Source: Desulfobacteraceae bacterium
GTDB taxonomy: Bacteria; Desulfobacterota; Desulfobacteria; Desulfobacterales; Desulfosalsimonadaceae
Assembly: GCA_014237465.1 (NCBI GenBank)
Contig: JABZFM010000009.1
Coordinates: 62,001-126,000 of the forward strand
DNA length: 64,000 bases
Reading direction: 5' to 3'
Of the stretch, positions 1 to 64,000 are shown in pieces (within the stretch, counting starts at the first letter, position 1; every line of letters begins with the position of its first letter). A program made the position numbers and the translations under genes. The notes beneath the pieces are model-generated. The model searched no databases, had not been told where the DNA came from, and saw only the letters and a list, made by a program, of their open reading frames with translations.

Positions 1-102
1 ATCAATTAATGTGACGTTGGCATCCTGACGGAGCCTTTTAAAACGGCAGCCTGCTTTCGGCCCAACCGCCACGGCACCAATTATTAATATATTTTCAGAC
101 AT
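1..102 (-). CDS. FAD-dependent pyridine nucleotide-disulfide oxidoreductase, N-terminal fragment
   Basis: Only the first 34 codons are in the window; the gene runs off the left edge. The start ATG is preceded by AGGAG at good distance. The N-terminus (MSENILIIGAVAVGPKAG) is the hydrophobic beta-strand plus glycine-rich loop of a dinucleotide-binding fold, in the form seen in NADH oxidase/CoA-disulfide reductase-like flavoproteins of sulfate reducers. The substrate cannot be judged from this fragment. Confidence 0.6.
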   Translation of the reverse strand, partial: MSENILIIGAVAVGPKAGCRFKRLRQDANVTLID

Positions 103-251
103 ATAATCGCTCCTATATTTTCTTTTGATTAGAACCAATTGTAAAAGAAAAAACCTAAACCTATTATTACATCTGTGCAAGGAAATTTAACAAAAAAATA
201 AAAAAGCACATTAAGCACAATTTCCAGACATGAGTATTTGTTCAATTTGAG

Positions 252-728
252 TCAAAATTTTTCCGCCAGACGCACCTTTCGTCTGGCCTGGGCATCCTGG
301 TTTCGCTTTTTTCCCTTATCGGTTTCAAAAATTAAACCGGGAACCGCTACCGGCTTTAAATTATCGCCTAATGAAACGAACGTCAGGTAGGCAGAAGCAA
401 TATGACGGGTTTTACCGGTCAGCAGGTTTTCCGATTCCACCCGGGCGCCGATCTCCATGGATGTTTTTCCCACCAGATTCAAGCTGGCTTTGATAGTCAG
501 AAGGTCGCCGATAAAGGCCGGATAATGAAAATTTATCTGGTCCACCGAAGCGGTGACGGAGTTGCACCGTGAGTGCCTGAACGCGACCACCCCTGCAGCA
601 TTATCGATGAGTTTCATGATGGTGCCGCCATGGACATTGCCGGCAGGATTTGCATCCGCCGGCTGCATAACCTGTGAAACAATCACGCGGCTATCTTTTA
701 CAGTTTTTTCATTCATTTCAACAACCAT
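252..728 (-). CDS. Acyl-CoA thioesterase, hotdog fold (YciA/BACH type)
   Basis: The 158-aa protein matches the acyl-CoA hydrolase family, which cleaves acyl-CoA to free acid and CoA in the cytoplasm. Visible signature: NVHGGTIMKLID around residues 31-42, with the Asp and the Gly-Gly turn typical of the hotdog active site, followed by a central helix and beta-strands. Length is normal for a single-domain member. The start could be codon 1 or the Met at codon 5; neither has a clear Shine-Dalgarno sequence. It is last in a minus-strand series with a hydrolase and redox genes, but the preceding gap contains a 17-bp inverted repeat, so co-transcription is not certain. Confidence 0.85.
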   Translation of the reverse strand: MVVEMNEKTVKDSRVIVSQVMQPADANPAGNVHGGTIMKLIDNAAGVVAFRHSRCNSVTASVDQINFHYPAFIGDLLTIKASLNLVGKTSMEIGARVESENLLTGKTRHIASAYLTFVSLGDNLKPVAVPGLIFETDKGKKRNQDAQARRKVRLAEKF

Positions 729-736
729 TCTGGTTG

Positions 737-807
737 AGGTTGAAGGTATAAGGCTGAAGGCTGAACGTTAAAACAGGACTCGTTTTTTTACCTTATACCT
801 TCAACCT
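737..807. repeat. 17-bp perfect inverted repeat in intergenic gap
   Basis: The arms at 737-753 and 791-807 are exact reverse complements (AGGTTGAAGGTATAAGG), separated by 37 bases. They lie between the thioesterase and the alpha/beta hydrolase. No U-run follows as in a classical terminator. A related string, CCTTATACC preceded by CCTTCTA, occurs at 9658-9673 in another intergenic gap, so this may be a small dispersed repeat. Confidence 0.6.
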
Positions 808-827
808 GCCAGATATAACCGTACAAA

Positions 828-1682
828 CTACTCTTCAAAAAATTCCCGTATAATCAATGCAGTCTCTTTGGGTTTTTCCATGGGAATCAGATGCCCGACG
901 TCTTTTACCAGTCGATATTTTCCATCCGGAAAAGCGCGGACTGCTTTTTTCTGGTTAATAAAGCCCTTATTTTCCGTGTGCTCACCTTCTAAAACAAGAA
1001 CCGGGCATTTGACTTCAGGAAGCACCGGCCAGGGATCATATCCCATGCTCCCCATAAAAAGAGAAGCTTCTTTTCTTGGATGACAGGCCAGCTCCAAACC
1101 GCCGTCTACAGAGGGCATCATTCCGTATTCCACATACAGATCAAACATCTCATCATCCCATGCTTGAAAGAGTTGTTTTGATTTTAAATACGTTTTTGCC
1201 TCATTAGTGTCCTTCCAGAAATTTCTTCGATGAATGGATTTCCCGGCCAGCGGATGGTCTTCAACCCGCATTTGAATATTATATAGTTCCCGGGGAAGAA
1301 AAATGGGTTCAATCAGCAATAATTTTTTAACGTTCAGACCAAAGCGTCCACATGCGATAGACATGATTGCCCCCCCCATTGAATGACCAACCATGTAAGG
1401 GGATGTTATATTCAGACACTCGCAGAAATTCTTAAGGTCCTGTGCCAGAAGCAGCCAGTTAAATCCGCCCTTTTCAGGATCTGTCGTTCGATGATCACAA
1501 TAATAAGGTGCAATAATCCGGTAAGAACCTTTCAGCTGCCGGGCAATAGGGTGCCACAGCCACGGTAAAAAACCGGTGGCATGCAAAAAAACAATTGTGG
1601 GCCCGTTCCCGGCATAAGACAAATACGGAATCGACGTCTCCCCAATATGCACCGCCTTCAGAGCCATTTCATTGTCGCGCAT
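828..1682 (-). CDS. Alpha/beta hydrolase fold protein
   Basis: The 284-aa protein has the complete alpha/beta hydrolase outline: oxyanion-loop HATGF near residues 34-38, nucleophile elbow GHSMGG with Ser101, an acidic residue in VLVLEGEHTEN, and the catalytic His264 in VGHLIPMEKP. The family covers esterases, lipases, haloalkane dehalogenases and C-C hydrolases; the substrate cannot be read from the sequence. The start ATG follows AAGGG with suitable spacing. It lies 18 bases downstream of ftrB on the same strand and is probably in the same transcript. No signal peptide is seen, so it is probably cytoplasmic. Confidence 0.85.
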   Translation of the reverse strand: MRDNEMALKAVHIGETSIPYLSYAGNGPTIVFLHATGFLPWLWHPIARQLKGSYRIIAPYYCDHRTTDPEKGGFNWLLLAQDLKNFCECLNITSPYMVGHSMGGAIMSIACGRFGLNVKKLLLIEPIFLPRELYNIQMRVEDHPLAGKSIHRRNFWKDTNEAKTYLKSKQLFQAWDDEMFDLYVEYGMMPSVDGGLELACHPRKEASLFMGSMGYDPWPVLPEVKCPVLVLEGEHTENKGFINQKKAVRAFPDGKYRLVKDVGHLIPMEKPKETALIIREFFEE

Positions 1683-1700
1683 AATAACCCTTAATTCTAC

Positions 1701-2033
1701 TTAAAACAGCATCTTTTCAGGCGGTCGTCTTTCCGGGATATATTGCTTTTCAATTTTTCCTTCATTCCAGTCCGCTGAAACATACAAACTGCAATAACAA
1801 CTCCCGAATTCTTCGACATCCGGGGCTCTGTATTCACACGGACAAAAAATATCCTTATCATTGTCCCGGTCACCGGATGCCAGCCGGCAGGGACATGCCA
1901 TGTAACCGTACCGCTCCTTGTTGGTCAGCAGCGCGCCTAGAAGGTCAAGCACAAGTTCTTTGTCCGTATTAAAAAAATACCCTTTGGGTTCCTGTACTTT
2001 TTTTAACTGTTCATATAACTGCTCAACATTCAT
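1701..2033 (-). CDS. ftrB: Ferredoxin:thioredoxin reductase catalytic (beta) subunit
   Basis: The 110-aa protein carries the three cysteine pairs of the FTR catalytic chain: C47-P-C49, C64-P-C66 and C79-Y-C81. In the family these bind a 4Fe-4S cluster next to a redox-active disulfide that passes ferredoxin electrons to a thioredoxin-like partner. The third pair is CYC rather than the usual CHC of plant and cyanobacterial enzymes. Its start codon overlaps the stop of the upstream glutaredoxin-like gene by one base (TAATG), so the two are translationally coupled and are probably redox partners. No variable (alpha) subunit is seen nearby, which is common in bacteria. Confidence 0.9.
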   Translation of the reverse strand: MNVEQLYEQLKKVQEPKGYFFNTDKELVLDLLGALLTNKERYGYMACPCRLASGDRDNDKDIFCPCEYRAPDVEEFGSCYCSLYVSADWNEGKIEKQYIPERRPPEKMLF

Positions 2034-2287
2034 TACAGCCCCAGCGCCTCCTTTATTTCATCTTCTTTGTAACCGACGATGACCTTATCACCGATTTTGA
2101 TGGTCGGAAAAGAACATTTCGGATTAAGCTGCTTCACATCTTCTAAAATGGCCTTGCGTTCATCACCTTCCAGGATATCCACATCAACAAAATCATAGGC
2201 CACATCGCATTCATTCAAAAAACGCTTGGTGGCTTTACAATGCCCGCAGGTGCTTAATGAGTATATTTTCACATCAGAATCCGCCAT
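2033..2287 (-). CDS. Glutaredoxin/NrdH-like redoxin
   Basis: This 84-aa protein has a thioredoxin-fold beta-alpha-beta start and active-site C14-G-H-C17, followed by the conserved cis-Pro region (CSFPTIKIGD) and the GY near the end. It belongs to the small glutaredoxin-like proteins that act as dithiol electron carriers. Coupling to ftrB by a one-base overlap suggests that it receives electrons from ferredoxin through FtrB. The CGHC active site is closer to protein-disulfide-isomerase-like chemistry than the CPYC of classical glutaredoxin. Confidence 0.85.
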   Translation of the reverse strand: MADSDVKIYSLSTCGHCKATKRFLNECDVAYDFVDVDILEGDERKAILEDVKQLNPKCSFPTIKIGDKVIVGYKEDEIKEALGL

Positions 2288-2325
2288 ATCAAACTCTCCT
2301 TTGCTGTGATTAGTTCCTCTCTTTA

Positions 2326-2958
2326 TTAATCAAACCGGACCACTATCTCATCTACTGTTTTACGCCATTTGGACGGTGTCCGCTTTTGATCGGATTTAAA
2401 ATATCCGACTGATATCAATAACGGGATCCAGTAGTTATCCGGAATTTTAAATTCCCCCCGGACCGCATCAATATCAAACCCGTCCATAGGATGTGTATCC
2501 AATCCCAGGCTTTTAGCCGCCAGCATCAAGGACATGGCAAAAAATCCGGTATTCTTGCAGGAAAATGCTATTTTTCTGGCCTCACTGGCGCCATAAAGTG
2601 ATTCGCACACACCATAGAACCACTGACGCTGTTCCTCCACCATCGCCCCGCTATTAAGCATTTCCTGAAAATCCTTTTCAAGAAACGGGTTTCCGGCTCT
2701 CCACCCTTCGGTGTCTGCCAAAACAATCAGGGTTACCGGGGCTTCACTGACTTTCGATTGATTCCAGGCATGTTTCTGAAGACGCATTTTATCATCATAA
2801 TCTCTTAAAACAATCAGGCTCCATGGCTGAATATTAAACCCGGATGGGGCCTGGGAAGCCATTTCAATGATTTCGTTAAGTAATAATTCGGGGACATCTT
2901 TTTCCGGGTCAAAAAAATTGACGGCACGCCGGCCGTAAATAACATCTTTAAAAGTCAT
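2326..2958 (-). CDS. Nitroreductase family flavoprotein
   Basis: The protein is an FMN-dependent nitroreductase-fold enzyme of about 210 aa. It has the N-terminal GRRAVNFF, the flavin-binding ASQAPSGFNIQPW segment, and a C-terminal LGLDTHPMDGF region. The start was set at the ATG of MTFKDVIY because it is preceded by GGAGAGAGG; an upstream in-frame Met at 2979 lacks such a site. The family reduces nitro groups, quinones or flavins with NAD(P)H. It lies 38 bases upstream of the glutaredoxin gene and probably leads this redox operon. Confidence 0.85.
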   Translation of the reverse strand: MTFKDVIYGRRAVNFFDPEKDVPELLLNEIIEMASQAPSGFNIQPWSLIVLRDYDDKMRLQKHAWNQSKVSEAPVTLIVLADTEGWRAGNPFLEKDFQEMLNSGAMVEEQRQWFYGVCESLYGASEARKIAFSCKNTGFFAMSLMLAAKSLGLDTHPMDGFDIDAVRGEFKIPDNYWIPLLISVGYFKSDQKRTPSKWRKTVDEIVVRFD

Positions 2959-3100
2959 CCTCTCTCCTTCTTCATTCATGTTCTATAGCTAATTTTAAAT
3001 TTTATAACTTAATTCTCTCATATGTTACAAACAAAAAGATAAAGAACGCTCTCATTTGGGAGATAATTTCTAATTTATAACGTCTGACAGTATGATTGGA

Positions 3101-3209
3101 TCTCGTTTCCTGGCTCCGCCTGGGAAGGCATACCCGCAAGGCTCCGCCTTGATATGGCGACAACTGCAGGGTTCCGGCATATAAAAAGAGGCAGAGCCCC
3201 GGAACGAGA
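3101..3209. repeat. REP-like/MITE-like element with 21-bp imperfect terminal inverted repeats
   Basis: The arm at 3101-3121 (starting TCTCGTTTCCTGGCTC) pairs with the reverse complement of 3189-3209 at 18 of 21 positions. The interior holds two more GGCTCCGCCT-type half palindromes, so the element could fold into a long branched hairpin. It encodes nothing and sits in a 400-base gap upstream of the toxin-antitoxin pair. Confidence 0.6.
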
Positions 3210-3352
3210 AAAAATGCACGAATTCATGATGGAGATATCTATCCACTATTCAACACCTTTCAGTAAATTGATGTTTTTTGAAAAAATTTACAAAAATTTA
3301 TTTCGGGAGCAAATGAAGCCGGTTACTGAATAACTAATATGGAGAAAATAAA

Positions 3353-3390
3353 TTGACATCACCTGTATATTGTAATACGATTTGTATTAC
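3353..3390 (+). promoter_or_regulatory. Sigma70-type promoter with palindromic operator for the toxin-antitoxin operon
   Basis: A -35 TTGACA (3353-3358) is followed after exactly 17 bases by a -10-like TACGAT (3376-3381). A perfect inverted repeat GTAATAC-N5-GTATTAC (3372-3390) overlaps the -10 and ends immediately before the Shine-Dalgarno GGAGG. This layout fits autorepression by the ribbon-helix-helix antitoxin encoded just downstream. The binding is inference. Confidence 0.65.
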
Positions 3391-3402
3391 GGAGGTGGCA
3401 AA

Positions 3403-3645
3403 ATGATCACATTAAGACTTAATCCAAAAATTGAGCAAGATATTAATAATACAGCAAAAAATCTCGGAATTACTAAGTCGGAGCTGATTCGCAAGAGTAT
3501 CCTTGAGTATCTTAGTAAACTTGATACGGCAAACGCGTGGGAGGTCGGCCAGGACCTATTTGGTAAATACTCAAGTGGTCTTAATAATCTGTCAACTGAA
3601 AGGAAAAAGATTGTAAAGAAAAAAATCAGGGTCAAAAGAAAATGA
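3403..3645 (+). CDS. Ribbon-helix-helix (CopG/MetJ-like) antitoxin
   Basis: The 80-aa protein starts at the ATG seven bases after a perfect GGAGG; an in-frame TTG further upstream would fall inside the operator and is rejected. The N-terminus MITLRLNPKIEQDINNTAK followed by GITKSELIRKSILEYL is the beta-strand-helix-helix DNA-binding fold of RHH antitoxins. The basic, lysine-rich C-terminal tail is probably the toxin-binding part. It overlaps the downstream PIN-domain gene by four bases (ATGA), as in vapBC operons. Expected role: neutralise the toxin and repress the operon at the adjacent palindrome. Confidence 0.85.
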   Translation: MITLRLNPKIEQDINNTAKNLGITKSELIRKSILEYLSKLDTANAWEVGQDLFGKYSSGLNNLSTERKKIVKKKIRVKRK

Positions 3646-4052
3646 AAAAAATTCTAATAGACTCTGGTCCCTTAATAGCCTTATTTGACTCATCAGACAA
3701 GTATCACCACGAGGCTATTAATTTTATAAAAACAAACAAATACCCTTTGGTTACGACTCTCGCATCGATTACTGAAACTCTGCATTTATTGGATTTTAAT
3801 CGAAATGCTCAGATAGATTTCCTGGAATGGGTACATAGGGGCGCAGTTGAAATTTATAATATCGAAAATAGTGATTTTAAAAGGTTAAGAGAGCTAACGG
3901 AAAAATATCGTGATTTACCAATGGATTTTGCCGATTCGTGCCTTGTGTGTCTGGCCGAGAAACTCAATCTGAACACCATTGCTACAATAGATCGTAATTT
4001 CACAATATATCGTATTCAGGGGAAAAGAAAATTCAAAATAATTCTTTCCTAA
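3642..4052 (+). CDS. PIN-domain ribonuclease toxin (VapC-like)
   Basis: The 136-aa protein has the acidic residues expected for a metal-dependent PIN nuclease: D7 in the first strand (KKILIDSGP), E45 in SITETLHLL, D98 in DFADSCLVCLAE and D117 in TIDRNF. These would coordinate Mg2+ or Mn2+ for RNA cleavage. Translation is coupled to the RHH antitoxin through an ATGA overlap. Length and order (antitoxin first) are typical of type II vapBC modules. Target RNA is unknown. Confidence 0.85.
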   Translation: MKKILIDSGPLIALFDSSDKYHHEAINFIKTNKYPLVTTLASITETLHLLDFNRNAQIDFLEWVHRGAVEIYNIENSDFKRLRELTEKYRDLPMDFADSCLVCLAEKLNLNTIATIDRNFTIYRIQGKRKFKIILS

Positions 4053-4267
4053 AAATATCAGTTCCAAAATTTTTCCAAATCAACACAAAAGCAGGCTGAT
4101 TTTTTGTGTGACTATTACTTGGTTTTCAGTTCAAAAATAAGCATGAGCAAGCCGAAGATGTGATTAGTGAGTATCGCCATCTCATTTCCGAGATTTGTGT
4201 TTAGGAGTCAGATTAATAAAATTGATTTGCAGCGCAGATAAATTTATCAATACGGTAGGGAGGTGTA
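4053..4267. other. Intergenic gap upstream of the radical SAM fusion operon
   Basis: No gene is supported. The 3' part ends in GGGAGG, a strong ribosome binding site for the following gene. A short open stretch at 4112-4204 reads like a protein C-terminus but has no start codon. No convincing promoter or riboswitch was identified. Confidence 0.4.
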
Positions 4268-7200
4268 ATGGAAATTGAAAAATTTCTAAAATGGGAGCGT
4301 TTGGAACTAAGAAATAAAGCGGTTTATATTGACCCGGAGGCACCCAACTGGGTTGTCCCCAATCAAATCGGGGATAAATTATTGAAACAAATTCGTCAAA
4401 GCCGTTCTGTTGAAAAAGCAACCAATGCTTACCTGTTTTCTTTTAACGGCAATAAAAATATGGGCCTGATCCGGGCCGAACAATTTATTTCCCTGTTTCC
4501 GGATTCAAAGGAAGACAGTTATCCGGGCAGGGGCCGACTTCTGAAACTGAATCAGCTCAAGGAGTGCTGGCTTCATATTACGGACCGATGTAATTTAAGC
4601 TGCCGCCACTGTCTGTTTTCCTGTTCCGGCAAGACGCTGACCACCCTTTCCATAGATACGATCCGCCGATGCGTTGACGAAGCCTATCGACTCGGGACCC
4701 GTTTATTTTACTTAACCGGTGGTGAGCCGTTTACGCACCCTCAAATTGATGAAATCTGCCGGCTGATCTTAACCGGCTATGATGACACCGACCTGGTGAT
4801 ATTGACCAATGGGTTACTGCTTTCCCGTCATGTGGAAAAACTGAAACAACTCCCCCTGGGACGCCTGCACCTCCAGATCAGTATCGACGGCACCCGGGAA
4901 TCCCATGACCAATACCGCGGTAACGGAACCTACGACAAACTGACAGAGAACATTGCCTCGATATCGGCTTTAAACATCCATAAAACACTGGCCATGGCCG
5001 TGCATTCGGAAAATGTCATGCAGATGAGCAATATCGTCGATATAGCGGCCGGCTACAATATTTCGGAAGTCCATTATCTCTGGCTGTTTGTTTTTGGAAA
5101 CGCCACTTCAAAAATGTTTGTACCGCCAGATCAATTATATCACCACCTGGTCGAAACGAAAAAAAAGGCTGCACAAAAAGGAATTGTCATTGATAATATC
5201 CGCAACATGGAATCTCAAATATATTCAAGTTCCGGCACCAAGTACGATCTTGGCAACGCCGGGTGGGAATCATTGGCCATCGGGCCTGACGGGTCGATTT
5301 ATCCCACCCCGGCCTTAATCGGAAATAAAAAAGCATTGAGCGGGCACATTGATGAATCCATTGAAACCGTCTGGCGACACAGCCCGGCATTATCCCAACT
5401 TCGATCCATATCCATTATAGATGATGACGCATATATGAAAAACCCGTTGCGCTACCTTGTGGGCGGCGGAGATATTGACCACAGCTTTTATGCCGGTAAT
5501 ACATTTACCGGTCATGACCCCTATATTGATTTATATAATAAAATGGCGCTGTGGCTGATCACCCATGCCGCATTGGATAAAAATAAAACCGGTTTTCCGA
5601 AAATTTTAATGAAAATGGGGGACCGTTTGCTCCAGTGTGATCATAACAGCACGGGGGTTGCGCTGACCCATTCCAACTGCGTGTTAAACGTTTCCTCAAC
5701 ACGTCAGGTGGTGGGGGACTTTTACAGTGAGGCGGCAATCGACCCGAATACGGATATTGCCAACCCGGTCTGCTACCCGAAATCGGAAATCAGCCACATC
5801 CCGCAATCTGCCCGAATCCGATCATACGGCTGCGGCAGCCCGGTACTGGACGCAGACCTGCAAAAAAATGAGGTGGTTGTGGATCTGGGTTCCGGTGCCG
5901 GCATGGAATGCTTTATTGCCGCACGCCAGGTCGGCAAAAACGGCCATGTATACGGTATAGACATGCTGGACCATATGCTTATCCGGGCAAACCAGTCCCT
6001 TGAATCGGTGGCCGAAAAAATCGGTTATAAAAACATTGAATTTCGAAAAGGCTTTCTTGAATCCATTCCAGTTGATGACAATACTGCTGATGTCGTCATA
6101 TCCAACTGTGTGATCAATCTGTCGGAAGACAAACGAAAAACATTTTCAGAAATTTTACGGATATTAAAACCCGGGGGACGTCTGGTCATATCGGATGTGG
6201 TGACGGATTCGCCACCCCCGCCGGAAATTTCAAACGATGAGCAACTTCGGGGAGAATGCATTTCTGGCGCCATGCTTCAGCCCTATTTAACCAGTATGCT
6301 GGAAAATTGCGGATTCAACAATATTCAATTTTTAAAACGTTTTTTTTACCGGGAGGTGAAAAACCATCCATTTTTTTCCCTGACATACACTGCCTGCAAA
6401 CCCAAAAATGACATAGAAGTCCCTATTATCTACCCGGGTCCGTTTGCCGCTGTTATCACCGATGACGGGAAACTGGTGATTCGTGGGCATAATACAATGC
6501 TGGATCAGGGAACTGCCCGACAATGTAATGATCAAATTTTCATACTGGACGCTGCCGGCAATGCGTCCAATATTAATGCAGAAAATACCTGTGCCTGTTT
6601 TCAGGCACCTGTGGAGGAAGTTAGAGCAACCGCTCTTTTGGTAAACATTTTAGATTCCGGAAGCATCGGAGCCATTCACCCGGTACCGGACCGGTTTGCA
6701 TCCGGATGTATGGTATGCGGCACCCCATTGACTTATCTTGAAAATGACCGGCAAAAAAAATGCGCATTTTGCGGAATCGTCAAAGCCGCCAATGCAGTGT
6801 GTGAAAATAACCATTTTGTCTGTGATGATTGCCATAGCAGCAGTGCAACAGACATTGTCAGACACATCTGTGTCAACACGGATGAAACAGACATGATCGA
6901 CCTTTTCAATATGATTCGATGCCATCCGTCAATCCCCTTGCATGGTCCGGAATACCATTTTATTGTTCCCGGCGTCATTGTTGCAACATATCGCAACCTG
7001 GGCGGTCAGGTCTCTGATAACGACATTCAAACGGCCATTGATCGGGGAAAAACCATTCCCGGAGGCGTCTGTGCGTTCTGGGGCGGCTGCGGGGCCGCTT
7101 TAGGGACCGGAGCCGCATTTGCCGTTCTGTTAAAAGGGAATCCGATCAAAGCGTCAGAACGAAAGATGGTACAGCAAATTACCGGGACAATTATCAACAA

Positions 7201-7381
7201 GATTAATAAACTGGAAGCAGCCCGCTGCTGCCAGCGGGAAACATGGACCGCTTTGAAAACAGCCGCTGAACTGTCAATGCAGTATTTAGAAATCCCCCTG
7301 CGCGCTGACGGCGCCACTCACTGCACCCAACAATCAAAAAACAAGGAATGCATGGGGAAAGGATGCCCTTATATTAAATGA
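4268..7381 (+). CDS. Radical SAM - ArsM-like methyltransferase - DUF5714 fusion protein
   Basis: This 1037-aa protein has three parts. Residues about 100-340 form a radical SAM domain with C108-x3-C112-x2-C115 and GGEP at 151-154. The SPASM-like extension has lost its usual cysteines (YPTPALIG where YPCP would be expected). Residues about 520-690 form a class I SAM methyltransferase of the arsenite methyltransferase type: GCGSP, then VVDLGSGAG, then SNCVINL (near 612) and GECISGAM (near 664), whose cysteines match arsenic-binding positions of ArsM. Residues about 814-1037 resemble DUF5714, with CMVC (C814, C817), CAFC, HFVCDDC, a C-GCAxxG-like GGVCAFWGGCGAA, and a Cys-rich end. Strong GGGAGG start site; ATGA overlap with the next gene. 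Arsenic methylation followed by radical adenosylation is inferred, not shown. Confidence 0.8.
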   Translation: MEIEKFLKWERLELRNKAVYIDPEAPNWVVPNQIGDKLLKQIRQSRSVEKATNAYLFSFNGNKNMGLIRAEQFISLFPDSKEDSYPGRGRLLKLNQLKECWLHITDRCNLSCRHCLFSCSGKTLTTLSIDTIRRCVDEAYRLGTRLFYLTGGEPFTHPQIDEICRLILTGYDDTDLVILTNGLLLSRHVEKLKQLPLGRLHLQISIDGTRESHDQYRGNGTYDKLTENIASISALNIHKTLAMAVHSENVMQMSNIVDIAAGYNISEVHYLWLFVFGNATSKMFVPPDQLYHHLVETKKKAAQKGIVIDNIRNMESQIYSSSGTKYDLGNAGWESLAIGPDGSIYPTPALIGNKKALSGHIDESIETVWRHSPALSQLRSISIIDDDAYMKNPLRYLVGGGDIDHSFYAGNTFTGHDPYIDLYNKMALWLITHAALDKNKTGFPKILMKMGDRLLQCDHNSTGVALTHSNCVLNVSSTRQVVGDFYSEAAIDPNTDIANPVCYPKSEISHIPQSARIRSYGCGSPVLDADLQKNEVVVDLGSGAGMECFIAARQVGKNGHVYGIDMLDHMLIRANQSLESVAEKIGYKNIEFRKGFLESIPVDDNTADVVISNCVINLSEDKRKTFSEILRILKPGGRLVISDVVTDSPPPPEISNDEQLRGECISGAMLQPYLTSMLENCGFNNIQFLKRFFYREVKNHPFFSLTYTACKPKNDIEVPIIYPGPFAAVITDDGKLVIRGHNTMLDQGTARQCNDQIFILDAAGNASNINAENTCACFQAPVEEVRATALLVNILDSGSIGAIHPVPDRFASGCMVCGTPLTYLENDRQKKCAFCGIVKAANAVCENNHFVCDDCHSSSATDIVRHICVNTDETDMIDLFNMIRCHPSIPLHGPEYHFIVPGVIVATYRNLGGQVSDNDIQTAIDRGKTIPGGVCAFWGGCGAALGTGAAFAVLLKGNPIKASERKMVQQITGTIINKINKLEAARCCQRETWTALKTAAELSMQYLEIPLRADGATHCTQQSKNKECMGKGCPYIK

Positions 7382-8055
7382 GAAACCATGCGTGTATAAT
7401 AATATTTGCCAAAGCCCCAATCAAAGGGCACGTGAAAACCCGGCTGGCAAAAAATATGGAGGGGTCTGTTGTTGTCAATCTCTACCGGCAATTTGTTCTA
7501 GACCTCCTTGACAAAATAAATAAAACAGGCCGGCCGGTTAAAATCTTCTATGATCCGCCCGGGGCGCAGCCGTTGATGGTCGACTGGCTGGGAGACCAGC
7601 ATGATTTTTTTTTACAAACCGGGCCTGATCTTGGACACCGAATGGCAAATGCATTTTCGGATGTGTTTAAGCAGGGAATTGGACGGGCCATACTTATCGG
7701 CACGGATTTTCCGGACCTGCCCGACAAAATTCTAACGGATGCGCTGTTAAGCCTGGAAAAGCATGATGCGGTCATCGGCCCGGCAGTTGATGGCGGATAC
7801 TATCTGATCGGGTTTTGCGCAGATTCCTTTTTACCATCAGTTTTTAAAGATATGCCATGGGGAACGCCTGACGTTTATCAAAAAACAATGAGCGTTTTTC
7901 AATCATCCGGAAAAAAAGTGTTCCGGCTTCCGGAATGGCGGGATATTGATGATTATAACGATTTAATAAATTTCATTGAATCATTAAAAAAACATCCGTC
8001 TGAAGCAAAAAACACTTATTTGTTTTTAGAACATATTGGCATGATAAAAAAATAG
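7378..8055 (+). CDS. TIGR04282-family transferase (rSAM/selenodomain-associated transferase 1, DUF2064)
   Basis: The 225-aa protein has the CofC-like nucleotidyl/glycosyl-transferase start IIIFAKAPIKGHVKTRLAK, the GTDFPDLP motif and AVDGGYYLIG. These mark the family named rSAM/selenodomain-associated transferase 1, now annotated as an arsenosugar biosynthesis glycosyltransferase. Its start overlaps the stop of the radical SAM fusion gene (ATGA), so co-expression is certain in practice. A terminator-like hairpin follows at 8074-8099. The donor sugar and acceptor are unknown; a role in glycosylating a radical SAM product is inferred from family and context. Confidence 0.85.
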   Translation: MRNHACIIIFAKAPIKGHVKTRLAKNMEGSVVVNLYRQFVLDLLDKINKTGRPVKIFYDPPGAQPLMVDWLGDQHDFFLQTGPDLGHRMANAFSDVFKQGIGRAILIGTDFPDLPDKILTDALLSLEKHDAVIGPAVDGGYYLIGFCADSFLPSVFKDMPWGTPDVYQKTMSVFQSSGKKVFRLPEWRDIDDYNDLINFIESLKKHPSEAKNTYLFLEHIGMIKK

Positions 8056-8073
8056 CCGAAAACTGAAAGTAGC

Positions 8074-8099
8074 CGGAATATTATGGTATTCCGCCTTTT
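8074..8099 (+). terminator. Hairpin plus T-run inside the operon
   Basis: CGGAATA (8074-8080), a six-base loop and TATTCCG (8087-8093) form a perfect 7-bp stem followed by CC and a run of six T. It may terminate part of the transcripts between the first transferase and the DUF3047 gene, so the two distal genes could be expressed at a lower level. Confidence 0.55.
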
Positions 8100-8126
8100 T
8101 TCAAAAACCTCAAACACAGAAAATCC

Positions 8127-8897
8127 ATGAGAATCAACATTCATCACGGTAAAGCCATATTTTTAAAATCCCGGCTCATGTTATGGTCTGTTCTTTTTCT
8201 GATTATACTGCCCATTCAAGCAGCTAAGGGCAAGGACGCTATCCGCGTGGGCGATTTTTCCAGTTCAGTCCCTGGTAGTCTGCTGCCTGAGAACTGGGAA
8301 GCCCTGACATTTAAAAAAATAACCACTCATACGCGCTATATGGTTGTTGAAGATACGCACACGCCTGTCGTCAAAGCGGTCAGTGATCGTTCAGCCTCCG
8401 GGTTAATTCGAAAAATCAGGATTGACCCGGAGCAATACCCGGTCATTAAGTGGCGTTGGAAAGTCACAAACATATACCAAAACGGGGATGTCACGCAAAA
8501 AAGCGGGGATGACTATCCGGCACGCATCTATATCACGTTTGAATACAATCCTGAAAAAGCCGGTTTTTTTGAACGTGCCAAGTTCTCAGCCGCAAAATTG
8601 CTGTATGGCGAATATCCGCCGTCTGCGGCCATAAATTATATATGGGAAAGCAAAGCGCCTGTCGGGACAGTTGTACCAAACCCGTATACAGACAATGTTC
8701 AGATGATTGTCACACAAAGCGGCAACGAGAAAATTAATACCTGGGTTGAAGAAAAAAGAAATATTTTCAATGATTATATCCGTGCATTTGGAAAAAAACC
8801 ACCCATGATATCCGGTATTGCCATCATGACCGATTCGGACAATACCGGTGAAAAAGCGATCAGCTATTTTGGCGATATTGTCATGGAGCCTGAATGA
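8127..8897 (+). CDS. DUF3047 domain exported protein
   Basis: The 256-aa protein starts with a basic N-terminus and a hydrophobic stretch (LMLWSVLFLIILPIQAAKG) that fits a signal peptide, placing the mature protein in the periplasm. The remainder matches DUF3047: IRVGDFSS, LPENWEALTFKK, a KWRWKV strand, GDDYPARIYITF and a C-terminal ISGIAIMTDSDNTGEKA segment. Family function is unknown; members often sit beside radical SAM-associated transferases. It overlaps the following glycosyltransferase by four bases (ATGA). Confidence 0.8.
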   Translation: MRINIHHGKAIFLKSRLMLWSVLFLIILPIQAAKGKDAIRVGDFSSSVPGSLLPENWEALTFKKITTHTRYMVVEDTHTPVVKAVSDRSASGLIRKIRIDPEQYPVIKWRWKVTNIYQNGDVTQKSGDDYPARIYITFEYNPEKAGFFERAKFSAAKLLYGEYPPSAAINYIWESKAPVGTVVPNPYTDNVQMIVTQSGNEKINTWVEEKRNIFNDYIRAFGKKPPMISGIAIMTDSDNTGEKAISYFGDIVMEPE

Positions 8898-9592
8898 AAA
8901 AAATGCGTGCAAAAGATATATCCATTATAATCCCGGTGATTGACGAATCAAGCATCATCAATCAATCACTAGAGGCGCTGAAAAAGACAGCCCTATCGAA
9001 TGCCTGTGAAATTATCGTTGTGGATGGGGATTCATCCGGGAGCACCATACATGCAATCACGGAAAAAAATATCAAAAAAATTAAAGGTCCCCGCGGCCGG
9101 GGCGCACAGATGAATTCCGGCGCACGGATAGCAGGCGGCCGCATTCTTCTGTTTCTGCATGCCGATACCCTCCTTCCCGTTGATGCGATGGATCATGTGA
9201 TCTTTGCCTGCAACAGAAATAAAATTGTCGGCGGGGCGTTTGACCTGGAGATCGATTCAGACAGATTCATATATCGATTGATTGACAAAATCGCTTCCAT
9301 CCGATCCCGTCTTACACGTATACCTTACGGCGACCAGGCCATTTTCATGATTAAAAAAACATTCATCGATATCGGCGGATTCAAAAAAATCCCCATTATG
9401 GAAGATATCGACCTGATGCGCCGGATAAAACATGCCGGACATAAAATCCATTTTATCCCTGAACCGGTGAAGACATCTGCCCGCCGATGGGAAAACGAAG
9501 GAATCGTCTTTTGCACCATCCGAAATATTCTTCTGTCAACAATGTTCTACCTGGGAGTTCCCCCGAAAAGCTTAAAAAAATGGTATAAATAA
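8894..9592 (+). CDS. TIGR04283-family GT2 glycosyltransferase (rSAM/selenodomain-associated transferase 2)
   Basis: The 232-aa protein is a compact GT-A fold glycosyltransferase. It starts with ISIIIPVIDESSIIN, then IIVVDGDSSG (DxD-like acidic region), GRGAQMNSGA, a LLFLHADT metal-binding motif and a C-terminal RIPYGDQAIFM then PIMEDIDLMRRIK. This pattern identifies rSAM/selenodomain-associated transferase 2, now linked to arsenosugar biosynthesis. It ends the operon, coupled to DUF3047 by ATGA overlap and followed by a terminator-like hairpin. Its usual partner, transferase 1, lies two genes upstream. Confidence 0.85.
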   Translation: MKKMRAKDISIIIPVIDESSIINQSLEALKKTALSNACEIIVVDGDSSGSTIHAITEKNIKKIKGPRGRGAQMNSGARIAGGRILLFLHADTLLPVDAMDHVIFACNRNKIVGGAFDLEIDSDRFIYRLIDKIASIRSRLTRIPYGDQAIFMIKKTFIDIGGFKKIPIMEDIDLMRRIKHAGHKIHFIPEPVKTSARRWENEGIVFCTIRNILLSTMFYLGVPPKSLKKWYK

Positions 9593-9595
9593 ACA

Positions 9596-9623
9596 AAAAG
9601 CCCACGAAATCTCGGGGACTTTT
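9596..9623 (+). terminator. Imperfect terminator hairpin after the arsenosugar-type operon
   Basis: AAAAGCCCACGA pairs with TCGGGGACTTTT around an AATC loop, with two mismatches. The A-rich/T-rich base of the stem makes it usable in both directions, which fits the converging nitronate monooxygenase gene. Confidence 0.55.
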
Positions 9624-9687
9624 AAAATTACCTGTTATTTTTTTCTTCTACCTTAAACCTTCTACCTTATACCCTCCTCCTGAACAC

Positions 9688-10845
9688 CTATTTTGCAATC
9701 ACCGTTTCCGGAAGCCGTCTTGAAAGGATGTCCACCGTTTCTTCAACCATTTCTTCAAGTAACTGGCGGGCCGGTTTAATTTCTTTAATAAGACCGGAAA
9801 TCTGGCCCGCAAGACCGCCCACATACGCCTGTTTATTTGCTTCGATAAACCCTGCCAGAAGTGCTGAAGAGATCAAAACCTGCATGGGAAACGGAACCGG
9901 GTCCAGTCCTGAACTGTCCCACAATTCGTGGAACTGGTTGTAACTGGCCCGTAACGTCTTACCGGTATATGCCCGGCTGACGCGTGTGTCTTCATCTGTT
10001 GATTCAATAATTTTCTGTTTGTTAATATCTAAGGCGCCGCCTTCCGTGGTCGCTAAAAATCGGGTACCAATCCAAACTCCGGCACACCCCATGGCAAGAG
10101 AAGCGGCAATACCCCGCCCGTCACCAATACCGCCGGCAGCCAAGACCGGTTTGGGCGCTGCCGCATCAATGGCCATTGGCAACAGAGCCATTGTACCGAT
10201 GCGGCCGGTGTGTCCGCCCCCTTCGTGTCCCTGGGCAACGAGAATATCCACGTTCGAATCCGCCATCCGTTTTGCGTTCTTAGAGTTACCGGTGATGCCG
10301 AGAACCTTCATGCCGACCGCATGGGCCTCATCCACCATGAAACCGGGGTTTCCGAGACCGGCGCAAAACAGGGGCACTTTTTCTTCGATACAAACTTGCA
10401 CCGCCTCATTCGGCCGCATGGTGGTGGTATTCATCCGGACCATGATATTCACGTCCGGAATTCCCATTTCTGTTTTGACTTTTTTCAGCCAGTCTTTATG
10501 TTCCTGGGGCATAAATTCCAATGCCTGACTGAGTGGAATTTCCTGGGGACCGGCTTCAGGACCTCCCGGCACCTCAACAATATTTTTAGGCAAAAGCAGG
10601 TCAACGCCATAGGGCTTATCGGTCAATTTTTTAATTTCGCGAATTGCATCCCGCAACTCATCAACTGTAAATCCACTGCCGCCCAGAACTCCCATACCGC
10701 CTGCTTCAGATACGGCGACCACCAGTTCAACAGGCGCGCCCGTAGTTTCACCGATCAAAGTCGGCCCCATACCGGCGCTTAAAATCGGATATTCAATCCC
10801 CAGCAGATCACACAACGGAGTTTTCAAAATCCTTTTTCCCATCAT
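9688..10845 (-). CDS. Nitronate monooxygenase/2-nitropropane dioxygenase-like flavoprotein
   Basis: The 385-aa TIM-barrel FMN protein has GIEYPILSAGMG at the start, AGGMGVLGGSG, the AQGHEGGGHTGRIG active-site loop with histidines, and PVLAAGGIGDGRGIAASLAMG for phosphate binding. Members oxidise nitronates or act as enoyl-reductase-like FabK relatives; which applies cannot be told here. A GAGGGGGATGG sequence precedes the two adjacent ATGs. It lies immediately downstream of the small zinc-ribbon-like gene on the same strand. Confidence 0.85.
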   Translation of the reverse strand: MMGKRILKTPLCDLLGIEYPILSAGMGPTLIGETTGAPVELVVAVSEAGGMGVLGGSGFTVDELRDAIREIKKLTDKPYGVDLLLPKNIVEVPGGPEAGPQEIPLSQALEFMPQEHKDWLKKVKTEMGIPDVNIMVRMNTTTMRPNEAVQVCIEEKVPLFCAGLGNPGFMVDEAHAVGMKVLGITGNSKNAKRMADSNVDILVAQGHEGGGHTGRIGTMALLPMAIDAAAPKPVLAAGGIGDGRGIAASLAMGCAGVWIGTRFLATTEGGALDINKQKIIESTDEDTRVSRAYTGKTLRASYNQFHELWDSSGLDPVPFPMQVLISSALLAGFIEANKQAYVGGLAGQISGLIKEIKPARQLLEEMVEETVDILSRRLPETVIAK

Positions 10846-10862
10846 CCATCCCCCTCATAAGG

Positions 10863-11066
10863 TTATTTTAACCGGCATTCCTGATCCCATTCCGGGCAGG
10901 CATCCTTCATTTCCGCTTGAAACTTGGCCATGCAATCACCACATTCCAGCTCAACATTCGGAACATCTCCATACCGTTCCATCATTTCTTCCTTGCTTAA
11001 ATGAGACAGGGCACTGCACCCGCACTGAGGACACGAGGTCTTGATTTCATAGCGTTTTTTCGACAT
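10863..11066 (-). CDS. Small cysteine-rich (zinc-ribbon-like) protein
   Basis: This 67-aa protein has CPQCGC near the N-terminus, CGDC in the middle and two further cysteines near the C-terminus, so it probably binds zinc or iron. A perfect AGGAGG precedes the ATG. No family is recognised with confidence. It is 17 bases upstream of the nitronate monooxygenase gene and is probably co-transcribed with it. Confidence 0.7.
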   Translation of the reverse strand: MSKKRYEIKTSCPQCGCSALSHLSKEEMMERYGDVPNVELECGDCMAKFQAEMKDACPEWDQECRLK

Positions 11067-11231
11067 ACAATGATACCTCCTGCATTTTTTCGATATTATA
11101 TTTTATTATAAAAGGAATCAACCAGTTTTCAAATAAAGCAAACTCACGTCAGCATGTTCCATGGATTTTTTGAAACAGTATTGTGTCAAAAAAAACTAAT
11201 CCATGATACACCCAGAACGGTTCAACAGTTA

Positions 11232-11588
11232 TCAGTGAGCCAGCTGTGACTGCAGCCAGTCTTTTACCTGTCCGTCCACCGGATAAACCCCTTTATTGAA
11301 ACCGACATCCATCATAAAACGGTTTTTTAATTCTTCCGGCATCCTGATTTCGGCAAGTTCAACCGCTTCCTCGGAATTTCGTTTAATTAAATAGATAACC
11401 GGCGGATCTTCCCAGGCATACACAACGAAATAGTAAGACACATCATTTTTGGAACGGATCACATAATTGCCGCGGGACCAGTTATTTCCCCATTCCAGGT
11501 ACAATCTGACCGCCTCTTCAGGGGTCATGTTCCAGTCAATAGAATTTAACAACTCATTATCATTTCTAAGTTCAGATAGTTGCAGCAT
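11232..11588 (-). CDS. DVU0772-like conserved small protein
   Basis: The protein is about 118 aa when started at the ATG preceded by AAAGGA; an in-frame ATG ten codons upstream has no such site. The central block (MTPEEAVRLYLEWGNNW, then YYFVVYAWEDPP) resembles my recollection of the DVU0772 family of sulfate-reducing bacteria, whose function is unknown. No signal peptide or membrane segment is seen. It is separated from cooS by a divergent 450-base gap. Confidence 0.6.
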   Translation of the reverse strand: MLQLSELRNDNELLNSIDWNMTPEEAVRLYLEWGNNWSRGNYVIRSKNDVSYYFVVYAWEDPPVIYLIKRNSEEAVELAEIRMPEELKNRFMMDVGFNKGVYPVDGQVKDWLQSQLAH

Positions 11589-11618
11589 AATTAAATATCC
11601 TTTCAACATTGGGTTCAA

Positions 11619-12040
11619 ATCATGATTTATATATATATATGCATATATGCACAGAACATGCCAAGGCTCACTGATGCCTGATTTATTATTTTATTAAGAA
11701 GTTACGTACTATTGAGCAAACAGGTCAGTGGATGTCTTTTGAGACATATGATACCACAATGTGATACACTTGCCATTTATTTCTTACCCACCCCTGACGA
11801 CTCAATAGAATCAAGCATATACCCATTTCTTGATTAAAAATATTAGCAATATTATCAAATATTTAAACAAAAATCAGATAAATTTGTCCCAATATCACTT
11901 TGCGCTAAAAATGGCATGCATTTTGAACATGTATTTATCATATTTGTATCTCCAAATAATGGTTCCGGTACTCCTTTATAAATTTAATATATACTGGATT
12001 GCCGATCTTAAAGTAAAAAAACCCAACAAAGGGAGGATAT
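11619..12040. other. AT-rich divergent intergenic region upstream of cooS
   Basis: This gap holds a run of alternating TA (about 11629-11645, continuing into GCATATATGC) and several short A/T tracts. Promoters for both flanking genes should lie here, but no consensus CooA-type or clear sigma70 site was found. The cooS ribosome binding site GGGAGG is at its right end. Confidence 0.4.
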
Positions 12041-13537
12041 ATGCCAAAGGAAACAAACAAGACTGTTGTAAGTAAAATTCTTGATACCAAAGATATTACC
12101 ATTTGTGATGCAACAGCACAGATGATAACCAAAGCGCGAAAAGACGGTGTTGAATTATGTTTCGATCGAGCGGCAAATATGAAACCTTGCCCTATCGGAG
12201 CGGATTCCGCATGCTGCAAACATTGTTCAATGGGGCCCTGCCGTCTAAACGCCCGTGACCCCTATGGTAAAGTCGGTATATGCGGCGCAACGATTGATAC
12301 GATCATGGCCAGAAACTTTGGTCGAATGGTGGCAGCCGGTGCAGCAGCGCATACGGACCATGGAATGGCCATGCTGGATCTTTTCCGTGAAGTGGTCAAC
12401 GGCCATATTACGGATTTTGAAATTAAAGATCCCCAAAAACTGATCGATGTTGCGGCATCCATTGATATTGACGTGGAAGGCCGAAGCCTCGAAGATGTTG
12501 CCAATGATTTGTATGCTGAACTGGAAAGAACCTATACCCAGGTGGAAGGTGAAATCCCCTTTGCCAAACGGGTTCCTGAAAAAACCCTGGAAACCTGGCG
12601 AAAGCTGGGCATTGTTCCGCGCGGTGCCATGCGTGAAATTATGGAATTGATGCACCGTACCCATATTGGGGTGGATCAGCATTATGAAAATATCACCAAA
12701 CAATGCAACAGAACTGCGCTGGCAGACGGATGGGGCGGGTCCATGGTCTCGACCGAAATATCCGACATTCTTTATGGCACCCCGTCACCGGTTGTTGCTG
12801 AAGTAAATATGGGTGTGTTAAAAGAGAACATGGTCAACATTATCATTCACGGCCATGAACCCAACCTGTTCGAATCTGTGATTGCCTCTGTCAATTCGCC
12901 GACACTGGTTGAAGCGGCGAAAGCAGCTGGTGCGGACGGAATTAACCTGGTGGGCATGTGCTGTTCAGGCGCGGAGATGATGTCCCGGCATGGTATCCCG
13001 CATGCAGGAAACTTCACATCATCAGAGGCAATTCTCTGTACAGGTGCTGTTGATGCCATGGGTGTTGATATTCAGTGTATTAAACAGGGACTTGCCAAAG
13101 TGGCTGAATGTTATAAAACCCCGTTGTTCACAACAAATACGCGATGTCATATCGAAGGTGCGGCGCATATAGAATTTATCGAACATGATCCCAGAGCCTG
13201 TACGGATGAAATCGTCATCAAGGCAATTACCCGCTTCAAAAGCCGGTCACTTCCGGTGGAAATACCGCAAATTGTCAACCCGGGAGTCCATGGATTCTCT
13301 TATGAATCCATCAACTATATGTTGGGCGGCAGCTTCAGAGGAAGTTATACGCCGTTAAATGAAAATATAATAAATGGCAGGATTCGCGGTGTTGCCGGCG
13401 TTGTCGGGTGTACCAACCCGAGGGTGAAGCAGGACTATGTGCATATCGACAAAAAACGAAAAGCGCTCGGCATTGACAAGGCAAGAGAACGGGTACTTGT
13501 GGCGATGGCTGACAGAAGAGATATTGAAGCCGCATAA
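12041..13537 (+). CDS. cooS: Ni-CO dehydrogenase catalytic subunit homologue with apparent internal deletion
   Basis: The 498-aa product is about 130-180 aa shorter than a normal CooS, which reversibly oxidises CO to CO2. The N-terminal cluster B/D cysteines are present (C50, C58, C59, C62, C67, C81), as are H270 in HGH, C307-C308 in GMCCSG, C346 in DIQC and C457 in GCTNP. Directly after QDYV the sequence jumps to HIDKKRKALGIDKARER, which looks like the extreme C-terminus of CooS proteins. The intervening segment with the last two cluster C cysteines (TGC and GSC regions) is missing. The frame is kept and a strong terminator follows. Probably unable to build a normal Ni-4Fe-4S cluster C. No CooF, CooC or Acs gene is adjacent. 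Confidence 0.85.
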   Translation: MPKETNKTVVSKILDTKDITICDATAQMITKARKDGVELCFDRAANMKPCPIGADSACCKHCSMGPCRLNARDPYGKVGICGATIDTIMARNFGRMVAAGAAAHTDHGMAMLDLFREVVNGHITDFEIKDPQKLIDVAASIDIDVEGRSLEDVANDLYAELERTYTQVEGEIPFAKRVPEKTLETWRKLGIVPRGAMREIMELMHRTHIGVDQHYENITKQCNRTALADGWGGSMVSTEISDILYGTPSPVVAEVNMGVLKENMVNIIIHGHEPNLFESVIASVNSPTLVEAAKAAGADGINLVGMCCSGAEMMSRHGIPHAGNFTSSEAILCTGAVDAMGVDIQCIKQGLAKVAECYKTPLFTTNTRCHIEGAAHIEFIEHDPRACTDEIVIKAITRFKSRSLPVEIPQIVNPGVHGFSYESINYMLGGSFRGSYTPLNENIINGRIRGVAGVVGCTNPRVKQDYVHIDKKRKALGIDKARERVLVAMADRRDIEAA

Positions 13538-13573
13538 ACCATTAATCTTAATTATTGCATGATAGTTTTTACT

Positions 13574-13598
13574 GGGGGGATTCGTCCCCCCTTTTTTT
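13574..13598 (+). terminator. Strong intrinsic terminator of cooS
   Basis: GGGGGGA, TTCG tetraloop, TCCCCCC and seven T form a near-ideal Rho-independent terminator 37 bases after the cooS stop codon. Confidence 0.9.
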
Positions 13599-13709
13599 AC
13601 GGACAGAACTTTTGACTACATTATATAAATTATGCTAATAATTTATTGCTAAACAATGAGAGCCTGGCATTGCATATTTTATTTTCACAAATTAAAGGCG
13701 GATTATATC

Positions 13710-14261
13710 ATGGGAACCAGCTATTTGGTCATGGGAGAATTGACGGATTTTATTACCGGCCAGATACTGCCGGACACGCATGATGAACGATTAATCCAGA
13801 AAATCTCCCGATTTCTGGTTAAAGACAGGGGCTATTCCGTAAATGATATTTTGACGCGGAGAAAAATGTCTCTGACGGTTGATGGTAAAACCGGATCAAT
13901 CATGATTCATTTCATCATTCATATTGATCATAGACCTTTTGCCGTTATCATGTACGGTCCGGGGTCGATTGTGACACGCCAGCGGCCAACAATTGCTGTA
14001 GCAAGAATCTTTACGGACTACATGATTCCGTTTTGCGTGATTACCAACGGTGAGGAAGCAAACCTGATGGATACAAAGTCAGGAAAAGTGATCGGAAAAA
14101 ATCTTGGCAGCATTTTTTCAAGAAAAGAGGCATCAGCTCTTTTAAAGGATATTCATCTGGAAACCCTTACGAAAGAACGCCGTGAAAAGGAACAGCGAAT
14201 TCTCTATACCATGGACATACTGACTGAAAATGAATGCAGGGACTTTACATGTCAAATATGA
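13710..14261 (+). CDS. HsdR N-terminal-type domain protein (HSDR_N_2), probably non-catalytic
   Basis: The start is placed at MGTSYLVMGEL because it follows AAAGGCGG; an upstream in-frame ATG at 13656 lacks a site. The 183-aa protein has the order of the type I restriction HsdR_N fold: DERLIQKISRFLV, a basic stretch, the IMIHFIIHID strand and PFAVIMYGPGS. In active members the last strand ends in E/D-x-K; here it reads IMYG, so the catalytic lysine is absent. No hsdS or hsdM is nearby. It overlaps fdhD by about a dozen bases. Confidence 0.65.
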   Translation: MGTSYLVMGELTDFITGQILPDTHDERLIQKISRFLVKDRGYSVNDILTRRKMSLTVDGKTGSIMIHFIIHIDHRPFAVIMYGPGSIVTRQRPTIAVARIFTDYMIPFCVITNGEEANLMDTKSGKVIGKNLGSIFSRKEASALLKDIHLETLTKERREKEQRILYTMDILTENECRDFTCQI

Positions 14262-15076
14262 ATGTATCAAAAAACGAGATTATTACTTATTTTAAAAAAA
14301 ATGAGCAGACGTCTCAAACGCAACCGCTGATTATCGAAGAGCCCCTGTCCATAAGGATTGAAGGCAACCCCTATTCCGTGGTGATGCGTACCCCGGGTGA
14401 TGAAATCGCGCATGTGGCCGGATTCTGTCTGGCCGAAGGCCTGGTTGATTCACCGACAGATATTGTGACCATCGGTTTTTGTACTGAAGAAAATACAAAT
14501 GTTGCGACCGTAACTCTCACAAACGACCGGAAAAAGAAAGTGGCTGATCTCTTAGACCGCAAAGGTTTTGTCAGCCAGACCAGCTGCGGCATCTGCGGCA
14601 AAGAAGTGGTCAATGACCTTCACCAGATTACCACCCCGGTTAAAAACAGTTTAAAAATTTCCCTTGACCAGGTAAGGAAATGCGCCGACCGGCTTGCCTC
14701 ATTTCAACCGATTCATAAAAAAACCCGCAGTGCTCATGCGGCTTTAATCTTTGATAAGGATCTGAAGGTGCTGTCATCCGCGGAGGATGTCGGCCGTCAT
14801 AATGCCCTTGACAAGGCTATCGGCAAAACGTTCATGGACAGTAAAATTTCAGATGCCCGCTTTGGGATCATGTCATCCCGGTTAAGCTATGAACTGGTCC
14901 AGAAAGCAGCCCGGGCCGGACTTGAAATGCTGGTTGGAATTTCCCGCCCCACGTCGCTCGGAGTCGACCTGGCCCGCGCCGTCAACATGACCCTCGCCTG
15001 TGCAAGAGGAGATGATTTGATGGTCTTCTGCGGAAAAGACAGATTCATATTCCCTGAAAATCAAAGAAATCGATAA
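14249..15076 (+). CDS. fdhD: Formate dehydrogenase accessory sulfurtransferase FdhD
   Basis: This protein of about 275 aa transfers sulfur from IscS to the molybdenum/tungsten bis-MGD cofactor of formate dehydrogenase. Recognisable parts are the N-terminal PLSIRIEGNPYSVVMRTPGD, the sulfur-carrying TSCGICG cysteines and the SSAEDVGRHNALDKAIG block. The ATG at 14249 follows AGGGA and is preferred over 14234. No formate dehydrogenase structural gene is in this window, so its client is elsewhere. It overlaps the preceding HsdR_N-type gene. Confidence 0.9.
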   Translation: MSNMNVSKNEIITYFKKNEQTSQTQPLIIEEPLSIRIEGNPYSVVMRTPGDEIAHVAGFCLAEGLVDSPTDIVTIGFCTEENTNVATVTLTNDRKKKVADLLDRKGFVSQTSCGICGKEVVNDLHQITTPVKNSLKISLDQVRKCADRLASFQPIHKKTRSAHAALIFDKDLKVLSSAEDVGRHNALDKAIGKTFMDSKISDARFGIMSSRLSYELVQKAARAGLEMLVGISRPTSLGVDLARAVNMTLACARGDDLMVFCGKDRFIFPENQRNR

Positions 15077-15094
15077 AGATCAAAAAGATCGAAA

Positions 15095-15307
15095 ATGATG
15101 CCGTTTATAGAAATAAAAGGACTGCCTGGCAAAGTGTATGTACCGGACAAACTGCCGGACAATCAGAAAAAAAACAAATGCCCGGATTGCTTTTCCTGTC
15201 AAATGTGCGGTGATTCGCGGTGCCGGGTGTGCTTAAACAGCAATCATGTGAATAAACCAAGCATATGCATCTGCAGAAAACCAAATCATGAAAAAAAGCA
15301 TATTTAA
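15095..15307 (+). CDS. Small cysteine-rich protein
   Basis: This 70-aa predicted protein has a dense cysteine cluster, CPDCFSCQMCGDSRCRVC, then CICRK. It overlaps the start of the TIGR01777 gene by 20 bases. No family is recognised and the Shine-Dalgarno sequence is poor. The Cys-x2-Cys spacing suggests zinc or Fe-S binding. It may be a real small gene between fdhD and the epimerase. Confidence 0.45.
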   Translation: MMPFIEIKGLPGKVYVPDKLPDNQKKNKCPDCFSCQMCGDSRCRVCLNSNHVNKPSICICRKPNHEKKHI

Positions 15308-16670
15308 AAAACGTTCTGAAATTAATGCGCCTGCTGAAGAAGTCTTCAAATGGCATGCCCGCCCCGGGGCTATTGAACGGCTGAGCCCCCCGTGGGACCC
15401 CCTTGAGATAATTTCCCAGACTGGGGGCATCCACACCGGCGCAGAAGTAAAAATGAAACTCAAAGCCGGCCCGATTCCCATAAAATGGCATGCCCGCCAT
15501 GTGGAGTACCAGGAAAATATTTTATTTCAAGACATACAGGTAAAAGGACCTTTTTCAAAATGGATACATACCCACCGGTTTGAAGACCTTGACCGGACAA
15601 AATGTATTCTTGAAGACTCCATAGAATATGCCCTCCCTTTTCATCCATTAGGAACCGCAGTGATGGAACCGTTTGTGGAAAAAAAACTGAAACAGATTTT
15701 CACTTATCGTCACAATACCACCATCGCCGATATGGCTGCCCATCAATTACGAAAAGACCAGGGTCCATTGAACATCCTGATTTCCGGTGCCAGCGGCCTG
15801 CTCGGCTCGTCTTTGATTCCTTTTCTAAGAACAGGCGGTCATCATGTTATGCAGCTGGTCCGCCGCCCGCCGGATAATGAAAAAGGGGAAATAAGATGGG
15901 ATCCGGCAAACGGCTGGATTGACCTTGATGATACGGATGCGATTGACGCGGTCATTCACCTGTCCGGAGAAAACATCGGTGAAGGCCACTGGACCCGGGA
16001 GAAAAAAAAACGCATCATTGACAGCCGGGTTCAGAGCACCCGCTTGATCGCAGAAACCATATCTCAAATGAAAAACCCGCCCAGGGTATTTCTGTCTGCT
16101 TCGGCCATCGGATTTTACGGGGATCGGGGAGATATTCTGGTAGATGAATCCGATATGGTCGGCAATGATTTTATTTCTGATGTCTGCCGAATGTGGGAAG
16201 AATCGACTGATGCTGCTGTTGCCGCCGGTATCCGCACGGCTTCTCTTCGCATCGGCATTGTTCTGTCACCCCAGGGCGGGGCGTTGGGCAAACTGCTTTT
16301 GCCCTTTACCCTTGGAATCGGCGGCAAAATTTCAACCGGCCGGCAGTACATGAGCTGGATCAGCATTGATGACACCATCGGCGCTATCCATCATGCGCTG
16401 TTCGATGATAAGATATCCGGACCGGTCAACCTGGTGTCCCCGAACCCTGTTACCAATAAGGAGTTTACCCTGAGACTCGCTAAAGTCCTTTCCCGACCGG
16501 CTTATTTCACTGTGCCGAAATTTGCCATAGAAACTGTTTTCGGCGAAATGGGACGTGAAACGATTCTTTCCAGCACGCGGGTGAAACCAGGGGTTCTTTC
16601 GGAAACAGAATATTCTTTCAGACATCCGGATCTGGAGGGGGCGTTGCGGCATCTTTTAGGCAAAACATGA
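15288..16670 (+). CDS. TIGR01777 family SDR epimerase with N-terminal SRPBCC domain
   Basis: The 460-aa protein combines an SRPBCC (START-like) ligand-binding domain in residues 1 to about 150 with a short-chain dehydrogenase-type Rossmann domain. The Rossmann part starts at ILISGASGLLGSSLIPFL and continues with AVIHLSGENIGEGHW, FLSASAIGFYGDRGD and the WISIDD motif. The C-terminal block is the DUF1731 region typical of TIGR01777/YfcH proteins. Members bind NAD(P) but their substrate is unknown. The two-domain form is common in bacteria. Signals for its own promoter were not identified. Confidence 0.85.
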   Translation: MKKSIFKKRSEINAPAEEVFKWHARPGAIERLSPPWDPLEIISQTGGIHTGAEVKMKLKAGPIPIKWHARHVEYQENILFQDIQVKGPFSKWIHTHRFEDLDRTKCILEDSIEYALPFHPLGTAVMEPFVEKKLKQIFTYRHNTTIADMAAHQLRKDQGPLNILISGASGLLGSSLIPFLRTGGHHVMQLVRRPPDNEKGEIRWDPANGWIDLDDTDAIDAVIHLSGENIGEGHWTREKKKRIIDSRVQSTRLIAETISQMKNPPRVFLSASAIGFYGDRGDILVDESDMVGNDFISDVCRMWEESTDAAVAAGIRTASLRIGIVLSPQGGALGKLLLPFTLGIGGKISTGRQYMSWISIDDTIGAIHHALFDDKISGPVNLVSPNPVTNKEFTLRLAKVLSRPAYFTVPKFAIETVFGEMGRETILSSTRVKPGVLSETEYSFRHPDLEGALRHLLGKT

Positions 16671-17123
16671 TGGTTTAACAAAAAATCCATTTATTAAGAG
16701 TTTGTGACTTATTTTGAAAAAACTCTCAAATAGCTATTGAATTCTTCATTGAAGGGATGATTTTAATGGTAAGCGCTACCTAAAATTCCCAACTCCTATT
16801 CCATGATACTATTCTATCGCAAGTTTCCGGGGGCCTGTGTTTACTTACAGAAATCATGGCTTCTGAGCATTTCTTCCAGCCAAAAATATTGTGCTCTCGC
16901 AAAAATTCATACCCCGTAAAGTTTTCGATATGCTCATAGCTGATCAAATCTGCATTACTGCTAGTTTTTTTAGCCACAATAATCAGCAATGGTTTGCCTG
17001 ATCAATATCAATAAATAGGTATGGTGTTTCCCGAATGCGGTTGGTACGATACTCTATAGTCCAATTATTAGCCATAAGTTGCGAATAAAAAAAGGACTTC
17101 AAATCCGAATTTGGGAAGATGCG
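16671..17123. other. Intergenic region with a possible decayed minus-strand gene
   Basis: On the minus strand, an ATG at 17075 opens 30 codons (MANNWTIEYRTNR...) that end at 16983. An adjacent frame then continues as a plausible protein (IVAKKTSSNADLISYEHIEN...) down to 16780. A single frameshift would join them into a protein of about 98 aa of no recognised family. This is weak; no other feature is seen. Confidence 0.25.
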
Positions 17124-19499
17124 ATGAGCAAGAAAAAAAAGAAAAAGGGCACCAAAAGTCATCAGGATGGACCACGTGGGATGCCCCCTATCGAGAGTGT
17201 TGACGTCATAGAGGGATCGGGTTTCAGAATGGAGCGTCATGGGCGTTTTATCCACATGGAGACGAACAGGACGGACGAGGAGCAACAGGAACTTATGGAA
17301 AAGATGGCAGCATCGGCAGAAAGTTTAACTGCTGATATCGCAGAACATGCTGCATCCATAATCAAAAGATTATCGAAATACGACACCTTTACAATTCTTA
17401 ATGCGCTGACTCTACAGAATTACATTGCTGATCCGGACACTTACAAGGAGTATTCACATCCAGGGAAACCTTTCGTTCCGGAATATGCGACTCTTTTGGC
17501 GCTGCAACATCCTTATTCCGAGGGCACTAACGAGAAAATCAGCCTTAATGTCCTCCAGGAAATTCAGGCATATATTGAACATATTTTTCGAACCGCTGCC
17601 TTCCTCAATATTGCACGATATGCTAAGAAAAGTATAGAAGAAGGCACTGCATCACAATGTCCAGATACACTTGAAGAGATGCAATCTTCAATTCGCATGC
17701 ATGAACTTGTCGTCAGAAATCCCGCATACGATCATCATCACCACGAGGTAATCAGAGGCCTATTCCGTCCCTTCGAAAAAGATCCTCTATTTGTTGACGG
17801 ATTATCGGTTAATGATGCTCTGGTCTTATCAAATGCTATCACAGCGCGAATAAATAGGCTACTCAATGAAAAATTTCAGGACGCCCAGGAGGGATTACAA
17901 CTCATAAAAAGTAATGTTCGAAAGGCCCGGCATATAGGGACAGATGATGTTGTTGATACTGCAAATGGTCAAAAAACGATGACAGGCAAGGCGTTCTACC
18001 AAAATTTGACGAAACTATCATCAAAGGAATTCGAACAAGCCCTGAAAACCATCTCCCTTGAATGGATATTTAACGTGTGGGGAACCATTTGCAGTTTTAT
18101 TGCCGATGAACTTGCGGATGAAGCCAGCATACCCCTTAAAAAAGTTGAGGCATATCTGAATCTTTTTTCCATGACATTTGGCGATATCCCTGAGAGTGAT
18201 ATTGAGCCTTCCCAGACGCATCCATTGCGAACACGTCCATTGGTTCGCTATGGGAATCGATATCTCTCCAGCGCTCCGGCGCTGATGGATTGGGCAATAC
18301 AGCCAGCTTTTGAGAGTACTTTGAAAGCAGCCGGCGGTTCTTGGTGGCAGCGGTATCACAAGCATCGGCACGACCACGTCCTTCACCTTACCTGTCAACT
18401 ACTCCAACGGATGATGCCTGGCGCTACCATATATACGAACTTACTGTATTATGAAGATGGAGATACATCAAAAGAAGCGGAGATCGACGTCATCGTAATT
18501 TATGATACGGTTGTTTTTCTTGTTGAGGTAAAGGGCGCGGATGTTACTGACCCGGCTCGTCGAGGTGCACCTGACCGACTTCGATATGATTTGGAGAAAG
18601 TGATTGCAGAATCTCACATCCAGGCGTTAAGGGCAAAAACCTATATCACTGCCAATGAAAACCCCGCTTTCCGCCCGGTGGCCGGAGGACCTGACCTCAA
18701 TATTCCCGATGGAATCAGGAATATTGTCATGATGTCTGTCTCCCTTGCGCCACTAGGCCATCTTACCTCACTCCTTCATGCGGATTCAGATATTGGGTTC
18801 TTCAAGGATGGAGAGTACTCCTGGATCATAAGCCTTTATGATCTCATGGTAATAGGGGATGTTATCGATTTGCCACCGATGTTCCCGCACTATGTTATTC
18901 GGCGTATTCATACAGCCCACCAGAGCATCCTGGAAGCTCATGATGAACTCGATATTTTTGGCTATTACCTGAATGAAGGACTCTACATTGATGATATTGT
19001 CGAAGATCTATCAACTGAAAAAAGAATGACCGGAATGAGCCTCCTTTCTTATACGGGACAATTTGATGAGTATTATGCATATCAAAACGGCTCCCGCCGA
19101 AAACATGCAAAAAAACCCGCACAGCGAATCCACCCGAAACTTCGAAAGATCATTGATCGGATCGAATTGTCTGGACTACCCGGGCGGGTGGATGTAGCGA
19201 TGTCGATTCTTGATCTTTCACATGAAGCGCGGATGGGGTTTTTGAACGGAGTCAAAAAAGCTCAAAAGATATGCAAGCGAAAGCATCGATCATCAGATGC
19301 CACCCTTACGGGAGATGAAGAAGGCGGCTGGGGGTTGACTTATATTTGTGCTCAAGATTCGGTAATATTAAAGGGTGCACTTGAGCGATACTGCATTCGA
19401 AAACAACAGCAATTGCAATATAAAAAATGGGTGGGAATAGCAGAGGTAATTGGTAGAAAACCGAAATTAATCAGTGTTTTTCAGAACCAACGATATTAA
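17124..19499 (+). CDS. Large protein with PD-(D/E)XK/NERD-like nuclease motif
   Basis: The start is taken at MSKKKKKKGTKSH, following GGGAAG. The 791-aa protein has a very basic N-terminus, a long helical middle and, near residues 450-472, the strand pattern KEAEIDVIVIYD then VVFLVEVKG. This gives the E...D...E-x-K arrangement of PD-(D/E)XK nucleases, closest in appearance to NERD domains. The C-terminal third is basic and has no recognised domain. It stands alone with long empty gaps on both sides, as expected of an acquired gene. A DNA-processing or defence role is inferred only from the motif. Confidence 0.6.
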   Translation: MSKKKKKKGTKSHQDGPRGMPPIESVDVIEGSGFRMERHGRFIHMETNRTDEEQQELMEKMAASAESLTADIAEHAASIIKRLSKYDTFTILNALTLQNYIADPDTYKEYSHPGKPFVPEYATLLALQHPYSEGTNEKISLNVLQEIQAYIEHIFRTAAFLNIARYAKKSIEEGTASQCPDTLEEMQSSIRMHELVVRNPAYDHHHHEVIRGLFRPFEKDPLFVDGLSVNDALVLSNAITARINRLLNEKFQDAQEGLQLIKSNVRKARHIGTDDVVDTANGQKTMTGKAFYQNLTKLSSKEFEQALKTISLEWIFNVWGTICSFIADELADEASIPLKKVEAYLNLFSMTFGDIPESDIEPSQTHPLRTRPLVRYGNRYLSSAPALMDWAIQPAFESTLKAAGGSWWQRYHKHRHDHVLHLTCQLLQRMMPGATIYTNLLYYEDGDTSKEAEIDVIVIYDTVVFLVEVKGADVTDPARRGAPDRLRYDLEKVIAESHIQALRAKTYITANENPAFRPVAGGPDLNIPDGIRNIVMMSVSLAPLGHLTSLLHADSDIGFFKDGEYSWIISLYDLMVIGDVIDLPPMFPHYVIRRIHTAHQSILEAHDELDIFGYYLNEGLYIDDIVEDLSTEKRMTGMSLLSYTGQFDEYYAYQNGSRRKHAKKPAQRIHPKLRKIIDRIELSGLPGRVDVAMSILDLSHEARMGFLNGVKKAQKICKRKHRSSDATLTGDEEGGWGLTYICAQDSVILKGALERYCIRKQQQLQYKKWVGIAEVIGRKPKLISVFQNQRY

Positions 19500-19760
19500 T
19501 CCTGTTCCGTTGTTGACCAATTATACAAACTCTATACTTATTCAACAAAGTGCCACAGTAATCGCTGCTAAGAATCTGCATTTCAATGCATCTTACAATA
19601 ACAAATCCTGCCGATTTGACAAATTGATCATATCAATGCTGTGTGGTTTGACCCCTTCAAAAAAACTCCTGATATTCTGAATATACATCAGCTTTTTTAT
19701 TGTGGACTGATCCTGCGATAAGTCTGTAATCTAAACGAACCCCAATTCCTATTTTTTAGT

Positions 19761-19860
19761 TTTACATTACATTCTTCGTCACTGCGGCGTAGCAAGGTAC
19801 GCCTCATTTCTCAGAATTTTTACGCCTTGCCAGTTTGATGTAATTGGTAGAACTTTTTTC
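19761..19860. repeat. Degenerate copy of the 38.5-kb MITE-like element
   Basis: It shares CATTCTTCGTCACTGCGG, then AGG/AAGG-TACGCCTCATT-CTCA-AATTT and GCGCCTTG/ACGCCTTG, and a final GAACTTTTTTC, with the complete element at 38507-38631. The outer terminal repeats are not recognisable on the left side, so it is an old or partial copy. Confidence 0.65.
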
Positions 19861-19922
19861 AGCCCACCAGAACCCCATTTCCCAACTATTAATCATTGAT
19901 ACCAATTGAAAAAATCACCTTA

Positions 19923-19951
19923 TTGACATACGGCTATCCGTAAAATATATA
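19923..19951 (+). promoter_or_regulatory. Sigma70-type promoter with palindrome in the spacer
   Basis: TTGACA (19923-19928), 17 bases, TATATA (19946-19951). The spacer contains a perfect inverted repeat TACGG-CTAT-CCGTA (19929-19942), well placed for a repressor or MerR-like activator. It should drive the 20.0-24.0 kb operon. Confidence 0.6.
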
Positions 19952-20013
19952 CAAACTGATTAAATAATGAAAACCAAACCGGAACTTACCATCACCCATA
20001 ATGAGAATTGACC

Positions 20014-21129
20014 ATGAGCCTTCGATTTCGAATTTTTCTTCTGATGCTGATGTCCCTGGCATTATTTTTCGGATATCTCAATCTATTTATTCCGGAAACC
20101 ATCCCATACAATTTTGATCGTCTGCATATTTTCCTGTTTAATCTGTGCAGCGGCGGATCAATTATCCTGTATTTTACCGAAGGCCGTCAAAAAGTATCGC
20201 CCAAAATTATCGTGTTTCTCGTTATGGCGATAATTTATGCGATATTTGCTTTTTTCCAGATTTATATCCCGGTCCTGATCATTACCTTGGTTCTGGTGGC
20301 AATTGTCGAAAGCAGCCGGATAAAAAAATTTTCTTTCTTTCCTTTTGATTTCTTCAAATCCAAAGTCCCGGTGTCTGCAAAATTCCATCAGGCCTCTCTT
20401 CTTTGCCTTTCAATGGGCCTGGTAATTTCCGGACTCGTGATATTAAACAACGAATATTTTTTTATACTCGTCAGCTTTCCAAAACTTCAGCTGGACACCT
20501 TTTTCCTGGGATTTTCATTTCCCCTTTCCCTGATCACCATGTCATTACTGTTCAGTTTGATGAAAGATAACGGCAGGCCCATCCGGTGGATGAAAAACAT
20601 CGGCTTCTGGTTTGTAAACCTTGGCGTGATTATTTTCTTTATGTTTATCATTTTTGAAAAACTAATGCCCCAGGTCTTTGTCACATCCATTCTTTTTGGG
20701 GCAGTGATTATGATTCTGTATCTTCTGGTAAGGTTGGGCGATGACCTACAGCAGAAAGCGTTTCTGATTTCCGGCATGGGATTTCTGCTTTATACTGCGC
20801 TCACGGGGATCTTATATATTGTCTACGAAATGTCTCCTGATTATGCCAGTGAAAATTACAAATGGCTGATGCGAATGCATTCCTTTGCATCCCTCTACGG
20901 CTGGAACCTCTGCGGCCTGGCCATCATCTGCCGGTTTGATGATTTTCCATTAAAACTTCACTCGTATACCCTGATTGCATTTCACTGGATCACGGTTATT
21001 TTTCTCGCGCCCATGGGGATGTATTATAAATTTTTTGCATGTTCCGCCACTGTTTGTTTTGTTGTTATTTTATATACCGTCATGTTTACCAAAGGGACGA
21101 CGGATTCTATCGTATCTGTTTCAAAATAA
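20014..21129 (+). CDS. Polytopic membrane protein of unknown function
   Basis: The protein of about 371 aa has roughly 10 hydrophobic segments spread over its whole length, with short charged loops such as ESSRIKKF and MKDNGRPIRW. The ATG at 20014 is preferred; a TTG two codons upstream is the alternative. No transporter or enzyme signature is recognised. It is first in an operon with a DUF364 protein, a ferredoxin-nitroreductase and an MFS carrier, all on the plus strand with gaps under 50 bases. Confidence 0.7.
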   Translation: MSLRFRIFLLMLMSLALFFGYLNLFIPETIPYNFDRLHIFLFNLCSGGSIILYFTEGRQKVSPKIIVFLVMAIIYAIFAFFQIYIPVLIITLVLVAIVESSRIKKFSFFPFDFFKSKVPVSAKFHQASLLCLSMGLVISGLVILNNEYFFILVSFPKLQLDTFFLGFSFPLSLITMSLLFSLMKDNGRPIRWMKNIGFWFVNLGVIIFFMFIIFEKLMPQVFVTSILFGAVIMILYLLVRLGDDLQQKAFLISGMGFLLYTALTGILYIVYEMSPDYASENYKWLMRMHSFASLYGWNLCGLAIICRFDDFPLKLHSYTLIAFHWITVIFLAPMGMYYKFFACSATVCFVVILYTVMFTKGTTDSIVSVSK

Positions 21130-21177
21130 AAAAGATAAAACCTTTACAAGCCGCAACCTTAATCAAAACAAAAACTT

Positions 21178-21924
21178 ATGGATATCACAAAAAAAATAAG
21201 CGACCACTTATCGGAATCTGCTAAACAACACCGGATTAAAGACATTCGGATCGGACTGGGGTATACCGCCGTCATGCTGGATAATGGTCAGGTTGGGCTT
21301 GCATACACCCCGCATCGTGACATGCCGGCCGGATGTACTTTAATGCCAAATTTCCAGCCACAGAAAAATATTTCAGCCGATGCATTGCTTGAAATGATAA
21401 CATCTGACAATAAAGTGAAAACCGCCATCGGACTTGCCACTGCCAATGCGTTAATAAATTTTAATTCAAACGATTATACATCCGGCGATGTACTGGAGAG
21501 CAATCCCCTGCAACCGGAAGATTGTGTGGGGATGGTGGGAAATTTCGCGCCCCTGACCGCATCCATCCGTAAAAAAGCCGCAAAACTCATTATATTCGAA
21601 CAAATCGATCAACAGAAAGGTGATTTAATTCCTTCGGGTGAGATTGAAAAACACCTGCCGGAATGCACGGTGGCCGTGATAACCGCCACGTCAATCATTA
21701 ATCATAGTTTTGACCGTATCATTCAGGCAGCGGTAAACTGCCGCGAAATAATCATCCTGGGGGCCTCTACCCCCCTTATACCGGATGTATTTTCTAAAAC
21801 CCCTGTTACATGCCTGTCCGGTGTGATTGTTACAGATTCTGAAGAGATATTGAGGATCATCAGTTTCGGTGGTGGGATGCGCATGTTTAAAAATTGCATA
21901 AAAAAAATAAACTTCAGGATATGA
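21178..21924 (+). CDS. DUF364/DUF4213 putative heavy-metal chelation protein
   Basis: The 248-aa protein matches the two-part DUF4213 (N-terminal, IRIGLGYTAVML) plus DUF364 (C-terminal Rossmann-like) family. The C-terminal half shows VGMVGNFAPL, KLIIFEQ, and VAVITATSIINHSFD followed by IIILGASTPLIPDVF, the loop pattern of the family. Members are proposed to bind metals or metallocofactors; activity is unproven. It is one base upstream of the ferredoxin-nitroreductase gene, suggesting that both handle the same substrate. Confidence 0.8.
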   Translation: MDITKKISDHLSESAKQHRIKDIRIGLGYTAVMLDNGQVGLAYTPHRDMPAGCTLMPNFQPQKNISADALLEMITSDNKVKTAIGLATANALINFNSNDYTSGDVLESNPLQPEDCVGMVGNFAPLTASIRKKAAKLIIFEQIDQQKGDLIPSGEIEKHLPECTVAVITATSIINHSFDRIIQAAVNCREIIILGASTPLIPDVFSKTPVTCLSGVIVTDSEEILRIISFGGGMRMFKNCIKKINFRI

Positions 21925-21925
21925 T

Positions 21926-22807
21926 ATGAACGCAAAGATTCGACGCATAGAGGAAAAATGTAATAACTGCATGCGCTGTGTATTAGATTGTGCATCCGGT
22001 GTATGGAAAAATATTGACGGAATCCCCGCAATGACCGGCCAGGACCTGTGCAACCGGTGCAGTCATTGTGTGGCAGTCTGCCCGAAAAATGCCATTGAAA
22101 ACGACTTTTTGAAGACCGCCCAGGTGCGGCGGGTCAAGAAAAAACTGATTGATCCGGCAGTATATAAAGAAATTGCTCTTTCCCGCCGCAGCATCCGGCA
22201 TTACAAAGACAAACCCGTTGAACCGGAAATACTCAAAGACATCATTGATGTTACCCGGTATTCCCCGACTGCCAGCAACTCACAGCATGTATCATACATT
22301 GTTATTACAGATCCGAACATATTAAAAGAAATCTCTTTGCTGGTTTTTTCAACCGCTGTCAGTTTTTATAAATATTCCACCACCCGAAGCGGACAATACG
22401 TATTTAAAGGACTGAAGTTAAGTGCCGCGATTGATGCAATGCTTCAAAAATACATTGAACCCATGGCATATTACATTGAACTGAATGAAACCGGGCGGGA
22501 CCTGATCCTTCACAACGCACCGGTTCTGGTTTTACTTCACGGTCCGTCCATGTCATTTTTCGGGGCGGACAACTGCAATATAGCTGCGGCAAATATGACA
22601 AACTATGCCCATTGCCTCGGTATCGGGTCCTGTTATATCGGCTTTGTCACCCTGTTAACCCGGTTTAACAAAAAATTATGCCGCCTGATCAACCTGCCAA
22701 AGGGGCGAAAAGTGTATGCCAGTCTTGTGTTGGGGTATCCGGCATTAAAGCACCCCAATACCGTATCAAGGAAAAACCCGAATATCAGCTGGATCGGCGG
22801 TTCATAG
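21926..22807 (+). CDS. Ferredoxin-domain nitroreductase
   Basis: The 293-aa protein has an N-terminal 2[4Fe-4S] ferredoxin domain (CNNCMRCVLDCASGVW and CNRCSHCVAVCPKNA) fused to a nitroreductase FMN fold (SRRSIRHYKDKPVEPE, then YSPTASNSQHVSY, LGIGSCYIG). Such fusions use ferredoxin-level electrons. In the first cluster motif the fourth cysteine is followed by ASG rather than P. AGGA precedes the start. A similar but distinct fusion protein is encoded at 42828-43865. Confidence 0.9.
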   Translation: MNAKIRRIEEKCNNCMRCVLDCASGVWKNIDGIPAMTGQDLCNRCSHCVAVCPKNAIENDFLKTAQVRRVKKKLIDPAVYKEIALSRRSIRHYKDKPVEPEILKDIIDVTRYSPTASNSQHVSYIVITDPNILKEISLLVFSTAVSFYKYSTTRSGQYVFKGLKLSAAIDAMLQKYIEPMAYYIELNETGRDLILHNAPVLVLLHGPSMSFFGADNCNIAAANMTNYAHCLGIGSCYIGFVTLLTRFNKKLCRLINLPKGRKVYASLVLGYPALKHPNTVSRKNPNISWIGGS

Positions 22808-22819
22808 TTATTTATTGTA

Positions 22820-24064
22820 ATGATACAAACCAATTCAAAAATATATTACGGCTGGTATATTGCCGCGGTGGCTTTCTGGGGATATTTTCTGTCTGTGGGC
22901 ACTGGTTTCTATGCGTTTAACGCGTTTTTAGAACCTTTGTGCACTGCCCGGGGATGGACCCGGACCGACCTGAACCTTGCCCTGGTCATCGGCACGGTAT
23001 TCGGCTTTTCCAGCCAGTACATCTATGGCACGGTATTAATGAAAACCGGTGTGAGAATTCTAATGCTCGCCGGTTCTGCTACCGCAGGTATATCGTTTAT
23101 ATTCATCGCACGGGTGCAGACCCTGTGGGAATTTTACCTGTTTTATTCCCTTTTGTTTATCGGAAACGGGGCATACGGCGGCATTGTCGCCAGCAATGCA
23201 GTAAACAACTGGTTTGTAGATAAAAGGGGAAAAGCCATTGGATTTGCCACCGCCGGCATGTCCATATCCGGCGCGATCCTTCCCATCGTGGCACTTCTGC
23301 TGATCCAGGATACCGGCATTGAAAACGCGGCCCTTTGCATCGGGCTGGTCATGGTGTCTTTCGGGCCGCTGGCCTGGATAATTATTAAAGACTGGCCGGA
23401 AGATATGGGCATGGCCCCGGATGGCCTGACAATAAACACGGAAACCTACACGGCCGGCCAAATCCAGATTCATGTCCCCCCTTCGGCTGCAGTGCATACT
23501 GAATGGAATCTGTCAAAACTGATTCGAACAGATGTCTTCTGGAAACTCGGCCTGGCCTTCGGCCTGCTGATGATCGGAACGGTTGGCGTTATGTCCCAGC
23601 TCAAACCCCGTTTTGCGGATACCGGGTTTTCTCATCTCACAGCCATGATGATGATGGCCGCCACAGCGCTGGTCGGCGCGGCCGGAAAATACAGCTGGGG
23701 ACTGATGTGCGACCGATTTAAACCCAAACGGGTTGCCATTGCCATGACCATTGCAAATGTATTGGGCCTAAGTCTCGCACTGGTAAAAAATTCAACGGCA
23801 GCATTAATTATTTTTATCCCTGTATTCGGTTTTTCCATGGGCGGTATCATGTCGACCTTCCCAATAATCGTTGCCACCCTTTTCGGCCGGAAAAACTTTG
23901 CTTCCGTGCTCCGATATATTTCAATTTTCCTGATTCTGCAGATGTTCGGTTATATCATCGCGGGTCAGAGTTTCGACATCACTGGATCCTATGATACCGC
24001 GTACCACATTTTTATTGGTTTGGATATTGTTGCCGTCCTGCTTCTTTGCTCCCTGAAAAATTAA
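22820..24064 (+). CDS. MFS transporter (OFA/oxalate-formate antiporter-like)
   Basis: The 414-aa protein has about 12 membrane segments. It begins with YYGWYIAAVAFWGYFLSVGTGFYAFNAF, typical of the OFA/monocarboxylate branch of the major facilitator superfamily, and has the LxxxRGWTRTDLN loop and a second-half GLMCDRFKPKR loop matching the MFS motif between segments 8 and 9. Substrate is probably an organic anion, but this is inference. It closes the operon begun at 20014. Confidence 0.85.
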   Translation: MIQTNSKIYYGWYIAAVAFWGYFLSVGTGFYAFNAFLEPLCTARGWTRTDLNLALVIGTVFGFSSQYIYGTVLMKTGVRILMLAGSATAGISFIFIARVQTLWEFYLFYSLLFIGNGAYGGIVASNAVNNWFVDKRGKAIGFATAGMSISGAILPIVALLLIQDTGIENAALCIGLVMVSFGPLAWIIIKDWPEDMGMAPDGLTINTETYTAGQIQIHVPPSAAVHTEWNLSKLIRTDVFWKLGLAFGLLMIGTVGVMSQLKPRFADTGFSHLTAMMMMAATALVGAAGKYSWGLMCDRFKPKRVAIAMTIANVLGLSLALVKNSTAALIIFIPVFGFSMGGIMSTFPIIVATLFGRKNFASVLRYISIFLILQMFGYIIAGQSFDITGSYDTAYHIFIGLDIVAVLLLCSLKN

Positions 24065-24285
24065 ATTTTTCGGTTAATATAAAAATTAATGCAAAGTTCA
24101 AAAATGGGATTCAAATGGATATTAATTTGTTAAAATATTCTATTTATGTAAAAAAAGTATTACAGTAGAAATAACAGGACGCAAACCGGTGTCGAAGCAA
24201 GAACGTATCCTTCGCTCTAAGAAGGAATCCTGGCTGTCGACTCTCTATAATCGAAATAGATGCAAGCATACAAAGAGAAAAAAAA

Positions 24286-24645
24286 ATGGCGCGAATACTT
24301 ATTATTGATGATTCACTGCTCATGCGGCTGAAAACCAGGGCGATACTTGAAAAAGGCCGGCATGAGGTCATTGAAGCTTTAAACGGTGAAGATGGTCTGA
24401 GCAAAATGACTGAAAAAAAACCTGAATGTGTCATTCTTGATTTGCTGATGCCTGACATGAATGGTCCTGACGTTCTCCGAAAGATGCGTGAGCTCAAGAT
24501 TGATATGCCCGTTATTGTCTGCTCGGCGGATATTCAGGAAACCACAAAAAAGGAATGCTTTGACCTTGGCATAAAAAAGTTCCTCAATAAGCCGCCCCAG
24601 GAAATGGAGCTGCTTGATGCTGTGAACACATATTGTAATCACTAA
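24286..24645 (+). CDS. CheY-like single-domain response regulator
   Basis: The 119-aa receiver domain has the acidic pair in LIIDDS, the phospho-acceptor Asp in VILDLLMPDMNG, the switch Ser in VCSAD and the conserved Lys in FLNKPP. With no output domain it should act by protein-protein contact, as CheY does. It stands just ahead of a CheC-type phosphatase gene, a sensible partner. Confidence 0.9.
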   Translation: MARILIIDDSLLMRLKTRAILEKGRHEVIEALNGEDGLSKMTEKKPECVILDLLMPDMNGPDVLRKMRELKIDMPVIVCSADIQETTKKECFDLGIKKFLNKPPQEMELLDAVNTYCNH

Positions 24646-24756
24646 GACTCCTGTGAAATCTGGCGTGATGGGAAAAAAGCCCGTGCGATAAACTGAATAC
24701 ACCACCACTCCACATATCCTATGGAAAGACAGTTAATTTCATCCTGGAGAGTAATT

Positions 24757-25377
24757 ATGATCATTTCAAAGAGGGATATCGATGCTGTTTCCGAGCTGGT
24801 CAATATCGGTATGGGAAAAGGGGCAGACATGCTCAACAAGCTTCTTGAATCACATATTATACTGAAAGCGCCGGTCATTAAGCTTGTTAAAAAGACAGAG
24901 CTGAAACGTGAACTGCAGCAATACGTTGACCAGGAGTTGTTTGCCGTTCAAATGGGGTTTTCCGGTGATTTCAGTGGTGATGCAAAACTTGTCTTTTCTC
25001 ATGATTGTGCCAACAAGCTGGTTCATGCCCTCATGGGAGTTGGTGTTGATTTAGATATCGATGAGATGGATTCATTAAGAACGGAGACACTTAATGAAGT
25101 GGGCAATATCGTCATAAATTCCATCATCGGCACGATCAGCAATGAGCTGCAGTTCAAGATGAAGTTTTCGATTCCAAGTTGTATGCAGGGAAATTATGAT
25201 AACATTATTACCCGGGATATTTCCGGGGTGCACGAAGGTATTCTGCATGCCCGTGTGCATTTTATTGTTGCTGAATTGGAAATCGAAGGTGACATGGTGA
25301 TGTTTCTTGGAATGGAATCGCTCAGAAAACTGCCAGAGGCAATCGATCGGTACTGTGGCAATATGGCGGCTGTATAA
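24757..25377 (+). CDS. CheC-family CheY-P phosphatase
   Basis: The start at MIISKRDID follows GGAGAG. The 206-aa protein has both CheC phosphatase motifs: DIDAVSELVNIGMGKGA with a later Pro, and SLRTETLNEVGNIVINS, each with the catalytic Glu and Asn. CheC/CheX proteins dephosphorylate CheY. Its neighbours are a CheY-like regulator upstream and a hybrid kinase downstream, but no chemoreceptor or cheA is present in the window, so the module may serve a different phosphorelay. Confidence 0.85.
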   Translation: MIISKRDIDAVSELVNIGMGKGADMLNKLLESHIILKAPVIKLVKKTELKRELQQYVDQELFAVQMGFSGDFSGDAKLVFSHDCANKLVHALMGVGVDLDIDEMDSLRTETLNEVGNIVINSIIGTISNELQFKMKFSIPSCMQGNYDNIITRDISGVHEGILHARVHFIVAELEIEGDMVMFLGMESLRKLPEAIDRYCGNMAAV

Positions 25378-25445
25378 TAAAGCCGGATACTTCATTCCTA
25401 TACTCTATACCCATTGCACCTATGGGATTTCAGGGAGATGTGCTG

Positions 25446-27392
25446 ATGAGTATTCAAGAACAGTTTTCAATATTTGATCTTATTTCTGTGGGCATCTGTA
25501 TTGTGAAAAGTGATTTTTCCGTGATCCATTGGAACAAAATCATGGAGGAATGGACAGGCATGACCCGGGAAGAAATGCTTGGAAAAGATGTAACAAAGAG
25601 ATGCCCTGGACTGGATAGAGCTATTTGTAGAAGCCGCCTCAAATCACTTTTTGCTGACGGCACTCCGATCATTTTTTCTTCACAGTTGCACAGTGAAATT
25701 TTTCCTGTAAGATTTCCCAACGGCGACAAACGAATTCATAATACCACTGTTTCCGCTATTTCCCTGGACAAGGACGACAAATTTGGCGCACTGTTCACAA
25801 TTGAAGACGTAACCGGACTTTCCCGTACTTTGAACAACCTGCTGGAAAGCAGAAATTTCCTCAAGGATGTATTCAATTCGATCCAGGACGGCATAAGCGT
25901 TAAAGATGCTGATTTGACTGTCCGGTTTGCCAATCATGTTGTGGAACAGAAATATGGCGGCGGACAGTGCATTACAGGCCAAAAGTGCTATGAATGCCTC
26001 TTTCAATTAGAAAAACCCTGTAAGGGGTGTCCCTCTCAGCGCTGTATCAATTCAGGGGAAATGGAATCCAGCATTCGCCGGGGGCCCCCTACTTCTGGTG
26101 CCAAATGGGTTGAAGTGTTCGCATATCCGCTAAAGAACCGGAAAACAGGCGAGGTTACCGGGGTCATAAACTACATTCGTGATATCACCGAGCGTAAAAA
26201 AACAGAGGAAGAACTGCATCAAGCCAAAGAACATGCTTAAAACGCAACCAAAGCCAAATCAGAATTTCTCGCCATCATGAGCCACGAGATCCGCACGCCG
26301 TTAAATGCTGTTGTGGGTTCAGCTGAATTGCTTAAAGATGCCGGGTTGCCCGCCGAACTGCAGAGTATTGTCGATATGCTTCAGATAAATAGCGAAATGC
26401 TTTTAAAGATAATAAGCGACATCCTCGATATATCCAAAATTGAGTCCGGTAAAACAGAGCTGGAACATATTGAATTTAATCTAAATATTCATACTGAAAA
26501 GATATGCAAGGTTATGGAAATTCGTGTGCGGAAAAAAGGAATCGAACTGCGCCGAAATATTGATCCTGATCTGCCATGGATAGTAAAGGGAGACCCCGTC
26601 CGGCTTCAACAGGTACTTATGAATCTCATCGACAATGCCGTTAAGTTTACGGCGTTGGGATATATAACCGTTGGATGCGGATATGCGCCTGATGATCCGG
26701 CTGAGTTTATTTTTTCAGTGAGTGATACCGGTATCGGGATATCTGAAAGCAAGCAGGAAAGCATTTTTCAAAATTTTTCCCAGGCAGATACCTCCACAAC
26801 CCGTAAATTCGGCGGGACCGGTCTTGGATTGACCATATCCAGACATCTTGTTGAATTGATGGGCGGCCGGATATGGATTAAGAGCAAGCGGGGACAGGGA
26901 AGCACGTTTTATTTTTCAATTCGGCCTGAAGTGGTTTCCATGGAGAAAATGTCAGGGCAACAACTTGACGATACAGAAAAAAAGAAAACAAAAAAAAATG
27001 CCGCTTTTGAATTCCATCATCCTGGCCGGATACTTCTGGCCGATGACTACGAATACAACCAAACGATTGTTTTATTATACCTTAAAGGCACACCGATCAA
27101 AATTGATATTGCAACAAACGGAGCTGAAGCGGTTGAAAAATATAAAAATAAAAAATATAATCTTATTTTAATGGATCTTCAGATGCCGGTGATGGACGGA
27201 TACGATGCCACCCGCGAGATCAGAAAAATTGAAAATGAACATGGTTCGCGCAGTATCCCGATAATCGCACTTTCTGCCTTTGCCCTGAAGGCGGAACGGC
27301 AAAAAAGCTATGATGCCGGTTGTGACGAATATTTGAGCAAACCGGTAAAAAAGGATGATTTATTGGCGATGATGGCACGGTATTTAAAGTGA
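25446..27392 (+). pseudogene. Hybrid sensor histidine kinase interrupted by an in-frame stop
   Basis: Two open stretches, 25446-26240 and 26241-27392, are in the same frame and are separated only by TAA at 26238-26240. Read through, they give a single protein: PAS, second PAS with a Cys-rich insert (CYECLFQLEKPCKGCPSQRC), a coiled linker, AKSEFLAIMSHEIRTPLN (phospho-His), HATPase with DTGIGIS and GGTGLGLTIS, and a C-terminal receiver domain (LMDLQMPVMDGYD). The stop falls in the linker EELHQAKEHA-stop-NATKAKSEF. No ribosome binding site precedes the ATG at 26277. It is a paralogue of the kinase part of the 1742-aa protein downstream. A one-base change such as GAA to TAA would explain it; consensus error or readthrough is possible. 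Confidence 0.8.
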
Positions 27393-27452
27393 TTTCGCAT
27401 TGCGGATTATGGAGTGCGGATTTTTAGGGATTGGAAGTTGGATAAGTAACAT

Positions 27453-27836
27453 TTGAAAAACCGAACCAAGGAGTTCTCAAAGAGAATTATTCGGCTTTGC
27501 CGGAAGTTGCCTGATAATCGAGAAGGAAGGTTAATTGGAAATCAACTTTTCCGTTCCGGAACCTCGGTCGCCGCAAACTACAGGGCTGCGTGCAGATCCC
27601 GGTCAATTGCGGAATTTATTTCAAAACTAAATATTGTCGAGGAAGAGGCTGCTGAAACTCTCTTTTGGCGGGAGATAATAGCTGAAATGGAGATAATCGA
27701 TAAATCTTTACTTAAAAATTTGATGAAGGAAAATGATGAATTGATCGCCATCATTGTATCCTCGATAAAAACAGCAAAACAAAACAGAAACTGTAATAAA
27801 AATCGTAAATCCGAAATCGTAAATCCGAAATCGTAA
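27453..27836 (+). CDS. Four-helix bundle protein (S23/IVS-type)
   Basis: The 127-aa protein belongs to the four-helix-bundle family first seen in 23S rRNA intervening sequences: FSKRIIRLCRKLPDN, QLFRSGTSVAANYRAACRSRS, then FISKLNIVEEEAAETLFWREII. The start is TTG, as no ATG is available after the upstream stop. The C-terminal tail runs into a short tandem repeat. Function is unknown; free-standing copies are common between unrelated genes. Confidence 0.75.
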   Translation: MKNRTKEFSKRIIRLCRKLPDNREGRLIGNQLFRSGTSVAANYRAACRSRSIAEFISKLNIVEEEAAETLFWREIIAEMEIIDKSLLKNLMKENDELIAIIVSSIKTAKQNRNCNKNRKSEIVNPKS

Positions 27837-27838
27837 AC
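27801..27838 (+). repeat. 14-bp tandem repeat, 2.7 copies
   Basis: AATCGTAAATCCGA is repeated at 27801 and 27815, followed by a partial copy at 27829-27838. It encodes the tail of the four-helix-bundle protein and ends one base before the start codon of the large kinase. It occupies the place where a ribosome binding site would be expected. Confidence 0.8.
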
Positions 27839-30800
27839 ATGAATTCAGTATTCCAATTTGATCTTTTCTTCCCGTACGGCTTTTTTTCGGCTCTGAGTTC
27901 TCTTGTCTGCTTTTTTCTGGCCGCCCTGACAATTCAGGCGGGAAGGATTCATCGAGAAAATCAGCTTTTTACGATTTTGTGTCTTTTTCAGGCGGTATTG
28001 AACCTGGAAGGTGCACTTCTCGCCATCTGTATCTCAAAAGATGTTGCTTTGTCCATCAGCCGGTTCATTCATTTGTTTTATGTATTCATTATTCCGGTTT
28101 TCGTTCAATTTATCCATGAAATTACGGGGATTAAGCATCGTAAAAGCCTTGTCAAATGGCTCTATATTTTCAGCCTGGCTTTGTCTCCGCTGACCCAGAC
28201 CAATTATTATTATTATAGTGTGCAAGAACGGTTTTTCGGGCTTTTTCCACAGGGTGGCCCGGCGTTTCAAATTTTCGGCGGCATCGGCTTATTCGCAACA
28301 ATTTACATTGGATACATTCTCTGGGCCACATTAAAACAATCGACTGATCCTGCCCAAAAGCTCAAGGCTCGATTGATCCTCTTTGGAATTGGCGCTAACG
28401 CAGCTTTAACCGTCGGAAACATATTGCCGGTACTTGGCATCGAGATATATCCGCCGGGCAACTTCAGTTTTATCCCCATGGGGCTCATGGCATACGGCCT
28501 GCTCCGGCATCACCTTTTTGAAACAACAAAAAGCAGAATTACCAAAGACTTCATTCCCAGAATCCTTACCGTATTTGTATGGAGTCCTTTGATCTTTTCT
28601 ATTATTTTTTGGATCACGGCCCCTTCAGGCGTATTTTATCCTTACCTCTATGATCGTATTTTCCCATACGCCCTTCCCCCTATTCTGTCGTTTCTTGCGT
28701 GCTTCATTTTCGCCACATTCTGCTTCATGCAGAGAACATTAAAATTAACAACAATTCTTTTTGGCTTCATCTGCACACTCTGGGGGTTTCTAAACTTAGA
28801 CATAACGTTGAACATGCTGGTCATGGATAAACATCTGGCGCTTCAGATCAGCCGGATAAACCATTTTTTTCTGGTCAATCAACTGGGGCTTTCAGTCCAT
28901 TTTTTCTATGCCATGATCGGCCGGAAACAGCGATGGACATTTGTATATCCCTGTTACGTCATCGGTCTGGTTCTGGTGCCGTTCACCCTGACGGACTGGT
29001 ATTTTAAAGGGACATATGAATACTTCTGGGGTTTTTTTGCGCAAAAAAATATTCTTTTTGATTTCTTCGGTTTTGTTTCCTTCATTGCCATTATATGGGG
29101 CATCATTTTACTTTACAGGACGATCCGCATTGAAACAGATATCGACCTGAAAAAAACGTATATCTATGTGCTTATCGGAGTATTCATTACCGGGATATTT
29201 AATTTATGCAACATCCCGGCAATAAACGGCATTGAACTTTACCCGTTGGGAAACTTCACATTCATTCCGATTCTCATCATGGGATACGGCATATTCCGCC
29301 ATAATATTTTGACAATCAATATTTATACCCGAAGACGAATTTTTGACAAAATCGTCAGCATCATATTAATTTTGGGATACACGGCCTTGATTGCCATCAG
29401 TTATTGGGCGTTAAGCAATGACCAGGGCATCAGCGTTCAGTTTTTAAGGCCATGGAATGTTCCATGGAATGTGATTGGTCCATCCAATATTTTCAACAAA
29501 ATATATCCCTATGGCATCCCCCCGCTGATTTCGTTCATCTGTGCCGTGTATATATCCATACTTACAATTCGCGTAGGAAAGAGGCAAACTGAAGCGCATC
29601 TTTTCAGTCTTCTCTGCCTTCTCATGGCGTTCATCAGCCTTGATATTCTTTTAAATGGCATCATCAGTGATGCAAATATCGGGATTCAGGTAAGCCGATT
29701 AGATCATCTGTTTTTAGTCTTTTCGCCGGCTCTTTGCCTTCATCTTGTTTTCCTGGTGATCGGGCGCCGAAACAAGTGGTGGATAGTGTACGGCGCATAT
29801 GCGATCGCTTTGATTATGATGGCCATGACCCAGACAGAATATTATATACAAAGCATGGTTCATTACTACTGGGGATTTTACCCAAAAGCCGGCGTATTAT
29901 TTGATATTTTTGCCCTCTTTTTTTTGATAGCCGTTATTTATGGGGCGGTTCTTTTAATCAAAGTGTATCGCCAAACAGACAATCTGTTTCAAAAGCATCG
30001 CCTTTTTTATCTGGCCTGCGGATTTGCCGCCATCGGCGCGCTTTATGTCGGGGATGCCTTTATATTAATGGGATATGAAATCTATCCGCCCGGCAACTTC
30101 ATATTTATTCCGCTTTTATTATGGGCATATGCGTTTTTTAAACAGTATATAGATGATATGCTGCAAATTACACGAATGGTTTTCTTCTATATCGGCTTGC
30201 TGTTTGCGGCATTGATCATTGCAGTTATTTTTAAAAAGAGTTGTCCCACTGACTGGCCCACTGAAATATATTTTCTGGGTATTATTTTATCAATACTGAT
30301 ACTACGGGTTATCTATTTTGTATGGAATAATATATTGGCGCTCTTTTTCGGCGAACAAAGTTTAAAACTGGAACAAACACTTGAATATCTAATCAATAAT
30401 CTGTCTAAAGCGCGAACATCTTTTTCAATCTTTGAAATATCAAAACAGACTCTATTCAAAGAACTGTCAAGCAGCCGTTGCGCCATGCTGATTCCCACCG
30501 GTCTGTCAGATTTAGATCAGATTGATGAACAAAAAGCCGGAGTTGCATTTTCCGGCTGGGATTCCTGGATACCGAAAATGCGCCTGTTCCCGGAAAGAAA
30601 CCAAATTCCAGCGCAGGATGCATTCATTGATTTGGCAGCCGCCCATCCCGTCCTGCCGATGTTTAGCAACCACCGAAGTCTGTCTGCCCGGGAACAAATT
30701 GAAGAATGGATGATGGAACACGATATTTTCCTGGATTCTAAAGATCCATTATTCCGGGCGGAGTATATTCTACCCGTTTATTATGAAGGCAATTTAAGCT

Positions 30801-33067
30801 GTCTCCTTTTTTTGGGGAATAAAATTGATGGTGCCGATTATTCACGTGATGAGAAGGAATTTTTCCATCGCTTTGGCTTGTCACTGGGGCCATATCTTGA
30901 AAATGCCAGACTGCTTCAGGGCATTGAAAAGAAAGTAGAAGAACGTACAGTTGAGCTGCAAAGCGCGCTGGCCGAAACCGAAACCAAAAAAGAAGAAATT
31001 ACTAAATTAAATCAAGTCGTTCAAGCGATTAATGCCTCGCTCGATCTGGATGTCATCATGTCCACCATTAAAACCGCTCTGAAAATGATATTTGAATTCA
31101 ACCAGATCGGCATTTTCCTGGTGGATCATCAAACAAATGCGCTTTATTTGACCTATTCCTCAGGAAAAAACATTACGGAAGAAATAATTCAGGCGAAGAA
31201 AAATTTAAACTTCCCGTTGGAAAAAGGCTTAAGCTTAAATAGTGAGACCGTTTTGAAAAATAAGCCGATATATCTGCCGAACATTACACCGGAAATGATG
31301 AATAACATGACACCCATTGATCAACAGGTAATGGTCATAAATCCTATGAAGGCAATGCTGTTGTGTCCGTTGGAGGTACAGAAGACGCTCATCGGCACGA
31401 TTGTCTTTTCCCATACGGACAAGACATTTAACCTGACGGAATCCGACATTAACAAAATTCAGCGCTATGTCTCCCAGGTCGCAACCGCTGTCAACAACGC
31501 CCGGCTCTATGACGATCTGAATATCACGCGCAAGGAGGCCGAATCCGCCAACAGGGCCAAAAGCGAATTTCTGGCCAATATGAGCCATGAAATTCGAACT
31601 CCCCTAAACGTTGTTGTGGGATCGGCCGAGTTGCTTAAAGGAATGGAGTTGACCGACGAACAACAAGGGATTGTTAATATGTTTCAGACAAATAGCAAAA
31701 TACTGTTAAACATCATTAACGACATTCTCGATATATCCAGGATTGAGTCCGGCAATATCAAGCTGGAGCAAATCGAATTTAACCTTAAGACACTGGTTGG
31801 AAAGGTATGCGAGTTGTTTGAAAGTCACGCGCAGGAAAAAGAACTCGAACTGAGTCACAATATTGATCCTGATCTGCCCGAAATGGTAATGGGAGATCCG
31901 GGCCGGCTTCAGCAGGTGCTGATGAACCTGGTCGACAATGCCCTCAAGTTTACACCCCGAGGACATGTGACTGTCGGATGGAGATACGCGCTGGATAATC
32001 CATCCGTGCTTGTTTTTTCAGTGGCTGATACCGGTATCGGAATAGCTGAAGACAAGCAGGAAAGTGTATTTGAGAATTTTTCCCAGGAAGATACTTCCAC
32101 GACCCGTAAATTTGGCGGAACCGGTCTTGGGTTGACCATATCGAAAAAACTTGTCGAACTCATGGGCGGCCGGATATGGGTGAAGAGCAAACCTGGACAT
32201 GGAAGCACGTTTTATTTTACTGTCCCGTTCGGTGTGGGCTCCCACCGTAAAGCCAAGATTGAAACAGTCCTCGAAAAGACTGAATTTCCGGCTCAAAAAG
32301 ACACCGCTATTCCAAAATTTTTCTCCCCCAGACGAATTCTACTAGTCGAGGATTATGAGCACAATCGAATGATTGTTTTGCAATTCCTGAAAGAGACGCC
32401 ATTTATCATTGATATCGCTGAAAACGGTTTTGAAGCGATAGAAAAATTCAAGCCGGGCATATATGATCTTATATTAATGGACCTGCAGATGCCGGTGATG
32501 GACGGGTATGATGCAACCCGTGAGATTAGAAAGATTGAAAAAACACTTGGTCTTGACCGGACCCCGGTGATTGCTGTTTCTGCATATGCATTAAATAACG
32601 AGCAGGAGAAAAGCTTTGATGCCGGGTGTGACGCTCATTTGAATAAACCTGTAAAAAAGATTGAGTTGTTTGAGGTGATCGCAAGATACCTTCCCTCAGC
32701 AAAAGTGGATACTGCATTATCGGATTCAATAATTATTGATGACGTGCGGTATAAAGGCAAATCGTCTGAAAGCCATGCAGTGCTTGTTGATCCGATGTTT
32801 AAAAAAATAATCCCGCAATATTTGGAAGATTTAAAAAAAGATGTATATTCTATGACTGCTGCTTTTAAGAAGGATGATTACGAGTTAATAAGACTAAAAG
32901 CCCATAATATAAAAGGCTCCGGTGGCGGATTCGGGTTTGATGAGATTAGCCGTATCGGAAAGCTGATTGAGGATGCGGCAAAATCAAAAGACAACCGGCA
33001 AGCGAAAAAACATATAAAAGCGCTTTCAAAGTATATGGATTGTTTGCAGGTGGCGTATCGGAAATAG
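27839..33067 (+). CDS. Giant hybrid histidine kinase with triplicated 7TM-type sensor, GAF, REC and HPt domains
   Basis: The 1742-aa protein begins with three copies of a membrane module of about 220 aa (residues about 10-228, 278-495, 555-770). Each has an F/Y-PYG/A start, an SR-x2-H-x-F motif, a GxF-x4-G-x2-F-(D/Q)-x-F block and an (I/L)YPxGNFxFIP block, resembling the N-terminal 7TM region of histidine kinases. Then come two GAF-like regions (about 840-1030 and 1060-1225), a coiled linker, SEFLANMSHEIRTPLN with the phospho-His, HATPase (DTGIGIA, GGTGLGLTIS), a receiver domain (LMDLQMPVMDGYD) and a C-terminal HPt domain (KAHNIKGSGGGFG). All elements of a His-Asp-His phosphorelay are present. 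No cognate DNA-binding regulator adjoins; the next gene is a REC-GGDEF protein. Confidence 0.88.
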   Translation: MNSVFQFDLFFPYGFFSALSSLVCFFLAALTIQAGRIHRENQLFTILCLFQAVLNLEGALLAICISKDVALSISRFIHLFYVFIIPVFVQFIHEITGIKHRKSLVKWLYIFSLALSPLTQTNYYYYSVQERFFGLFPQGGPAFQIFGGIGLFATIYIGYILWATLKQSTDPAQKLKARLILFGIGANAALTVGNILPVLGIEIYPPGNFSFIPMGLMAYGLLRHHLFETTKSRITKDFIPRILTVFVWSPLIFSIIFWITAPSGVFYPYLYDRIFPYALPPILSFLACFIFATFCFMQRTLKLTTILFGFICTLWGFLNLDITLNMLVMDKHLALQISRINHFFLVNQLGLSVHFFYAMIGRKQRWTFVYPCYVIGLVLVPFTLTDWYFKGTYEYFWGFFAQKNILFDFFGFVSFIAIIWGIILLYRTIRIETDIDLKKTYIYVLIGVFITGIFNLCNIPAINGIELYPLGNFTFIPILIMGYGIFRHNILTINIYTRRRIFDKIVSIILILGYTALIAISYWALSNDQGISVQFLRPWNVPWNVIGPSNIFNKIYPYGIPPLISFICAVYISILTIRVGKRQTEAHLFSLLCLLMAFISLDILLNGIISDANIGIQVSRLDHLFLVFSPALCLHLVFLVIGRRNKWWIVYGAYAIALIMMAMTQTEYYIQSMVHYYWGFYPKAGVLFDIFALFFLIAVIYGAVLLIKVYRQTDNLFQKHRLFYLACGFAAIGALYVGDAFILMGYEIYPPGNFIFIPLLLWAYAFFKQYIDDMLQITRMVFFYIGLLFAALIIAVIFKKSCPTDWPTEIYFLGIILSILILRVIYFVWNNILALFFGEQSLKLEQTLEYLINNLSKARTSFSIFEISKQTLFKELSSSRCAMLIPTGLSDLDQIDEQKAGVAFSGWDSWIPKMRLFPERNQIPAQDAFIDLAAAHPVLPMFSNHRSLSAREQIEEWMMEHDIFLDSKDPLFRAEYILPVYYEGNLSCLLFLGNKIDGADYSRDEKEFFHRFGLSLGPYLENARLLQGIEKKVEERTVELQSALAETETKKEEITKLNQVVQAINASLDLDVIMSTIKTALKMIFEFNQIGIFLVDHQTNALYLTYSSGKNITEEIIQAKKNLNFPLEKGLSLNSETVLKNKPIYLPNITPEMMNNMTPIDQQVMVINPMKAMLLCPLEVQKTLIGTIVFSHTDKTFNLTESDINKIQRYVSQVATAVNNARLYDDLNITRKEAESANRAKSEFLANMSHEIRTPLNVVVGSAELLKGMELTDEQQGIVNMFQTNSKILLNIINDILDISRIESGNIKLEQIEFNLKTLVGKVCELFESHAQEKELELSHNIDPDLPEMVMGDPGRLQQVLMNLVDNALKFTPRGHVTVGWRYALDNPSVLVFSVADTGIGIAEDKQESVFENFSQEDTSTTRKFGGTGLGLTISKKLVELMGGRIWVKSKPGHGSTFYFTVPFGVGSHRKAKIETVLEKTEFPAQKDTAIPKFFSPRRILLVEDYEHNRMIVLQFLKETPFIIDIAENGFEAIEKFKPGIYDLILMDLQMPVMDGYDATREIRKIEKTLGLDRTPVIAVSAYALNNEQEKSFDAGCDAHLNKPVKKIELFEVIARYLPSAKVDTALSDSIIIDDVRYKGKSSESHAVLVDPMFKKIIPQYLEDLKKDVYSMTAAFKKDDYELIRLKAHNIKGSGGGFGFDEISRIGKLIEDAAKSKDNRQAKKHIKALSKYMDCLQVAYRK

Positions 33068-33208
33068 GAATTATGAATTGACAATTAGGCCATTACAGTA
33101 ATCAGGCTTTTTCCAGATTTTAGATATCAATTAAGTCCGGGACTCAGCTGGAAGTTTTTTGGAAAAATGTTATAGCCTGTGCATCCTATAGAATAATTGA
33201 GGATAAAT

Positions 33209-34219
33209 ATGAAAATACTCATCGTCGATGACACACCCCATATGCGGTTCCAATTAAAAATATTACTGGAAGCTGGCGGGTTCACACATCTTGTTATTGC
33301 ACAAAGTGCTGAGGAAGCATTTCAATATCTGGGATTCGGCAGTTCGCGTAATACGAATAAAGGGATCGAATTGATCCTGATGGACATCATTATGCCTGGA
33401 ACCGACGGCATTGAAGCCTGTCGCAGGATTAAGTCCCATGAAAATTTTATGGATATTCCCATAATCATGGTGACGGGTGAAACAAGTTCAGAGAGTTTGC
33501 AGGCGGCTTTTGATGCAGGCGCAAATGACTACGTTAATAAGCCTCTAAAAGCTGTTGAGTTAATTGCCCGGATAAAATTACATTTAAAACTTAAACAGGA
33601 GATAAATTTTCGAAAAGCCCGCGAAAAGGAACTTATGGATCTGACAAAACAGATAGAAGAGACAAATATTAAACTTCAAACGGCAAACGAAAGTTTGAAG
33701 CACACAATCAATATTGACGTGTTGACCGAGGTGGCGAGCCGTCGATATTTTTTCGATTTAATTGACAGAGAATGGAAACGAACGGTCCGGTTATCCCAGC
33801 CAGTATCTGTAAATATGATCGATATCGATTTTTTTAAGGCGTTTAATGACACTTACGGGCATCAGAAAGGGGATGTGTGCCTTAAACAAATCGCAAAGGC
33901 TTTAGAACAATCGTTAAAACGGCCTTTAGATATTGTTGCACGATACGGCGGTGAAGAATTTATTGCGCTCCTTCCGGATACTGACAGAGATGGAGCTATT
34001 GAAGTTGCTAAAACTATGCAGACAAAAGTTGCCGAACTGGGGATTCTCCATGACAGCTCACAAATCGATGAGAATGTCACAATCTCTATCGGGATTGCAA
34101 CGATGGTACCGGATCGGAATACAACATTCAGTGCTTTGATCGAACTTGCGGATAAGGCGTTATATCTTGCGAAATCTAAAGGACGAAACAGGATAGAAAT
34201 TTCTAAGGAATCAGTTTGA
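33209..34219 (+). CDS. Response regulator with GGDEF diguanylate cyclase output
   Basis: The start follows GAGGA. The 336-aa protein has an N-terminal receiver domain (ILIVDDT, phospho-Asp in LILMDIIMPGTDG, Lys in YVNKPLK), a coiled linker and a GGDEF domain with intact RYGGEEF active site. RPLD lies five residues before GGEEF, matching the inhibitory I-site RxxD. It should make c-di-GMP under phosphorylation control and be subject to product inhibition. The preceding hybrid kinase with HPt is the obvious candidate input. Confidence 0.9.
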   Translation: MKILIVDDTPHMRFQLKILLEAGGFTHLVIAQSAEEAFQYLGFGSSRNTNKGIELILMDIIMPGTDGIEACRRIKSHENFMDIPIIMVTGETSSESLQAAFDAGANDYVNKPLKAVELIARIKLHLKLKQEINFRKAREKELMDLTKQIEETNIKLQTANESLKHTINIDVLTEVASRRYFFDLIDREWKRTVRLSQPVSVNMIDIDFFKAFNDTYGHQKGDVCLKQIAKALEQSLKRPLDIVARYGGEEFIALLPDTDRDGAIEVAKTMQTKVAELGILHDSSQIDENVTISIGIATMVPDRNTTFSALIELADKALYLAKSKGRNRIEISKESV

Positions 34220-34246
34220 TAATAATAATGAAAAGATCTTATAAGA

Positions 34247-35779
34247 TTAGGGCGGATTTTTTAATCCCAGGAATTTCTTATTTATTTTCCAGACACAGGC
34301 ATTCTTCCGACCCAAGGGCGGGATAATTGATAACCCGGCATTCAGATATTTTGCTTGAGCCATGGCACACTGGCAGCAGAAATAAGGAACGCCTGACCTG
34401 TCAAATGACCAGGCATAGGATTTCCCGGTTCGTCCCAGGGCTTTTGGCTTTCTCTGGGTAAAATGATTGACAAAAACCGGAAACAATCTTTCCAGCAATA
34501 CCTCCGGCAACGGCAGGTAATGTGCAGACGCATTAATCGAATAATTTTCGATTTTTTCCCTTATCTTTTGAAAATATGACATCTGCACGTAGCCCCCTGC
34601 TTTGATCAAACGCCCGCCACTGCCACAGGGATCCAGTCTAAATTGGATTTCATTTTCTGTTTCAGTGATATTGATAGCTGCTTTATAATATCCGCTGCCG
34701 TTACAGGTATCTGCGCCAAAAACGTTTCTTGCCAGAAATTTGACTTTTTCTTTTAGGGTCAGGGAATCCAATTTCGAACAGAATTGTTCTTTAACGCACT
34801 TGTCAAATTGAAAATCGAGCACTTCATTTAGCCTCTTTTCGCCGCCCCTGTCACTGATAAACGAAAATGAAGCTGCCAGCATATTTACATACAGATCATG
34901 CAAAACAAGAAATTCATCTTTTACCTCTTTACATAATTTTTTCGCCATCATCAGATCGCCGGCATCAATACACTCAATGATCCGGTCTGTTACAGGGCGG
35001 GCCATTTCGATTAGCTGGCTTTCACGAAAATACATTCGTCCGGGCGTCAGATACTTATTTGTTTTCACAGGAATTTTTTCAATACCCAGGCGTTTGTAAT
35101 AATTCTCGGGGATATCATTTCGATCCTTATAGATATGCCACTGACAAACATCATCCGGACCTTTCGGCGGATCCACCGGCCACATGATGGACCCGTAAGG
35201 GGATTCATAGGGAAGCAGTTCGTTTAGAAAAGGACAATGAATACAGTAATAGGGGAATCCTTTTCGATTGTAAGTCCAGGTTCGTTTTTTTTCCGACACC
35301 TTACCGCCCTTTGGGTGACGGTAGAATCCTTTTTTCCATAATCGTAACCCGCTGCCGCAGGGATCTAATCGAAACGTAAATTTTTCATCATCTTCATGAA
35401 TTGAAAATTTTCCCGGATACTCGCCGGTTTCGAAACAGCTGTGGGCACGCCAGGATTTCGCTAAAAGAATCACCGAAAGATGGGGCGGTGCTTCGGCGCA
35501 GGCGGCATCAAAAAACTGACGCCGGGCCGTCTGATCAAAAATATAGCGGAACATTTCGTCAACCGATTCTTCACCGAAATTCTCCCCCACCCAGCTCCAC
35601 AGAACCGTGCACAATTCAGCGAAAAAATCGTGCAGCAACACCTGGGAATCACGCATCTCATTGCAAAGACATTTCGCATGGTTCATATTTTTCTGTCGGA
35701 TATGCTGTAGAATGAGATGAGGATACGGCGTTGCAAGTTCTTTGAGTTCTCGTAAAGTGAAGAGTTTTTTATCCATCAT
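34247..35779 (-). CDS. Internally duplicated cysteine-rich protein of unknown function
   Basis: The 510-aa protein consists of two related halves (about 1-250 and 255-510). Each has a helical start (IxECxxAGD/LCNEMRD type), then FRLDPCGSG-x-RL-x-K-x-G, then a basic stretch and a G-(F/V)-PY-(Y/F)-C-x2-C motif with aromatic surroundings. The repeated Cys-x2-Cys and PCGSG motifs suggest metal or cofactor binding. No family is recognised with confidence. It lies downstream of the acyl-CoA dehydrogenase genes on the same strand, 90 bases away, and may belong to that operon. Confidence 0.65.
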   Translation of the reverse strand: MMDKKLFTLRELKELATPYPHLILQHIRQKNMNHAKCLCNEMRDSQVLLHDFFAELCTVLWSWVGENFGEESVDEMFRYIFDQTARRQFFDAACAEAPPHLSVILLAKSWRAHSCFETGEYPGKFSIHEDDEKFTFRLDPCGSGLRLWKKGFYRHPKGGKVSEKKRTWTYNRKGFPYYCIHCPFLNELLPYESPYGSIMWPVDPPKGPDDVCQWHIYKDRNDIPENYYKRLGIEKIPVKTNKYLTPGRMYFRESQLIEMARPVTDRIIECIDAGDLMMAKKLCKEVKDEFLVLHDLYVNMLAASFSFISDRGGEKRLNEVLDFQFDKCVKEQFCSKLDSLTLKEKVKFLARNVFGADTCNGSGYYKAAINITETENEIQFRLDPCGSGGRLIKAGGYVQMSYFQKIREKIENYSINASAHYLPLPEVLLERLFPVFVNHFTQRKPKALGRTGKSYAWSFDRSGVPYFCCQCAMAQAKYLNAGLSIIPPLGRKNACVWKINKKFLGLKNPP

Positions 35780-35869
35780 TCATCTTTTCTGTGTTCAGAC
35801 AAAAAAAGATTTGCCTTGAGCACTTTGTTCTCTTTTCGGGCAACACCTTGAAACCGGATTGTGCCGCTT

Positions 35870-37012
35870 TCACTGACCGAACCGAACAGGGTGTTGCGCA
35901 ATAACTTGTATATGTAATGCCGGATTTCGCCCGCCCATTAACTGGAGAATCTTGACATCGCGCATGACCTTTTCAAGTCCGTATTCATGCATGTACCCAT
36001 ACCCTCCGTGAATCTGAATGGCATCCTGGACAATCTCAAGCGCCGCATCCGTGCAGTACACTTTTGCCAGCCTGCCTTTAGAGGACAATGCCGGTAATGA
36101 AACCGTTTCATCATTAAAAGCCTGTAAGTAACCGGCGGTTCCCATATCCAGTTTCATCTGCATGCATCCCAGCATTCGCTGGATTTCTTCATGATGGATA
36201 ATGTGCTTCCCATACTGATAACGCCCTTTTGCGTATGACATTGCTTTTAAAAATGCGCTTCGGGAAGCTCCCATGGCCATGGCCGCGATAAATCCGAAAT
36301 ACGCTTTTTGAGCGGCCGCCAATATTTTTTCCCCCGGCCCGCCGGATGCAATGATCATATCGGAATCCACAACCACATCATTGAACACGATTTTTGCAAA
36401 CGGATTAATTTTCAAGCCGGGCAGCCGCGCATTTTCTTCGATTTCAACCCCCGGCGAATCATTAGGGAGGCAAACACAGCACCCGGCGTCTGTATCTCCA
36501 CTGCTTTGGATCAATACCAGGAAATAATCCGCATGCATTGAATTCAAAGCCAGAGAGGACCGGCCGCGGAGTATATTTTTGCCGTTGATTCTTTCAAGGC
36601 CAAGCGAAGAATCATCCGGATCGAAAGGAAAAATGACTGAAAATACGGGCAGCGGGTCTGCATCCATGATTTTTAAAATATCTGCTGTCAACGCTTTTTC
36701 CTGTTTTTTCAAGCTATTTAAGGTGGTGCACGCGGCAAAATGACCGGCAAAAAGGGAGGCAACGCCCGCACATTCCATTGCGAGCATATCGAGTACCAGG
36801 GCGGCGCATTTTTCAGGATATCCCACGCCGTTGCAGGATTCCGGAATCAGGAGCAGCGGAAGATCCAGCGAACGGCTTTTCTCCCATACAGACCGCAACC
36901 ATTCAAATTTCGGCTGCAGGTCCATTTCAAGGGCTTCGGGCTGAATTTCTTTTTTGGCAAACCGGCGGCACTCTGATATAATTTCATTAAACTCGTCAAG
37001 GTTTGTTTTCAT
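35870..37012 (-). CDS. Acyl-CoA dehydrogenase-like protein lacking the usual catalytic Glu
   Basis: The 380-aa protein has the acyl-CoA dehydrogenase fold: RRFAKKEIQPEALEMD, the RGRSSLALNSMHADYFLV middle domain, GRYQYGKHIIHHEEIQRML, and QDAIQIHGGYGYMHEYGLEKVMRDVKILQL. The canonical Tyr-Glu-Gly-Thr catalytic loop is replaced by LMGGRNPALH, and no Glu is found at the alternative isovaleryl-CoA dehydrogenase position (AYFGFIAAMAMG). The FAD-contact ITEPxAGSD motif is also degenerate. Its start overlaps the end of the intact dehydrogenase gene upstream by 17 bases, suggesting a heteromeric enzyme. Confidence 0.85.
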   Translation of the reverse strand: MKTNLDEFNEIISECRRFAKKEIQPEALEMDLQPKFEWLRSVWEKSRSLDLPLLLIPESCNGVGYPEKCAALVLDMLAMECAGVASLFAGHFAACTTLNSLKKQEKALTADILKIMDADPLPVFSVIFPFDPDDSSLGLERINGKNILRGRSSLALNSMHADYFLVLIQSSGDTDAGCCVCLPNDSPGVEIEENARLPGLKINPFAKIVFNDVVVDSDMIIASGGPGEKILAAAQKAYFGFIAAMAMGASRSAFLKAMSYAKGRYQYGKHIIHHEEIQRMLGCMQMKLDMGTAGYLQAFNDETVSLPALSSKGRLAKVYCTDAALEIVQDAIQIHGGYGYMHEYGLEKVMRDVKILQLMGGRNPALHIQVIAQHPVRFGQ

Positions 37013-38480
37013 CCGGGACTCCCAAATTCTTTATGCCCATCTTCGACAGCGCATGCTTGACAATATCAATACGATTGGCCTGATTGGACCCTTCGTAAAT
37101 CTGGGTCACTTTTGCGTCGCGAAACGATTTTTCGATTCCGTATTGATCAGACAGTCCTTCCAGCCCGACCATATCCGCCACCCGTGAGGTGATATTCACC
37201 GCAAGATCAGTGCCTGCCACTTTCACCAGCGAACCGTAATACACAAACGTTTCGATCTGTTCATCGGATACAAATTTTTTTTTGAACTCGCTGCCGGCAT
37301 GACTGAACATCGATTTTTCAGCCAGGGCCTGCAATGATTTTCCCAGCAGAATTTTCTCAGGCACAATTTTCAATCCGGCTTTTACCGGAACTGAATCAAA
37401 CATTTTCCAGACATGATAGGCATCAAGGGCCATCGCAAAATTAATTCCCGCGCACCGGACCGTATTGATATCTTTTATCATATCGGCAATTACCATTTGC
37501 ACCCACTCTTCATCGATCAGCCGATGATTTTTAACTTTTTTCCGACTGACATACCGGATACCTCTTTCCAGCGCTCCTCTGGCAATTCCCAGCCCTCCGA
37601 TGCCGATAAATCCTCTGGTAATAGAAAGAATCTCCCGGGTATGCCGAAGGCCTTTTCCCGGCGGTTCCCATACGTTTTCCTCCGGCACAAAAACATCTTT
37701 AAAAAACAATTCCGCGGTCTGACTGGCTTTCTGACCGCATTTGCGTTCAATGCGCCCGACGGAAAAACCTTTGGTTGTTGTCGGGATAAAAAAAGTTGCC
37801 ATGGATTCTTTCGGATGGGCGGAATCTGCGGGAATGGTCGCTATCACGTAATGCGCCAGGCTGCCGTTGGTAATAAAACATTTGGTACCGTTAACCAGGT
37901 ACCCTCCTTCAATTTTTTTCGCATGCGTTGAAGGTCGCATGGTCGCCATGGCTTCTTCATCTTCGACATCGGTGCCGGCACTCGGTTCGGTAATTGCCCA
38001 GGACCAGAACAATGGTTTCGACCGGCGCTGGGCGTCGACCATCTGCGAGATAATTTTCAACACAATATCTGTTTTGCACTCAACCATCGCGCCGAGCAGA
38101 CCGAATGTATTAAAGGTAATGTTGCTCGCACATCCCATGCAGGCGCTGGTCAATTCCTCAACCAGCATCGCATTGTCAAGGGCGCTCCATCCCAGGCCTC
38201 CCATTTTTTCCGGTATGGGAGTAATATTCAGTTTAGCGGCATTTGCCGTTTCCCATAACTCCCAGTCAAAATAAGCCGGATCTGCCGCGCATTTTTGATC
38301 AATTTCCAGTACCCTGGGCGCAATCTCATTTTTTGCAAAATCCCTGGCTGTTTTCTGGGCAAATTCCGCTTTTTCAATATACTTCGGGCAGGCGGATTTG
38401 AGTTTTCCCAGACCGGGAACCGTATCCAGTAAATCCGGCGACCGGGCACGTAATCCATAGTTGACAGTTTCATCGGACAT
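36996..38480 (-). CDS. Acyl-CoA dehydrogenase
   Basis: The 494-aa flavoprotein oxidises acyl-CoA to enoyl-CoA. It is longer than the usual 380-400 aa because of an N-terminal extension and an insertion. Visible are WAITEPSAGTDVEDEE (FAD/substrate contact), FITNGSLAHYV, FFKDVFVPEENV and the C-terminal KVTQIYEGSNQANRID, where the Glu is the expected catalytic base. AAAGGCG precedes the start. It is the first gene after a MITE-like insertion that separates it from the CoA ligase gene, and it overlaps a degenerate dehydrogenase gene downstream. Confidence 0.9.
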   Translation of the reverse strand: MSDETVNYGLRARSPDLLDTVPGLGKLKSACPKYIEKAEFAQKTARDFAKNEIAPRVLEIDQKCAADPAYFDWELWETANAAKLNITPIPEKMGGLGWSALDNAMLVEELTSACMGCASNITFNTFGLLGAMVECKTDIVLKIISQMVDAQRRSKPLFWSWAITEPSAGTDVEDEEAMATMRPSTHAKKIEGGYLVNGTKCFITNGSLAHYVIATIPADSAHPKESMATFFIPTTTKGFSVGRIERKCGQKASQTAELFFKDVFVPEENVWEPPGKGLRHTREILSITRGFIGIGGLGIARGALERGIRYVSRKKVKNHRLIDEEWVQMVIADMIKDINTVRCAGINFAMALDAYHVWKMFDSVPVKAGLKIVPEKILLGKSLQALAEKSMFSHAGSEFKKKFVSDEQIETFVYYGSLVKVAGTDLAVNITSRVADMVGLEGLSDQYGIEKSFRDAKVTQIYEGSNQANRIDIVKHALSKMGIKNLGVPDENKP

Positions 38481-38506
38481 ATTAGCGCCTTTGCTCTGCT
38501 AAATTT

Positions 38507-38631
38507 GATGGCTTCGTAAAAAGTCCAAATTCTGTGTTGCACTGCATTCTTCGTCACTGCGGAGTAGGCAAGCTACGCCTCATTCCTCATAATTTGTGCG
38601 CCTTGAATTTGGAACTTTTTTCTTTGCCATC
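38507..38631. mobile_element. 125-bp MITE-like element with terminal inverted repeats
   Basis: The left arm (38507-38532, starting GATGGCTTCGTAAAAAGTCC) and the right arm (38605-38631) are inverted repeats with only a few mismatches over 26 bases. The interior contains CATTCTTCGTCACTGCGG and a TACGCCTCATT core. It encodes nothing. Relatives occur at 19761-19860 and as a solitary end at 51939-51957. It sits between the CoA ligase stop and the acyl-CoA dehydrogenase start. Confidence 0.75.
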
Positions 38632-38700
38632 CCAAATAGCTGCTATAGTTGCTATGGTAAATTTAAACCGAAATTAAAATTAAAAATGAAATTGACAGAA

Positions 38701-40068
38701 CTATTTTTCATAATTTTTTTCCAAAAGTTGGGTTTTTTTGGTTGTTCTTTCAAGAGTATTGGATTTGAGCCAGGTAATGGCCGGTCTGATCTTTAAAAGT
38801 TTATGCATCCGTTCCTGCACTTCTTTTTCAAGACCGGGCAGATCGGCTTCTGTCATTTTTTCCGTAAATTCAATTTTAAGCTTTAACGGCGGCACAACCC
38901 GCGGCGGCGGTTCATCTAATACAATGCGGAACGATCCGGTCAACTGATCCTGAAAAGAATGAATCACCCCTTCAACGGCTGCCGGATAAACAGGGACACC
39001 TTTCACCTTGAGCATATCGTCCGCACGCCCCACAATTTTATATCTGAATCCAGAAAACCCGCAGGGACAGGGATCGGTAAATACCTGATGAATATCCATC
39101 ATAGTGAACCGCATGTCAAACCAGACAGCAGCTTCCGGATGCAGCGACGTTCCGACCATGATCCCCGTGGCCCCGTTCTCGACAGGAACCGGTTTTTTTG
39201 TTTCCGGATCGATTAATTCATAATACGCGAGATCGTCCGCCAGCCAGTGCATTCCCTGGTATACCGGGTGATCACAGGAGCATCCGTAACCGGCCCCTAA
39301 ATCAAAAACCTTTGCACCGTATTCCTCTTCAAGTTTCTTTCTGACTTCCGGAATTCCGGCGCCGGGTTCAGCACCCAGCAGCAGAATCTTGATGCCCAGT
39401 TCTCTGACCGGATGAGATAAAACCTCCGGGCATTTTTCAATCAAGTGAAGCGCCAGAGAAGGTGTTCCTGAAAATACATTCACCCCGAAAAGTTTTATAA
39501 ACTGCAGGATTTTCTCACTTCCGGCTTCCGCGCCGATGGGCACCATCGTAATACCGGGATAATTCTGAAACCATAAGAGCTGGGGCGTTCCAGCGGCATG
39601 CATTGACAGCCCGAAACATAAGCCGATGCGATCTCCGGGACGAATTCCCATTCGCCAGGCGGCCCGGGACATAATCTCCTGGGCGTCTGAAAGCGCTGCA
39701 CGAAAGTTCGGATACGGTGTGGGAATTCCGGTTGTGCCGGATGTGGTGGTCAGCAGGTACAGGTCCTTCATCCGTTTTTCACCAAAAATATAATTCATCA
39801 GCTTATCCATATCAAAGCCGATTTCAGCGATCACTTCCCGGAGTTCTTCCTGTCCCGCCGCCGGTATGGCCTGGGCAAAGTCCTCGAAACTTTTAATATC
39901 TTCAGGCTTAACACCCGCGTCATCAAAACGTTTCCGGTTATAAGGGGTAAATTCATACTGCCATCTCAGCGCCTCCTTAAGCTTTTGCAACTGATATGCC
40001 TTCATCTCAGATGAATTCAGCTTAGGTTCAATCGACATGTTCCAATATTGATTATCTATATTACCCAT
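38701..40068 (-). CDS. Phenylacetate-CoA ligase-like AMP-forming acyl-CoA ligase
   Basis: The start is set at MGNIDNQYWN, just after GGAGGGGGGAA; an upstream in-frame Met is less likely. The protein of about 455 aa activates a carboxylic acid to its CoA thioester via an acyl-adenylate. Visible are the P-loop TTTSGTTGIPTPYP, LLLGAEPGAG, the GAGYGCSCDHP segment and the C-terminal hinge GRADDMLKVKGVPVYPAAVE, as in PaaK-type ligases. The acid substrate is unknown. It lies 13 bases downstream of the thiolase gene. Confidence 0.87.
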   Translation of the reverse strand: MGNIDNQYWNMSIEPKLNSSEMKAYQLQKLKEALRWQYEFTPYNRKRFDDAGVKPEDIKSFEDFAQAIPAAGQEELREVIAEIGFDMDKLMNYIFGEKRMKDLYLLTTTSGTTGIPTPYPNFRAALSDAQEIMSRAAWRMGIRPGDRIGLCFGLSMHAAGTPQLLWFQNYPGITMVPIGAEAGSEKILQFIKLFGVNVFSGTPSLALHLIEKCPEVLSHPVRELGIKILLLGAEPGAGIPEVRKKLEEEYGAKVFDLGAGYGCSCDHPVYQGMHWLADDLAYYELIDPETKKPVPVENGATGIMVGTSLHPEAAVWFDMRFTMMDIHQVFTDPCPCGFSGFRYKIVGRADDMLKVKGVPVYPAAVEGVIHSFQDQLTGSFRIVLDEPPPRVVPPLKLKIEFTEKMTEADLPGLEKEVQERMHKLLKIRPAITWLKSNTLERTTKKTQLLEKNYEK

Positions 40069-40081
40069 TTCCCCCCTCCGG

Positions 40082-41311
40082 TTATTTTTTAAAAATGTGA
40101 ATGGCCATGGCCGCGGCATCAACGCCTAAAATTCCGCCGCCGTTATGTGTCATACCGATTTTGGGATTATTCACCTGACGTTTGCCGGCCTCCCCCCGCA
40201 ACTGGAGTACAATTTCATGAACCTGTCCCAGTCCCGTGGCACCGATGGGATGTCCTTTTGAAGCCAGCCCGCCGGATGTATTTGTCGGTAATTTGCCGTC
40301 AATTTCTAAAAACCCCTTGTCGATCCAGTATGGCGATTCGTCTCCGGGGACCATGTTCAGTTCGATGAGGGTAATAATCTCAGACGGCGAAGTGGCGTCA
40401 TGGACTTCAATGACATCGACATCTTCCGGGCTGATACCGGCTTTTTCAAACGCTTTGGGTCCGATTCTTTTGGATATGGTATCATCCATGTCCGTGCCGA
40501 GTTTTCCGCTTCCCAAAACAGAGGCAGCAATCCACACCGGCGAGGCGCCTAGCTGAGCGGCTTTTTTTTTTGAGCAGAGAATGGCCGCAGCAGCACCATC
40601 GCCAATGGGTGAACACATCATCCGGGTCAACGGAAAAGATATGTCACCGGAATTTAAAACCTCTTCCACGGTCACTTCTTTCCGGTACTGGGCATGGGGA
40701 TTGTTTGCGCCGTTTTTATGACTTTTGACCGCAAGCTTTGCGAAATGTTCCTGGGTAAGACCGTACTTTTCCATATAGCGCCGGGTGTAGTAGGCATACA
40801 TATCCATAAAGATACTTTTACTCTTGCCGCTTCCTTCCGACAGGATCTGATCGTTGTTTTTTTGGCTTTTCTGAAAATCTTCAAGAAATTTGACAATCAA
40901 TTCGATATCTACGGCAGTGCCCAATGCCATATATGACTTAAGTTTGTCTTTGTCATAAAGCTTTTCAAAACCGGCCACCAGGACACAGTCATACAGTCCT
41001 GCTGCAACAGCCGTCCAGCCCAGGTGCAGCGCCGATGAAGAACTGGCACAGGCGTTTTCAACATTGACCATGGGTATGGCTTCTATCCCCATCGCGCTCA
41101 ACGTAACCTGCGCCTTGATCATCTCCTGGCCGGTCATCACGCCAGGCACACCGCTCCCCACATAGGCGGCTTCAATATCTCCCTTGGTAATGCCGGCATC
41201 TGAAATCACTTTTTCAACCGCCTCCCGCACCAGGTCCTTGATCCCCTTGTCCAGAAATTTGCCAAACTGTGTCATGCCAATCCCGGTCACTGCAACATCA
41301 CGCATTTTCAC
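40082..41311 (-). CDS. Thiolase (lipid-transfer/SCP-x type acetyl-CoA acyltransferase)
   Basis: The 409-aa thiolase-fold protein has the nucleophilic Cys in VENACASSSSALHLG, the His in VIEVHDATSPSE, and the C-terminal GGLASKGHPIGATGLGQVHEI with the second active-site His. This sequence type belongs to the SCP-x/lipid-transfer branch rather than FadA. It cleaves or forms a beta-ketoacyl-CoA. An AGGAGGTGA site precedes the start. The promoter region carries a copy of the 16-bp operator shared with the divergent nitroreductase gene. Confidence 0.9.
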   Translation of the reverse strand: MKMRDVAVTGIGMTQFGKFLDKGIKDLVREAVEKVISDAGITKGDIEAAYVGSGVPGVMTGQEMIKAQVTLSAMGIEAIPMVNVENACASSSSALHLGWTAVAAGLYDCVLVAGFEKLYDKDKLKSYMALGTAVDIELIVKFLEDFQKSQKNNDQILSEGSGKSKSIFMDMYAYYTRRYMEKYGLTQEHFAKLAVKSHKNGANNPHAQYRKEVTVEEVLNSGDISFPLTRMMCSPIGDGAAAAILCSKKKAAQLGASPVWIAASVLGSGKLGTDMDDTISKRIGPKAFEKAGISPEDVDVIEVHDATSPSEIITLIELNMVPGDESPYWIDKGFLEIDGKLPTNTSGGLASKGHPIGATGLGQVHEIVLQLRGEAGKRQVNNPKIGMTHNGGGILGVDAAAMAIHIFKK

Positions 41312-41709
41312 CTCCTTTGGATTCCTTCTAAGGTATCAGTCGGATAAAAACACCATAGACAAAATTGACCATACAGTCAAGAAAAGATTGCGCATAATTC
41401 TTTTAAGAATGAACCTTTACTTTAAGTTTATTGTAATATTTATTTGTTTTTATAGCTTTTAATAAAAAAAATAGATACGATATATTTTTGTCAAAATATT
41501 TACACATCAAAAGACAAATGAATAGTTAATGAATAATTATGCAGTCGCCGGCACCATGATTTACCCAGGGCATGGGTGAAAAAATTAAATGGCAACCAAA
41601 CCGAAACCCCCGGTGTCACGATAGTGTTCAATGCAAAAAATGGATTTTTTCGCTTTTTTTCGATAAAAAAAATAATGGGACTGGCACGCTGAACTTTTGG
41701 GAAAAACCG
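41312..41709. other. Intergenic region between thiolase and regulator genes
   Basis: Apart from the operator/promoter at 41352-41380 it contains AT-rich DNA and no supported gene. The right end carries the 3' untranslated region of the regulator. Confidence 0.5.
41352..41380 (-). promoter_or_regulatory. Promoter of the thiolase operon with operator TTGACTGTATGGTCAA
   Basis: On the minus strand TTGACT (-35) is followed after 17 bases by TATGGT (-10). The 16-bp imperfect palindrome TTGACTGTATGGTCAA (41365-41380) covers the -35. An identical 16-mer lies before the divergent nitroreductase gene in the same orientation relative to that gene. The likely binder is the MerR-TetR fusion regulator encoded between the two sites. 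Confidence 0.7.
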
Positions 41710-42606
41710 TTATTTTTTTATGCCGAATATCAACATACCGACAATGCTGTCCCACATGCTGGAATGATCCAGATCCGGATCAACATTTTTCAAATAATAC
41801 ATGCTTTCAATAATGCCGATCATCATCGTGCCGGCAATTTTGGGATCAATGGCACGAAAAATCCCGGCAGCAACGCCTTTTTCAATATCCGCTTCCAGGG
41901 GTTTCCGGATGGATAATAAAATATCACGCCCCAGTCGCTTTACGTTTGGATCATCATCTTCCATGGCCTCCTTGCACAGCTGGATGATTGCGCAGAACTG
42001 TGGTAATACCGGAAAAACAGCCTGCGCCCGGAGTTCTAATCGTTTGATGGGCGCTTGTTCCTTTCGAATTCGACTCCATCCTTTTGAGAACAGGGCCTCA
42101 AAAATCAGCGGCATGCATTCAAGCAGCAGTTCTTTTTTATCTTTAAAATAAAAATAAAAAGTCCCCTTGCCGACATTTAATGCACGGGTGATGTCACTGA
42201 CATGGGTATCCTTGTAGCCTTTTTGACAAAAAAAATCACACCCGCGCTCAATAATTTTTTCTTTAGTTTTACGACCCTTTGGATGCATTGTCTGTTTTTT
42301 TCGGCCATCTTTGATCACTTTAGCAGTTTGTGTCGGGGTCGTTTTCCGCTCATTAAACCGCGCCGGGTCTTTCATCCGGTTTTCAATTTTTTCCTTAATC
42401 AAAAACAGCGGGAGCCCCTCAGCTTTTAACTGTTTAATTATCCCAAGCTGCATTAAATGCTCATCATCATAATATGACATTGTTTTCCCGGTCTTAAACG
42501 GTGCATGCAGCAGCTTGTTTTGAAGATAAAAATGGATGGTGCGCCGGGAAACTCCTGAAAGCCGTTCAAGCTCAGATATTTTATACCATTTCCTGTTCTT
42601 TTCCAT
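41710..42606 (-). CDS. MerR-TetR fusion transcriptional regulator
   Basis: The 298-aa protein has two DNA-binding domains. Residues about 7-85 are a MerR-type winged helix (YKISELERLSGVSRRTIHFY, then YYDDEHLMQLGIIKQL). Residues about 103-150 are a TetR helix-turn-helix (GCDFFCQKGYKDTHVSDITRALNVGKGTFYFYFKDK split across the helices), followed by an all-helical TetR ligand domain to the end. AGGAGATC precedes the start. It lies between two copies of a 16-bp palindrome and probably controls the thiolase operon, the nitroreductase and perhaps itself. The ligand may be an acyl-CoA, by analogy with TetR regulators of beta-oxidation. Confidence 0.85.
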   Translation of the reverse strand: MEKNRKWYKISELERLSGVSRRTIHFYLQNKLLHAPFKTGKTMSYYDDEHLMQLGIIKQLKAEGLPLFLIKEKIENRMKDPARFNERKTTPTQTAKVIKDGRKKQTMHPKGRKTKEKIIERGCDFFCQKGYKDTHVSDITRALNVGKGTFYFYFKDKKELLLECMPLIFEALFSKGWSRIRKEQAPIKRLELRAQAVFPVLPQFCAIIQLCKEAMEDDDPNVKRLGRDILLSIRKPLEADIEKGVAAGIFRAIDPKIAGTMMIGIIESMYYLKNVDPDLDHSSMWDSIVGMLIFGIKK

Positions 42607-42744
42607 CTGCAGATCTCCTTAGGCGGGAACCCGTTACCAAAAAGTATGGAAGTTCTTAGCGATCAACTGTACACTAACATACTCTTGATATTTTTCAAAG
42701 TAATTAATAAAATAGATTCGAAACCCCGATCACGACAAATTATA

Positions 42745-42773
42745 TTGACTGTATGGTCAATAAATTGTAGCGT
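42745..42773 (+). promoter_or_regulatory. Promoter with second copy of operator TTGACTGTATGGTCAA
   Basis: The 16-bp operator (42745-42760) is identical to that at 41365-41380. Its TTGACT would serve as -35 on the plus strand, with TAGCGT after 17 bases as a weak -10, giving the same geometry as at the thiolase promoter. It faces the ferredoxin-nitroreductase gene and is also upstream of the regulator gene itself. Confidence 0.65.
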
Positions 42774-42827
42774 GTCAGTTATTACCATTTCTGCAAATCC
42801 ATTTGTATGAAAAAAAAGGAATTTATA

Positions 42828-43865
42828 ATGCTTTTCGAAAACCATCGATTTATTTCATTCCCCCAGGCTTCTTACGCGCGGTTTGTCCTTGATGAAACCC
42901 GCTGCAACGGATGCGGACGATGTATCAAAACCTGCCCTATTCAGCTGCTCATGATAAAGGACGAAAAAGCCTGCCCTAACGAACGGTACGACGATTTTCG
43001 ATGCATCACCTGCCAGAACTGTGTGTCTGTCTGCCCGCAGGACGCCATAACCATTAAAGGGGATTACCGGGTTAAAAAAGGATTCTGGAAAAATGCCGAT
43101 CTTGTTAAAGGGGGCAAAACACTGCCGGATCCTCTGTTCTTTCATGATGAAAAACCTTTTGAGGACTATGAACATGATCTGACGGAAACAGAAAAAGTAA
43201 TCTACAAGCGCCGCAGTATCCGGCTGTACAGAAAAAAACAGGTTCCCAGGGAACTGGTGCATCGCGTGATCGAAGCCGGACGATTTGCACCCTCAGCAGG
43301 CAATAATCAGCCATGGAAATTTATCGTCATACAAAACAAAGACCTGATTTCCGAGATCAATCAAAAGTGCAAAAAATTCATTAAAATCGTCATGCGCGGA
43401 ACAATGCCCGACTCGTGGCTGAAAAAACAAACACCGGGCGATAAAAACGCGAAGCTGAAAAAATGGCAAACCGTTGCAACCAGCCTTCTTGTCAAGTGGC
43501 GCGCCGGTGACCTGGATCCCAGGGCTCGCGGCGGCATGAACACCGTCACCAGCGACCCGGATTATGATATTTTTCTGGGTGCGCCTACGCTGATTATTAT
43601 TCTTGCCGACAAGCGGGGCATCGGCTCCATTGATCTGGATACCGGTATATGTACACAGAATATGGTCCTGGCAGCCCATTCGCTGGGACTGGGGACCTGC
43701 TATATCGGGCTTATTGACGGACTGATGATGTATCCGAAATTCAGGAAAAGCATGGGAATCACCCATCCGTTTGAAATTGTCACGTCATTTACCTTGGGCT
43801 ACCCCCAGGGACAAATTGACAACATCGTGAAAAGAGAACAGGCCCGGGTGAACTGGATAGATTAG
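42828..43865 (+). CDS. Ferredoxin-domain nitroreductase
   Basis: The ATG at 42828 follows AAAGGA and is preferred over 42807. The 345-aa protein fuses two 4Fe-4S motifs (CNGCGRCIKTCP and CITCQNCVSVCP) to a nitroreductase domain with KRRSIRLYRKKQVPRE, FAPSAGNNQPWKF and LGLGTCYIG. It probably reduces a substrate with electrons from the ferredoxin domain. It is divergent from the regulator gene and has the shared operator in its promoter, so it is likely co-regulated with the thiolase operon. Confidence 0.9.
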   Translation: MLFENHRFISFPQASYARFVLDETRCNGCGRCIKTCPIQLLMIKDEKACPNERYDDFRCITCQNCVSVCPQDAITIKGDYRVKKGFWKNADLVKGGKTLPDPLFFHDEKPFEDYEHDLTETEKVIYKRRSIRLYRKKQVPRELVHRVIEAGRFAPSAGNNQPWKFIVIQNKDLISEINQKCKKFIKIVMRGTMPDSWLKKQTPGDKNAKLKKWQTVATSLLVKWRAGDLDPRARGGMNTVTSDPDYDIFLGAPTLIIILADKRGIGSIDLDTGICTQNMVLAAHSLGLGTCYIGLIDGLMMYPKFRKSMGITHPFEIVTSFTLGYPQGQIDNIVKREQARVNWID

Positions 43866-43885
43866 GAATGCGTAATTTGGCCTTC

Positions 43886-45199
43886 TCATGGCATCAGTTT
43901 TGAACGAATCAGATAGATCAGATCATCGACAGTTGCTTCAGGCATAGACGATATATCCAGGGTGGCGTTATTGATAAAGGGCATCAATTTACCATAAATA
44001 TCTTCTGAAAAACCACCATACTGACCTTCAAACGCCTGCAGTCTGATCTGTAGACTGAACAGTTTTTTCTGACTTAATGACAGGGCCAGATAACTGTCAA
44101 TCATATGCAGCATGGCACGACGATCTTCCGGCAATCGACCGTTTACGTTTAGCAAGTTGGTAGCACTGTCGCTGATAATCTGCGTTCTTGCATCTATTTT
44201 CAAGATCATCTGCCGGATCTCGGAGACGACCTGCTCTTCGGTTGTCTCCACAAACACTTCCCTTTCGCGTTGTTTTGCCAGCGGCGTGTTCGGAAAAACC
44301 TGAAGCGTTCGCATTCGAACAAAATCCGGTGCAGTCTGAGTGATCACATCTGCGGTTTCACTCGCATGTTCTTCAGAATACTGCTGTCCTCCCAACCCCG
44401 GCATGACATATATTGAACAGGAAAGGCCGGCCTCTTTGGTCTTTAAACAGCCGCTGATATGATCATTTTTTGTTTCTCCTTTGCAAACCCTTTTTAACAC
44501 GGCATCCGAACCGCTTTCAATACCAAAATGCACCCGGTTTAACCCGGCACTCCGAAATTCCTTTAATTCAGAAAGCGTGCGAAGTCTGCTGGCTGAAACC
44601 GTCCTTCCGTAAACCGTAAACCGATGAATGGACGGAAAAGAGGTTTTCACCGTATCAATTACCTCTTTGACGAACAAAGGCTTTAAGATTAATGAATCTG
44701 CATCCCCTAAAAAACAGGATCGACCGCCCCCCAGACGCCAGGAAACCAAATGATTGACGCTGTCAGCGATTGTTGGCGTCTCTTTAAACCATTGCATGAA
44801 CCAGCCCGTCACGGGATCATCTGTCAAATTGGTGTCAACGCCAACAGATTCCGCATGATTGACATAATCCGTTTCCAGCCCCTGGGCTTGTTGAATCTGT
44901 TCGATCATTTCCTGAGCGCAATGGTATTCTGCCGCTTCCGGATTTGCCAGGGATCCACTGACATCTGAAGCGGTCTTGAATTCGTCTAGCTTGTCGTTCA
45001 ACCGTTTGGCAAAATAAATGTCGCTCTTCACATCGTCTATGGACCGCTTAATAAATTTTGATCCCAATTTATATACCGGGCAAAACGTACATTTGTTCCA
45101 ATAACAATTTCTGGTTAATCGAAATGTCAGGCTTTGATTCTCCGTCGGCGGCCGTATGGAGCATATTTCAAACGGCTTAAACATCTTGTCGGTATTCAT
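43886..45199 (-). CDS. Radical SAM protein
   Basis: The start is taken at the ATG of MNTDKMFKPFEI; a TTG 27 codons upstream would give a longer form. The protein of about 437 aa has the 4Fe-4S motif in LTRNCYWNKCTFCPVYKLG (C-x4-C-x2-C rather than the classic C-x3-C-x2-C) and continues with GDADSLILK, VYGRTVSASR and VHFGIESGSDAVLKRV, typical of the HemN/Elp3-like radical SAM barrel. No other named domain is seen. The substrate is unknown. It converges with the ferredoxin-nitroreductase gene. Confidence 0.8.
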   Translation of the reverse strand: MNTDKMFKPFEICSIRPPTENQSLTFRLTRNCYWNKCTFCPVYKLGSKFIKRSIDDVKSDIYFAKRLNDKLDEFKTASDVSGSLANPEAAEYHCAQEMIEQIQQAQGLETDYVNHAESVGVDTNLTDDPVTGWFMQWFKETPTIADSVNHLVSWRLGGGRSCFLGDADSLILKPLFVKEVIDTVKTSFPSIHRFTVYGRTVSASRLRTLSELKEFRSAGLNRVHFGIESGSDAVLKRVCKGETKNDHISGCLKTKEAGLSCSIYVMPGLGGQQYSEEHASETADVITQTAPDFVRMRTLQVFPNTPLAKQREREVFVETTEEQVVSEIRQMILKIDARTQIISDSATNLLNVNGRLPEDRRAMLHMIDSYLALSLSQKKLFSLQIRLQAFEGQYGGFSEDIYGKLMPFINNATLDISSMPEATVDDLIYLIRSKLMP

Positions 45200-45574
45200 A
45201 TAATACAATTTTTTCCTGCCAGGTGAAATGGGTGCAGAAACAGCAAACCGTGATAAAACCCTTCGGAAGAAAAATATCAACGATCATATTTTGGGGGACA
45301 AACATAACATCACCCTTTCGGGGATTGGTCAGTTTCATCTCAATTTCCCGGGGTTAAACCCCGGCTATGTTTCTCTCAGCCCCTCCGGGGCTTTTGGCTT
45401 TTTAAACAAGGGGTTATTATGTAGCCGGTTATATTATGTTGCAGGAATTTAGTACCCGCAGCTTGTAATCTCAGCACCGGTGGCTTCAAATTTCTCTGCC
45501 TCCCCTGCTTCTTCATCACGCCTTAAAAACCTAAAAGTCAGTGCTTTACAACGTTGCTGAGAATATTTTGAAAG
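45200..45574. other. Intergenic region with REP-like hairpins
   Basis: The region holds two strong hairpins at 45347-45392 (listed separately) and no supported gene. Confidence 0.5.
45347..45396. repeat. Double GC-rich hairpin, REP-like and possibly terminator
   Basis: CCGGGGTTAAACCCCGG (45348-45364) is an almost perfect palindrome. AGCCCCTCCGGGGCTTTT (45378-45395) forms a second hairpin followed by Ts. A similar but diverged pair of GC-rich half-palindromes occurs at 51037-51070. Confidence 0.6.
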
Positions 45575-47725
45575 CTATGAATGTGAATCCATGACCTGGC
45601 GGACAATTTTTGCCAGGTCATGGATTAAATAAGGTTTCACCACAAATGCCTTAATGCCCATTTCCCGGGAACGTTTCTCTGTGATATGTTCACTGTGACC
45701 GGTGCAGATGATGATCGGAATATCCGGTCTTAATTCCAGAATCTGTTGTGACAGTTTGTCCCCAGTGAGTTCCGGCATCGTCATGTCGGTTATGACAAGG
45801 TCAAATTTTTTCAGATCTGATTTAAAGTGTGCCAGGGCTTCGACACTGCTTGTGCGGATGGTGACACAATAGCCAAGATACTCCAGCATCTGCTTTCCGA
45901 CATCAGCCAGCGACTGTTCATCATCAATGAATAAAATCTTTTCAGAGCCGGACGGCATATCGGCAGATTCAACTTTCTCCGGAATAAACTCGTTCTCAGT
46001 TTTGGGCAAAAATACATGAAACGTCGATCCATGCCCGAAATCACTTTCCACGGTTAAAAAACCGCTATGCGCCTTGACCAGCCCATGGACGATGGATAGC
46101 CCGAGTCCGGTTCCCTCTCCTTTGGGCTTTGTCGTAAAATACGGATCAAACATCCGGTCCATGACTTCCGAAGAGATGCCGCCGCCGGTATCACTGATAC
46201 TGAGCTTCAGAAACGACCCCGGTTTGAGGTCCGGATGGGCGGCAACATCTTTTTCTCCCAGCTCAATATTGCTCAGACTGATTCCCAGTATACCGCCTTT
46301 GTCTTTCATCGCATAAGCCGCATTCGTACAAAGATTCATCATAATCTGATGAATCTGAATATCATCCGCATCAATAATTCCACTGGCGGGATCAATATCC
46401 ATGCGAATATCAGTAGTTGCCGGCAAAGATGCCTGCAGCATTTTCCCGGCTTCTTTAACCACCTGGGAGATCCGTATCGGCTTTCGTTCATAATCGCTTT
46501 GGCGGCTGAACGCAAGGATCTGTTTTACCATGTCCCGTGCGCGGTTACATGCTTTGAGCACCTTCTGCAGGTGTTGTTTGAGTTTATCATCCCCAACAAC
46601 TCTTAACAATGATACCTCTGTGTACCCCATGATGGCTGACAGAATGTTATTAAAATCATGGGCAATCCCACCGGCCAGCGTGCCGATGGCTTCCATCTTC
46701 TGGGCCTGTCGAAGCTGGTCCTCCAATCGCCTGGTTTCTTCCTGCTGTTTTTTGAGGTCATCTATCTTGTGAATTACTACCGTTGCGCCCTTCGGGGACC
46801 CGTTTTCATAAAAGTACTTCGCGTGTAAAAGGGCCCAGATCAGCTGTCCGTCTTTTGTCTTGACCTGGTATTCCACAGAATCCGGGATTTTTTCCCCGTT
46901 AAAAAGTTTTTCCAGTCGGCTGATAAAAATTTTCTGACTTTCCCGCGTCATTAGATCATAAATACTCATGGACAGCAGTTCATCTCTTGAGTATCCTGTG
47001 TACTCACATAATACATCATTAACGCTGGTCAGTTTTCCCTTGATAAAATCGATTTCATAAATGCCGGTCGGGGCATGATTAAGCAACTGCCGGTATTTCT
47101 CATTACTTTCTTTCAGGGCCGTTTCAGCCTGCTTGCGGGCGGTCATATCTCTGATGATACCCCGAAATCCCTTTGGATTATTATTTTCATCTCGAACCAG
47201 AGAAACCGAGACATCGATCCGGCACTTGCGTCCGTCGCTGGTAATTATTTCCCAGTCAATGCCTTTGAATGGCTCACCAGTTGTAAATACGTGATTAAAC
47301 GTTTTGTAAACTTTATCAACATCCTCTTTTTCGATCAGCTTCCGGTGATTCATCCCCATCAGGTCCGCTCTCGAATAACCCAGGATTCTACAAAGCGAAT
47401 CATTGAAGAAAACAAAATTTCCGTCGGCATCGACCTCATAATAGCCATCCTCGATATTTTCTATAATGGATCTATATTTCTCTTTGCTTTCGTGTAATGC
47501 TTTTTCAGATAAATCCAGTTGGACGGTAATTCTTAAAAATATAATCGATAAAATCGGGGCAATAACACACGGAAAAATAATACTGTTGCAAACTCCCCTG
47601 ATATTGTAATTTCCAAAAACAGAAGTTGATATAAGATATAATACAAATGAAGCGCTACTTGCGATAAAGGTAATCACAAGGGCGGTCTTGACTAAACCTA
47701 ATTTTCTTATCAATCCGCGAATCAT
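45575..47725 (-). CDS. Membrane PAS hybrid histidine kinase
   Basis: The 716-aa protein has two N-terminal membrane segments (about 11-33 and 43-70) with almost no periplasmic loop. Two PAS domains follow (about 80-200 and 205-330), then HisKA with the phospho-His in GTLAGGIAHDFNNIL, HATPase (DTGGGIS, GEGTGLGLSIVHG) and a C-terminal receiver domain (LFIDDEQS, VITDMTMPELTG, VVKPY). This is the NtrB-like HDFNN class of hybrid kinase, which often works with sigma54 regulators; a sigma54 activator is encoded 1.8 kb away. No partner adjoins directly. Confidence 0.9.
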   Translation of the reverse strand: MIRGLIRKLGLVKTALVITFIASSASFVLYLISTSVFGNYNIRGVCNSIIFPCVIAPILSIIFLRITVQLDLSEKALHESKEKYRSIIENIEDGYYEVDADGNFVFFNDSLCRILGYSRADLMGMNHRKLIEKEDVDKVYKTFNHVFTTGEPFKGIDWEIITSDGRKCRIDVSVSLVRDENNNPKGFRGIIRDMTARKQAETALKESNEKYRQLLNHAPTGIYEIDFIKGKLTSVNDVLCEYTGYSRDELLSMSIYDLMTRESQKIFISRLEKLFNGEKIPDSVEYQVKTKDGQLIWALLHAKYFYENGSPKGATVVIHKIDDLKKQQEETRRLEDQLRQAQKMEAIGTLAGGIAHDFNNILSAIMGYTEVSLLRVVGDDKLKQHLQKVLKACNRARDMVKQILAFSRQSDYERKPIRISQVVKEAGKMLQASLPATTDIRMDIDPASGIIDADDIQIHQIMMNLCTNAAYAMKDKGGILGISLSNIELGEKDVAAHPDLKPGSFLKLSISDTGGGISSEVMDRMFDPYFTTKPKGEGTGLGLSIVHGLVKAHSGFLTVESDFGHGSTFHVFLPKTENEFIPEKVESADMPSGSEKILFIDDEQSLADVGKQMLEYLGYCVTIRTSSVEALAHFKSDLKKFDLVITDMTMPELTGDKLSQQILELRPDIPIIICTGHSEHITEKRSREMGIKAFVVKPYLIHDLAKIVRQVMDSHS

Positions 47726-47996
47726 TGATTTGCCTTATTGAGGTCTGTCTGGAAATAAGTGTTACATTTTGACGGGCTCTTAAATCTCGAGGAGCAAAAC
47801 CAGTATCAGGCTTTAATCCTCACGGTAGTCCAAAAATTAACCAGCAACCTGATTGCATATAAATTGTTCAAAAGTAAATCAACCCTTTCGAAACTTGCTT
47901 CTTATTTTATACCATTTCTAAAGATATTAAAATATTTTTATATACCTTCGCTGCTATCAGGGTCTTTTCCATAGAATTGACTGATGGCACTATCGT

Positions 47997-49232
47997 TTAA
48001 GAAGACGATTCCGCCTTTATCAGATGGCCGACAGTCAAGCCCTGGACCAGGATTGAAAACACGACAACAACATAAGTAAATGTCAAAATCGCATCCCGGG
48101 GCGCTTCGGCCGTGAGGGACAGAGCCAATGCAACGGAAATCCCGCCGCGCAATCCGCCCCAGGTAAGGATTTTAATTACATTGGGCGAAAACTCGCGACG
48201 AAATCGAAGAATCATCACCGGAATGGAAACAGATACAAACCGAGCTGAAAGCACAATCGGAATCATTCCAAATGCAACCCAGAGCGGATAGGTGTGGAAT
48301 GGGATAATAAGAATTTCCAGGCCGATCAGGACAAACAGCACGGCATTTAAAATTTCATCCAGCAACTCCCAGAAATTATCCAGGTGGTCACGGGTTTTTT
48401 CAGACATTCCCAGCATCCGTCCGTGGTTACCGATCAGCAAGCCGGCAACCACAATGGCAATAGGAGCAGACAGATGCAGCGCACTGGCAAGAGAATAGCC
48501 CCCCATCACCAGCCCCAGTGTCAGCAAAACTTCCACCTGGTAATTATCAACGCCCCGGAGCATCAGAAAAGTAATATATCCGGCCCAGAATCCGAAAACC
48601 GCACCACCAATAGCTTCCTGAAAAAACAAACCCAGGGCATCTAAGATTCCAATTTCCTGTCCGCCGGCGGCAATTCCTGAAAGAATCAAAAACACAACAA
48701 CACCGACCCCATCATTAAACAAAGATTCACCGGCAATTTTTGTTTCAAGGGACTTTGGCGCACCAGCGGTTTTCAGAATCGACATCACGGAAATCGGGTC
48801 TGTTGGAGATATCAGCGAACCAAAAACCAGACAATAAATGAAAGGGATATCAGCGCCAATCATGTAAAGGACCCAGTAACTGGTGCACCCGATAATCACG
48901 GTGGAAATCAAGACACCGAATGTTGCCAGAAACGTGATGACATATTTCTGCTGACCCAGATTATTGATATTTATATGTAACGCACCGGCAAAAAGCAGAA
49001 AACTTAGCATTCCATGCATCAGCGTCTCGTCAAAATCAATGGTTTGGACCATATCTACGGCCAATACATCAAAATGGATACCCATCTTCCCCAAAAATAA
49101 GATGACAATGGAAATCACCAATGAAATCAGCATCAATCCAACGGTTGTCGGCAGACGAAAAAACCGATAGTTAATGTAGGCAAAAACGCCTGCAAGCGTA
49201 ACTAACCCAGAGGTCACATTAAGACCATCCAT
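47997..49232 (-). CDS. Na+/H+ antiporter, CPA1 family
   Basis: The start at MDGLNVTSGLV follows AAGGG. The protein of about 411 aa has some 12 membrane segments and the CPA1 core: GSLISPTDPISVMSILK, then GESLFNDGVGVVVFL, whose Asp residues form the ion-binding site. It exports Na+ (or K+) in exchange for protons at the inner membrane. It lacks the long cytoplasmic tail of eukaryotic-like NhaP forms. It stands alone between a sensor kinase gene and the divergent sigma54 activator gene. Confidence 0.9.
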   Translation of the reverse strand: MDGLNVTSGLVTLAGVFAYINYRFFRLPTTVGLMLISLVISIVILFLGKMGIHFDVLAVDMVQTIDFDETLMHGMLSFLLFAGALHININNLGQQKYVITFLATFGVLISTVIIGCTSYWVLYMIGADIPFIYCLVFGSLISPTDPISVMSILKTAGAPKSLETKIAGESLFNDGVGVVVFLILSGIAAGGQEIGILDALGLFFQEAIGGAVFGFWAGYITFLMLRGVDNYQVEVLLTLGLVMGGYSLASALHLSAPIAIVVAGLLIGNHGRMLGMSEKTRDHLDNFWELLDEILNAVLFVLIGLEILIIPFHTYPLWVAFGMIPIVLSARFVSVSIPVMILRFRREFSPNVIKILTWGGLRGGISVALALSLTAEAPRDAILTFTYVVVVFSILVQGLTVGHLIKAESSS

Positions 49233-49520
49233 TTGTAAGCCCTTCAAATAATTTGAGAAAACACTGAATTGCTTGAGAATATGTAATTCCTGCCAAGCTT
49301 ATTGACTCTTCAAAAACAATAAGTTATATTAATTTTAAATCAAGCTTTCGAATTTTCCTGCTTCTAATAAGTCAACAAGCCCGGGTTCTACTTTTCATTG
49401 TTTTTTTATAAAACTTCGTTTAATTTATAAAACTACACCTTGTGAGTATTAAGTTGAATCTTTTTTTAAATAAAATCCACAAACCGGCAGCAGTTTAAAA
49501 AGCTGTATTGGACTTATTGT

Positions 49521-51020
49521 ATGGCATTGCATCAAGAAAATAAAGTCATTGCAATTGGACAGTTAAAAAATATATCCACCTGGGTATCTTCCGTCCATGA
49601 CCTCAATCAACTTCTTGAACTCATATTGCATACCGGAACCCGCATCATGCGGGCTAAAGCAAGTTCACTGCTGCTCCTGGATCAGAAAACGCAAAAGCTC
49701 TATTTTAAGGTTACCACCGGCTCCCAGAAAGACAAAATAAAAAACTTTGAAATCAGTCTCGGCCAGGGGATTGTCGGACATGTGGCAGAAACCGGTGAAC
49801 CGCTTTTAATCAAAGATGTTTCCCAGGATAAAAGATGGTATCGAAACATCAGTGATGAAATCGGGTTTAAAACTCAATCAATCCTGTGCGTCCCCATGAA
49901 AGTAAAGGATAATGTCATCGGCGCAATTGAGTTTATAAATAAGGCCGAAGGCGAAGCATTTCAAAAAAGTGACCTGGAACTACTCAATGTTTTTGCCGAC
50001 GTTGCAGCACTGGCAATTGTCAATGCCAAAAAATTTCAAATCGCGGAACGGGAGAATAAAGGACTAAAACAGGCCCTCGGCCTCACACACCAGATCATCG
50101 GCCAGAGCAAAGACATCAAAGAGGTCGTGACGGATGCGCTTAAGGTGGCGGATTCCAAAGCCAGCACACTCATCTTAGGGGAAAGCGGAACCGGCAAGGA
50201 ACTTCTGGCCCGCCTGATTCACCAGGCAAGTTCCCGGAAAGAACGCTACATGATCACGCTTAATTGTGCGGCTGTGCCTGAAACCCTGCTGGAAGATGAG
50301 CTGTTTGGTCATGAAAAAGGATCGTTTACCGGTGCCAGTGAAAGAAAAATCGGAAAACTGGAACTGGCCGACGGCAGTACGTTATTCCTTGATGAAATCG
50401 GTGAAATGAGTCCCGCCATGCAGGCAAAAGTGCTTCGTGTATTGCAGGACGGCATTTTTTATCGGGTCGGCGGAAATACGCCGATCTCTGTTGACATTCG
50501 AATCATTGCCGCAACCAACCAGAATATTCCCGAAGGGATTGCAAAAGGAAAATTCAGGGAAGACCTTTACTATCGCTTGAATGTTGTTGAACTTCACATA
50601 CCCCCGCTTCGTGAACGCAAAAAAGATATTCCGCTGATCGCACGGCATTTTGTGGATATGTTTCAAAAAGAAAAAGGTCACTTTCAAATAGAAATTTTCC
50701 AGCCAGCCATGGATATCATGACCAAATATGACTGGCCGGGAAATGTCAGAGAACTTCGCAATGCCATCGAACGGGCGGTGGTCATGGGCAACGGCAGGGA
50801 GATTCTGCCCGAAGATCTGCCGATGCTGAACACACAGTCAAATATTGAAAGTATTGAATTCGGCCACACGCTTCAGGAAGCGGTTGATGATTTTAAAAAG
50901 AAATTCATCAAGGTAAATCTGGAACACACCAACGGAAATCAGAGCAAAGCCTCTGCAATTATGGGAATTCAGCGGACCTACCTTTCCCGCCTGATTTCAA
51001 AATACGGCATTAAAAAGTAA
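49521..51020 (+). CDS. Sigma54-dependent enhancer-binding regulator with GAF sensor domain
   Basis: The 499-aa protein has an N-terminal GAF domain (about 25-172), an AAA+ domain with Walker A GESGTGKE (220-227), the sigma54-contact loop at 267-272, Walker B GSTLFLDEIGEM and the arginine-finger region, and a C-terminal Fis-type helix-turn-helix (NQSKASAIMGIQRTYLSRLI). The contact loop reads GSFTGA instead of the near-invariant GAFTGA. No receiver domain is present, so a small molecule bound by GAF probably controls it. A sigma54-type promoter lies 390 bases downstream. No clear Shine-Dalgarno precedes the ATG. Confidence 0.9.
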   Translation: MALHQENKVIAIGQLKNISTWVSSVHDLNQLLELILHTGTRIMRAKASSLLLLDQKTQKLYFKVTTGSQKDKIKNFEISLGQGIVGHVAETGEPLLIKDVSQDKRWYRNISDEIGFKTQSILCVPMKVKDNVIGAIEFINKAEGEAFQKSDLELLNVFADVAALAIVNAKKFQIAERENKGLKQALGLTHQIIGQSKDIKEVVTDALKVADSKASTLILGESGTGKELLARLIHQASSRKERYMITLNCAAVPETLLEDELFGHEKGSFTGASERKIGKLELADGSTLFLDEIGEMSPAMQAKVLRVLQDGIFYRVGGNTPISVDIRIIAATNQNIPEGIAKGKFREDLYYRLNVVELHIPPLRERKKDIPLIARHFVDMFQKEKGHFQIEIFQPAMDIMTKYDWPGNVRELRNAIERAVVMGNGREILPEDLPMLNTQSNIESIEFGHTLQEAVDDFKKKFIKVNLEHTNGNQSKASAIMGIQRTYLSRLISKYGIKK

Positions 51021-51488
51021 AAATCCGTGTCCAGAGAGCCCGGCTTTGGGTTACCCCTGGAAGGGGCTATTATATCCCTCGATAATTGATGGAATAGAGA
51101 ATTCATTTTTTTACCGGCCAGGTTATATTTTTTTACATTGTTGTGCACAAAAAAATACACCCCTGCCCGCACTTAAAGTTATTATTTTCTATACAATCCT
51201 TTTAAAACCAATTTTTTTATTTTTTAGAGCCCATCACAATACACACTTTTTCAGCCTTATATTATCCAGCACTAAAGCCATAATGATATGATTTTAAAGA
51301 TAATTTTTTTTATTTAAAGGATATATAGTTTCAAAACCATCTGCCCGTGTCCCGTGCTAAAGCTGATATTACTCATAAAAATCTGACCAAAAAATAAAAA
51401 GCCGCATTATTGGCATTTCTCTTGCTTTATATATTACCGAATCGCTACAGCAGTTCGATTTAACCTGAGCCGAAAAGGACCAAAACAA
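51021..51488. other. Intergenic region between sigma54 activator and small exported protein
   Basis: It holds diverged GC-rich half-palindromes (51037-51070), a perfect 10-bp palindrome TTGTGCACAA (51141-51150) that could be an upstream activator site, long AT-rich DNA, and the sigma54 promoter at 51410-51426. No gene is supported. Confidence 0.5.
51410..51426 (+). promoter_or_regulatory. Sigma54 (-24/-12) promoter
   Basis: TTGGCATTTCTCTTGCT has the invariant GG (51412-51413) and GC (51424-51425) separated by exactly 10 bases, matching the sigma54 consensus TTGGCA-N6-TTGC. Transcription would start near 51437 and read into the small exported-protein gene at 51489. The activator encoded at 49521-51020 is the natural candidate. 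Confidence 0.7.
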
Positions 51489-51848
51489 ATGACAGTCAAT
51501 GTCTTTTATTTAAACTTGATAAAGTTTTTTATAATGGCATTTGTTTTGGCTTTTATTGCTTATGTGGCGAATGCAACTGAAGTGATGATGGACCTTGAAC
51601 CCTTTCCGGCATGCACCAGCTGTCTTGCCGAGAATTCTGACAGTAATAACCCAAATAAAATTACGAAATCTTTTTTTGCTGCAAAATTAATAACTCAAAA
51701 ATCAGATAGGTTATTTTATGAATTGTGCATAAGCCGCCGTCAAAAAGAGCATTCAAGTTTACCTTATCCCCTCTCCCTGAGACTGGCCGCCTCCCCCTTG
51801 AATTGGCCATGTCTATCCCTTTTAGTTCCAAACCCTGATCCTGCCTAA
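51489..51848 (+). CDS. Small putative exported protein
   Basis: This 119-aa predicted protein begins with a hydrophobic segment (LIKFFIMAFVLAFIAYVANA) that fits a signal peptide, followed by a Cys-x2-Cys pair (ACTSC). AAAGGA lies about ten bases before the ATG and a sigma54 promoter is 60 bases upstream. The C-terminal third falls inside an imperfect inverted repeat (51727-51887) and looks unlike protein, so the original gene may have been altered there by an insertion. No family is recognised. Confidence 0.4.
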   Translation: MTVNVFYLNLIKFFIMAFVLAFIAYVANATEVMMDLEPFPACTSCLAENSDSNNPNKITKSFFAAKLITQKSDRLFYELCISRRQKEHSSLPYPLSLRLAASPLNWPCLSLLVPNPDPA

Positions 51849-51887
51849 TGCTCTGGAATAGAAGTTACTTGACGGCGGACTTTATGC
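51727..51887. repeat. Imperfect inverted repeat overlapping the end of the small exported-protein gene
   Basis: GCATAAGCCGCCGTCAA (51727-51743) pairs with the reverse complement of TTGACGGCGGACTTTATGC (51869-51887) with two extra bases and one mismatch. An inner AGAGCATT block is also repeated in inverted orientation. The 161-bp unit has the size and shape of a small non-autonomous element. Confidence 0.5.
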
Positions 51888-51938
51888 ATATTTTATAATA
51901 ACACAAGCCCCGCCCTAAAAAACCATTAAAATATATCT

Positions 51939-51957
51939 GACTTTTTGCGAAGCCATC
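51939..51957. repeat. Solitary terminal repeat of the MITE-like family
   Basis: GACTTTTTGCGAAGCCATC matches the outer end of the 38507-38631 element with one mismatch (reverse complement of its left arm). It overlaps the stop codon of the methyltransferase gene. No second arm was found nearby. Confidence 0.55.
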
Positions 51958-52738
51958 ACGGTTTACAGGCCGTAATAATCAAACGATGATTCATGCAGCC
52001 CCGATCCGCTTCATTGATACCAGCTATGGAATTTTGCGAAAAAATATTTACATCGGTAAAGCCGGCTGCACCCAGCAATTCTTTTAAATAATTTTTTTCA
52101 TATATCCTGATACAATAATTTTTATCCCGGATTAAACCGTCTTTTTTACTTAATACCATTTCCCTGGCGTATATATAGTTATTATTTACCTCTCTTTGTC
52201 GACACACAACAACATCATCTCCAATTTCATGCCAGGCAATGGGCATCAGTCTTTCACGGACGGATTTGCCATCGGTCACATCCAGCAGGAGCCGGCCCTT
52301 TGACCTCAGCACCCGAAAACTTTCAGAAAGAATCGAGAAATCTGATTTTTCATCCGGTACATATCCTAAAGAGTTTCCCAGAATCATCACGTGATCATAT
52401 TTTTCATCTTCCAATTGACTGTTGCGGGCATCCCCTTGAATAAACCGGATATTACACTTAAGATTTGCGGCATTTTCCGCGCCGACGCGAAGAAGGGTGT
52501 GCGAATAATCAAAAACTGTACATTTTTTATATCCGCGCCGGTACAGTTCCAGTGAGTGACGGCCATGCCCGCCGCAAAAATCCAGCAGGCTGTCATCCGG
52601 ATTTATCGAAATCAATTTACAAAAAATATCAATTTCCCGGCATGTCAATTCATGATTGCATACTGTGCGGGCATCAGTGGTAAGGTATACTTCATCAAAA
52701 AGCGTCTTCCACCAATCCGGGGCAACATTTATTGTCAT
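51956..52738 (-). CDS. Class I SAM-dependent methyltransferase
   Basis: The 260-aa protein has a methyltransferase core with DSLLDFCGGHGRHSLELYRRG (SAM-binding loop; Cys replaces the usual Gly), then VFDYSHTLL, IRFIQGDARN and DHVMILGNSLGY. A GGAGGTGA site overlaps the end of the upstream ATP-grasp gene, one base away, so the two are coupled. The substrate is unknown; context suggests that it modifies the product of the ATP-grasp protein. The last codons overlap a solitary MITE end. Confidence 0.85.
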   Translation of the reverse strand: MTINVAPDWWKTLFDEVYLTTDARTVCNHELTCREIDIFCKLISINPDDSLLDFCGGHGRHSLELYRRGYKKCTVFDYSHTLLRVGAENAANLKCNIRFIQGDARNSQLEDEKYDHVMILGNSLGYVPDEKSDFSILSESFRVLRSKGRLLLDVTDGKSVRERLMPIAWHEIGDDVVVCRQREVNNNYIYAREMVLSKKDGLIRDKNYCIRIYEKNYLKELLGAAGFTDVNIFSQNSIAGINEADRGCMNHRLIITACKP

Positions 52739-52739
52739 T

Positions 52740-54131
52740 TCATTTCACCTCCAGATCTGCACCGAATCCGAAGAGTCCGTCTGCCGCAAAAATAGCTGGA
52801 CTACCCTGCCACGGCTGAAGTTTGGCAATCGCAAGTTCTTCTTCTTCAATATCAATATAATCGTCAAGTTCACCGGCGAGCCACATTTTTTCAAGCAGCA
52901 TACTATCATGCCAAACAGCGGCGCTGTAATTTTTCAAATCTTTAATCTGTTCGCCTGTTACAATCCGGGGCCTTAACGCAATTTTAATAGGTCCTAAAAG
53001 ATATGTAAATTTCTCATCAATCGCCAATGTCTTTTGAAGATTTTCAACTTCAAGCAGTTCCTTAAAATCCATTTCCAGGATTTTCCGGTTAATCCGATTC
53101 ACTGCTTCCCTGACCGTCATTTGGGACTTTAAAATCGCCAGGGGCTGAACGCCGCCCCCGCTTCCCACGTTTGTCGGCACATCACCGAACCGGCATAAAA
53201 ATCCGAATACTTCTCCCGGTCCGATAAGACATCGGAAATCCGTCTGCCTTTTTTCAAGAATAATCTGATCATTTAAATGATCAATTTCAGGCATCTCTTC
53301 CCCCCATAAGCCCAAAGGGACTTTTTCCTGAAGAATATAGCCGCCTTTTATGAGCGCATTGTCAATGGCCGCATCGCCATCTTCATTCACCCCGCCGACG
53401 CTCACACCGATACCGGAATACCCTCGCTCCGGTTTTAAAACCAGCTCATGCCAGTTTTTACGCGCCCAGCTGACCAGATCAGGAATCTGTTCGCCATCCG
53501 GACCTGTAGTGCCTCTTTCCATAAACCGTCTTGTCCATGGGGTCCTGTTCACCGTCTCTTTATGGAACCGGTCCGCATTTGGACCTGTAATGACTTCAAA
53601 CATACTTTTCACATTAATCGGTTCCGTTCCCCGGGGATTCAACACCCTGTTTTCTTTGATAGCCTGAAGCAGCGGTGACAGGTTATGTTTTCGGTGGAGT
53701 TTTAAAAAAATATCATTATTAAAATCCATAAATACCAGAGAAACCGGCCGGCCCTGGTGACAGACTTTCCCGTTTTTTAATTCAAACTCATGGGGTGCAG
53801 ATAAAATACCGGTTATTCCGGTTACTTGATCCAGACGATCGGCAAAGTTGATATTTTCCGTAACATCCGATAAGGTTTCCTCCTCGGCAACGACCGCTAT
53901 CAGACCGGGATTTGCCCCTTCCCGCTTTCGATGAACCGCCAGCATCATCTGTGTAAACCCGACAACCGGGTAAAGCATGGGATGATCAAAGTCAAGCGCC
54001 ACACCTGTCGGATTTATCTCATTAATTTTCTCCCATACCACTTTAGAAATCTTCTGGGTAATCCGCTGATAATCCCATCCCCCGGGACTGCCTAAATTCC
54101 ATTCTGAGTGATAACCTGAAAAACTATTCAC
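52740..54131 (-). CDS. ATP-grasp-like ligase
   Basis: The start is placed at a GTG (VNSFSGYHSEWNLG) six bases after AGGAGG; it overlaps the preceding gene by eight bases. Upstream in-frame Mets would create a 150-base overlap. The protein of about 463 aa shows ATP-grasp features: WHELVLKPERGYSGIGVSVGG (nucleotide-binding lysine and Gly-rich loop), GGYILQEKV, DFRCLIGPGEVFGFLCRFG and a NVGSGGGVQPLAI loop. Such enzymes join a carboxylate to an amine or thiol. The exact product is unknown. It is sandwiched between DUF885 and methyltransferase genes in one operon. Confidence 0.65.
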   Translation of the reverse strand: MNSFSGYHSEWNLGSPGGWDYQRITQKISKVVWEKINEINPTGVALDFDHPMLYPVVGFTQMMLAVHRKREGANPGLIAVVAEEETLSDVTENINFADRLDQVTGITGILSAPHEFELKNGKVCHQGRPVSLVFMDFNNDIFLKLHRKHNLSPLLQAIKENRVLNPRGTEPINVKSMFEVITGPNADRFHKETVNRTPWTRRFMERGTTGPDGEQIPDLVSWARKNWHELVLKPERGYSGIGVSVGGVNEDGDAAIDNALIKGGYILQEKVPLGLWGEEMPEIDHLNDQIILEKRQTDFRCLIGPGEVFGFLCRFGDVPTNVGSGGGVQPLAILKSQMTVREAVNRINRKILEMDFKELLEVENLQKTLAIDEKFTYLLGPIKIALRPRIVTGEQIKDLKNYSAAVWHDSMLLEKMWLAGELDDYIDIEEEELAIAKLQPWQGSPAIFAADGLFGFGADLEVK

Positions 54132-55713
54132 GAACATCCTCCTGTGACAAAAATTGCGATAAATGATCAAATCCGACCTCTCCATGAGATAAGACCCGGC
54201 AGACAAAGTTTTCCGGGCTTCCCCCGTGCCGAACAAAGGATTCATAAATATTTGCAAAATAATATCGACCGATGGCATAAGATAACTGGTAACCCGGTTT
54301 CAGAATATATTTTCTCACCAGTTCAGAAGCCTTTGTGTAAGCCATTCCGTAATCTGAAAGAAAGACAGCCGCTTCCTTCAGGCTCTTTTTACGCGTGTGA
54401 ATTTCCAGATCCATTTTTCCCCGAACCGCCCGCCAGAGCCTGCGTTTGGCTGAGAGCATCCGGTCAAAGGAATTATGGAAAAACCCGGTATCAAATAAAA
54501 GTTCTTCGGAAATACAGGCCCACCCTTCATAAAAAACCGGGAATTCTATATGACGCCGTATAATTTTCTTTAAGCACCATCGGCTTGTATCCAGTAAATG
54601 ATGACCAGGATAAGTTTCATGTGCGGTTAATAATTTATAATCTGAAGCCACAGTTGTATTATTTTCTGATTCAATAATAAAAAAAGTTCCCCCTTGTGGC
54701 GGATGACCGGGTGGCATACTGTAGGCTGCATTGCTCCTGACCGGATGCATATAGACGGGTACTGTCTCAACATGTACCAGACAGTTTTTAACAACCTCTG
54801 GGGCCACAATTCCCTTTTGTATGCAGTGATTTGCGAGCTCAGAAACACATGCCTGGTATACCTGCTTTACACTGCGCCGGTGCGGCAGTGTGAAATTCAG
54901 ATCAGCAATATTTTTCTGCCATGAAATTTCCGGGAAAATTTCTGAAGCATAAATTTCAACGACTGATGTTGTTTCACTGATCTCGTTGTCTATCTGCCGT
55001 TCAATCTCGCATAGGGGCATGAAACATCCCATGTGCCGGCTGGCAATCTGCTCATAAAGATCTTTGGATACAAGGAATTCATCTGAGGGGGTAAGGTTCA
55101 TCAGATGGGAATTGAATCGTTCCAGTGAATGAATGACGGGAGCCGTCACCGTTCGCGGAACCGGCAACGTTCTAATCCAGGCGCTTAAGTGGTCTATCAT
55201 CTCACAACCCTGGTTTTTAAAGATATCATGCACCTTTTCCAGATTTTGCCGGGCATGTTGGATAAAACCGAGCAGTCCTTTCAGACGGTCATTTAATGCC
55301 TGCGTACCGGCTTCGACAGCTTCGACAAGTCCGGTCCCGATAATTGTTAAATAAAATGACGGATGGGTTTTATGAGGTTGGACCTCATTTAACTGCTCAA
55401 TGATTGTGTTGATCATTCGATTCAGCAGGCTGATATCCACCTGTTCGTCAAAAGTCAATTCACTGGAAACAAATTGATCCAGTTTCAGTTTGTATTCGGA
55501 GAGTTTTACAGAAATATCAGCAATTGATTCAGGGGAAAAGTCATCCCATCTGGACCAGTCTTTATCCATGATTGTTGCCTGTGGATAGTAGTGAAATTCA
55601 TCGCTTGCCATGCAAACCGGAAAACGGAGGGCCAGGGTTTCAAAAAGACTGTCGGCAACGGCATTAATGCCTGATGCGTTTGAGTTGTGCTTTGGTTGAT
55701 CAGAAATTTGCAT
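54124..55713 (-). CDS. DUF885 family putative metallopeptidase
   Basis: The 529-aa protein matches the DUF885 family. The middle shows MPPGHPPQGGTFFI and KLLTAHETYPGHHLLDTSRW, containing an HExxxGHH-like zinc-binding arrangement (HETYPGHH), and the C-terminal half has EGWACISEELLFDTG and a YGMAYTKASELVRKY region. Members are probable peptidases or hydrolases; some have signal peptides, but none is seen here. It is the first gene of an operon with an ATP-grasp protein and a methyltransferase, overlapping the former by eight bases. Confidence 0.8.
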   Translation of the reverse strand: MQISDQPKHNSNASGINAVADSLFETLALRFPVCMASDEFHYYPQATIMDKDWSRWDDFSPESIADISVKLSEYKLKLDQFVSSELTFDEQVDISLLNRMINTIIEQLNEVQPHKTHPSFYLTIIGTGLVEAVEAGTQALNDRLKGLLGFIQHARQNLEKVHDIFKNQGCEMIDHLSAWIRTLPVPRTVTAPVIHSLERFNSHLMNLTPSDEFLVSKDLYEQIASRHMGCFMPLCEIERQIDNEISETTSVVEIYASEIFPEISWQKNIADLNFTLPHRRSVKQVYQACVSELANHCIQKGIVAPEVVKNCLVHVETVPVYMHPVRSNAAYSMPPGHPPQGGTFFIIESENNTTVASDYKLLTAHETYPGHHLLDTSRWCLKKIIRRHIEFPVFYEGWACISEELLFDTGFFHNSFDRMLSAKRRLWRAVRGKMDLEIHTRKKSLKEAAVFLSDYGMAYTKASELVRKYILKPGYQLSYAIGRYYFANIYESFVRHGGSPENFVCRVLSHGEVGFDHLSQFLSQEDVRE

Positions 55714-55777
55714 GTCGGCAATTACTCAGGCTATGAGGTTAAAAGGCAAACATACAACCAGTCATTTTCAGATTTTT

Positions 55778-56392
55778 TTATTCCGGCGATGCTTTCTTTT
55801 TCAGTATAAAGTCACAATGCGCTTTTCCATAAGCAATGGTGTTTTCCCATGAATTCCCCCTGTCAAATGTAAAATCAGGAAACGCTTGAGGAAAAAATTC
55901 TTTATCCACATCACAAATCAGTCTTGTCAGTTCAGGAGTACCGGCTTCCAGGAGAAAATCATATACCACGCATCGCTTAATAATATAATGACAGATACTG
56001 TCATTTACGGTGACATATTCTCTGACATTGAATTTCGCTTCATCATTTTTTACCATCAGATCATTAAATGCCATTAACCGGGGCATACCTGACAAATTTG
56101 ACAAATTCAGGGAATTAAAATGTTTTTGAACGGCATTGCAACCAATGGGAACCAGTATGCGCCGCATTACATCAAATGCTTTTTGTTTTCCGACTTTTTC
56201 ACCGAGCTTTAAATATAAGGCGGATGCCATTGCAAAACGTTTGGCATACCCCGCCTCCTGCCCAGAAACAGCATCTGATGCCCATCGGGTTTGTTTGACG
56301 ATATCATTTCTTTTCAACAGTGACTTGACAAGAAGCAACGGCCAAAAACCGCCGACTTCAGAACTTAATGTGAAAAAAATGAGTTTTATCAT
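55778..56392 (-). CDS. L-2-amino-thiazoline-4-carboxylic acid hydrolase-like protein
   Basis: The 204-aa protein resembles the ATC_hydrolase family: a hydrophobic N-terminus, a central helical domain with GCNAVQKHFNSL, then CHYIIKRCVVYDFLLEAGTPELTRLICDVDKEFFPQAFPDF and a final CDFIL. The spacing of the cysteines and the FFPxxFP motif match the family. Members act on thiazoline or related small molecules, but many are uncharacterised. Its start overlaps the acyltransferase stop by one base (TAATG), so the genes are coupled. Confidence 0.65.
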   Translation of the reverse strand: MIKLIFFTLSSEVGGFWPLLLVKSLLKRNDIVKQTRWASDAVSGQEAGYAKRFAMASALYLKLGEKVGKQKAFDVMRRILVPIGCNAVQKHFNSLNLSNLSGMPRLMAFNDLMVKNDEAKFNVREYVTVNDSICHYIIKRCVVYDFLLEAGTPELTRLICDVDKEFFPQAFPDFTFDRGNSWENTIAYGKAHCDFILKKKASPE

Positions 56393-57315
56393 TATTTTTT
56401 GCCGGGGATTGTATTATAATCTTCGAACACGGACGCGATTGTCTGATCTTTTTCTTTCCACAGCCCGTTGATCCATTTCTGAAACTGATCCTTGAACACA
56501 TCGTCTTCTTCATAGTTTTTTCCCAGAAACTCTTCGGGAATATTTAAAGTTCTGAGACGGACGACAATTGTGGGTATATTGCCTTTCAGAAAATTCCAAA
56601 ATGGCATAGGCGGCTCATTTTCCGGGTATACGATGGAAACATCGACTATCTTGGAAAGGTATTCGCCCATGCTGGAAAGAACGATGCCAACCCCGCCGGC
56701 CTTTGGCATCAGGAGATGTCGGAAAGGTGAGTTTTGCTTTTCATGTTTCTGGTAATTGAAGCGGGTGCCTTCTAAAAAATTCAGCACGGTGACCGGGGAC
56801 CTTTTGAACTTGGCGCAGTATTTCCGGGTGGTCTCCACATCTTTTCCCTTTAATTCCGGATGTTTTTCAATAAATTGACGCGTATATCGCTTCATAAACG
56901 GAAAATCCAGCGCCCACCAGGCCACCCCCAGAATCGGCACCCATATGAGTTCTTTTTTTAAGAAAAACTTCAGAAAAGGAATTCGATGGTTAAAAATATG
57001 CTGAAGCACAAAAATATCCGTCCAGGAACGATGATTGCAAACAACCAGGTAAGAAGAATCCAGGTTAAATCCTTCAAGTCCCTGAATATCCCATTTGGCA
57101 TGCCGGGTAAGCTTCTGAATAAAACTGTTGACATCAATCCATGTGGTTCCAAAGAACATGGCAACCCGGGTCAGATGGTGCCGTATCCATGAATTGGGAA
57201 TAAATATCTTTAATAAAATAAACGGCAGCATGGCCGAAAAAAACAGCACAGTATTGGTCACAAACAAGAGCGCTGAAACCAGTCCCAGCAGTGGTGCGGG
57301 TAAAAAATTCAACAT
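56392..57315 (-). CDS. PlsC-type lysophospholipid acyltransferase
   Basis: The start at MLNFLPAPLLGLV follows GGAGAG. The protein of about 307 aa has the acyltransferase HX4D motif in VVCNHRSWTDIFVLQ, the FFLKKELIWVPILG segment and the NFLEGTRFN motif. It acylates lysophosphatidic acid or a related glycerolipid at the inner membrane, helped by the N-terminal hydrophobic segment. It resembles the YihG/YihG-like branch in length. It is coupled to the downstream ATC_hydrolase-like gene. Confidence 0.87.
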   Translation of the reverse strand: MLNFLPAPLLGLVSALLFVTNTVLFFSAMLPFILLKIFIPNSWIRHHLTRVAMFFGTTWIDVNSFIQKLTRHAKWDIQGLEGFNLDSSYLVVCNHRSWTDIFVLQHIFNHRIPFLKFFLKKELIWVPILGVAWWALDFPFMKRYTRQFIEKHPELKGKDVETTRKYCAKFKRSPVTVLNFLEGTRFNYQKHEKQNSPFRHLLMPKAGGVGIVLSSMGEYLSKIVDVSIVYPENEPPMPFWNFLKGNIPTIVVRLRTLNIPEEFLGKNYEEDDVFKDQFQKWINGLWKEKDQTIASVFEDYNTIPGKK

Positions 57316-57405
57316 ACGCTTACTCTCCAAAAATTATAACAGCTATGAGCAACCTGATTCCATTCGTTTGGTTTTTCAGGTCCACACTTATCAATTTAAA
57401 TAAAA

Positions 57406-58287
57406 CTATAACTTAAAATATTTGTCGTTTTTCAGACCGATTTTACCGCCGACAGCCAGCCTTGCAAGGTGTTTTTGCATGATTCCTTTTTCGCCGAAAA
57501 GATAAAACGATTCCGGTTCTCTGGGCTTTCCATAGACTATCCAAGCATGTGCTATTTCATCAATGGAGCGAGGGTTTTCAAGAAAGTCCAGGAGTTTTTG
57601 CTCTCTTTTATCGATAACGTCGAGGTAATTATGCCATATATCATCCGGAAAATCTTCAAAAATACCTTTTTCATGGGCTGTCAGCCAGATTTTTGCCGGT
57701 ATGGACTGTAGCCGCGTAACTGATTTTCTAATTTCTTCGATATCCGAATATACATCGCCATACCATGGACCGAAGCTGCTTAAATCATAGTCCCCCATAT
57801 ACAGGACTTCGCTTTCCTTAAAAAAGAATGTAAGGTGACCGGGGGTATGGCCTGGGGTATGTATCACTTCAATGCTCAGACTATCAAATTTGATGACTTC
57901 ACCGTTTTTCAAAAACCGATCCGGTTTTCTGGGGCGAAATCGAAACTGCTCTTTGAAAAAAACTTTTGACAGTTCCCGAAAATCTTCTTCAATACCATAG
58001 GCATCGAGAAAATTATCAATGCTTGAAAGCGGTTGTGCATCTGCCGCGGACATCCAGAGGGGCACATCATCAAAAAGATCCAGATGCATGAAATGATCTT
58101 CATGCCAGTGGCTCAACCAGACACTGCGGACACCCTGGTTTTGTTTGAGCTGTTTCAGCCGATCCCTGTCTGAAGACGGATCAATGAGAATTCCCGGTCC
58201 TTCGATATACAGCGAATGACAATATGGATACTTCCCGCTATTGTGGCCCGGAATAAACCAGACAGGCCCGAAGTGTCTTTCTTCCAT
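57406..58287 (-). CDS. MBL-fold metallo-hydrolase
   Basis: The 293-aa protein has the metallo-beta-lactamase-fold metal motif in LSHWHEDHFMHLD, then a second His in VIHTPGHTPGHLTFFF, Asp in LYMGDYDLSSFGPW and a distal TAHEKG histidine. Together these form a two-metal site for a hydrolytic reaction. The substrate is unknown. It is preceded on the same strand by a truncated glycosyltransferase-like gene and the DUF1847 gene. Confidence 0.87.
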   Translation of the reverse strand: MEERHFGPVWFIPGHNSGKYPYCHSLYIEGPGILIDPSSDRDRLKQLKQNQGVRSVWLSHWHEDHFMHLDLFDDVPLWMSAADAQPLSSIDNFLDAYGIEEDFRELSKVFFKEQFRFRPRKPDRFLKNGEVIKFDSLSIEVIHTPGHTPGHLTFFFKESEVLYMGDYDLSSFGPWYGDVYSDIEEIRKSVTRLQSIPAKIWLTAHEKGIFEDFPDDIWHNYLDVIDKREQKLLDFLENPRSIDEIAHAWIVYGKPREPESFYLFGEKGIMQKHLARLAVGGKIGLKNDKYFKL

Positions 58288-58312
58288 TTTATTCTCTCTT
58301 TACCAGAAGATA

Positions 58313-58489
58313 TCATTTAAAGGACATCAAAAGAGAGTCTTTAAAAAACCATTCCGGTGTTTGGGTAAAAATTTCAAAGTGGACAAACGGCCACCGGGCA
58401 TATATGGCATTCATCACCGCAGAAGCCCGGGCGGCATGCCCAAAACCATGGAAAGTAACAAAATATGCAATCGACAGCTTGGGGTTCAT
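58313..58489 (-). pseudogene. N-terminal fragment of a glycosyltransferase-like gene
   Basis: A 58-codon open reading frame starts in a one-base overlap (TAATG) with the DUF1847 stop. It encodes MNPKLSIAYFVTFHGFGHAA followed by RASAVMNAI and HFEIFTQTPEWFFKDSL, the nucleotide-sugar transferase N-terminus seen in MurG/GT1-like proteins of about 350 aa. It then ends at TGA after LMSFK. No further GT sequence follows before the metallo-hydrolase gene. It is best explained as a gene cut short by a deletion. Confidence 0.6.
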
Positions 58490-59148
58490 TATTTAACATC
58501 AGTGTTTTTGGGTGGTCTTGTGTTGATCCGGGTATAAATATGTTTGGATGTGTAAAGCGCCCCTAAAGGATTGTGCGCCAGTACACGGTCTTTAACCGCC
58601 AGAACGGTTACCGGTGCTTTGGCGTGTTTAATAAACAGGGTGTCATCCCCCACACACAGACCGAGCAGTACATGCAAATCACACCCTTCTTCATCCAGAA
58701 TCGCTGCCTGCCCTATCGGATTACACATGGGCTGGCGAAATCCCGGGACAATTTTGTCATCTTCAGGCAGGGACACATCATCGGCACTTAACGCGCCGCA
58801 CATACAGCACACAGACGAGACTTCAAATCCCTCGTTTAAAAGTAAATTGGTGAACAGCCGGGCTTCTTCCGAGAGCCCAACGCAAAACGCCAGCCCCAGT
58901 TTTTTATGCCCTTGTAACCGGGCATACTCAATGGTTTCTTCAACCCGGGTCAGCTTACCGTATTCCTTCCAGGTTCTGGCAACATCCTGGGCCATCTTTA
59001 GATTTTCCGATTCCTGTAACCTCGCTTTGGCCTCATCCAGCAAGTCCTCGTAATTAATTGACGGACAAAAATCCGGGACTTTGCTTAAATCTCCATTAAA
59101 ACATGTTTTTTTTCCACAATAACTGCATAAAGATTGTTTTTTTTTCAT
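58489..59148 (-). CDS. DUF1847 metal-binding domain protein
   Basis: The 219-aa protein starts with LCSYCGKKTCFNG and carries further cysteines in SVCCMCGAL, PMCNPIGQA, EEGCDLHVLLGLCVGDD. This pattern defines DUF1847, a family of putative metal-binding proteins of anaerobes. The block KLGLAFCVGLSEEA looks like a Rossmann-type strand and loop. No enzymatic function is established. It is the start of a run that continues into the truncated GT and the metallo-hydrolase genes. Confidence 0.85.
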   Translation of the reverse strand: MKKKQSLCSYCGKKTCFNGDLSKVPDFCPSINYEDLLDEAKARLQESENLKMAQDVARTWKEYGKLTRVEETIEYARLQGHKKLGLAFCVGLSEEARLFTNLLLNEGFEVSSVCCMCGALSADDVSLPEDDKIVPGFRQPMCNPIGQAAILDEEGCDLHVLLGLCVGDDTLFIKHAKAPVTVLAVKDRVLAHNPLGALYTSKHIYTRINTRPPKNTDVK

Positions 59149-59384
59149 TTTCTGATTCCTCGGTTATTATTGGTTTGTATTTTAATGAAAAACATTAAAG
59201 GGTCAATTCCACGCAAAAAAAGGCTGCTCAAAATGTGCCACACGAGTATTTTTTCCGAAAATTGCGACCTCCCGGAACTGGTAGATCATGGCAGCTGTGG
59301 GGGCAGCTATCCAGCTGTTTCCCATTTATTGAAATATTTAAATCCCATGTGTTTAACCCGATTTTTCAAAAGATCGTTCCGGTT

Positions 59385-59651
59385 CTATTTCAACATTCCG
59401 TTTTTCATTGACCGGACCTCACCGTTTTCAGCAAAGAGCTTAAAAACCTTAGAACTCCGGTTACCTGTAAACACCGATTCCCCTACCCCGCCGGTGGCAG
59501 CCGGCCGCTGAAAACTGACTGTGATTATCCAGAATTGGCCATCTTCCGACAGTTCGGCCTCTTCAAGCAGTATATCGCCTAAATCCCGGTCCGGATAAAG
59601 AGAATTGATATGCTCAATGGCTTTTTGTGACGCTTCTTTTATACCAATCAT
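59385..59651 (-). CDS. Small conserved protein of unknown function
   Basis: The 88-aa protein starts at MIGIKEAS after GGGAGG. It has an alpha-helix with KAIEHINSLYPDRD, then LLEEAELSEDGQFWIITVSF, and ends FKLFAENGEVRSMKNG. The alpha-plus-beta pattern resembles small PepSY-like or inhibitor-like folds, but no family is certain. It follows the broken DUF362 gene directly. Confidence 0.6.
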   Translation of the reverse strand: MIGIKEASQKAIEHINSLYPDRDLGDILLEEAELSEDGQFWIITVSFQRPAATGGVGESVFTGNRSSKVFKLFAENGEVRSMKNGMLK

Positions 59652-59653
59652 AC

Positions 59654-60131
59654 TTATCCTCCCATAATCCACTGAAACCGACCGCTTTGTTTTTCAATGG
59701 CTGCTTCCGGACAAATTTCCAGGCAGCAATAGCAGCGGATGCACGTTTTGTAGTCATATTCGGGAATATCTTTTTTCCCGGCTGATTTACTGATCGCCCC
59801 GGATGCGCAGATTTTTCTACACTGGTAACAGAGTGTGCACCTTTCTTCCACAGGCACCGGCCGATCCAGGAAGAGATTCTTGAAAGTGGGGGTGTTAAAC
59901 GGCCACCGGAACATGTTTGAAAAAATCGAAGATCCTGTTGCCGGTTCAAAATCAATGGGTAATTATTGCCTTTTCTTCTTTTGCCGGCATCAGCAGATTC
60001 GGCTTTACCACGACCCGGGCCTTATTAAATCGCTTTACATCAAAGCCAATATTTGAAAAACTTGTATAAATCTTATCCTTCAGATTTTCTAGCTGATAGT
60101 CATTGCATTGAATTAAAGAAACTTCAGGCAT
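59654..60131 (-). pseudogene. DUF362/4Fe-4S protein gene with internal deletion
   Basis: From ATG at 60131 the frame encodes about 59 aa of a DUF362 N-terminus (MPEVSLIQCNDYQLENLKDK, later VVVKPNLLMPAKEEKAIITH) and then hits TGA. In the next frame the sequence continues as IDFEPATGSSIFSNMFRWPF and the C-terminal ferredoxin part with CTLCYQCRKIC and CIRCYCCLEICP down to 59654. A complete DUF362 protein would have about 200 or more residues between these parts. The middle is lost and the frame is broken. The C-terminal ferredoxin unit could still be translated from an ATG at 59914 (86 aa). Confidence 0.75.
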
Positions 60132-60191
60132 GTTTTCTGCTCCATTTGAATCAACTCAAGGATTGCTATGGTTAAATTTTTTCACCCAAAA

Positions 60192-60599
60192 TTATTCTGA
60201 ATTTGAACTGACCACAAATTCGTCACTACATATGATATTTCCGGTTGAAGAAATTACATCCACCCGCCATGTACCGGTCCATTCCTTAACAATGCTTTTT
60301 GACGACCATGTCCGCCAGGACCTTGCGTTAACCCCTAAATCCACAATCGCCATCTGTGTATCATTGTAATACCAGACATGTGAAATATCCGCATGATCCT
60401 CGGTACTCGACAGTTTGGTATAGCAAAACACCCGCTCGACCGAATCCGGAAAATGCGTTGCCGTATCCACCGGATTTCTACGCTCGATTCCCCTGCAAAA
60501 AACCATCTCATTGACGGTAACAGGGGAAACTTCCTGCGCTGGTAAACTTAAGGGCAGGCATAAAACACAGATAAGAATGGAAACAATTTTAAAAAACAT
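60192..60599 (-). CDS. DUF2914 domain exported protein
   Basis: The 135-aa protein has a signal peptide (FKIVSILICVLCLPLSLPAQ) and a compact beta-rich domain with the DUF2914 pattern: FPDSVERVFCYTKL, ISHVWYYND, then SWRTWSSKSI and WTGTWRVDVIS. GGAGG precedes the start. It is presumably periplasmic. Family function is unknown. Confidence 0.8.
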   Translation of the reverse strand: MFFKIVSILICVLCLPLSLPAQEVSPVTVNEMVFCRGIERRNPVDTATHFPDSVERVFCYTKLSSTEDHADISHVWYYNDTQMAIVDLGVNARSWRTWSSKSIVKEWTGTWRVDVISSTGNIICSDEFVVSSNSE

Positions 60600-60668
60600 G
60601 TGGCCTCCGCCGATTGATTAATTCTGAGTCAGAATATCTTATCAAAATGTTATGCCGGATAATGCTCA

Positions 60669-60920
60669 TTATTTATTAGGATCATCATGCAGAAAATGAT
60701 CTTTTCGGGGCACGCCTTCGAAAAAACGGATATATTTCTTCAATACCCCGCCCCAGGACCCTTCCAGTTCCTTGAGATTTTTTGAAATCTTCCACCAGAC
60801 ATCAAATTCTCTGAGCATGTTTGATGTCTGCCCCAACGTAATATTGGATTGTTTCAGGGCCAGCAAATTTTTTTTAAAATCATGATACCCGCGAAAAAAA
60901 CCGGAATTATTTCTCGTCAT
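60669..60920 (-). CDS. Small helical protein of unknown function
   Basis: This 83-aa protein starts at MTRNNSGFFRGYHDF, preceded by AAGGGGGA, and its ATG overlaps the TGA that ends the DUF2284 reading frame (ATGA). Because of a frameshift in DUF2284 the two appear as a single 315-codon frame, but they should be separate genes. It is rich in Trp, Lys and Leu and mainly helical, with no recognised family. Confidence 0.55.
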   Translation of the reverse strand: MTRNNSGFFRGYHDFKKNLLALKQSNITLGQTSNMLREFDVWWKISKNLKELEGSWGGVLKKYIRFFEGVPRKDHFLHDDPNK

Positions 60921-61616
60921 TGTTTGTTCCCCCTTACCAGTACCAACCCCATTAAACTGCCACGCGGAACACTTTCCGGTTCGCAGGAGCCCCCAAATGG
61001 GATAATGATCCCATCCGACCCGGGCGGCCATGGTGTAGACATCCATGCCGCACGATTCCATGGAATAGGAACTTAAATCAGGATTCCGACAGCCTTTTTT
61101 CGTCATTAATTTCTGGCATACCGGCTGGAGCAGGCAAAAAGGGTCCCGGCAATTTCCCGCCGCAAAACCATGTGTGCTATGCCCTGCTTCGCCGGCCCGT
61201 TTTTCAAGAACCTTCGCGATAGTAAACGTTAAAATATAATGCGCCCCCAGATTCAGCCAATTACCGCTTTTATCGGCCACACCCGATTCAACCGCTTTGT
61301 GAAGTTCTTTTGCCGCAATAATCGAACTCTTAACCTGCACCCGGAAAAAAACACCCCATTCAAAGGAATACACAATATCGCGTACTTCCTGAACAGAATA
61401 TCCATGCGGCGGACAATGGGCACAATTTCCCGACATATAGCATTTGGGGATCATGCATTTAAATCGGACACGGGGATCAATGATTACGTCTGAAGCAGGA
61501 ATAATCACCGCATCTTCCGCTCCGCATTCTAAGGCGGCGTCGGCCAATGAACCCAAAATACCGACAGCCCGCCCATCCTCGAAAAATCTTTTAACCGTGG
61601 ATTTTGTTCGCGTCAT
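60917..61616 (-). pseudogene. DUF2284 metal-binding protein gene with a one-base frameshift
   Basis: The frame begins at ATG 61616 (GGAGG upstream). It carries DUF2284 features: CMIPKCYMSGNCAHCPPHG, GNCRDPFC and MESCGMDVYTMAARVGWDHYPI. At AAA 60995-60997 (TTT on the coding strand) an extra T shifts the frame. The +1 frame reads GGSCEPESVPRGSLMGLVLV and ends at 60917, which is the normal family C-terminus. The cysteine clusters suggest metal or Fe-S binding. The product is probably affected only at its last 30 residues if the shift is real. Confidence 0.7.
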
Positions 61617-61661
61617 TTTTGACCTCCGTATAAATGACTACCCAATGATCGTATCAGGATA

Positions 61662-62300
61662 TCAGACAATCAACACCAGTCCGGCAAGGATGGGAAAGGA
61701 ATTGTTGCCTGGCAGGAACCAGTTCAATTTTTCGGCCACAGCTGAGGCATCAATTCCGGCGGCTTCCATTGAAGGTCTTCCCATATTCGGACGAATACAT
61801 GTCTTACCCTTGAGCATGGGCCAGCATCGCTTTTCATCCGGGCAGAAAACAGCCCGGCAATTTCCAGCACCCAAACCGAGCGACAGATGGTACCCCATGT
61901 AAAACCCTGATGACTCGACGATTGTTACAATCTCATAAATTTTTTCAAACAACTTCCGATGGGTATCGCCTGCAATGGGGCCACCGCCGTAATCAATAAA
62001 TGTATCATCAACATCAATTTTAAAAAAAACAGCCCATTGATAAGCATTTATCGCTTCTTCAAGGTCATCTTTCGGATAATTCAACGGCCAGTGAATGGAT
62101 GGGAATTGGTTGTCTGACGCCACTTTTTTAAGTATTTCAGTATTGAATACAATGGTCTCTTTCTGAATTACAGCAGCATCCGAGGCCCCGGATTGCAGGC
62201 ATTTCCCCCTGAGTGTTTCAAGATCGAGGGCTAACTGCCCGGGGTCAATGTATGAATGAACCCGGCGGACGACTTCGGGTTTGACTGACAGGTTGGTCAT
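61662..62300 (-). CDS. DUF2284-like protein
   Basis: The 212-aa protein is a diverged paralogue of the preceding DUF2284 gene. It keeps AYQWAVFFKIDVDD, the GLGAGNCRAVFCPDEKRCWPML segment with cysteines, and RPSMEAAGIDASAVAEKL, ending in LAGLVLIV. The N-terminal Cys-rich motif of the other copy is absent. GAGGGG precedes the start. The two copies are adjacent on the same strand and may have arisen by tandem duplication. Confidence 0.75.
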   Translation of the reverse strand: MTNLSVKPEVVRRVHSYIDPGQLALDLETLRGKCLQSGASDAAVIQKETIVFNTEILKKVASDNQFPSIHWPLNYPKDDLEEAINAYQWAVFFKIDVDDTFIDYGGGPIAGDTHRKLFEKIYEIVTIVESSGFYMGYHLSLGLGAGNCRAVFCPDEKRCWPMLKGKTCIRPNMGRPSMEAAGIDASAVAEKLNWFLPGNNSFPILAGLVLIV

Positions 62301-62666
62301 AGCACCCCTCTTGATTCATTATTCATGGATAATTTAAGTGATGTTTTGACCAGCCTATCAGGAATTTTTAACAAAGGAAACAACAAATTACATTATCAGG
62401 CAACCCGAACATACGATTCAATGCGCTGTTTGGCGGCTTCAGTGAAAGTATCCATAAGCCGTAATACTGCTGGCATAGATGACTTTTTCTTCGTTATTGT
62501 CGACACAGGCAGTAAAACTGTTTTCCCCATTGTTTCTCCATAAAATTGAAATATTTTATTCCTGTTGACATATTGATCGTTGTTCAATAAATTGAGCTAT
62601 GTTCAAAAAATCATTGCCGATCAAAACCAAATTTTCCATATAACCGTCATTGAAAAAGGAGGCCTT
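62301..62666. other. Divergent intergenic region
   Basis: It contains the promoter at 62565-62593 for the downstream acyl-CoA dehydrogenase and no supported gene. A 63-codon minus-strand frame (62396-62587) has no recognisable content. Confidence 0.45.
62565..62593 (+). promoter_or_regulatory. Sigma70-type promoter
   Basis: TTGACA (62565-62570), 17 bases, TAAATT (62588-62593), about 70 bases before the start of the acyl-CoA dehydrogenase gene. The -35 is perfect and the -10 matches at four of six positions. Confidence 0.6.
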
Positions 62667-63944
62667 ATGTATGATTTTCTGTTAACCCCTGAAGAACAGG
62701 AATTAAAAAAAGAAGTACGGGAGTTTGCCCGTAAAGAAATTACCAGTAATTTTTTAAGAAAAATGGATAAAGATGAAATCGTCTACCCGCGTGAATTTGT
62801 CGAAAAACTGGCCGCTAAAAATTTGAGGGGAATCCGGTTTCCCAAAAAATACGGGGGGCGTGAAATGAGCTGGGTAGCGGAGGTCGCAGCCTTCGAGGAA
62901 ATCGGATGCCTGGGAATCGCTTTGGGGTGTGCGTTTGCTATGCCTTCTATTGTCGGGGAAGCCTTGAATGTGTTTGGCACAGAAGAACAAAAAGAAAAAT
63001 ATTTAAGACCTTATATTGAAGGAAAACTCGTTGCTGCCGAAGCGCTGACCGAACCCCGCGGCGGATCTGATTTCTTCGGCGCCATGACAAAAGCGGAACT
63101 TCACGGCGATCATTTTATTTTAAACGGCATGAAACGGTTTGTGGTCGGTGCTGAAGGTTCAGACTTCTTCCTGGTTTACTGCCGGACCAATTTTGACGAA
63201 ACAGCGCATAAATACAGTCGTCTCAGTCTCCTGATTGTAGACAAAGGCCCAGGCGTTGAAACAGAATACATGTACGGCCTTATGGGGTGTCGCGGCGGCG
63301 GAACCGGACGGCTGGTGTTCAGGGATGTCAAAGTCCCCAAAGAGAACCTGGTGGGCGAACTGCATGGGGGCGCGTTGTGCTTTCATCAAATGATGATACC
63401 CGAACGATTGACCTCTGCTGCCGGCTGCCTTGGCGCCTGGGGCGCACTGGATTTGGCTGTTCGTTATTCCAACCGCCGCCGGGCATTTGGCAAGGAAATC
63501 AGAAAATACCAGGGTGTCAGTTTCAAGGTAGCGGATTCAATCACCCAGCTGGATGCTGCCCGGGCACTCACTTATATGGCAGCCAAAGCAGTAGACAATA
63601 ATTATGCCAATGTCCGGCGTCTGGTCAGCGAAGCCAAGCGATTTGCCACCGAGGCGGCCTGGGATGTGGTGAACAATTCCATGCAGATCATGGGCGGTAT
63701 CGGATATACAGATGTCTACCCGATTGAACGGGCACTCCGGGATCAGCGCCTGGCCATGATATGGACCGGCACCACCGAGATCATGAACCTTATGATTCAG
63801 CATGAATACTACAATCAGATCCTCGACCCATCTTATGATCGTCGAATCATGGAAGATGATGCCACAAATCCGGATATTACCGAGCGATGCTTTACAGATG
63901 AAGATATGATGGATGTTTTTGACGGAAAAATTCAGAACGCCTGA
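62667..63944 (+). CDS. Acyl-CoA dehydrogenase (isovaleryl/long-chain type base position)
   Basis: The start follows AAAGGAGG. The 425-aa flavoprotein has AEALTEPRGGSDFFGAM (FAD/substrate contact), KRFVVGAEGSDFFLVY, FRDVKVPKENLVG and QIMGGIGYTDVYPIERALRDQRL. At the usual medium-chain base position it has WTGTTEI (Thr instead of Glu). A Glu in MIPERLTSAAG lies where the isovaleryl- and long-chain enzymes keep their base, so it is probably active. A perfect -35 promoter lies upstream. No other beta-oxidation gene follows before the window ends. Confidence 0.9.
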   Translation: MYDFLLTPEEQELKKEVREFARKEITSNFLRKMDKDEIVYPREFVEKLAAKNLRGIRFPKKYGGREMSWVAEVAAFEEIGCLGIALGCAFAMPSIVGEALNVFGTEEQKEKYLRPYIEGKLVAAEALTEPRGGSDFFGAMTKAELHGDHFILNGMKRFVVGAEGSDFFLVYCRTNFDETAHKYSRLSLLIVDKGPGVETEYMYGLMGCRGGGTGRLVFRDVKVPKENLVGELHGGALCFHQMMIPERLTSAAGCLGAWGALDLAVRYSNRRRAFGKEIRKYQGVSFKVADSITQLDAARALTYMAAKAVDNNYANVRRLVSEAKRFATEAAWDVVNNSMQIMGGIGYTDVYPIERALRDQRLAMIWTGTTEIMNLMIQHEYYNQILDPSYDRRIMEDDATNPDITERCFTDEDMMDVFDGKIQNA

Positions 63945-64000
63945 ATTTGACGATGAGTATTGACGCTTCGAACTTATGATTAATTCGTAAAAGACAACCA

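Follow-up and report, generated by a model that had tools for sequence, protein, structure and literature searches.

In the 64,000-nucleotide stretch of Desulfobacteraceae DNA analyzed here (the window), a gene encoding a 1037-aa fusion protein is followed on the same strand by a TIGR04282 gene, a DUF3047 gene, and a TIGR04283 gene, in that order, with gaps of −4, 71, and −4 nt. The features of the locus are listed below; fractions refer to full-length homologues of the fusion.

4268..7381, plus strand: rSAM-ArsM-DUF5714 fusion gene, stop included, 1037 aa (ORF, Pfam/NCBIfam profiles, and alignment)
4268..4537, plus strand: putative PqqD-like N-terminus, residues 1 to 90, by homology to a sister fusion, L093 (PqqD match, E 3.8e-6)
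4577..5038, plus strand: radical SAM core, residues 104 to 257, with C108-x3-C112-x2-C115 and GGEP at 151 to 154 (Pfam Radical_SAM, E 9e-21)
5258..5521, plus strand: SPASM-like region without conserved cysteines, residues ~331 to 418 (alignment with L093)
5636..5680, plus strand: linker motif C457...H468-x-N470-C471, residues 457 to 471, all four residues in 36/36
5693..6415, plus strand: ArsM-like methyltransferase, residues 476 to 716, with C522, C548 (35/36), C614, and C664
6707..6835, plus strand: zinc-ribbon-like stretch (named by eye), residues 814 to 856, with C814/C817/C832/C835/C845/C852/C855 plus H849 and H856
6857..7372, plus strand: DUF5714, residues 864 to 1035, with C935, C941, C987-C988, C1019, C1028, and C1033 (Pfam, E 1e-58)
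7378..8055, plus strand: TIGR04282 family (DUF2064) glycosyltransferase-like gene, overlapping the fusion gene by 4 nt
8127..8897, plus strand: DUF3047 gene (profile match, E 4e-85)
8894..9592, plus strand: TIGR04283 family glycosyltransferase 2 gene, overlapping the DUF3047 gene by 4 nt

In profile searches, the TIGR04282 and TIGR04283 gene products scored 189.9 and 239.5 bits, above the curated cut-offs of 134 and 182, respectively. The original prediction had described a 1037-aa fusion accompanied by these three genes, and the ORFs, profile scores, and gene gaps bear this out. A promoter and terminator scan of the locus gave a signal no better than that of shuffled sequence.

A Pfam search of the full protein returned Radical_SAM at residues 104 to 257, Methyltransf_31 at 532 to 674 (E 3e-31), and, at the cysteine-rich end that had been predicted, DUF5714 at 864 to 1035 (PF18978, 197.7 bits against a gathering cut-off of 26.2). 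Residues 1 to 90 alone gave no Pfam PqqD (PF05402) match even at E 1, and model confidence there was ~50 to 66. The AlphaFold model of the fusion, built from 13 sequences (mean pLDDT 67.3, pTM 0.41), was used for domain folds and not for domain arrangement. In an alignment of 36 full-length homologues, restricted to ORFs of >950 aa, the three radical SAM cysteines and three ArsM cysteines were kept in all 36, and 18 further cysteines were nearly invariant. The fusion is a real protein family. Plasmid records contained no full-protein homologue at E 1e-40.

The methyltransferase and radical SAM domains

The methyltransferase part shares its fold and aligned conserved cysteines with ArsM/AS3MT. 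C522 (YGCGS), C614 (SNCV), and C664 (GEC) align with cysteines of solved arsenite methyltransferases and were present in 42/43 (with one gap), 43/43, and 43/43 sequences of a wider set, while the triad was missing from 5/5 non-arsenic methyltransferases. Foldseek searches gave human AS3MT and algal ArsM as best matches. The ArsM family NF008823 was the best for this part, although the score (231.9 bits) fell below the cut-off of 263; the ArsM adjoining ArsS at locus L094 likewise scored under it (238.0 bits). Unlike ArsM/AS3MT, this version is embedded in a 1037-aa protein and its first, N-terminal cysteine appears not to be conserved, with C502 found in 13/36 homologues and 16/43 of the wider set at a position where the alignment is loose. 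In a tree of 75 rows with long branches, made by a quick method and leaving out three fusion rows (L050, L051, and L091), the fusion methyltransferases grouped with ars-operon ArsM (91 SH-aLRT on the branch to the five non-arsenic methyltransferases). The fusion rows lay outside a supported clade of other ArsM rows (99 SH-aLRT) and were not recovered as a single clade. Judged by the intact triad and by grouping with ArsM and not with the non-arsenic enzymes, the ArsM identity proposed earlier holds; the part is ArsM-like by sequence, with As(III) as its predicted substrate.

The radical SAM domain matched PF04055 at 75.1 bits (cut-off, 29.5), and since G151-G152-E153-P154 and the CX3CX2C motif are invariant in 36/36 homologues, it looks active. 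The SPASM-bearing sister L093 has 12 cysteine columns; in 11 of them none of the 36 fusions has a cysteine, and in the remaining one 16/36 do, so the loss of cysteines noticed in the original prediction extends across the family. D402 and D404 (each 36/36) occupy the columns of two L093 SPASM cysteines, and D417 is also present in 36/36.

Like the fusion gene, ArsS (TIGR04167) is a radical SAM gene able to cluster with ArsM, VTT, MerA-like, DUF3047, TIGR04282, and TIGR04283 genes. The fusion differs from it in belonging to another radical SAM subfamily, in having a SPASM-like region and a putative PqqD-like N-terminus, and in lacking DUF3641, the C-terminal domain present in the L094 ArsS, for which no match was found at E 0.01. 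Against the ArsS model, whose cut-off is 300 bits, the fusion scored 42.5, less than five other radical SAM genes in its genome, and its radical SAM domain was no nearer to ArsS than to other radical SAM proteins. The ArsS-type assignment made earlier was therefore not upheld, and adenosylation would follow from a stand-in role, not from homology.

ArsM and ArsS had been described as normally separate proteins, and exceptions exist. L168:221-2257 is a natural ArsS-ArsM fusion, in which a genuine ArsS (402.9 bits) is followed by ArsM and no DUF5714 match was found; the two activities thus do become fused. L093:9459-11942 (minus strand), the single example seen of a radical SAM/SPASM-ArsM fusion, aligns with the window's protein from residue 1 to the ArsM end (26% and 48% identity) but keeps its SPASM cysteines and lacks DUF5714; no ArsS was found in its genome. 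Another parallel is arsinothricin biosynthesis, outlined in PMC8552651 as the action of radical SAM ArsL and ArsM on one arsenical through two SAM-dependent C-As bond formations, with ArsL proposed to transfer a 3-amino-3-carboxypropyl group. ArsL and ArsM are described there as separate genes, unlike the fusion, and the likeness drawn here is one of described chemistry. The zinc-ribbon/DUF5714 part is related to MbdU, presented in PMC13188914 as a metal-binding double selenoprotein (NF045648), at 141.1 bits, far under the cut-off of 600. None of the fusion matches has an in-frame stop, so Sec is absent from them, unlike from the MbdU selenoprotein.

Partner genes and the distribution of ArsS

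For a comparison free of hand selection, we took 30 fusion and 30 ArsS loci as returned by score, with 1.5-kb flanks. TIGR04282/TIGR04283 genes lay within this distance at 7/30 fusion and 7/30 ArsS loci, VTT/MerA-like genes at 9/30 and 10/30, and either set at 14/30 and 12/30. For 42 fusion loci viewed out to 6 kb, the corresponding counts were 16, 15, and 24; the remaining 18 had no partner gene in that range, and only 5 of these had a flanking sequence shorter than 6 kb. The same counts for 27 ArsS loci were 10, 10, and 15, which are biased upward because these loci were hand-picked, some for a TIGR04283 gene on the same contig. Complete or near-complete genomes (L224, L227, and L233) carry a tight five-gene operon of VTT-MerA, fusion, TIGR04282, DUF3047, and TIGR04283. 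At L243, from the genus of the window, a separate ArsM, DUF3047, ArsS, and VTT-MerA-like gene lie in one stretch on one strand with other genes interspersed. ArsM, ArsS, MerA-like, and VTT genes occur together at L094, one of five fetched loci where the nearest type of stand-alone ArsM is encoded. Among 102 neighboring ORFs (of 151 collected unlabelled ones, 49 having been omitted by hand), the 25 commonest families included no ars-resistance family and no further recurrent partner; the top ones include peptidylprolyl isomerases (6 members) and rhodaneses (3).

The 44 matching genomes comprised 33 with the fusion, counting complete, split, and contig-end-cut genes (G209, G261, and others), 8 with ArsM only, 1 with the L093-type fusion (G016), and 2 with DUF5714 only. 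ArsS was called at E 1e-40 (120 genomes, 119 above cut-off; at 1e-60, 93 and 91). In counts made without a species tree, ArsS was present in 1/33 phylum genomes with the fusion versus 119/362 without it (p 1e-4), and by genus in 2/26 fusion genera versus 91/219 others (p 5e-4). A class sample gave 3/37 fusion genomes versus 90/294 others (p 0.003, again without a species tree), but by genus showed no depletion of ArsS (8/18 versus 51/116; p 1). The three mixed genera for which every sampled member was listed (g1, g2, and g247, with 10, 8, and 5 genomes) contained 1 genome with both genes where ~2 were expected by chance, a difference that does not discriminate. Four genomes (G352, G455, G472, and G559) carry both. 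ArsS is also present in every one of the 8 genomes whose ArsM is stand-alone and of the nearest type. The functional tie to ArsS in the original prediction is thus sustained by the same partners at the same rate, the rarity of both genes in one genome, and the L243 arrangement.

TIGR04283 was called at E 1e-40 (186 genomes, 167 above the family cut-off) and was found in 31/33 fusion genomes, 113/120 ArsS genomes, and 186/395 overall. As a marker of arsenosugar genomes TIGR04283 alone was rejected, because 43 of the 186 have neither ArsS nor the fusion; one of the 43, G016, has the L093-type fusion.

A candidate organoarsenical synthase

Many sulfate-reducer-type bacteria carry the fusion. Its sharing of partner genes with ArsS, with which it seldom co-occurs, suggests that it is probably an unrecognized route to carbon-arsenic compounds. 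That it is a one-polypeptide organoarsenical synthase standing in for ArsM plus ArsS we regard as an even chance. In this scheme, As(III) would be held by C522, C614, and C664 of the ArsM domain and methylated there. Conserved cysteines, namely C457/C471 and those of the zinc-ribbon-like stretch and DUF5714, would then pass the trivalent methylated arsenical across to the radical SAM domain. This domain would split SAM and add part of it to the arsenical, the simplest candidate being 5′-deoxyadenosyl as in ArsS, so that a C-As bond of a second kind is formed. The TIGR04282, TIGR04283, and DUF3047 proteins, and elsewhere the VTT membrane protein and MerA-like disulfide reductase, may process, reduce, or move the product. 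The sequence of reactions, the identity of the added group, and what the glycosyltransferases do are presumed. Support for the organoarsenical idea comes from genomics; arsenic is the presumed substrate, and adenosylation is the more conjectural of the two. Counting against this reading are the distance of the radical SAM domain from ArsS, the lack of ArsS depletion by genus in the class sample, the four genomes with both genes, the 18 fusion loci without partners, the absence of ars-resistance families from the 25 commonest neighboring families and of ACR3 from the window's own genome, the 43 genomes with TIGR04283 and neither enzyme, the poorly kept first ArsM cysteine, and the NF008823 score under the cut-off. 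Of the pathway originally proposed, the ArsM identity and the link to ArsS stand; by sequence, the radical SAM part does not belong to ArsS, and glycosylation of an arsenical is the weakest step, since many genomes have the TIGR04282/TIGR04283 pair but neither ArsS nor the fusion.

More tentatively, the protein might be a radical SAM enzyme that evolved independently of ArsS and ArsL and adds a third way of forming a C-As bond to theirs. A PqqD/radical SAM/SPASM ancestor resembling a peptide maturase would have fused to ArsM and lost its SPASM ligands, two of them becoming the invariant D402 and D404. Arsenic would be channelled by invariant cysteines, the trivalent methylarsenical would never be released, and a group other than adenosyl may be attached.

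We found no paper describing the fusion by title or abstract in the literature searched, which covers few subscription papers. If the synthase reading is true, a large and overlooked set of sulfate-reducer-type anaerobes can be recognized by a single gene as producing complex organoarsenicals. ArsS-based surveys would miss its carriers, ArsS being in only one of the 33 phylum fusion genomes, and anaerobic sediments would join the sources of arsenosugar-like compounds. A single polypeptide would also allow methylation and radical C-As bond formation to be studied together.

It is conceivable, at well under even chances, that the fusion makes an organoarsenical while TIGR04282, TIGR04283, and DUF3047 form a unit of their own, for glycosylation of the cell envelope or of lipids, that travels along, with no arsenosugar produced. 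TIGR04282 is also present in 38 of the 43 genomes with TIGR04283 and neither ArsS nor the fusion. At 16 loci from 14 of these genomes, no ArsS, radical SAM, or ArsM-like gene, the kinds searched for, lay beside the glycosyltransferases, and 6/16 had VTT, MerA-like, or DUF3047 genes; in several fusion genomes (L176-L187 and L189) the glycosyltransferase genes sit away from the fusion. Against such a unit stand the enrichment of TIGR04283 in fusion and ArsS genomes and the tight five-gene operon. As far as the enzyme itself is concerned, this alternative agrees with the one-polypeptide synthase reading.

Less likely, the fusion handles another thiol-reactive element (antimony, tellurium, selenium, or mercury), to which the radical domain adds a group. 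A piecewise search of the window's own genome found no ACR3 arsenite exporter, a MerA-like reductase often adjoins the fusion, DUF5714 is related to MbdU, and at L209 a VTT/MerA-like/TIGR04282/TIGR04283 cluster without ArsS adjoins a metal P-type ATPase-like gene (by eye). Arsenic is favored over these elements by the methyltransferase, which has the full triad of ars-operon ArsM and groups with them in the tree, and by the partners and rare co-occurrence, which concern ArsS, a characterized arsenical enzyme.

A peptide maturase, in which PqqD-like recognition and the radical SAM/SPASM-like domain modify a peptide that is then methylated, seems improbable. Foldseek matched the radical part to SkfB, anSMEcpe, SuiB, and the sactipeptide enzyme 5wgg, but also to the small-molecule enzyme BlsE, and the sister fusion has PqqD and SPASM; yet the SPASM cysteines are gone, the methyltransferase is ArsM-like, and the genes of the tight operons overlap or are almost contiguous, leaving no space inside for a precursor peptide. 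Least credible is that methylation and metal binding alone matter and that the radical SAM domain survives as a relic, either decayed or regulatory, as loss of the auxiliary-cluster cysteines from the SPASM-like region might suggest, since CX3CX2C, GGEP, and many core residues are, unlike those of relics, invariant in 36/36 divergent sequences.

Domain structure, distribution and conservation of the fusion

The gene for the radical SAM-ArsM-DUF5714 fusion (P0001; ArsM, arsenite methyltransferase) lies in the window as follows:

4268-7381, plus strand, rSAM-ArsM-DUF5714 fusion gene, 1037 aa

Pfam placed Radical_SAM at residues 104 to 257, a methyltransferase domain at 532 to 674 and DUF5714 at 864 to 1035, and the coordinates, domains and cysteines of the original prediction all proved correct by ORF, Pfam and NCBIfam analysis. 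Downstream on the same strand follow, in order, genes for TIGR04282 (189.9 bits; cut-off, 134), DUF3047 and TIGR04283 (239.5 bits; cut-off, 182); the successive gaps are -4, 71, and -4 nt. Upstream, at 3403 to 4052, lies a two-gene module, VapBC-like by eye, that encodes an 80-aa ribbon-helix-helix-like protein (weak Pfam matches) and a 136-aa PIN-domain protein; it occupies the position held by a VTT-MerA-like gene in several relatives. The VTT-MerA-like fusion gene of the window's genome is on a different contig from the operon (G000:C34:76842-78977; L253) and is 72% identical to the copy adjoining a relative's fusion.

Searching 395 genomes of the phylum with the fusion gave matches at an E value of ≤1e-60 in 44, which we sorted into 33 with the fusion, 8 with ArsM only, 1 with another fusion (G016) and 2 with DUF5714 only; the 33 take in complete copies, copies split into adjacent genes (as at L089 and L090) and copies cut by contig ends. 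In the class sample, the fusion was present in 37 of 331 genomes at an E value of ≤1e-100, several of them complete genomes. Eleven of 13 named loci match beyond DUF5714, all metagenome assembled with desulfobacterial or deltaproteobacterial titles; the other two, a Fusobacteria and a Spirochaetes record, match DUF5714 alone. No in-frame stop occurred among the fusion matches listed for the phylum search and class sample, and a literature search by title or abstract found no published description of the fusion.

We aligned 36 full-length fusions, the others being 36 to 86% identical to the window's sequence. The radical SAM core (C108, C112, C115 and G151-G152-E153-P154) and the ArsM cysteines C522, C614, and C664 were present in all 36, and 18 further cysteines were kept in 35 or 36: C457, C471 (with H468 and N470), C548, C777, C814, C817, C832, C835, C845, C852, C855, C935, C941, C987, C988, C1019, C1028, and C1033. 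One fusion gene (L223:6182-7531; G502) carries about 1.35 kb inserted in its ArsM domain, with a 373-aa transposase-like ORF (by eye), and another is directly preceded by a second DUF5714 protein (L082:11971-12660, minus strand; 230 aa, MbdU-like, 313.5 bits).

The two catalytic parts compared with ArsM and ArsS

The methyltransferase part is nearest to the arsenite methyltransferase family NF008823, at 231.9 bits (below the cut-off of 263); none of the best 25 of 106 NCBIfam families reached its cut-off with the fusion protein. Of 43 fusion rows, 42 (with one gap), 43, and 43 carry the first, second and third cysteine of the ArsM triad, respectively. The six ars-operon ArsM rows also have the triad, apart from a single gap at the third position, and it is missing from all five non-arsenic methyltransferases. 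Three ArsS-adjacent ArsM rows, of which L153 and L157 have short envelopes, carry the first cysteine in 3/3, the second in 1/3, and the third in 1/3. A 75-row tree, built by a quick method and with very long non-arsenic branches, placed the fusion domains with ArsM proteins, apart from non-arsenic methyltransferases (SH-aLRT, 91). The remaining ArsM rows, including L093 and the ArsMs of ArsS genomes, formed a clade of 30 (SH-aLRT, 99). The fusion rows fell outside it, scattered over several groups that the tree did not unite into a single clade. Judged from these comparisons, the METHYLTRANSFERASE part of the fusion is ArsM-like; neither the grouping with non-arsenic methyltransferases nor the loss of cysteines that would have spoken against the predicted ArsM identity was seen. 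An AlphaFold model (pLDDT, 67.3; pTM, 0.41), informative for domain folds only, gave human AS3MT and an algal ArsM as best Foldseek matches (E value of about 1e-17); those for the radical part include SkfB, anSMEcpe, SuiB, 5wgg, and BlsE.

The radical SAM part scored 42.5 bits on TIGR04167, the family of the arsenosugar radical SAM protein ArsS (cut-off, 300), a score exceeded by five other radical SAM genes in the window's genome, and Pfam found no match to the ArsS domain DUF3641. BLASTP against a true ArsS gave an E value of 9e-5, over the radical SAM core. By these sequence comparisons, this part is not ArsS. Seventy of the 99 listed class-sample ArsS matches contain one in-frame TGA (counted by eye) and are selenoprotein-like.

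A sister radical SAM-ArsM fusion (L093:9459-11942, minus strand; G016) has an N-terminal PqqD, keeps its SPASM cysteines and lacks DUF5714; ArsS was not found in its genome. The two proteins can be aligned from residue 1 of P0001 through the end of ArsM. In all 36 fusions, 11 of the 12 SPASM-region cysteine columns of L093 are without cysteine (the twelfth has one in 16/36), and the invariant D402 and D404 fall in two of these columns. From the alignment, the PqqD N terminus and the cysteine columns, the ancestor of the fusion was probably a PqqD/radical SAM/SPASM protein.

Genomic association with ArsS and shared partner genes

In the phylum, ArsS was present in 1 of 33 fusion genomes versus 119 of 362 others (P = 1e-4), and by genus in 2 of 26 versus 91 of 219 (P = 5e-4). 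Among 186 TIGR04283-bearing genomes, 1 had both, 30 the fusion only, 112 ArsS only, and 43 neither (P = 2e-13). In the class sample, which overlaps the phylum sample in some genomes, ArsS was present in 3 of 37 fusion genomes versus 90 of 294 others (P = 0.003). These P values ignore kinship (no species tree).

By genus, the class sample showed no depletion (ArsS in 8 of 18 fusion genera versus 51 of 116 others; P = 1), and this null counts against the fusion standing in for ArsS. The fusion and ArsS are found in the same genera, seldom in the same genome. The eight genera with both kinds (g1, g2, g5, g114, g247, g276, g287, and g304) hold 18 fusion genomes and 16 ArsS genomes by hand tally, 2 with both, a number not comparable to chance because members without a match are completely listed for g1, g2, and g247 only; in these three, one genome with both was seen and about two are expected. 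Four genomes bear both: G559, an assembly of 80 contigs, and G352, G455, and G472, each in 350 to 380 contigs. The G455 fusion is visible for its first 321 residues only, at a contig end.

Within 1.5-kb flanks of 30 fusions and 30 ArsS genes, taken as returned by the searches, TIGR04282 or TIGR04283 adjoined 7 and 7, VTT or MerA-like genes 9 and 10, and genes of either kind 14 and 12, respectively. Within 6 kb of 42 fusion loci, drawn from the phylum search and the named loci, the counts were 16, 15, and 24; 27 ArsS loci chosen by hand, and so biased upward, gave 10, 10, and 15. Eighteen of the 42 fusion loci had no partner gene inside 6 kb, only 5 of them with <6 kb of sequence on a side. Three complete or near-complete genomes (L224, L227, and L233) carry a tight operon in the order VTT-MerA fusion, rSAM-ArsM-DUF5714, TIGR04282, DUF3047, TIGR04283.

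ArsS was present in all eight genomes having only the nearest stand-alone ArsM. At L094 this ArsM adjoins a true ArsS (439.4 bits), a MerA-like gene and a VTT gene; ArsS was not found at the four other loci of this ArsM that were analysed. Within the genus of the window, no fusion match at an E value of 1e-100 was found in G660 (86% complete), and L243 carries on one strand, with other genes interspersed, an ArsM gene disrupted by a stretch of N and a change of frame, a DUF3047 gene spread over two frames, ArsS (over the TIGR04167 cut-off, with one in-frame TGA) and a VTT-MerA-like gene. A natural ArsS-ArsM fusion occurs at L168:221-2257 (G369; TIGR04167 at 32 to 329, 402.9 bits, ArsM from 334), and ArsS matches in open frames of 676 to 697 aa in G090, G128, and G308 may be further ones.

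TIGR04282 and TIGR04283 are not specific to ArsS or the fusion: 38 of the 43 TIGR04283 genomes with neither enzyme also have TIGR04282, and VTT, MerA-like or DUF3047 genes occurred at 6 of 16 such loci. Often the two are one protein of about 435 to 490 aa (L076:11664-13136, L081:2751-4154, and others), whether or not the genome has ArsS or the fusion. At L209:6975-12992 (G036), VTT, MerA-like, TIGR04282 and TIGR04283 genes cluster without either enzyme, beside an 812-aa metal P-type ATPase-like protein with two HMA motifs (by eye). ACR3 was not found in the window's own genome, and the 25 commonest families in a set of 102 ORFs neighbouring fusions included no ars-resistance family. Like the genus-level null, the lack of specificity of TIGR04282 and TIGR04283, these two negative results and the 18 fusion loci devoid of partner genes count against the proposed role.

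Proposed reaction sequence

The original prediction combined ArsM and ArsS chemistries in one protein, followed by glycosylation. The observation behind it is confirmed, and this interpretation is partly supported. The fusion joins ArsM and a radical SAM enzyme in a single polypeptide, which would take over from separate ArsM and ArsS proteins. In the most likely sequence, C522, C614, and C664 would bind As(III), a role we assume from those of the ArsM cysteines; the bound arsenic would undergo SAM-dependent methylation and be handed over via the cysteine-rich linker and C-terminal part; a SAM-derived group would be transferred by radical chemistry to the trivalent methylarsenic; and partner enzymes would then act on the product. 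Of this scheme, only the anatomy and genomic association are demonstrated here, and the rest draws on established knowledge. Adenosyl is our default guess for the transferred group, given that ArsS is the enzyme the fusion apparently replaces. The radical SAM core is of a subfamily other than that of ArsS and may transfer a different group. A review (PMC12159101) covers radical adenosylation by ArsS, and PMC8552651 proposes carboxypropyl transfer by the arsinothricin enzyme ArsL.

Elsewhere in the window, 27839 to 33067 encodes a hybrid histidine kinase of 1742 aa that combines a 7TM region at its N terminus with receiver and Hpt domains, and 1701 to 2033 (minus strand) a 110-aa homologue of the ferredoxin-thioredoxin reductase catalytic beta chain.
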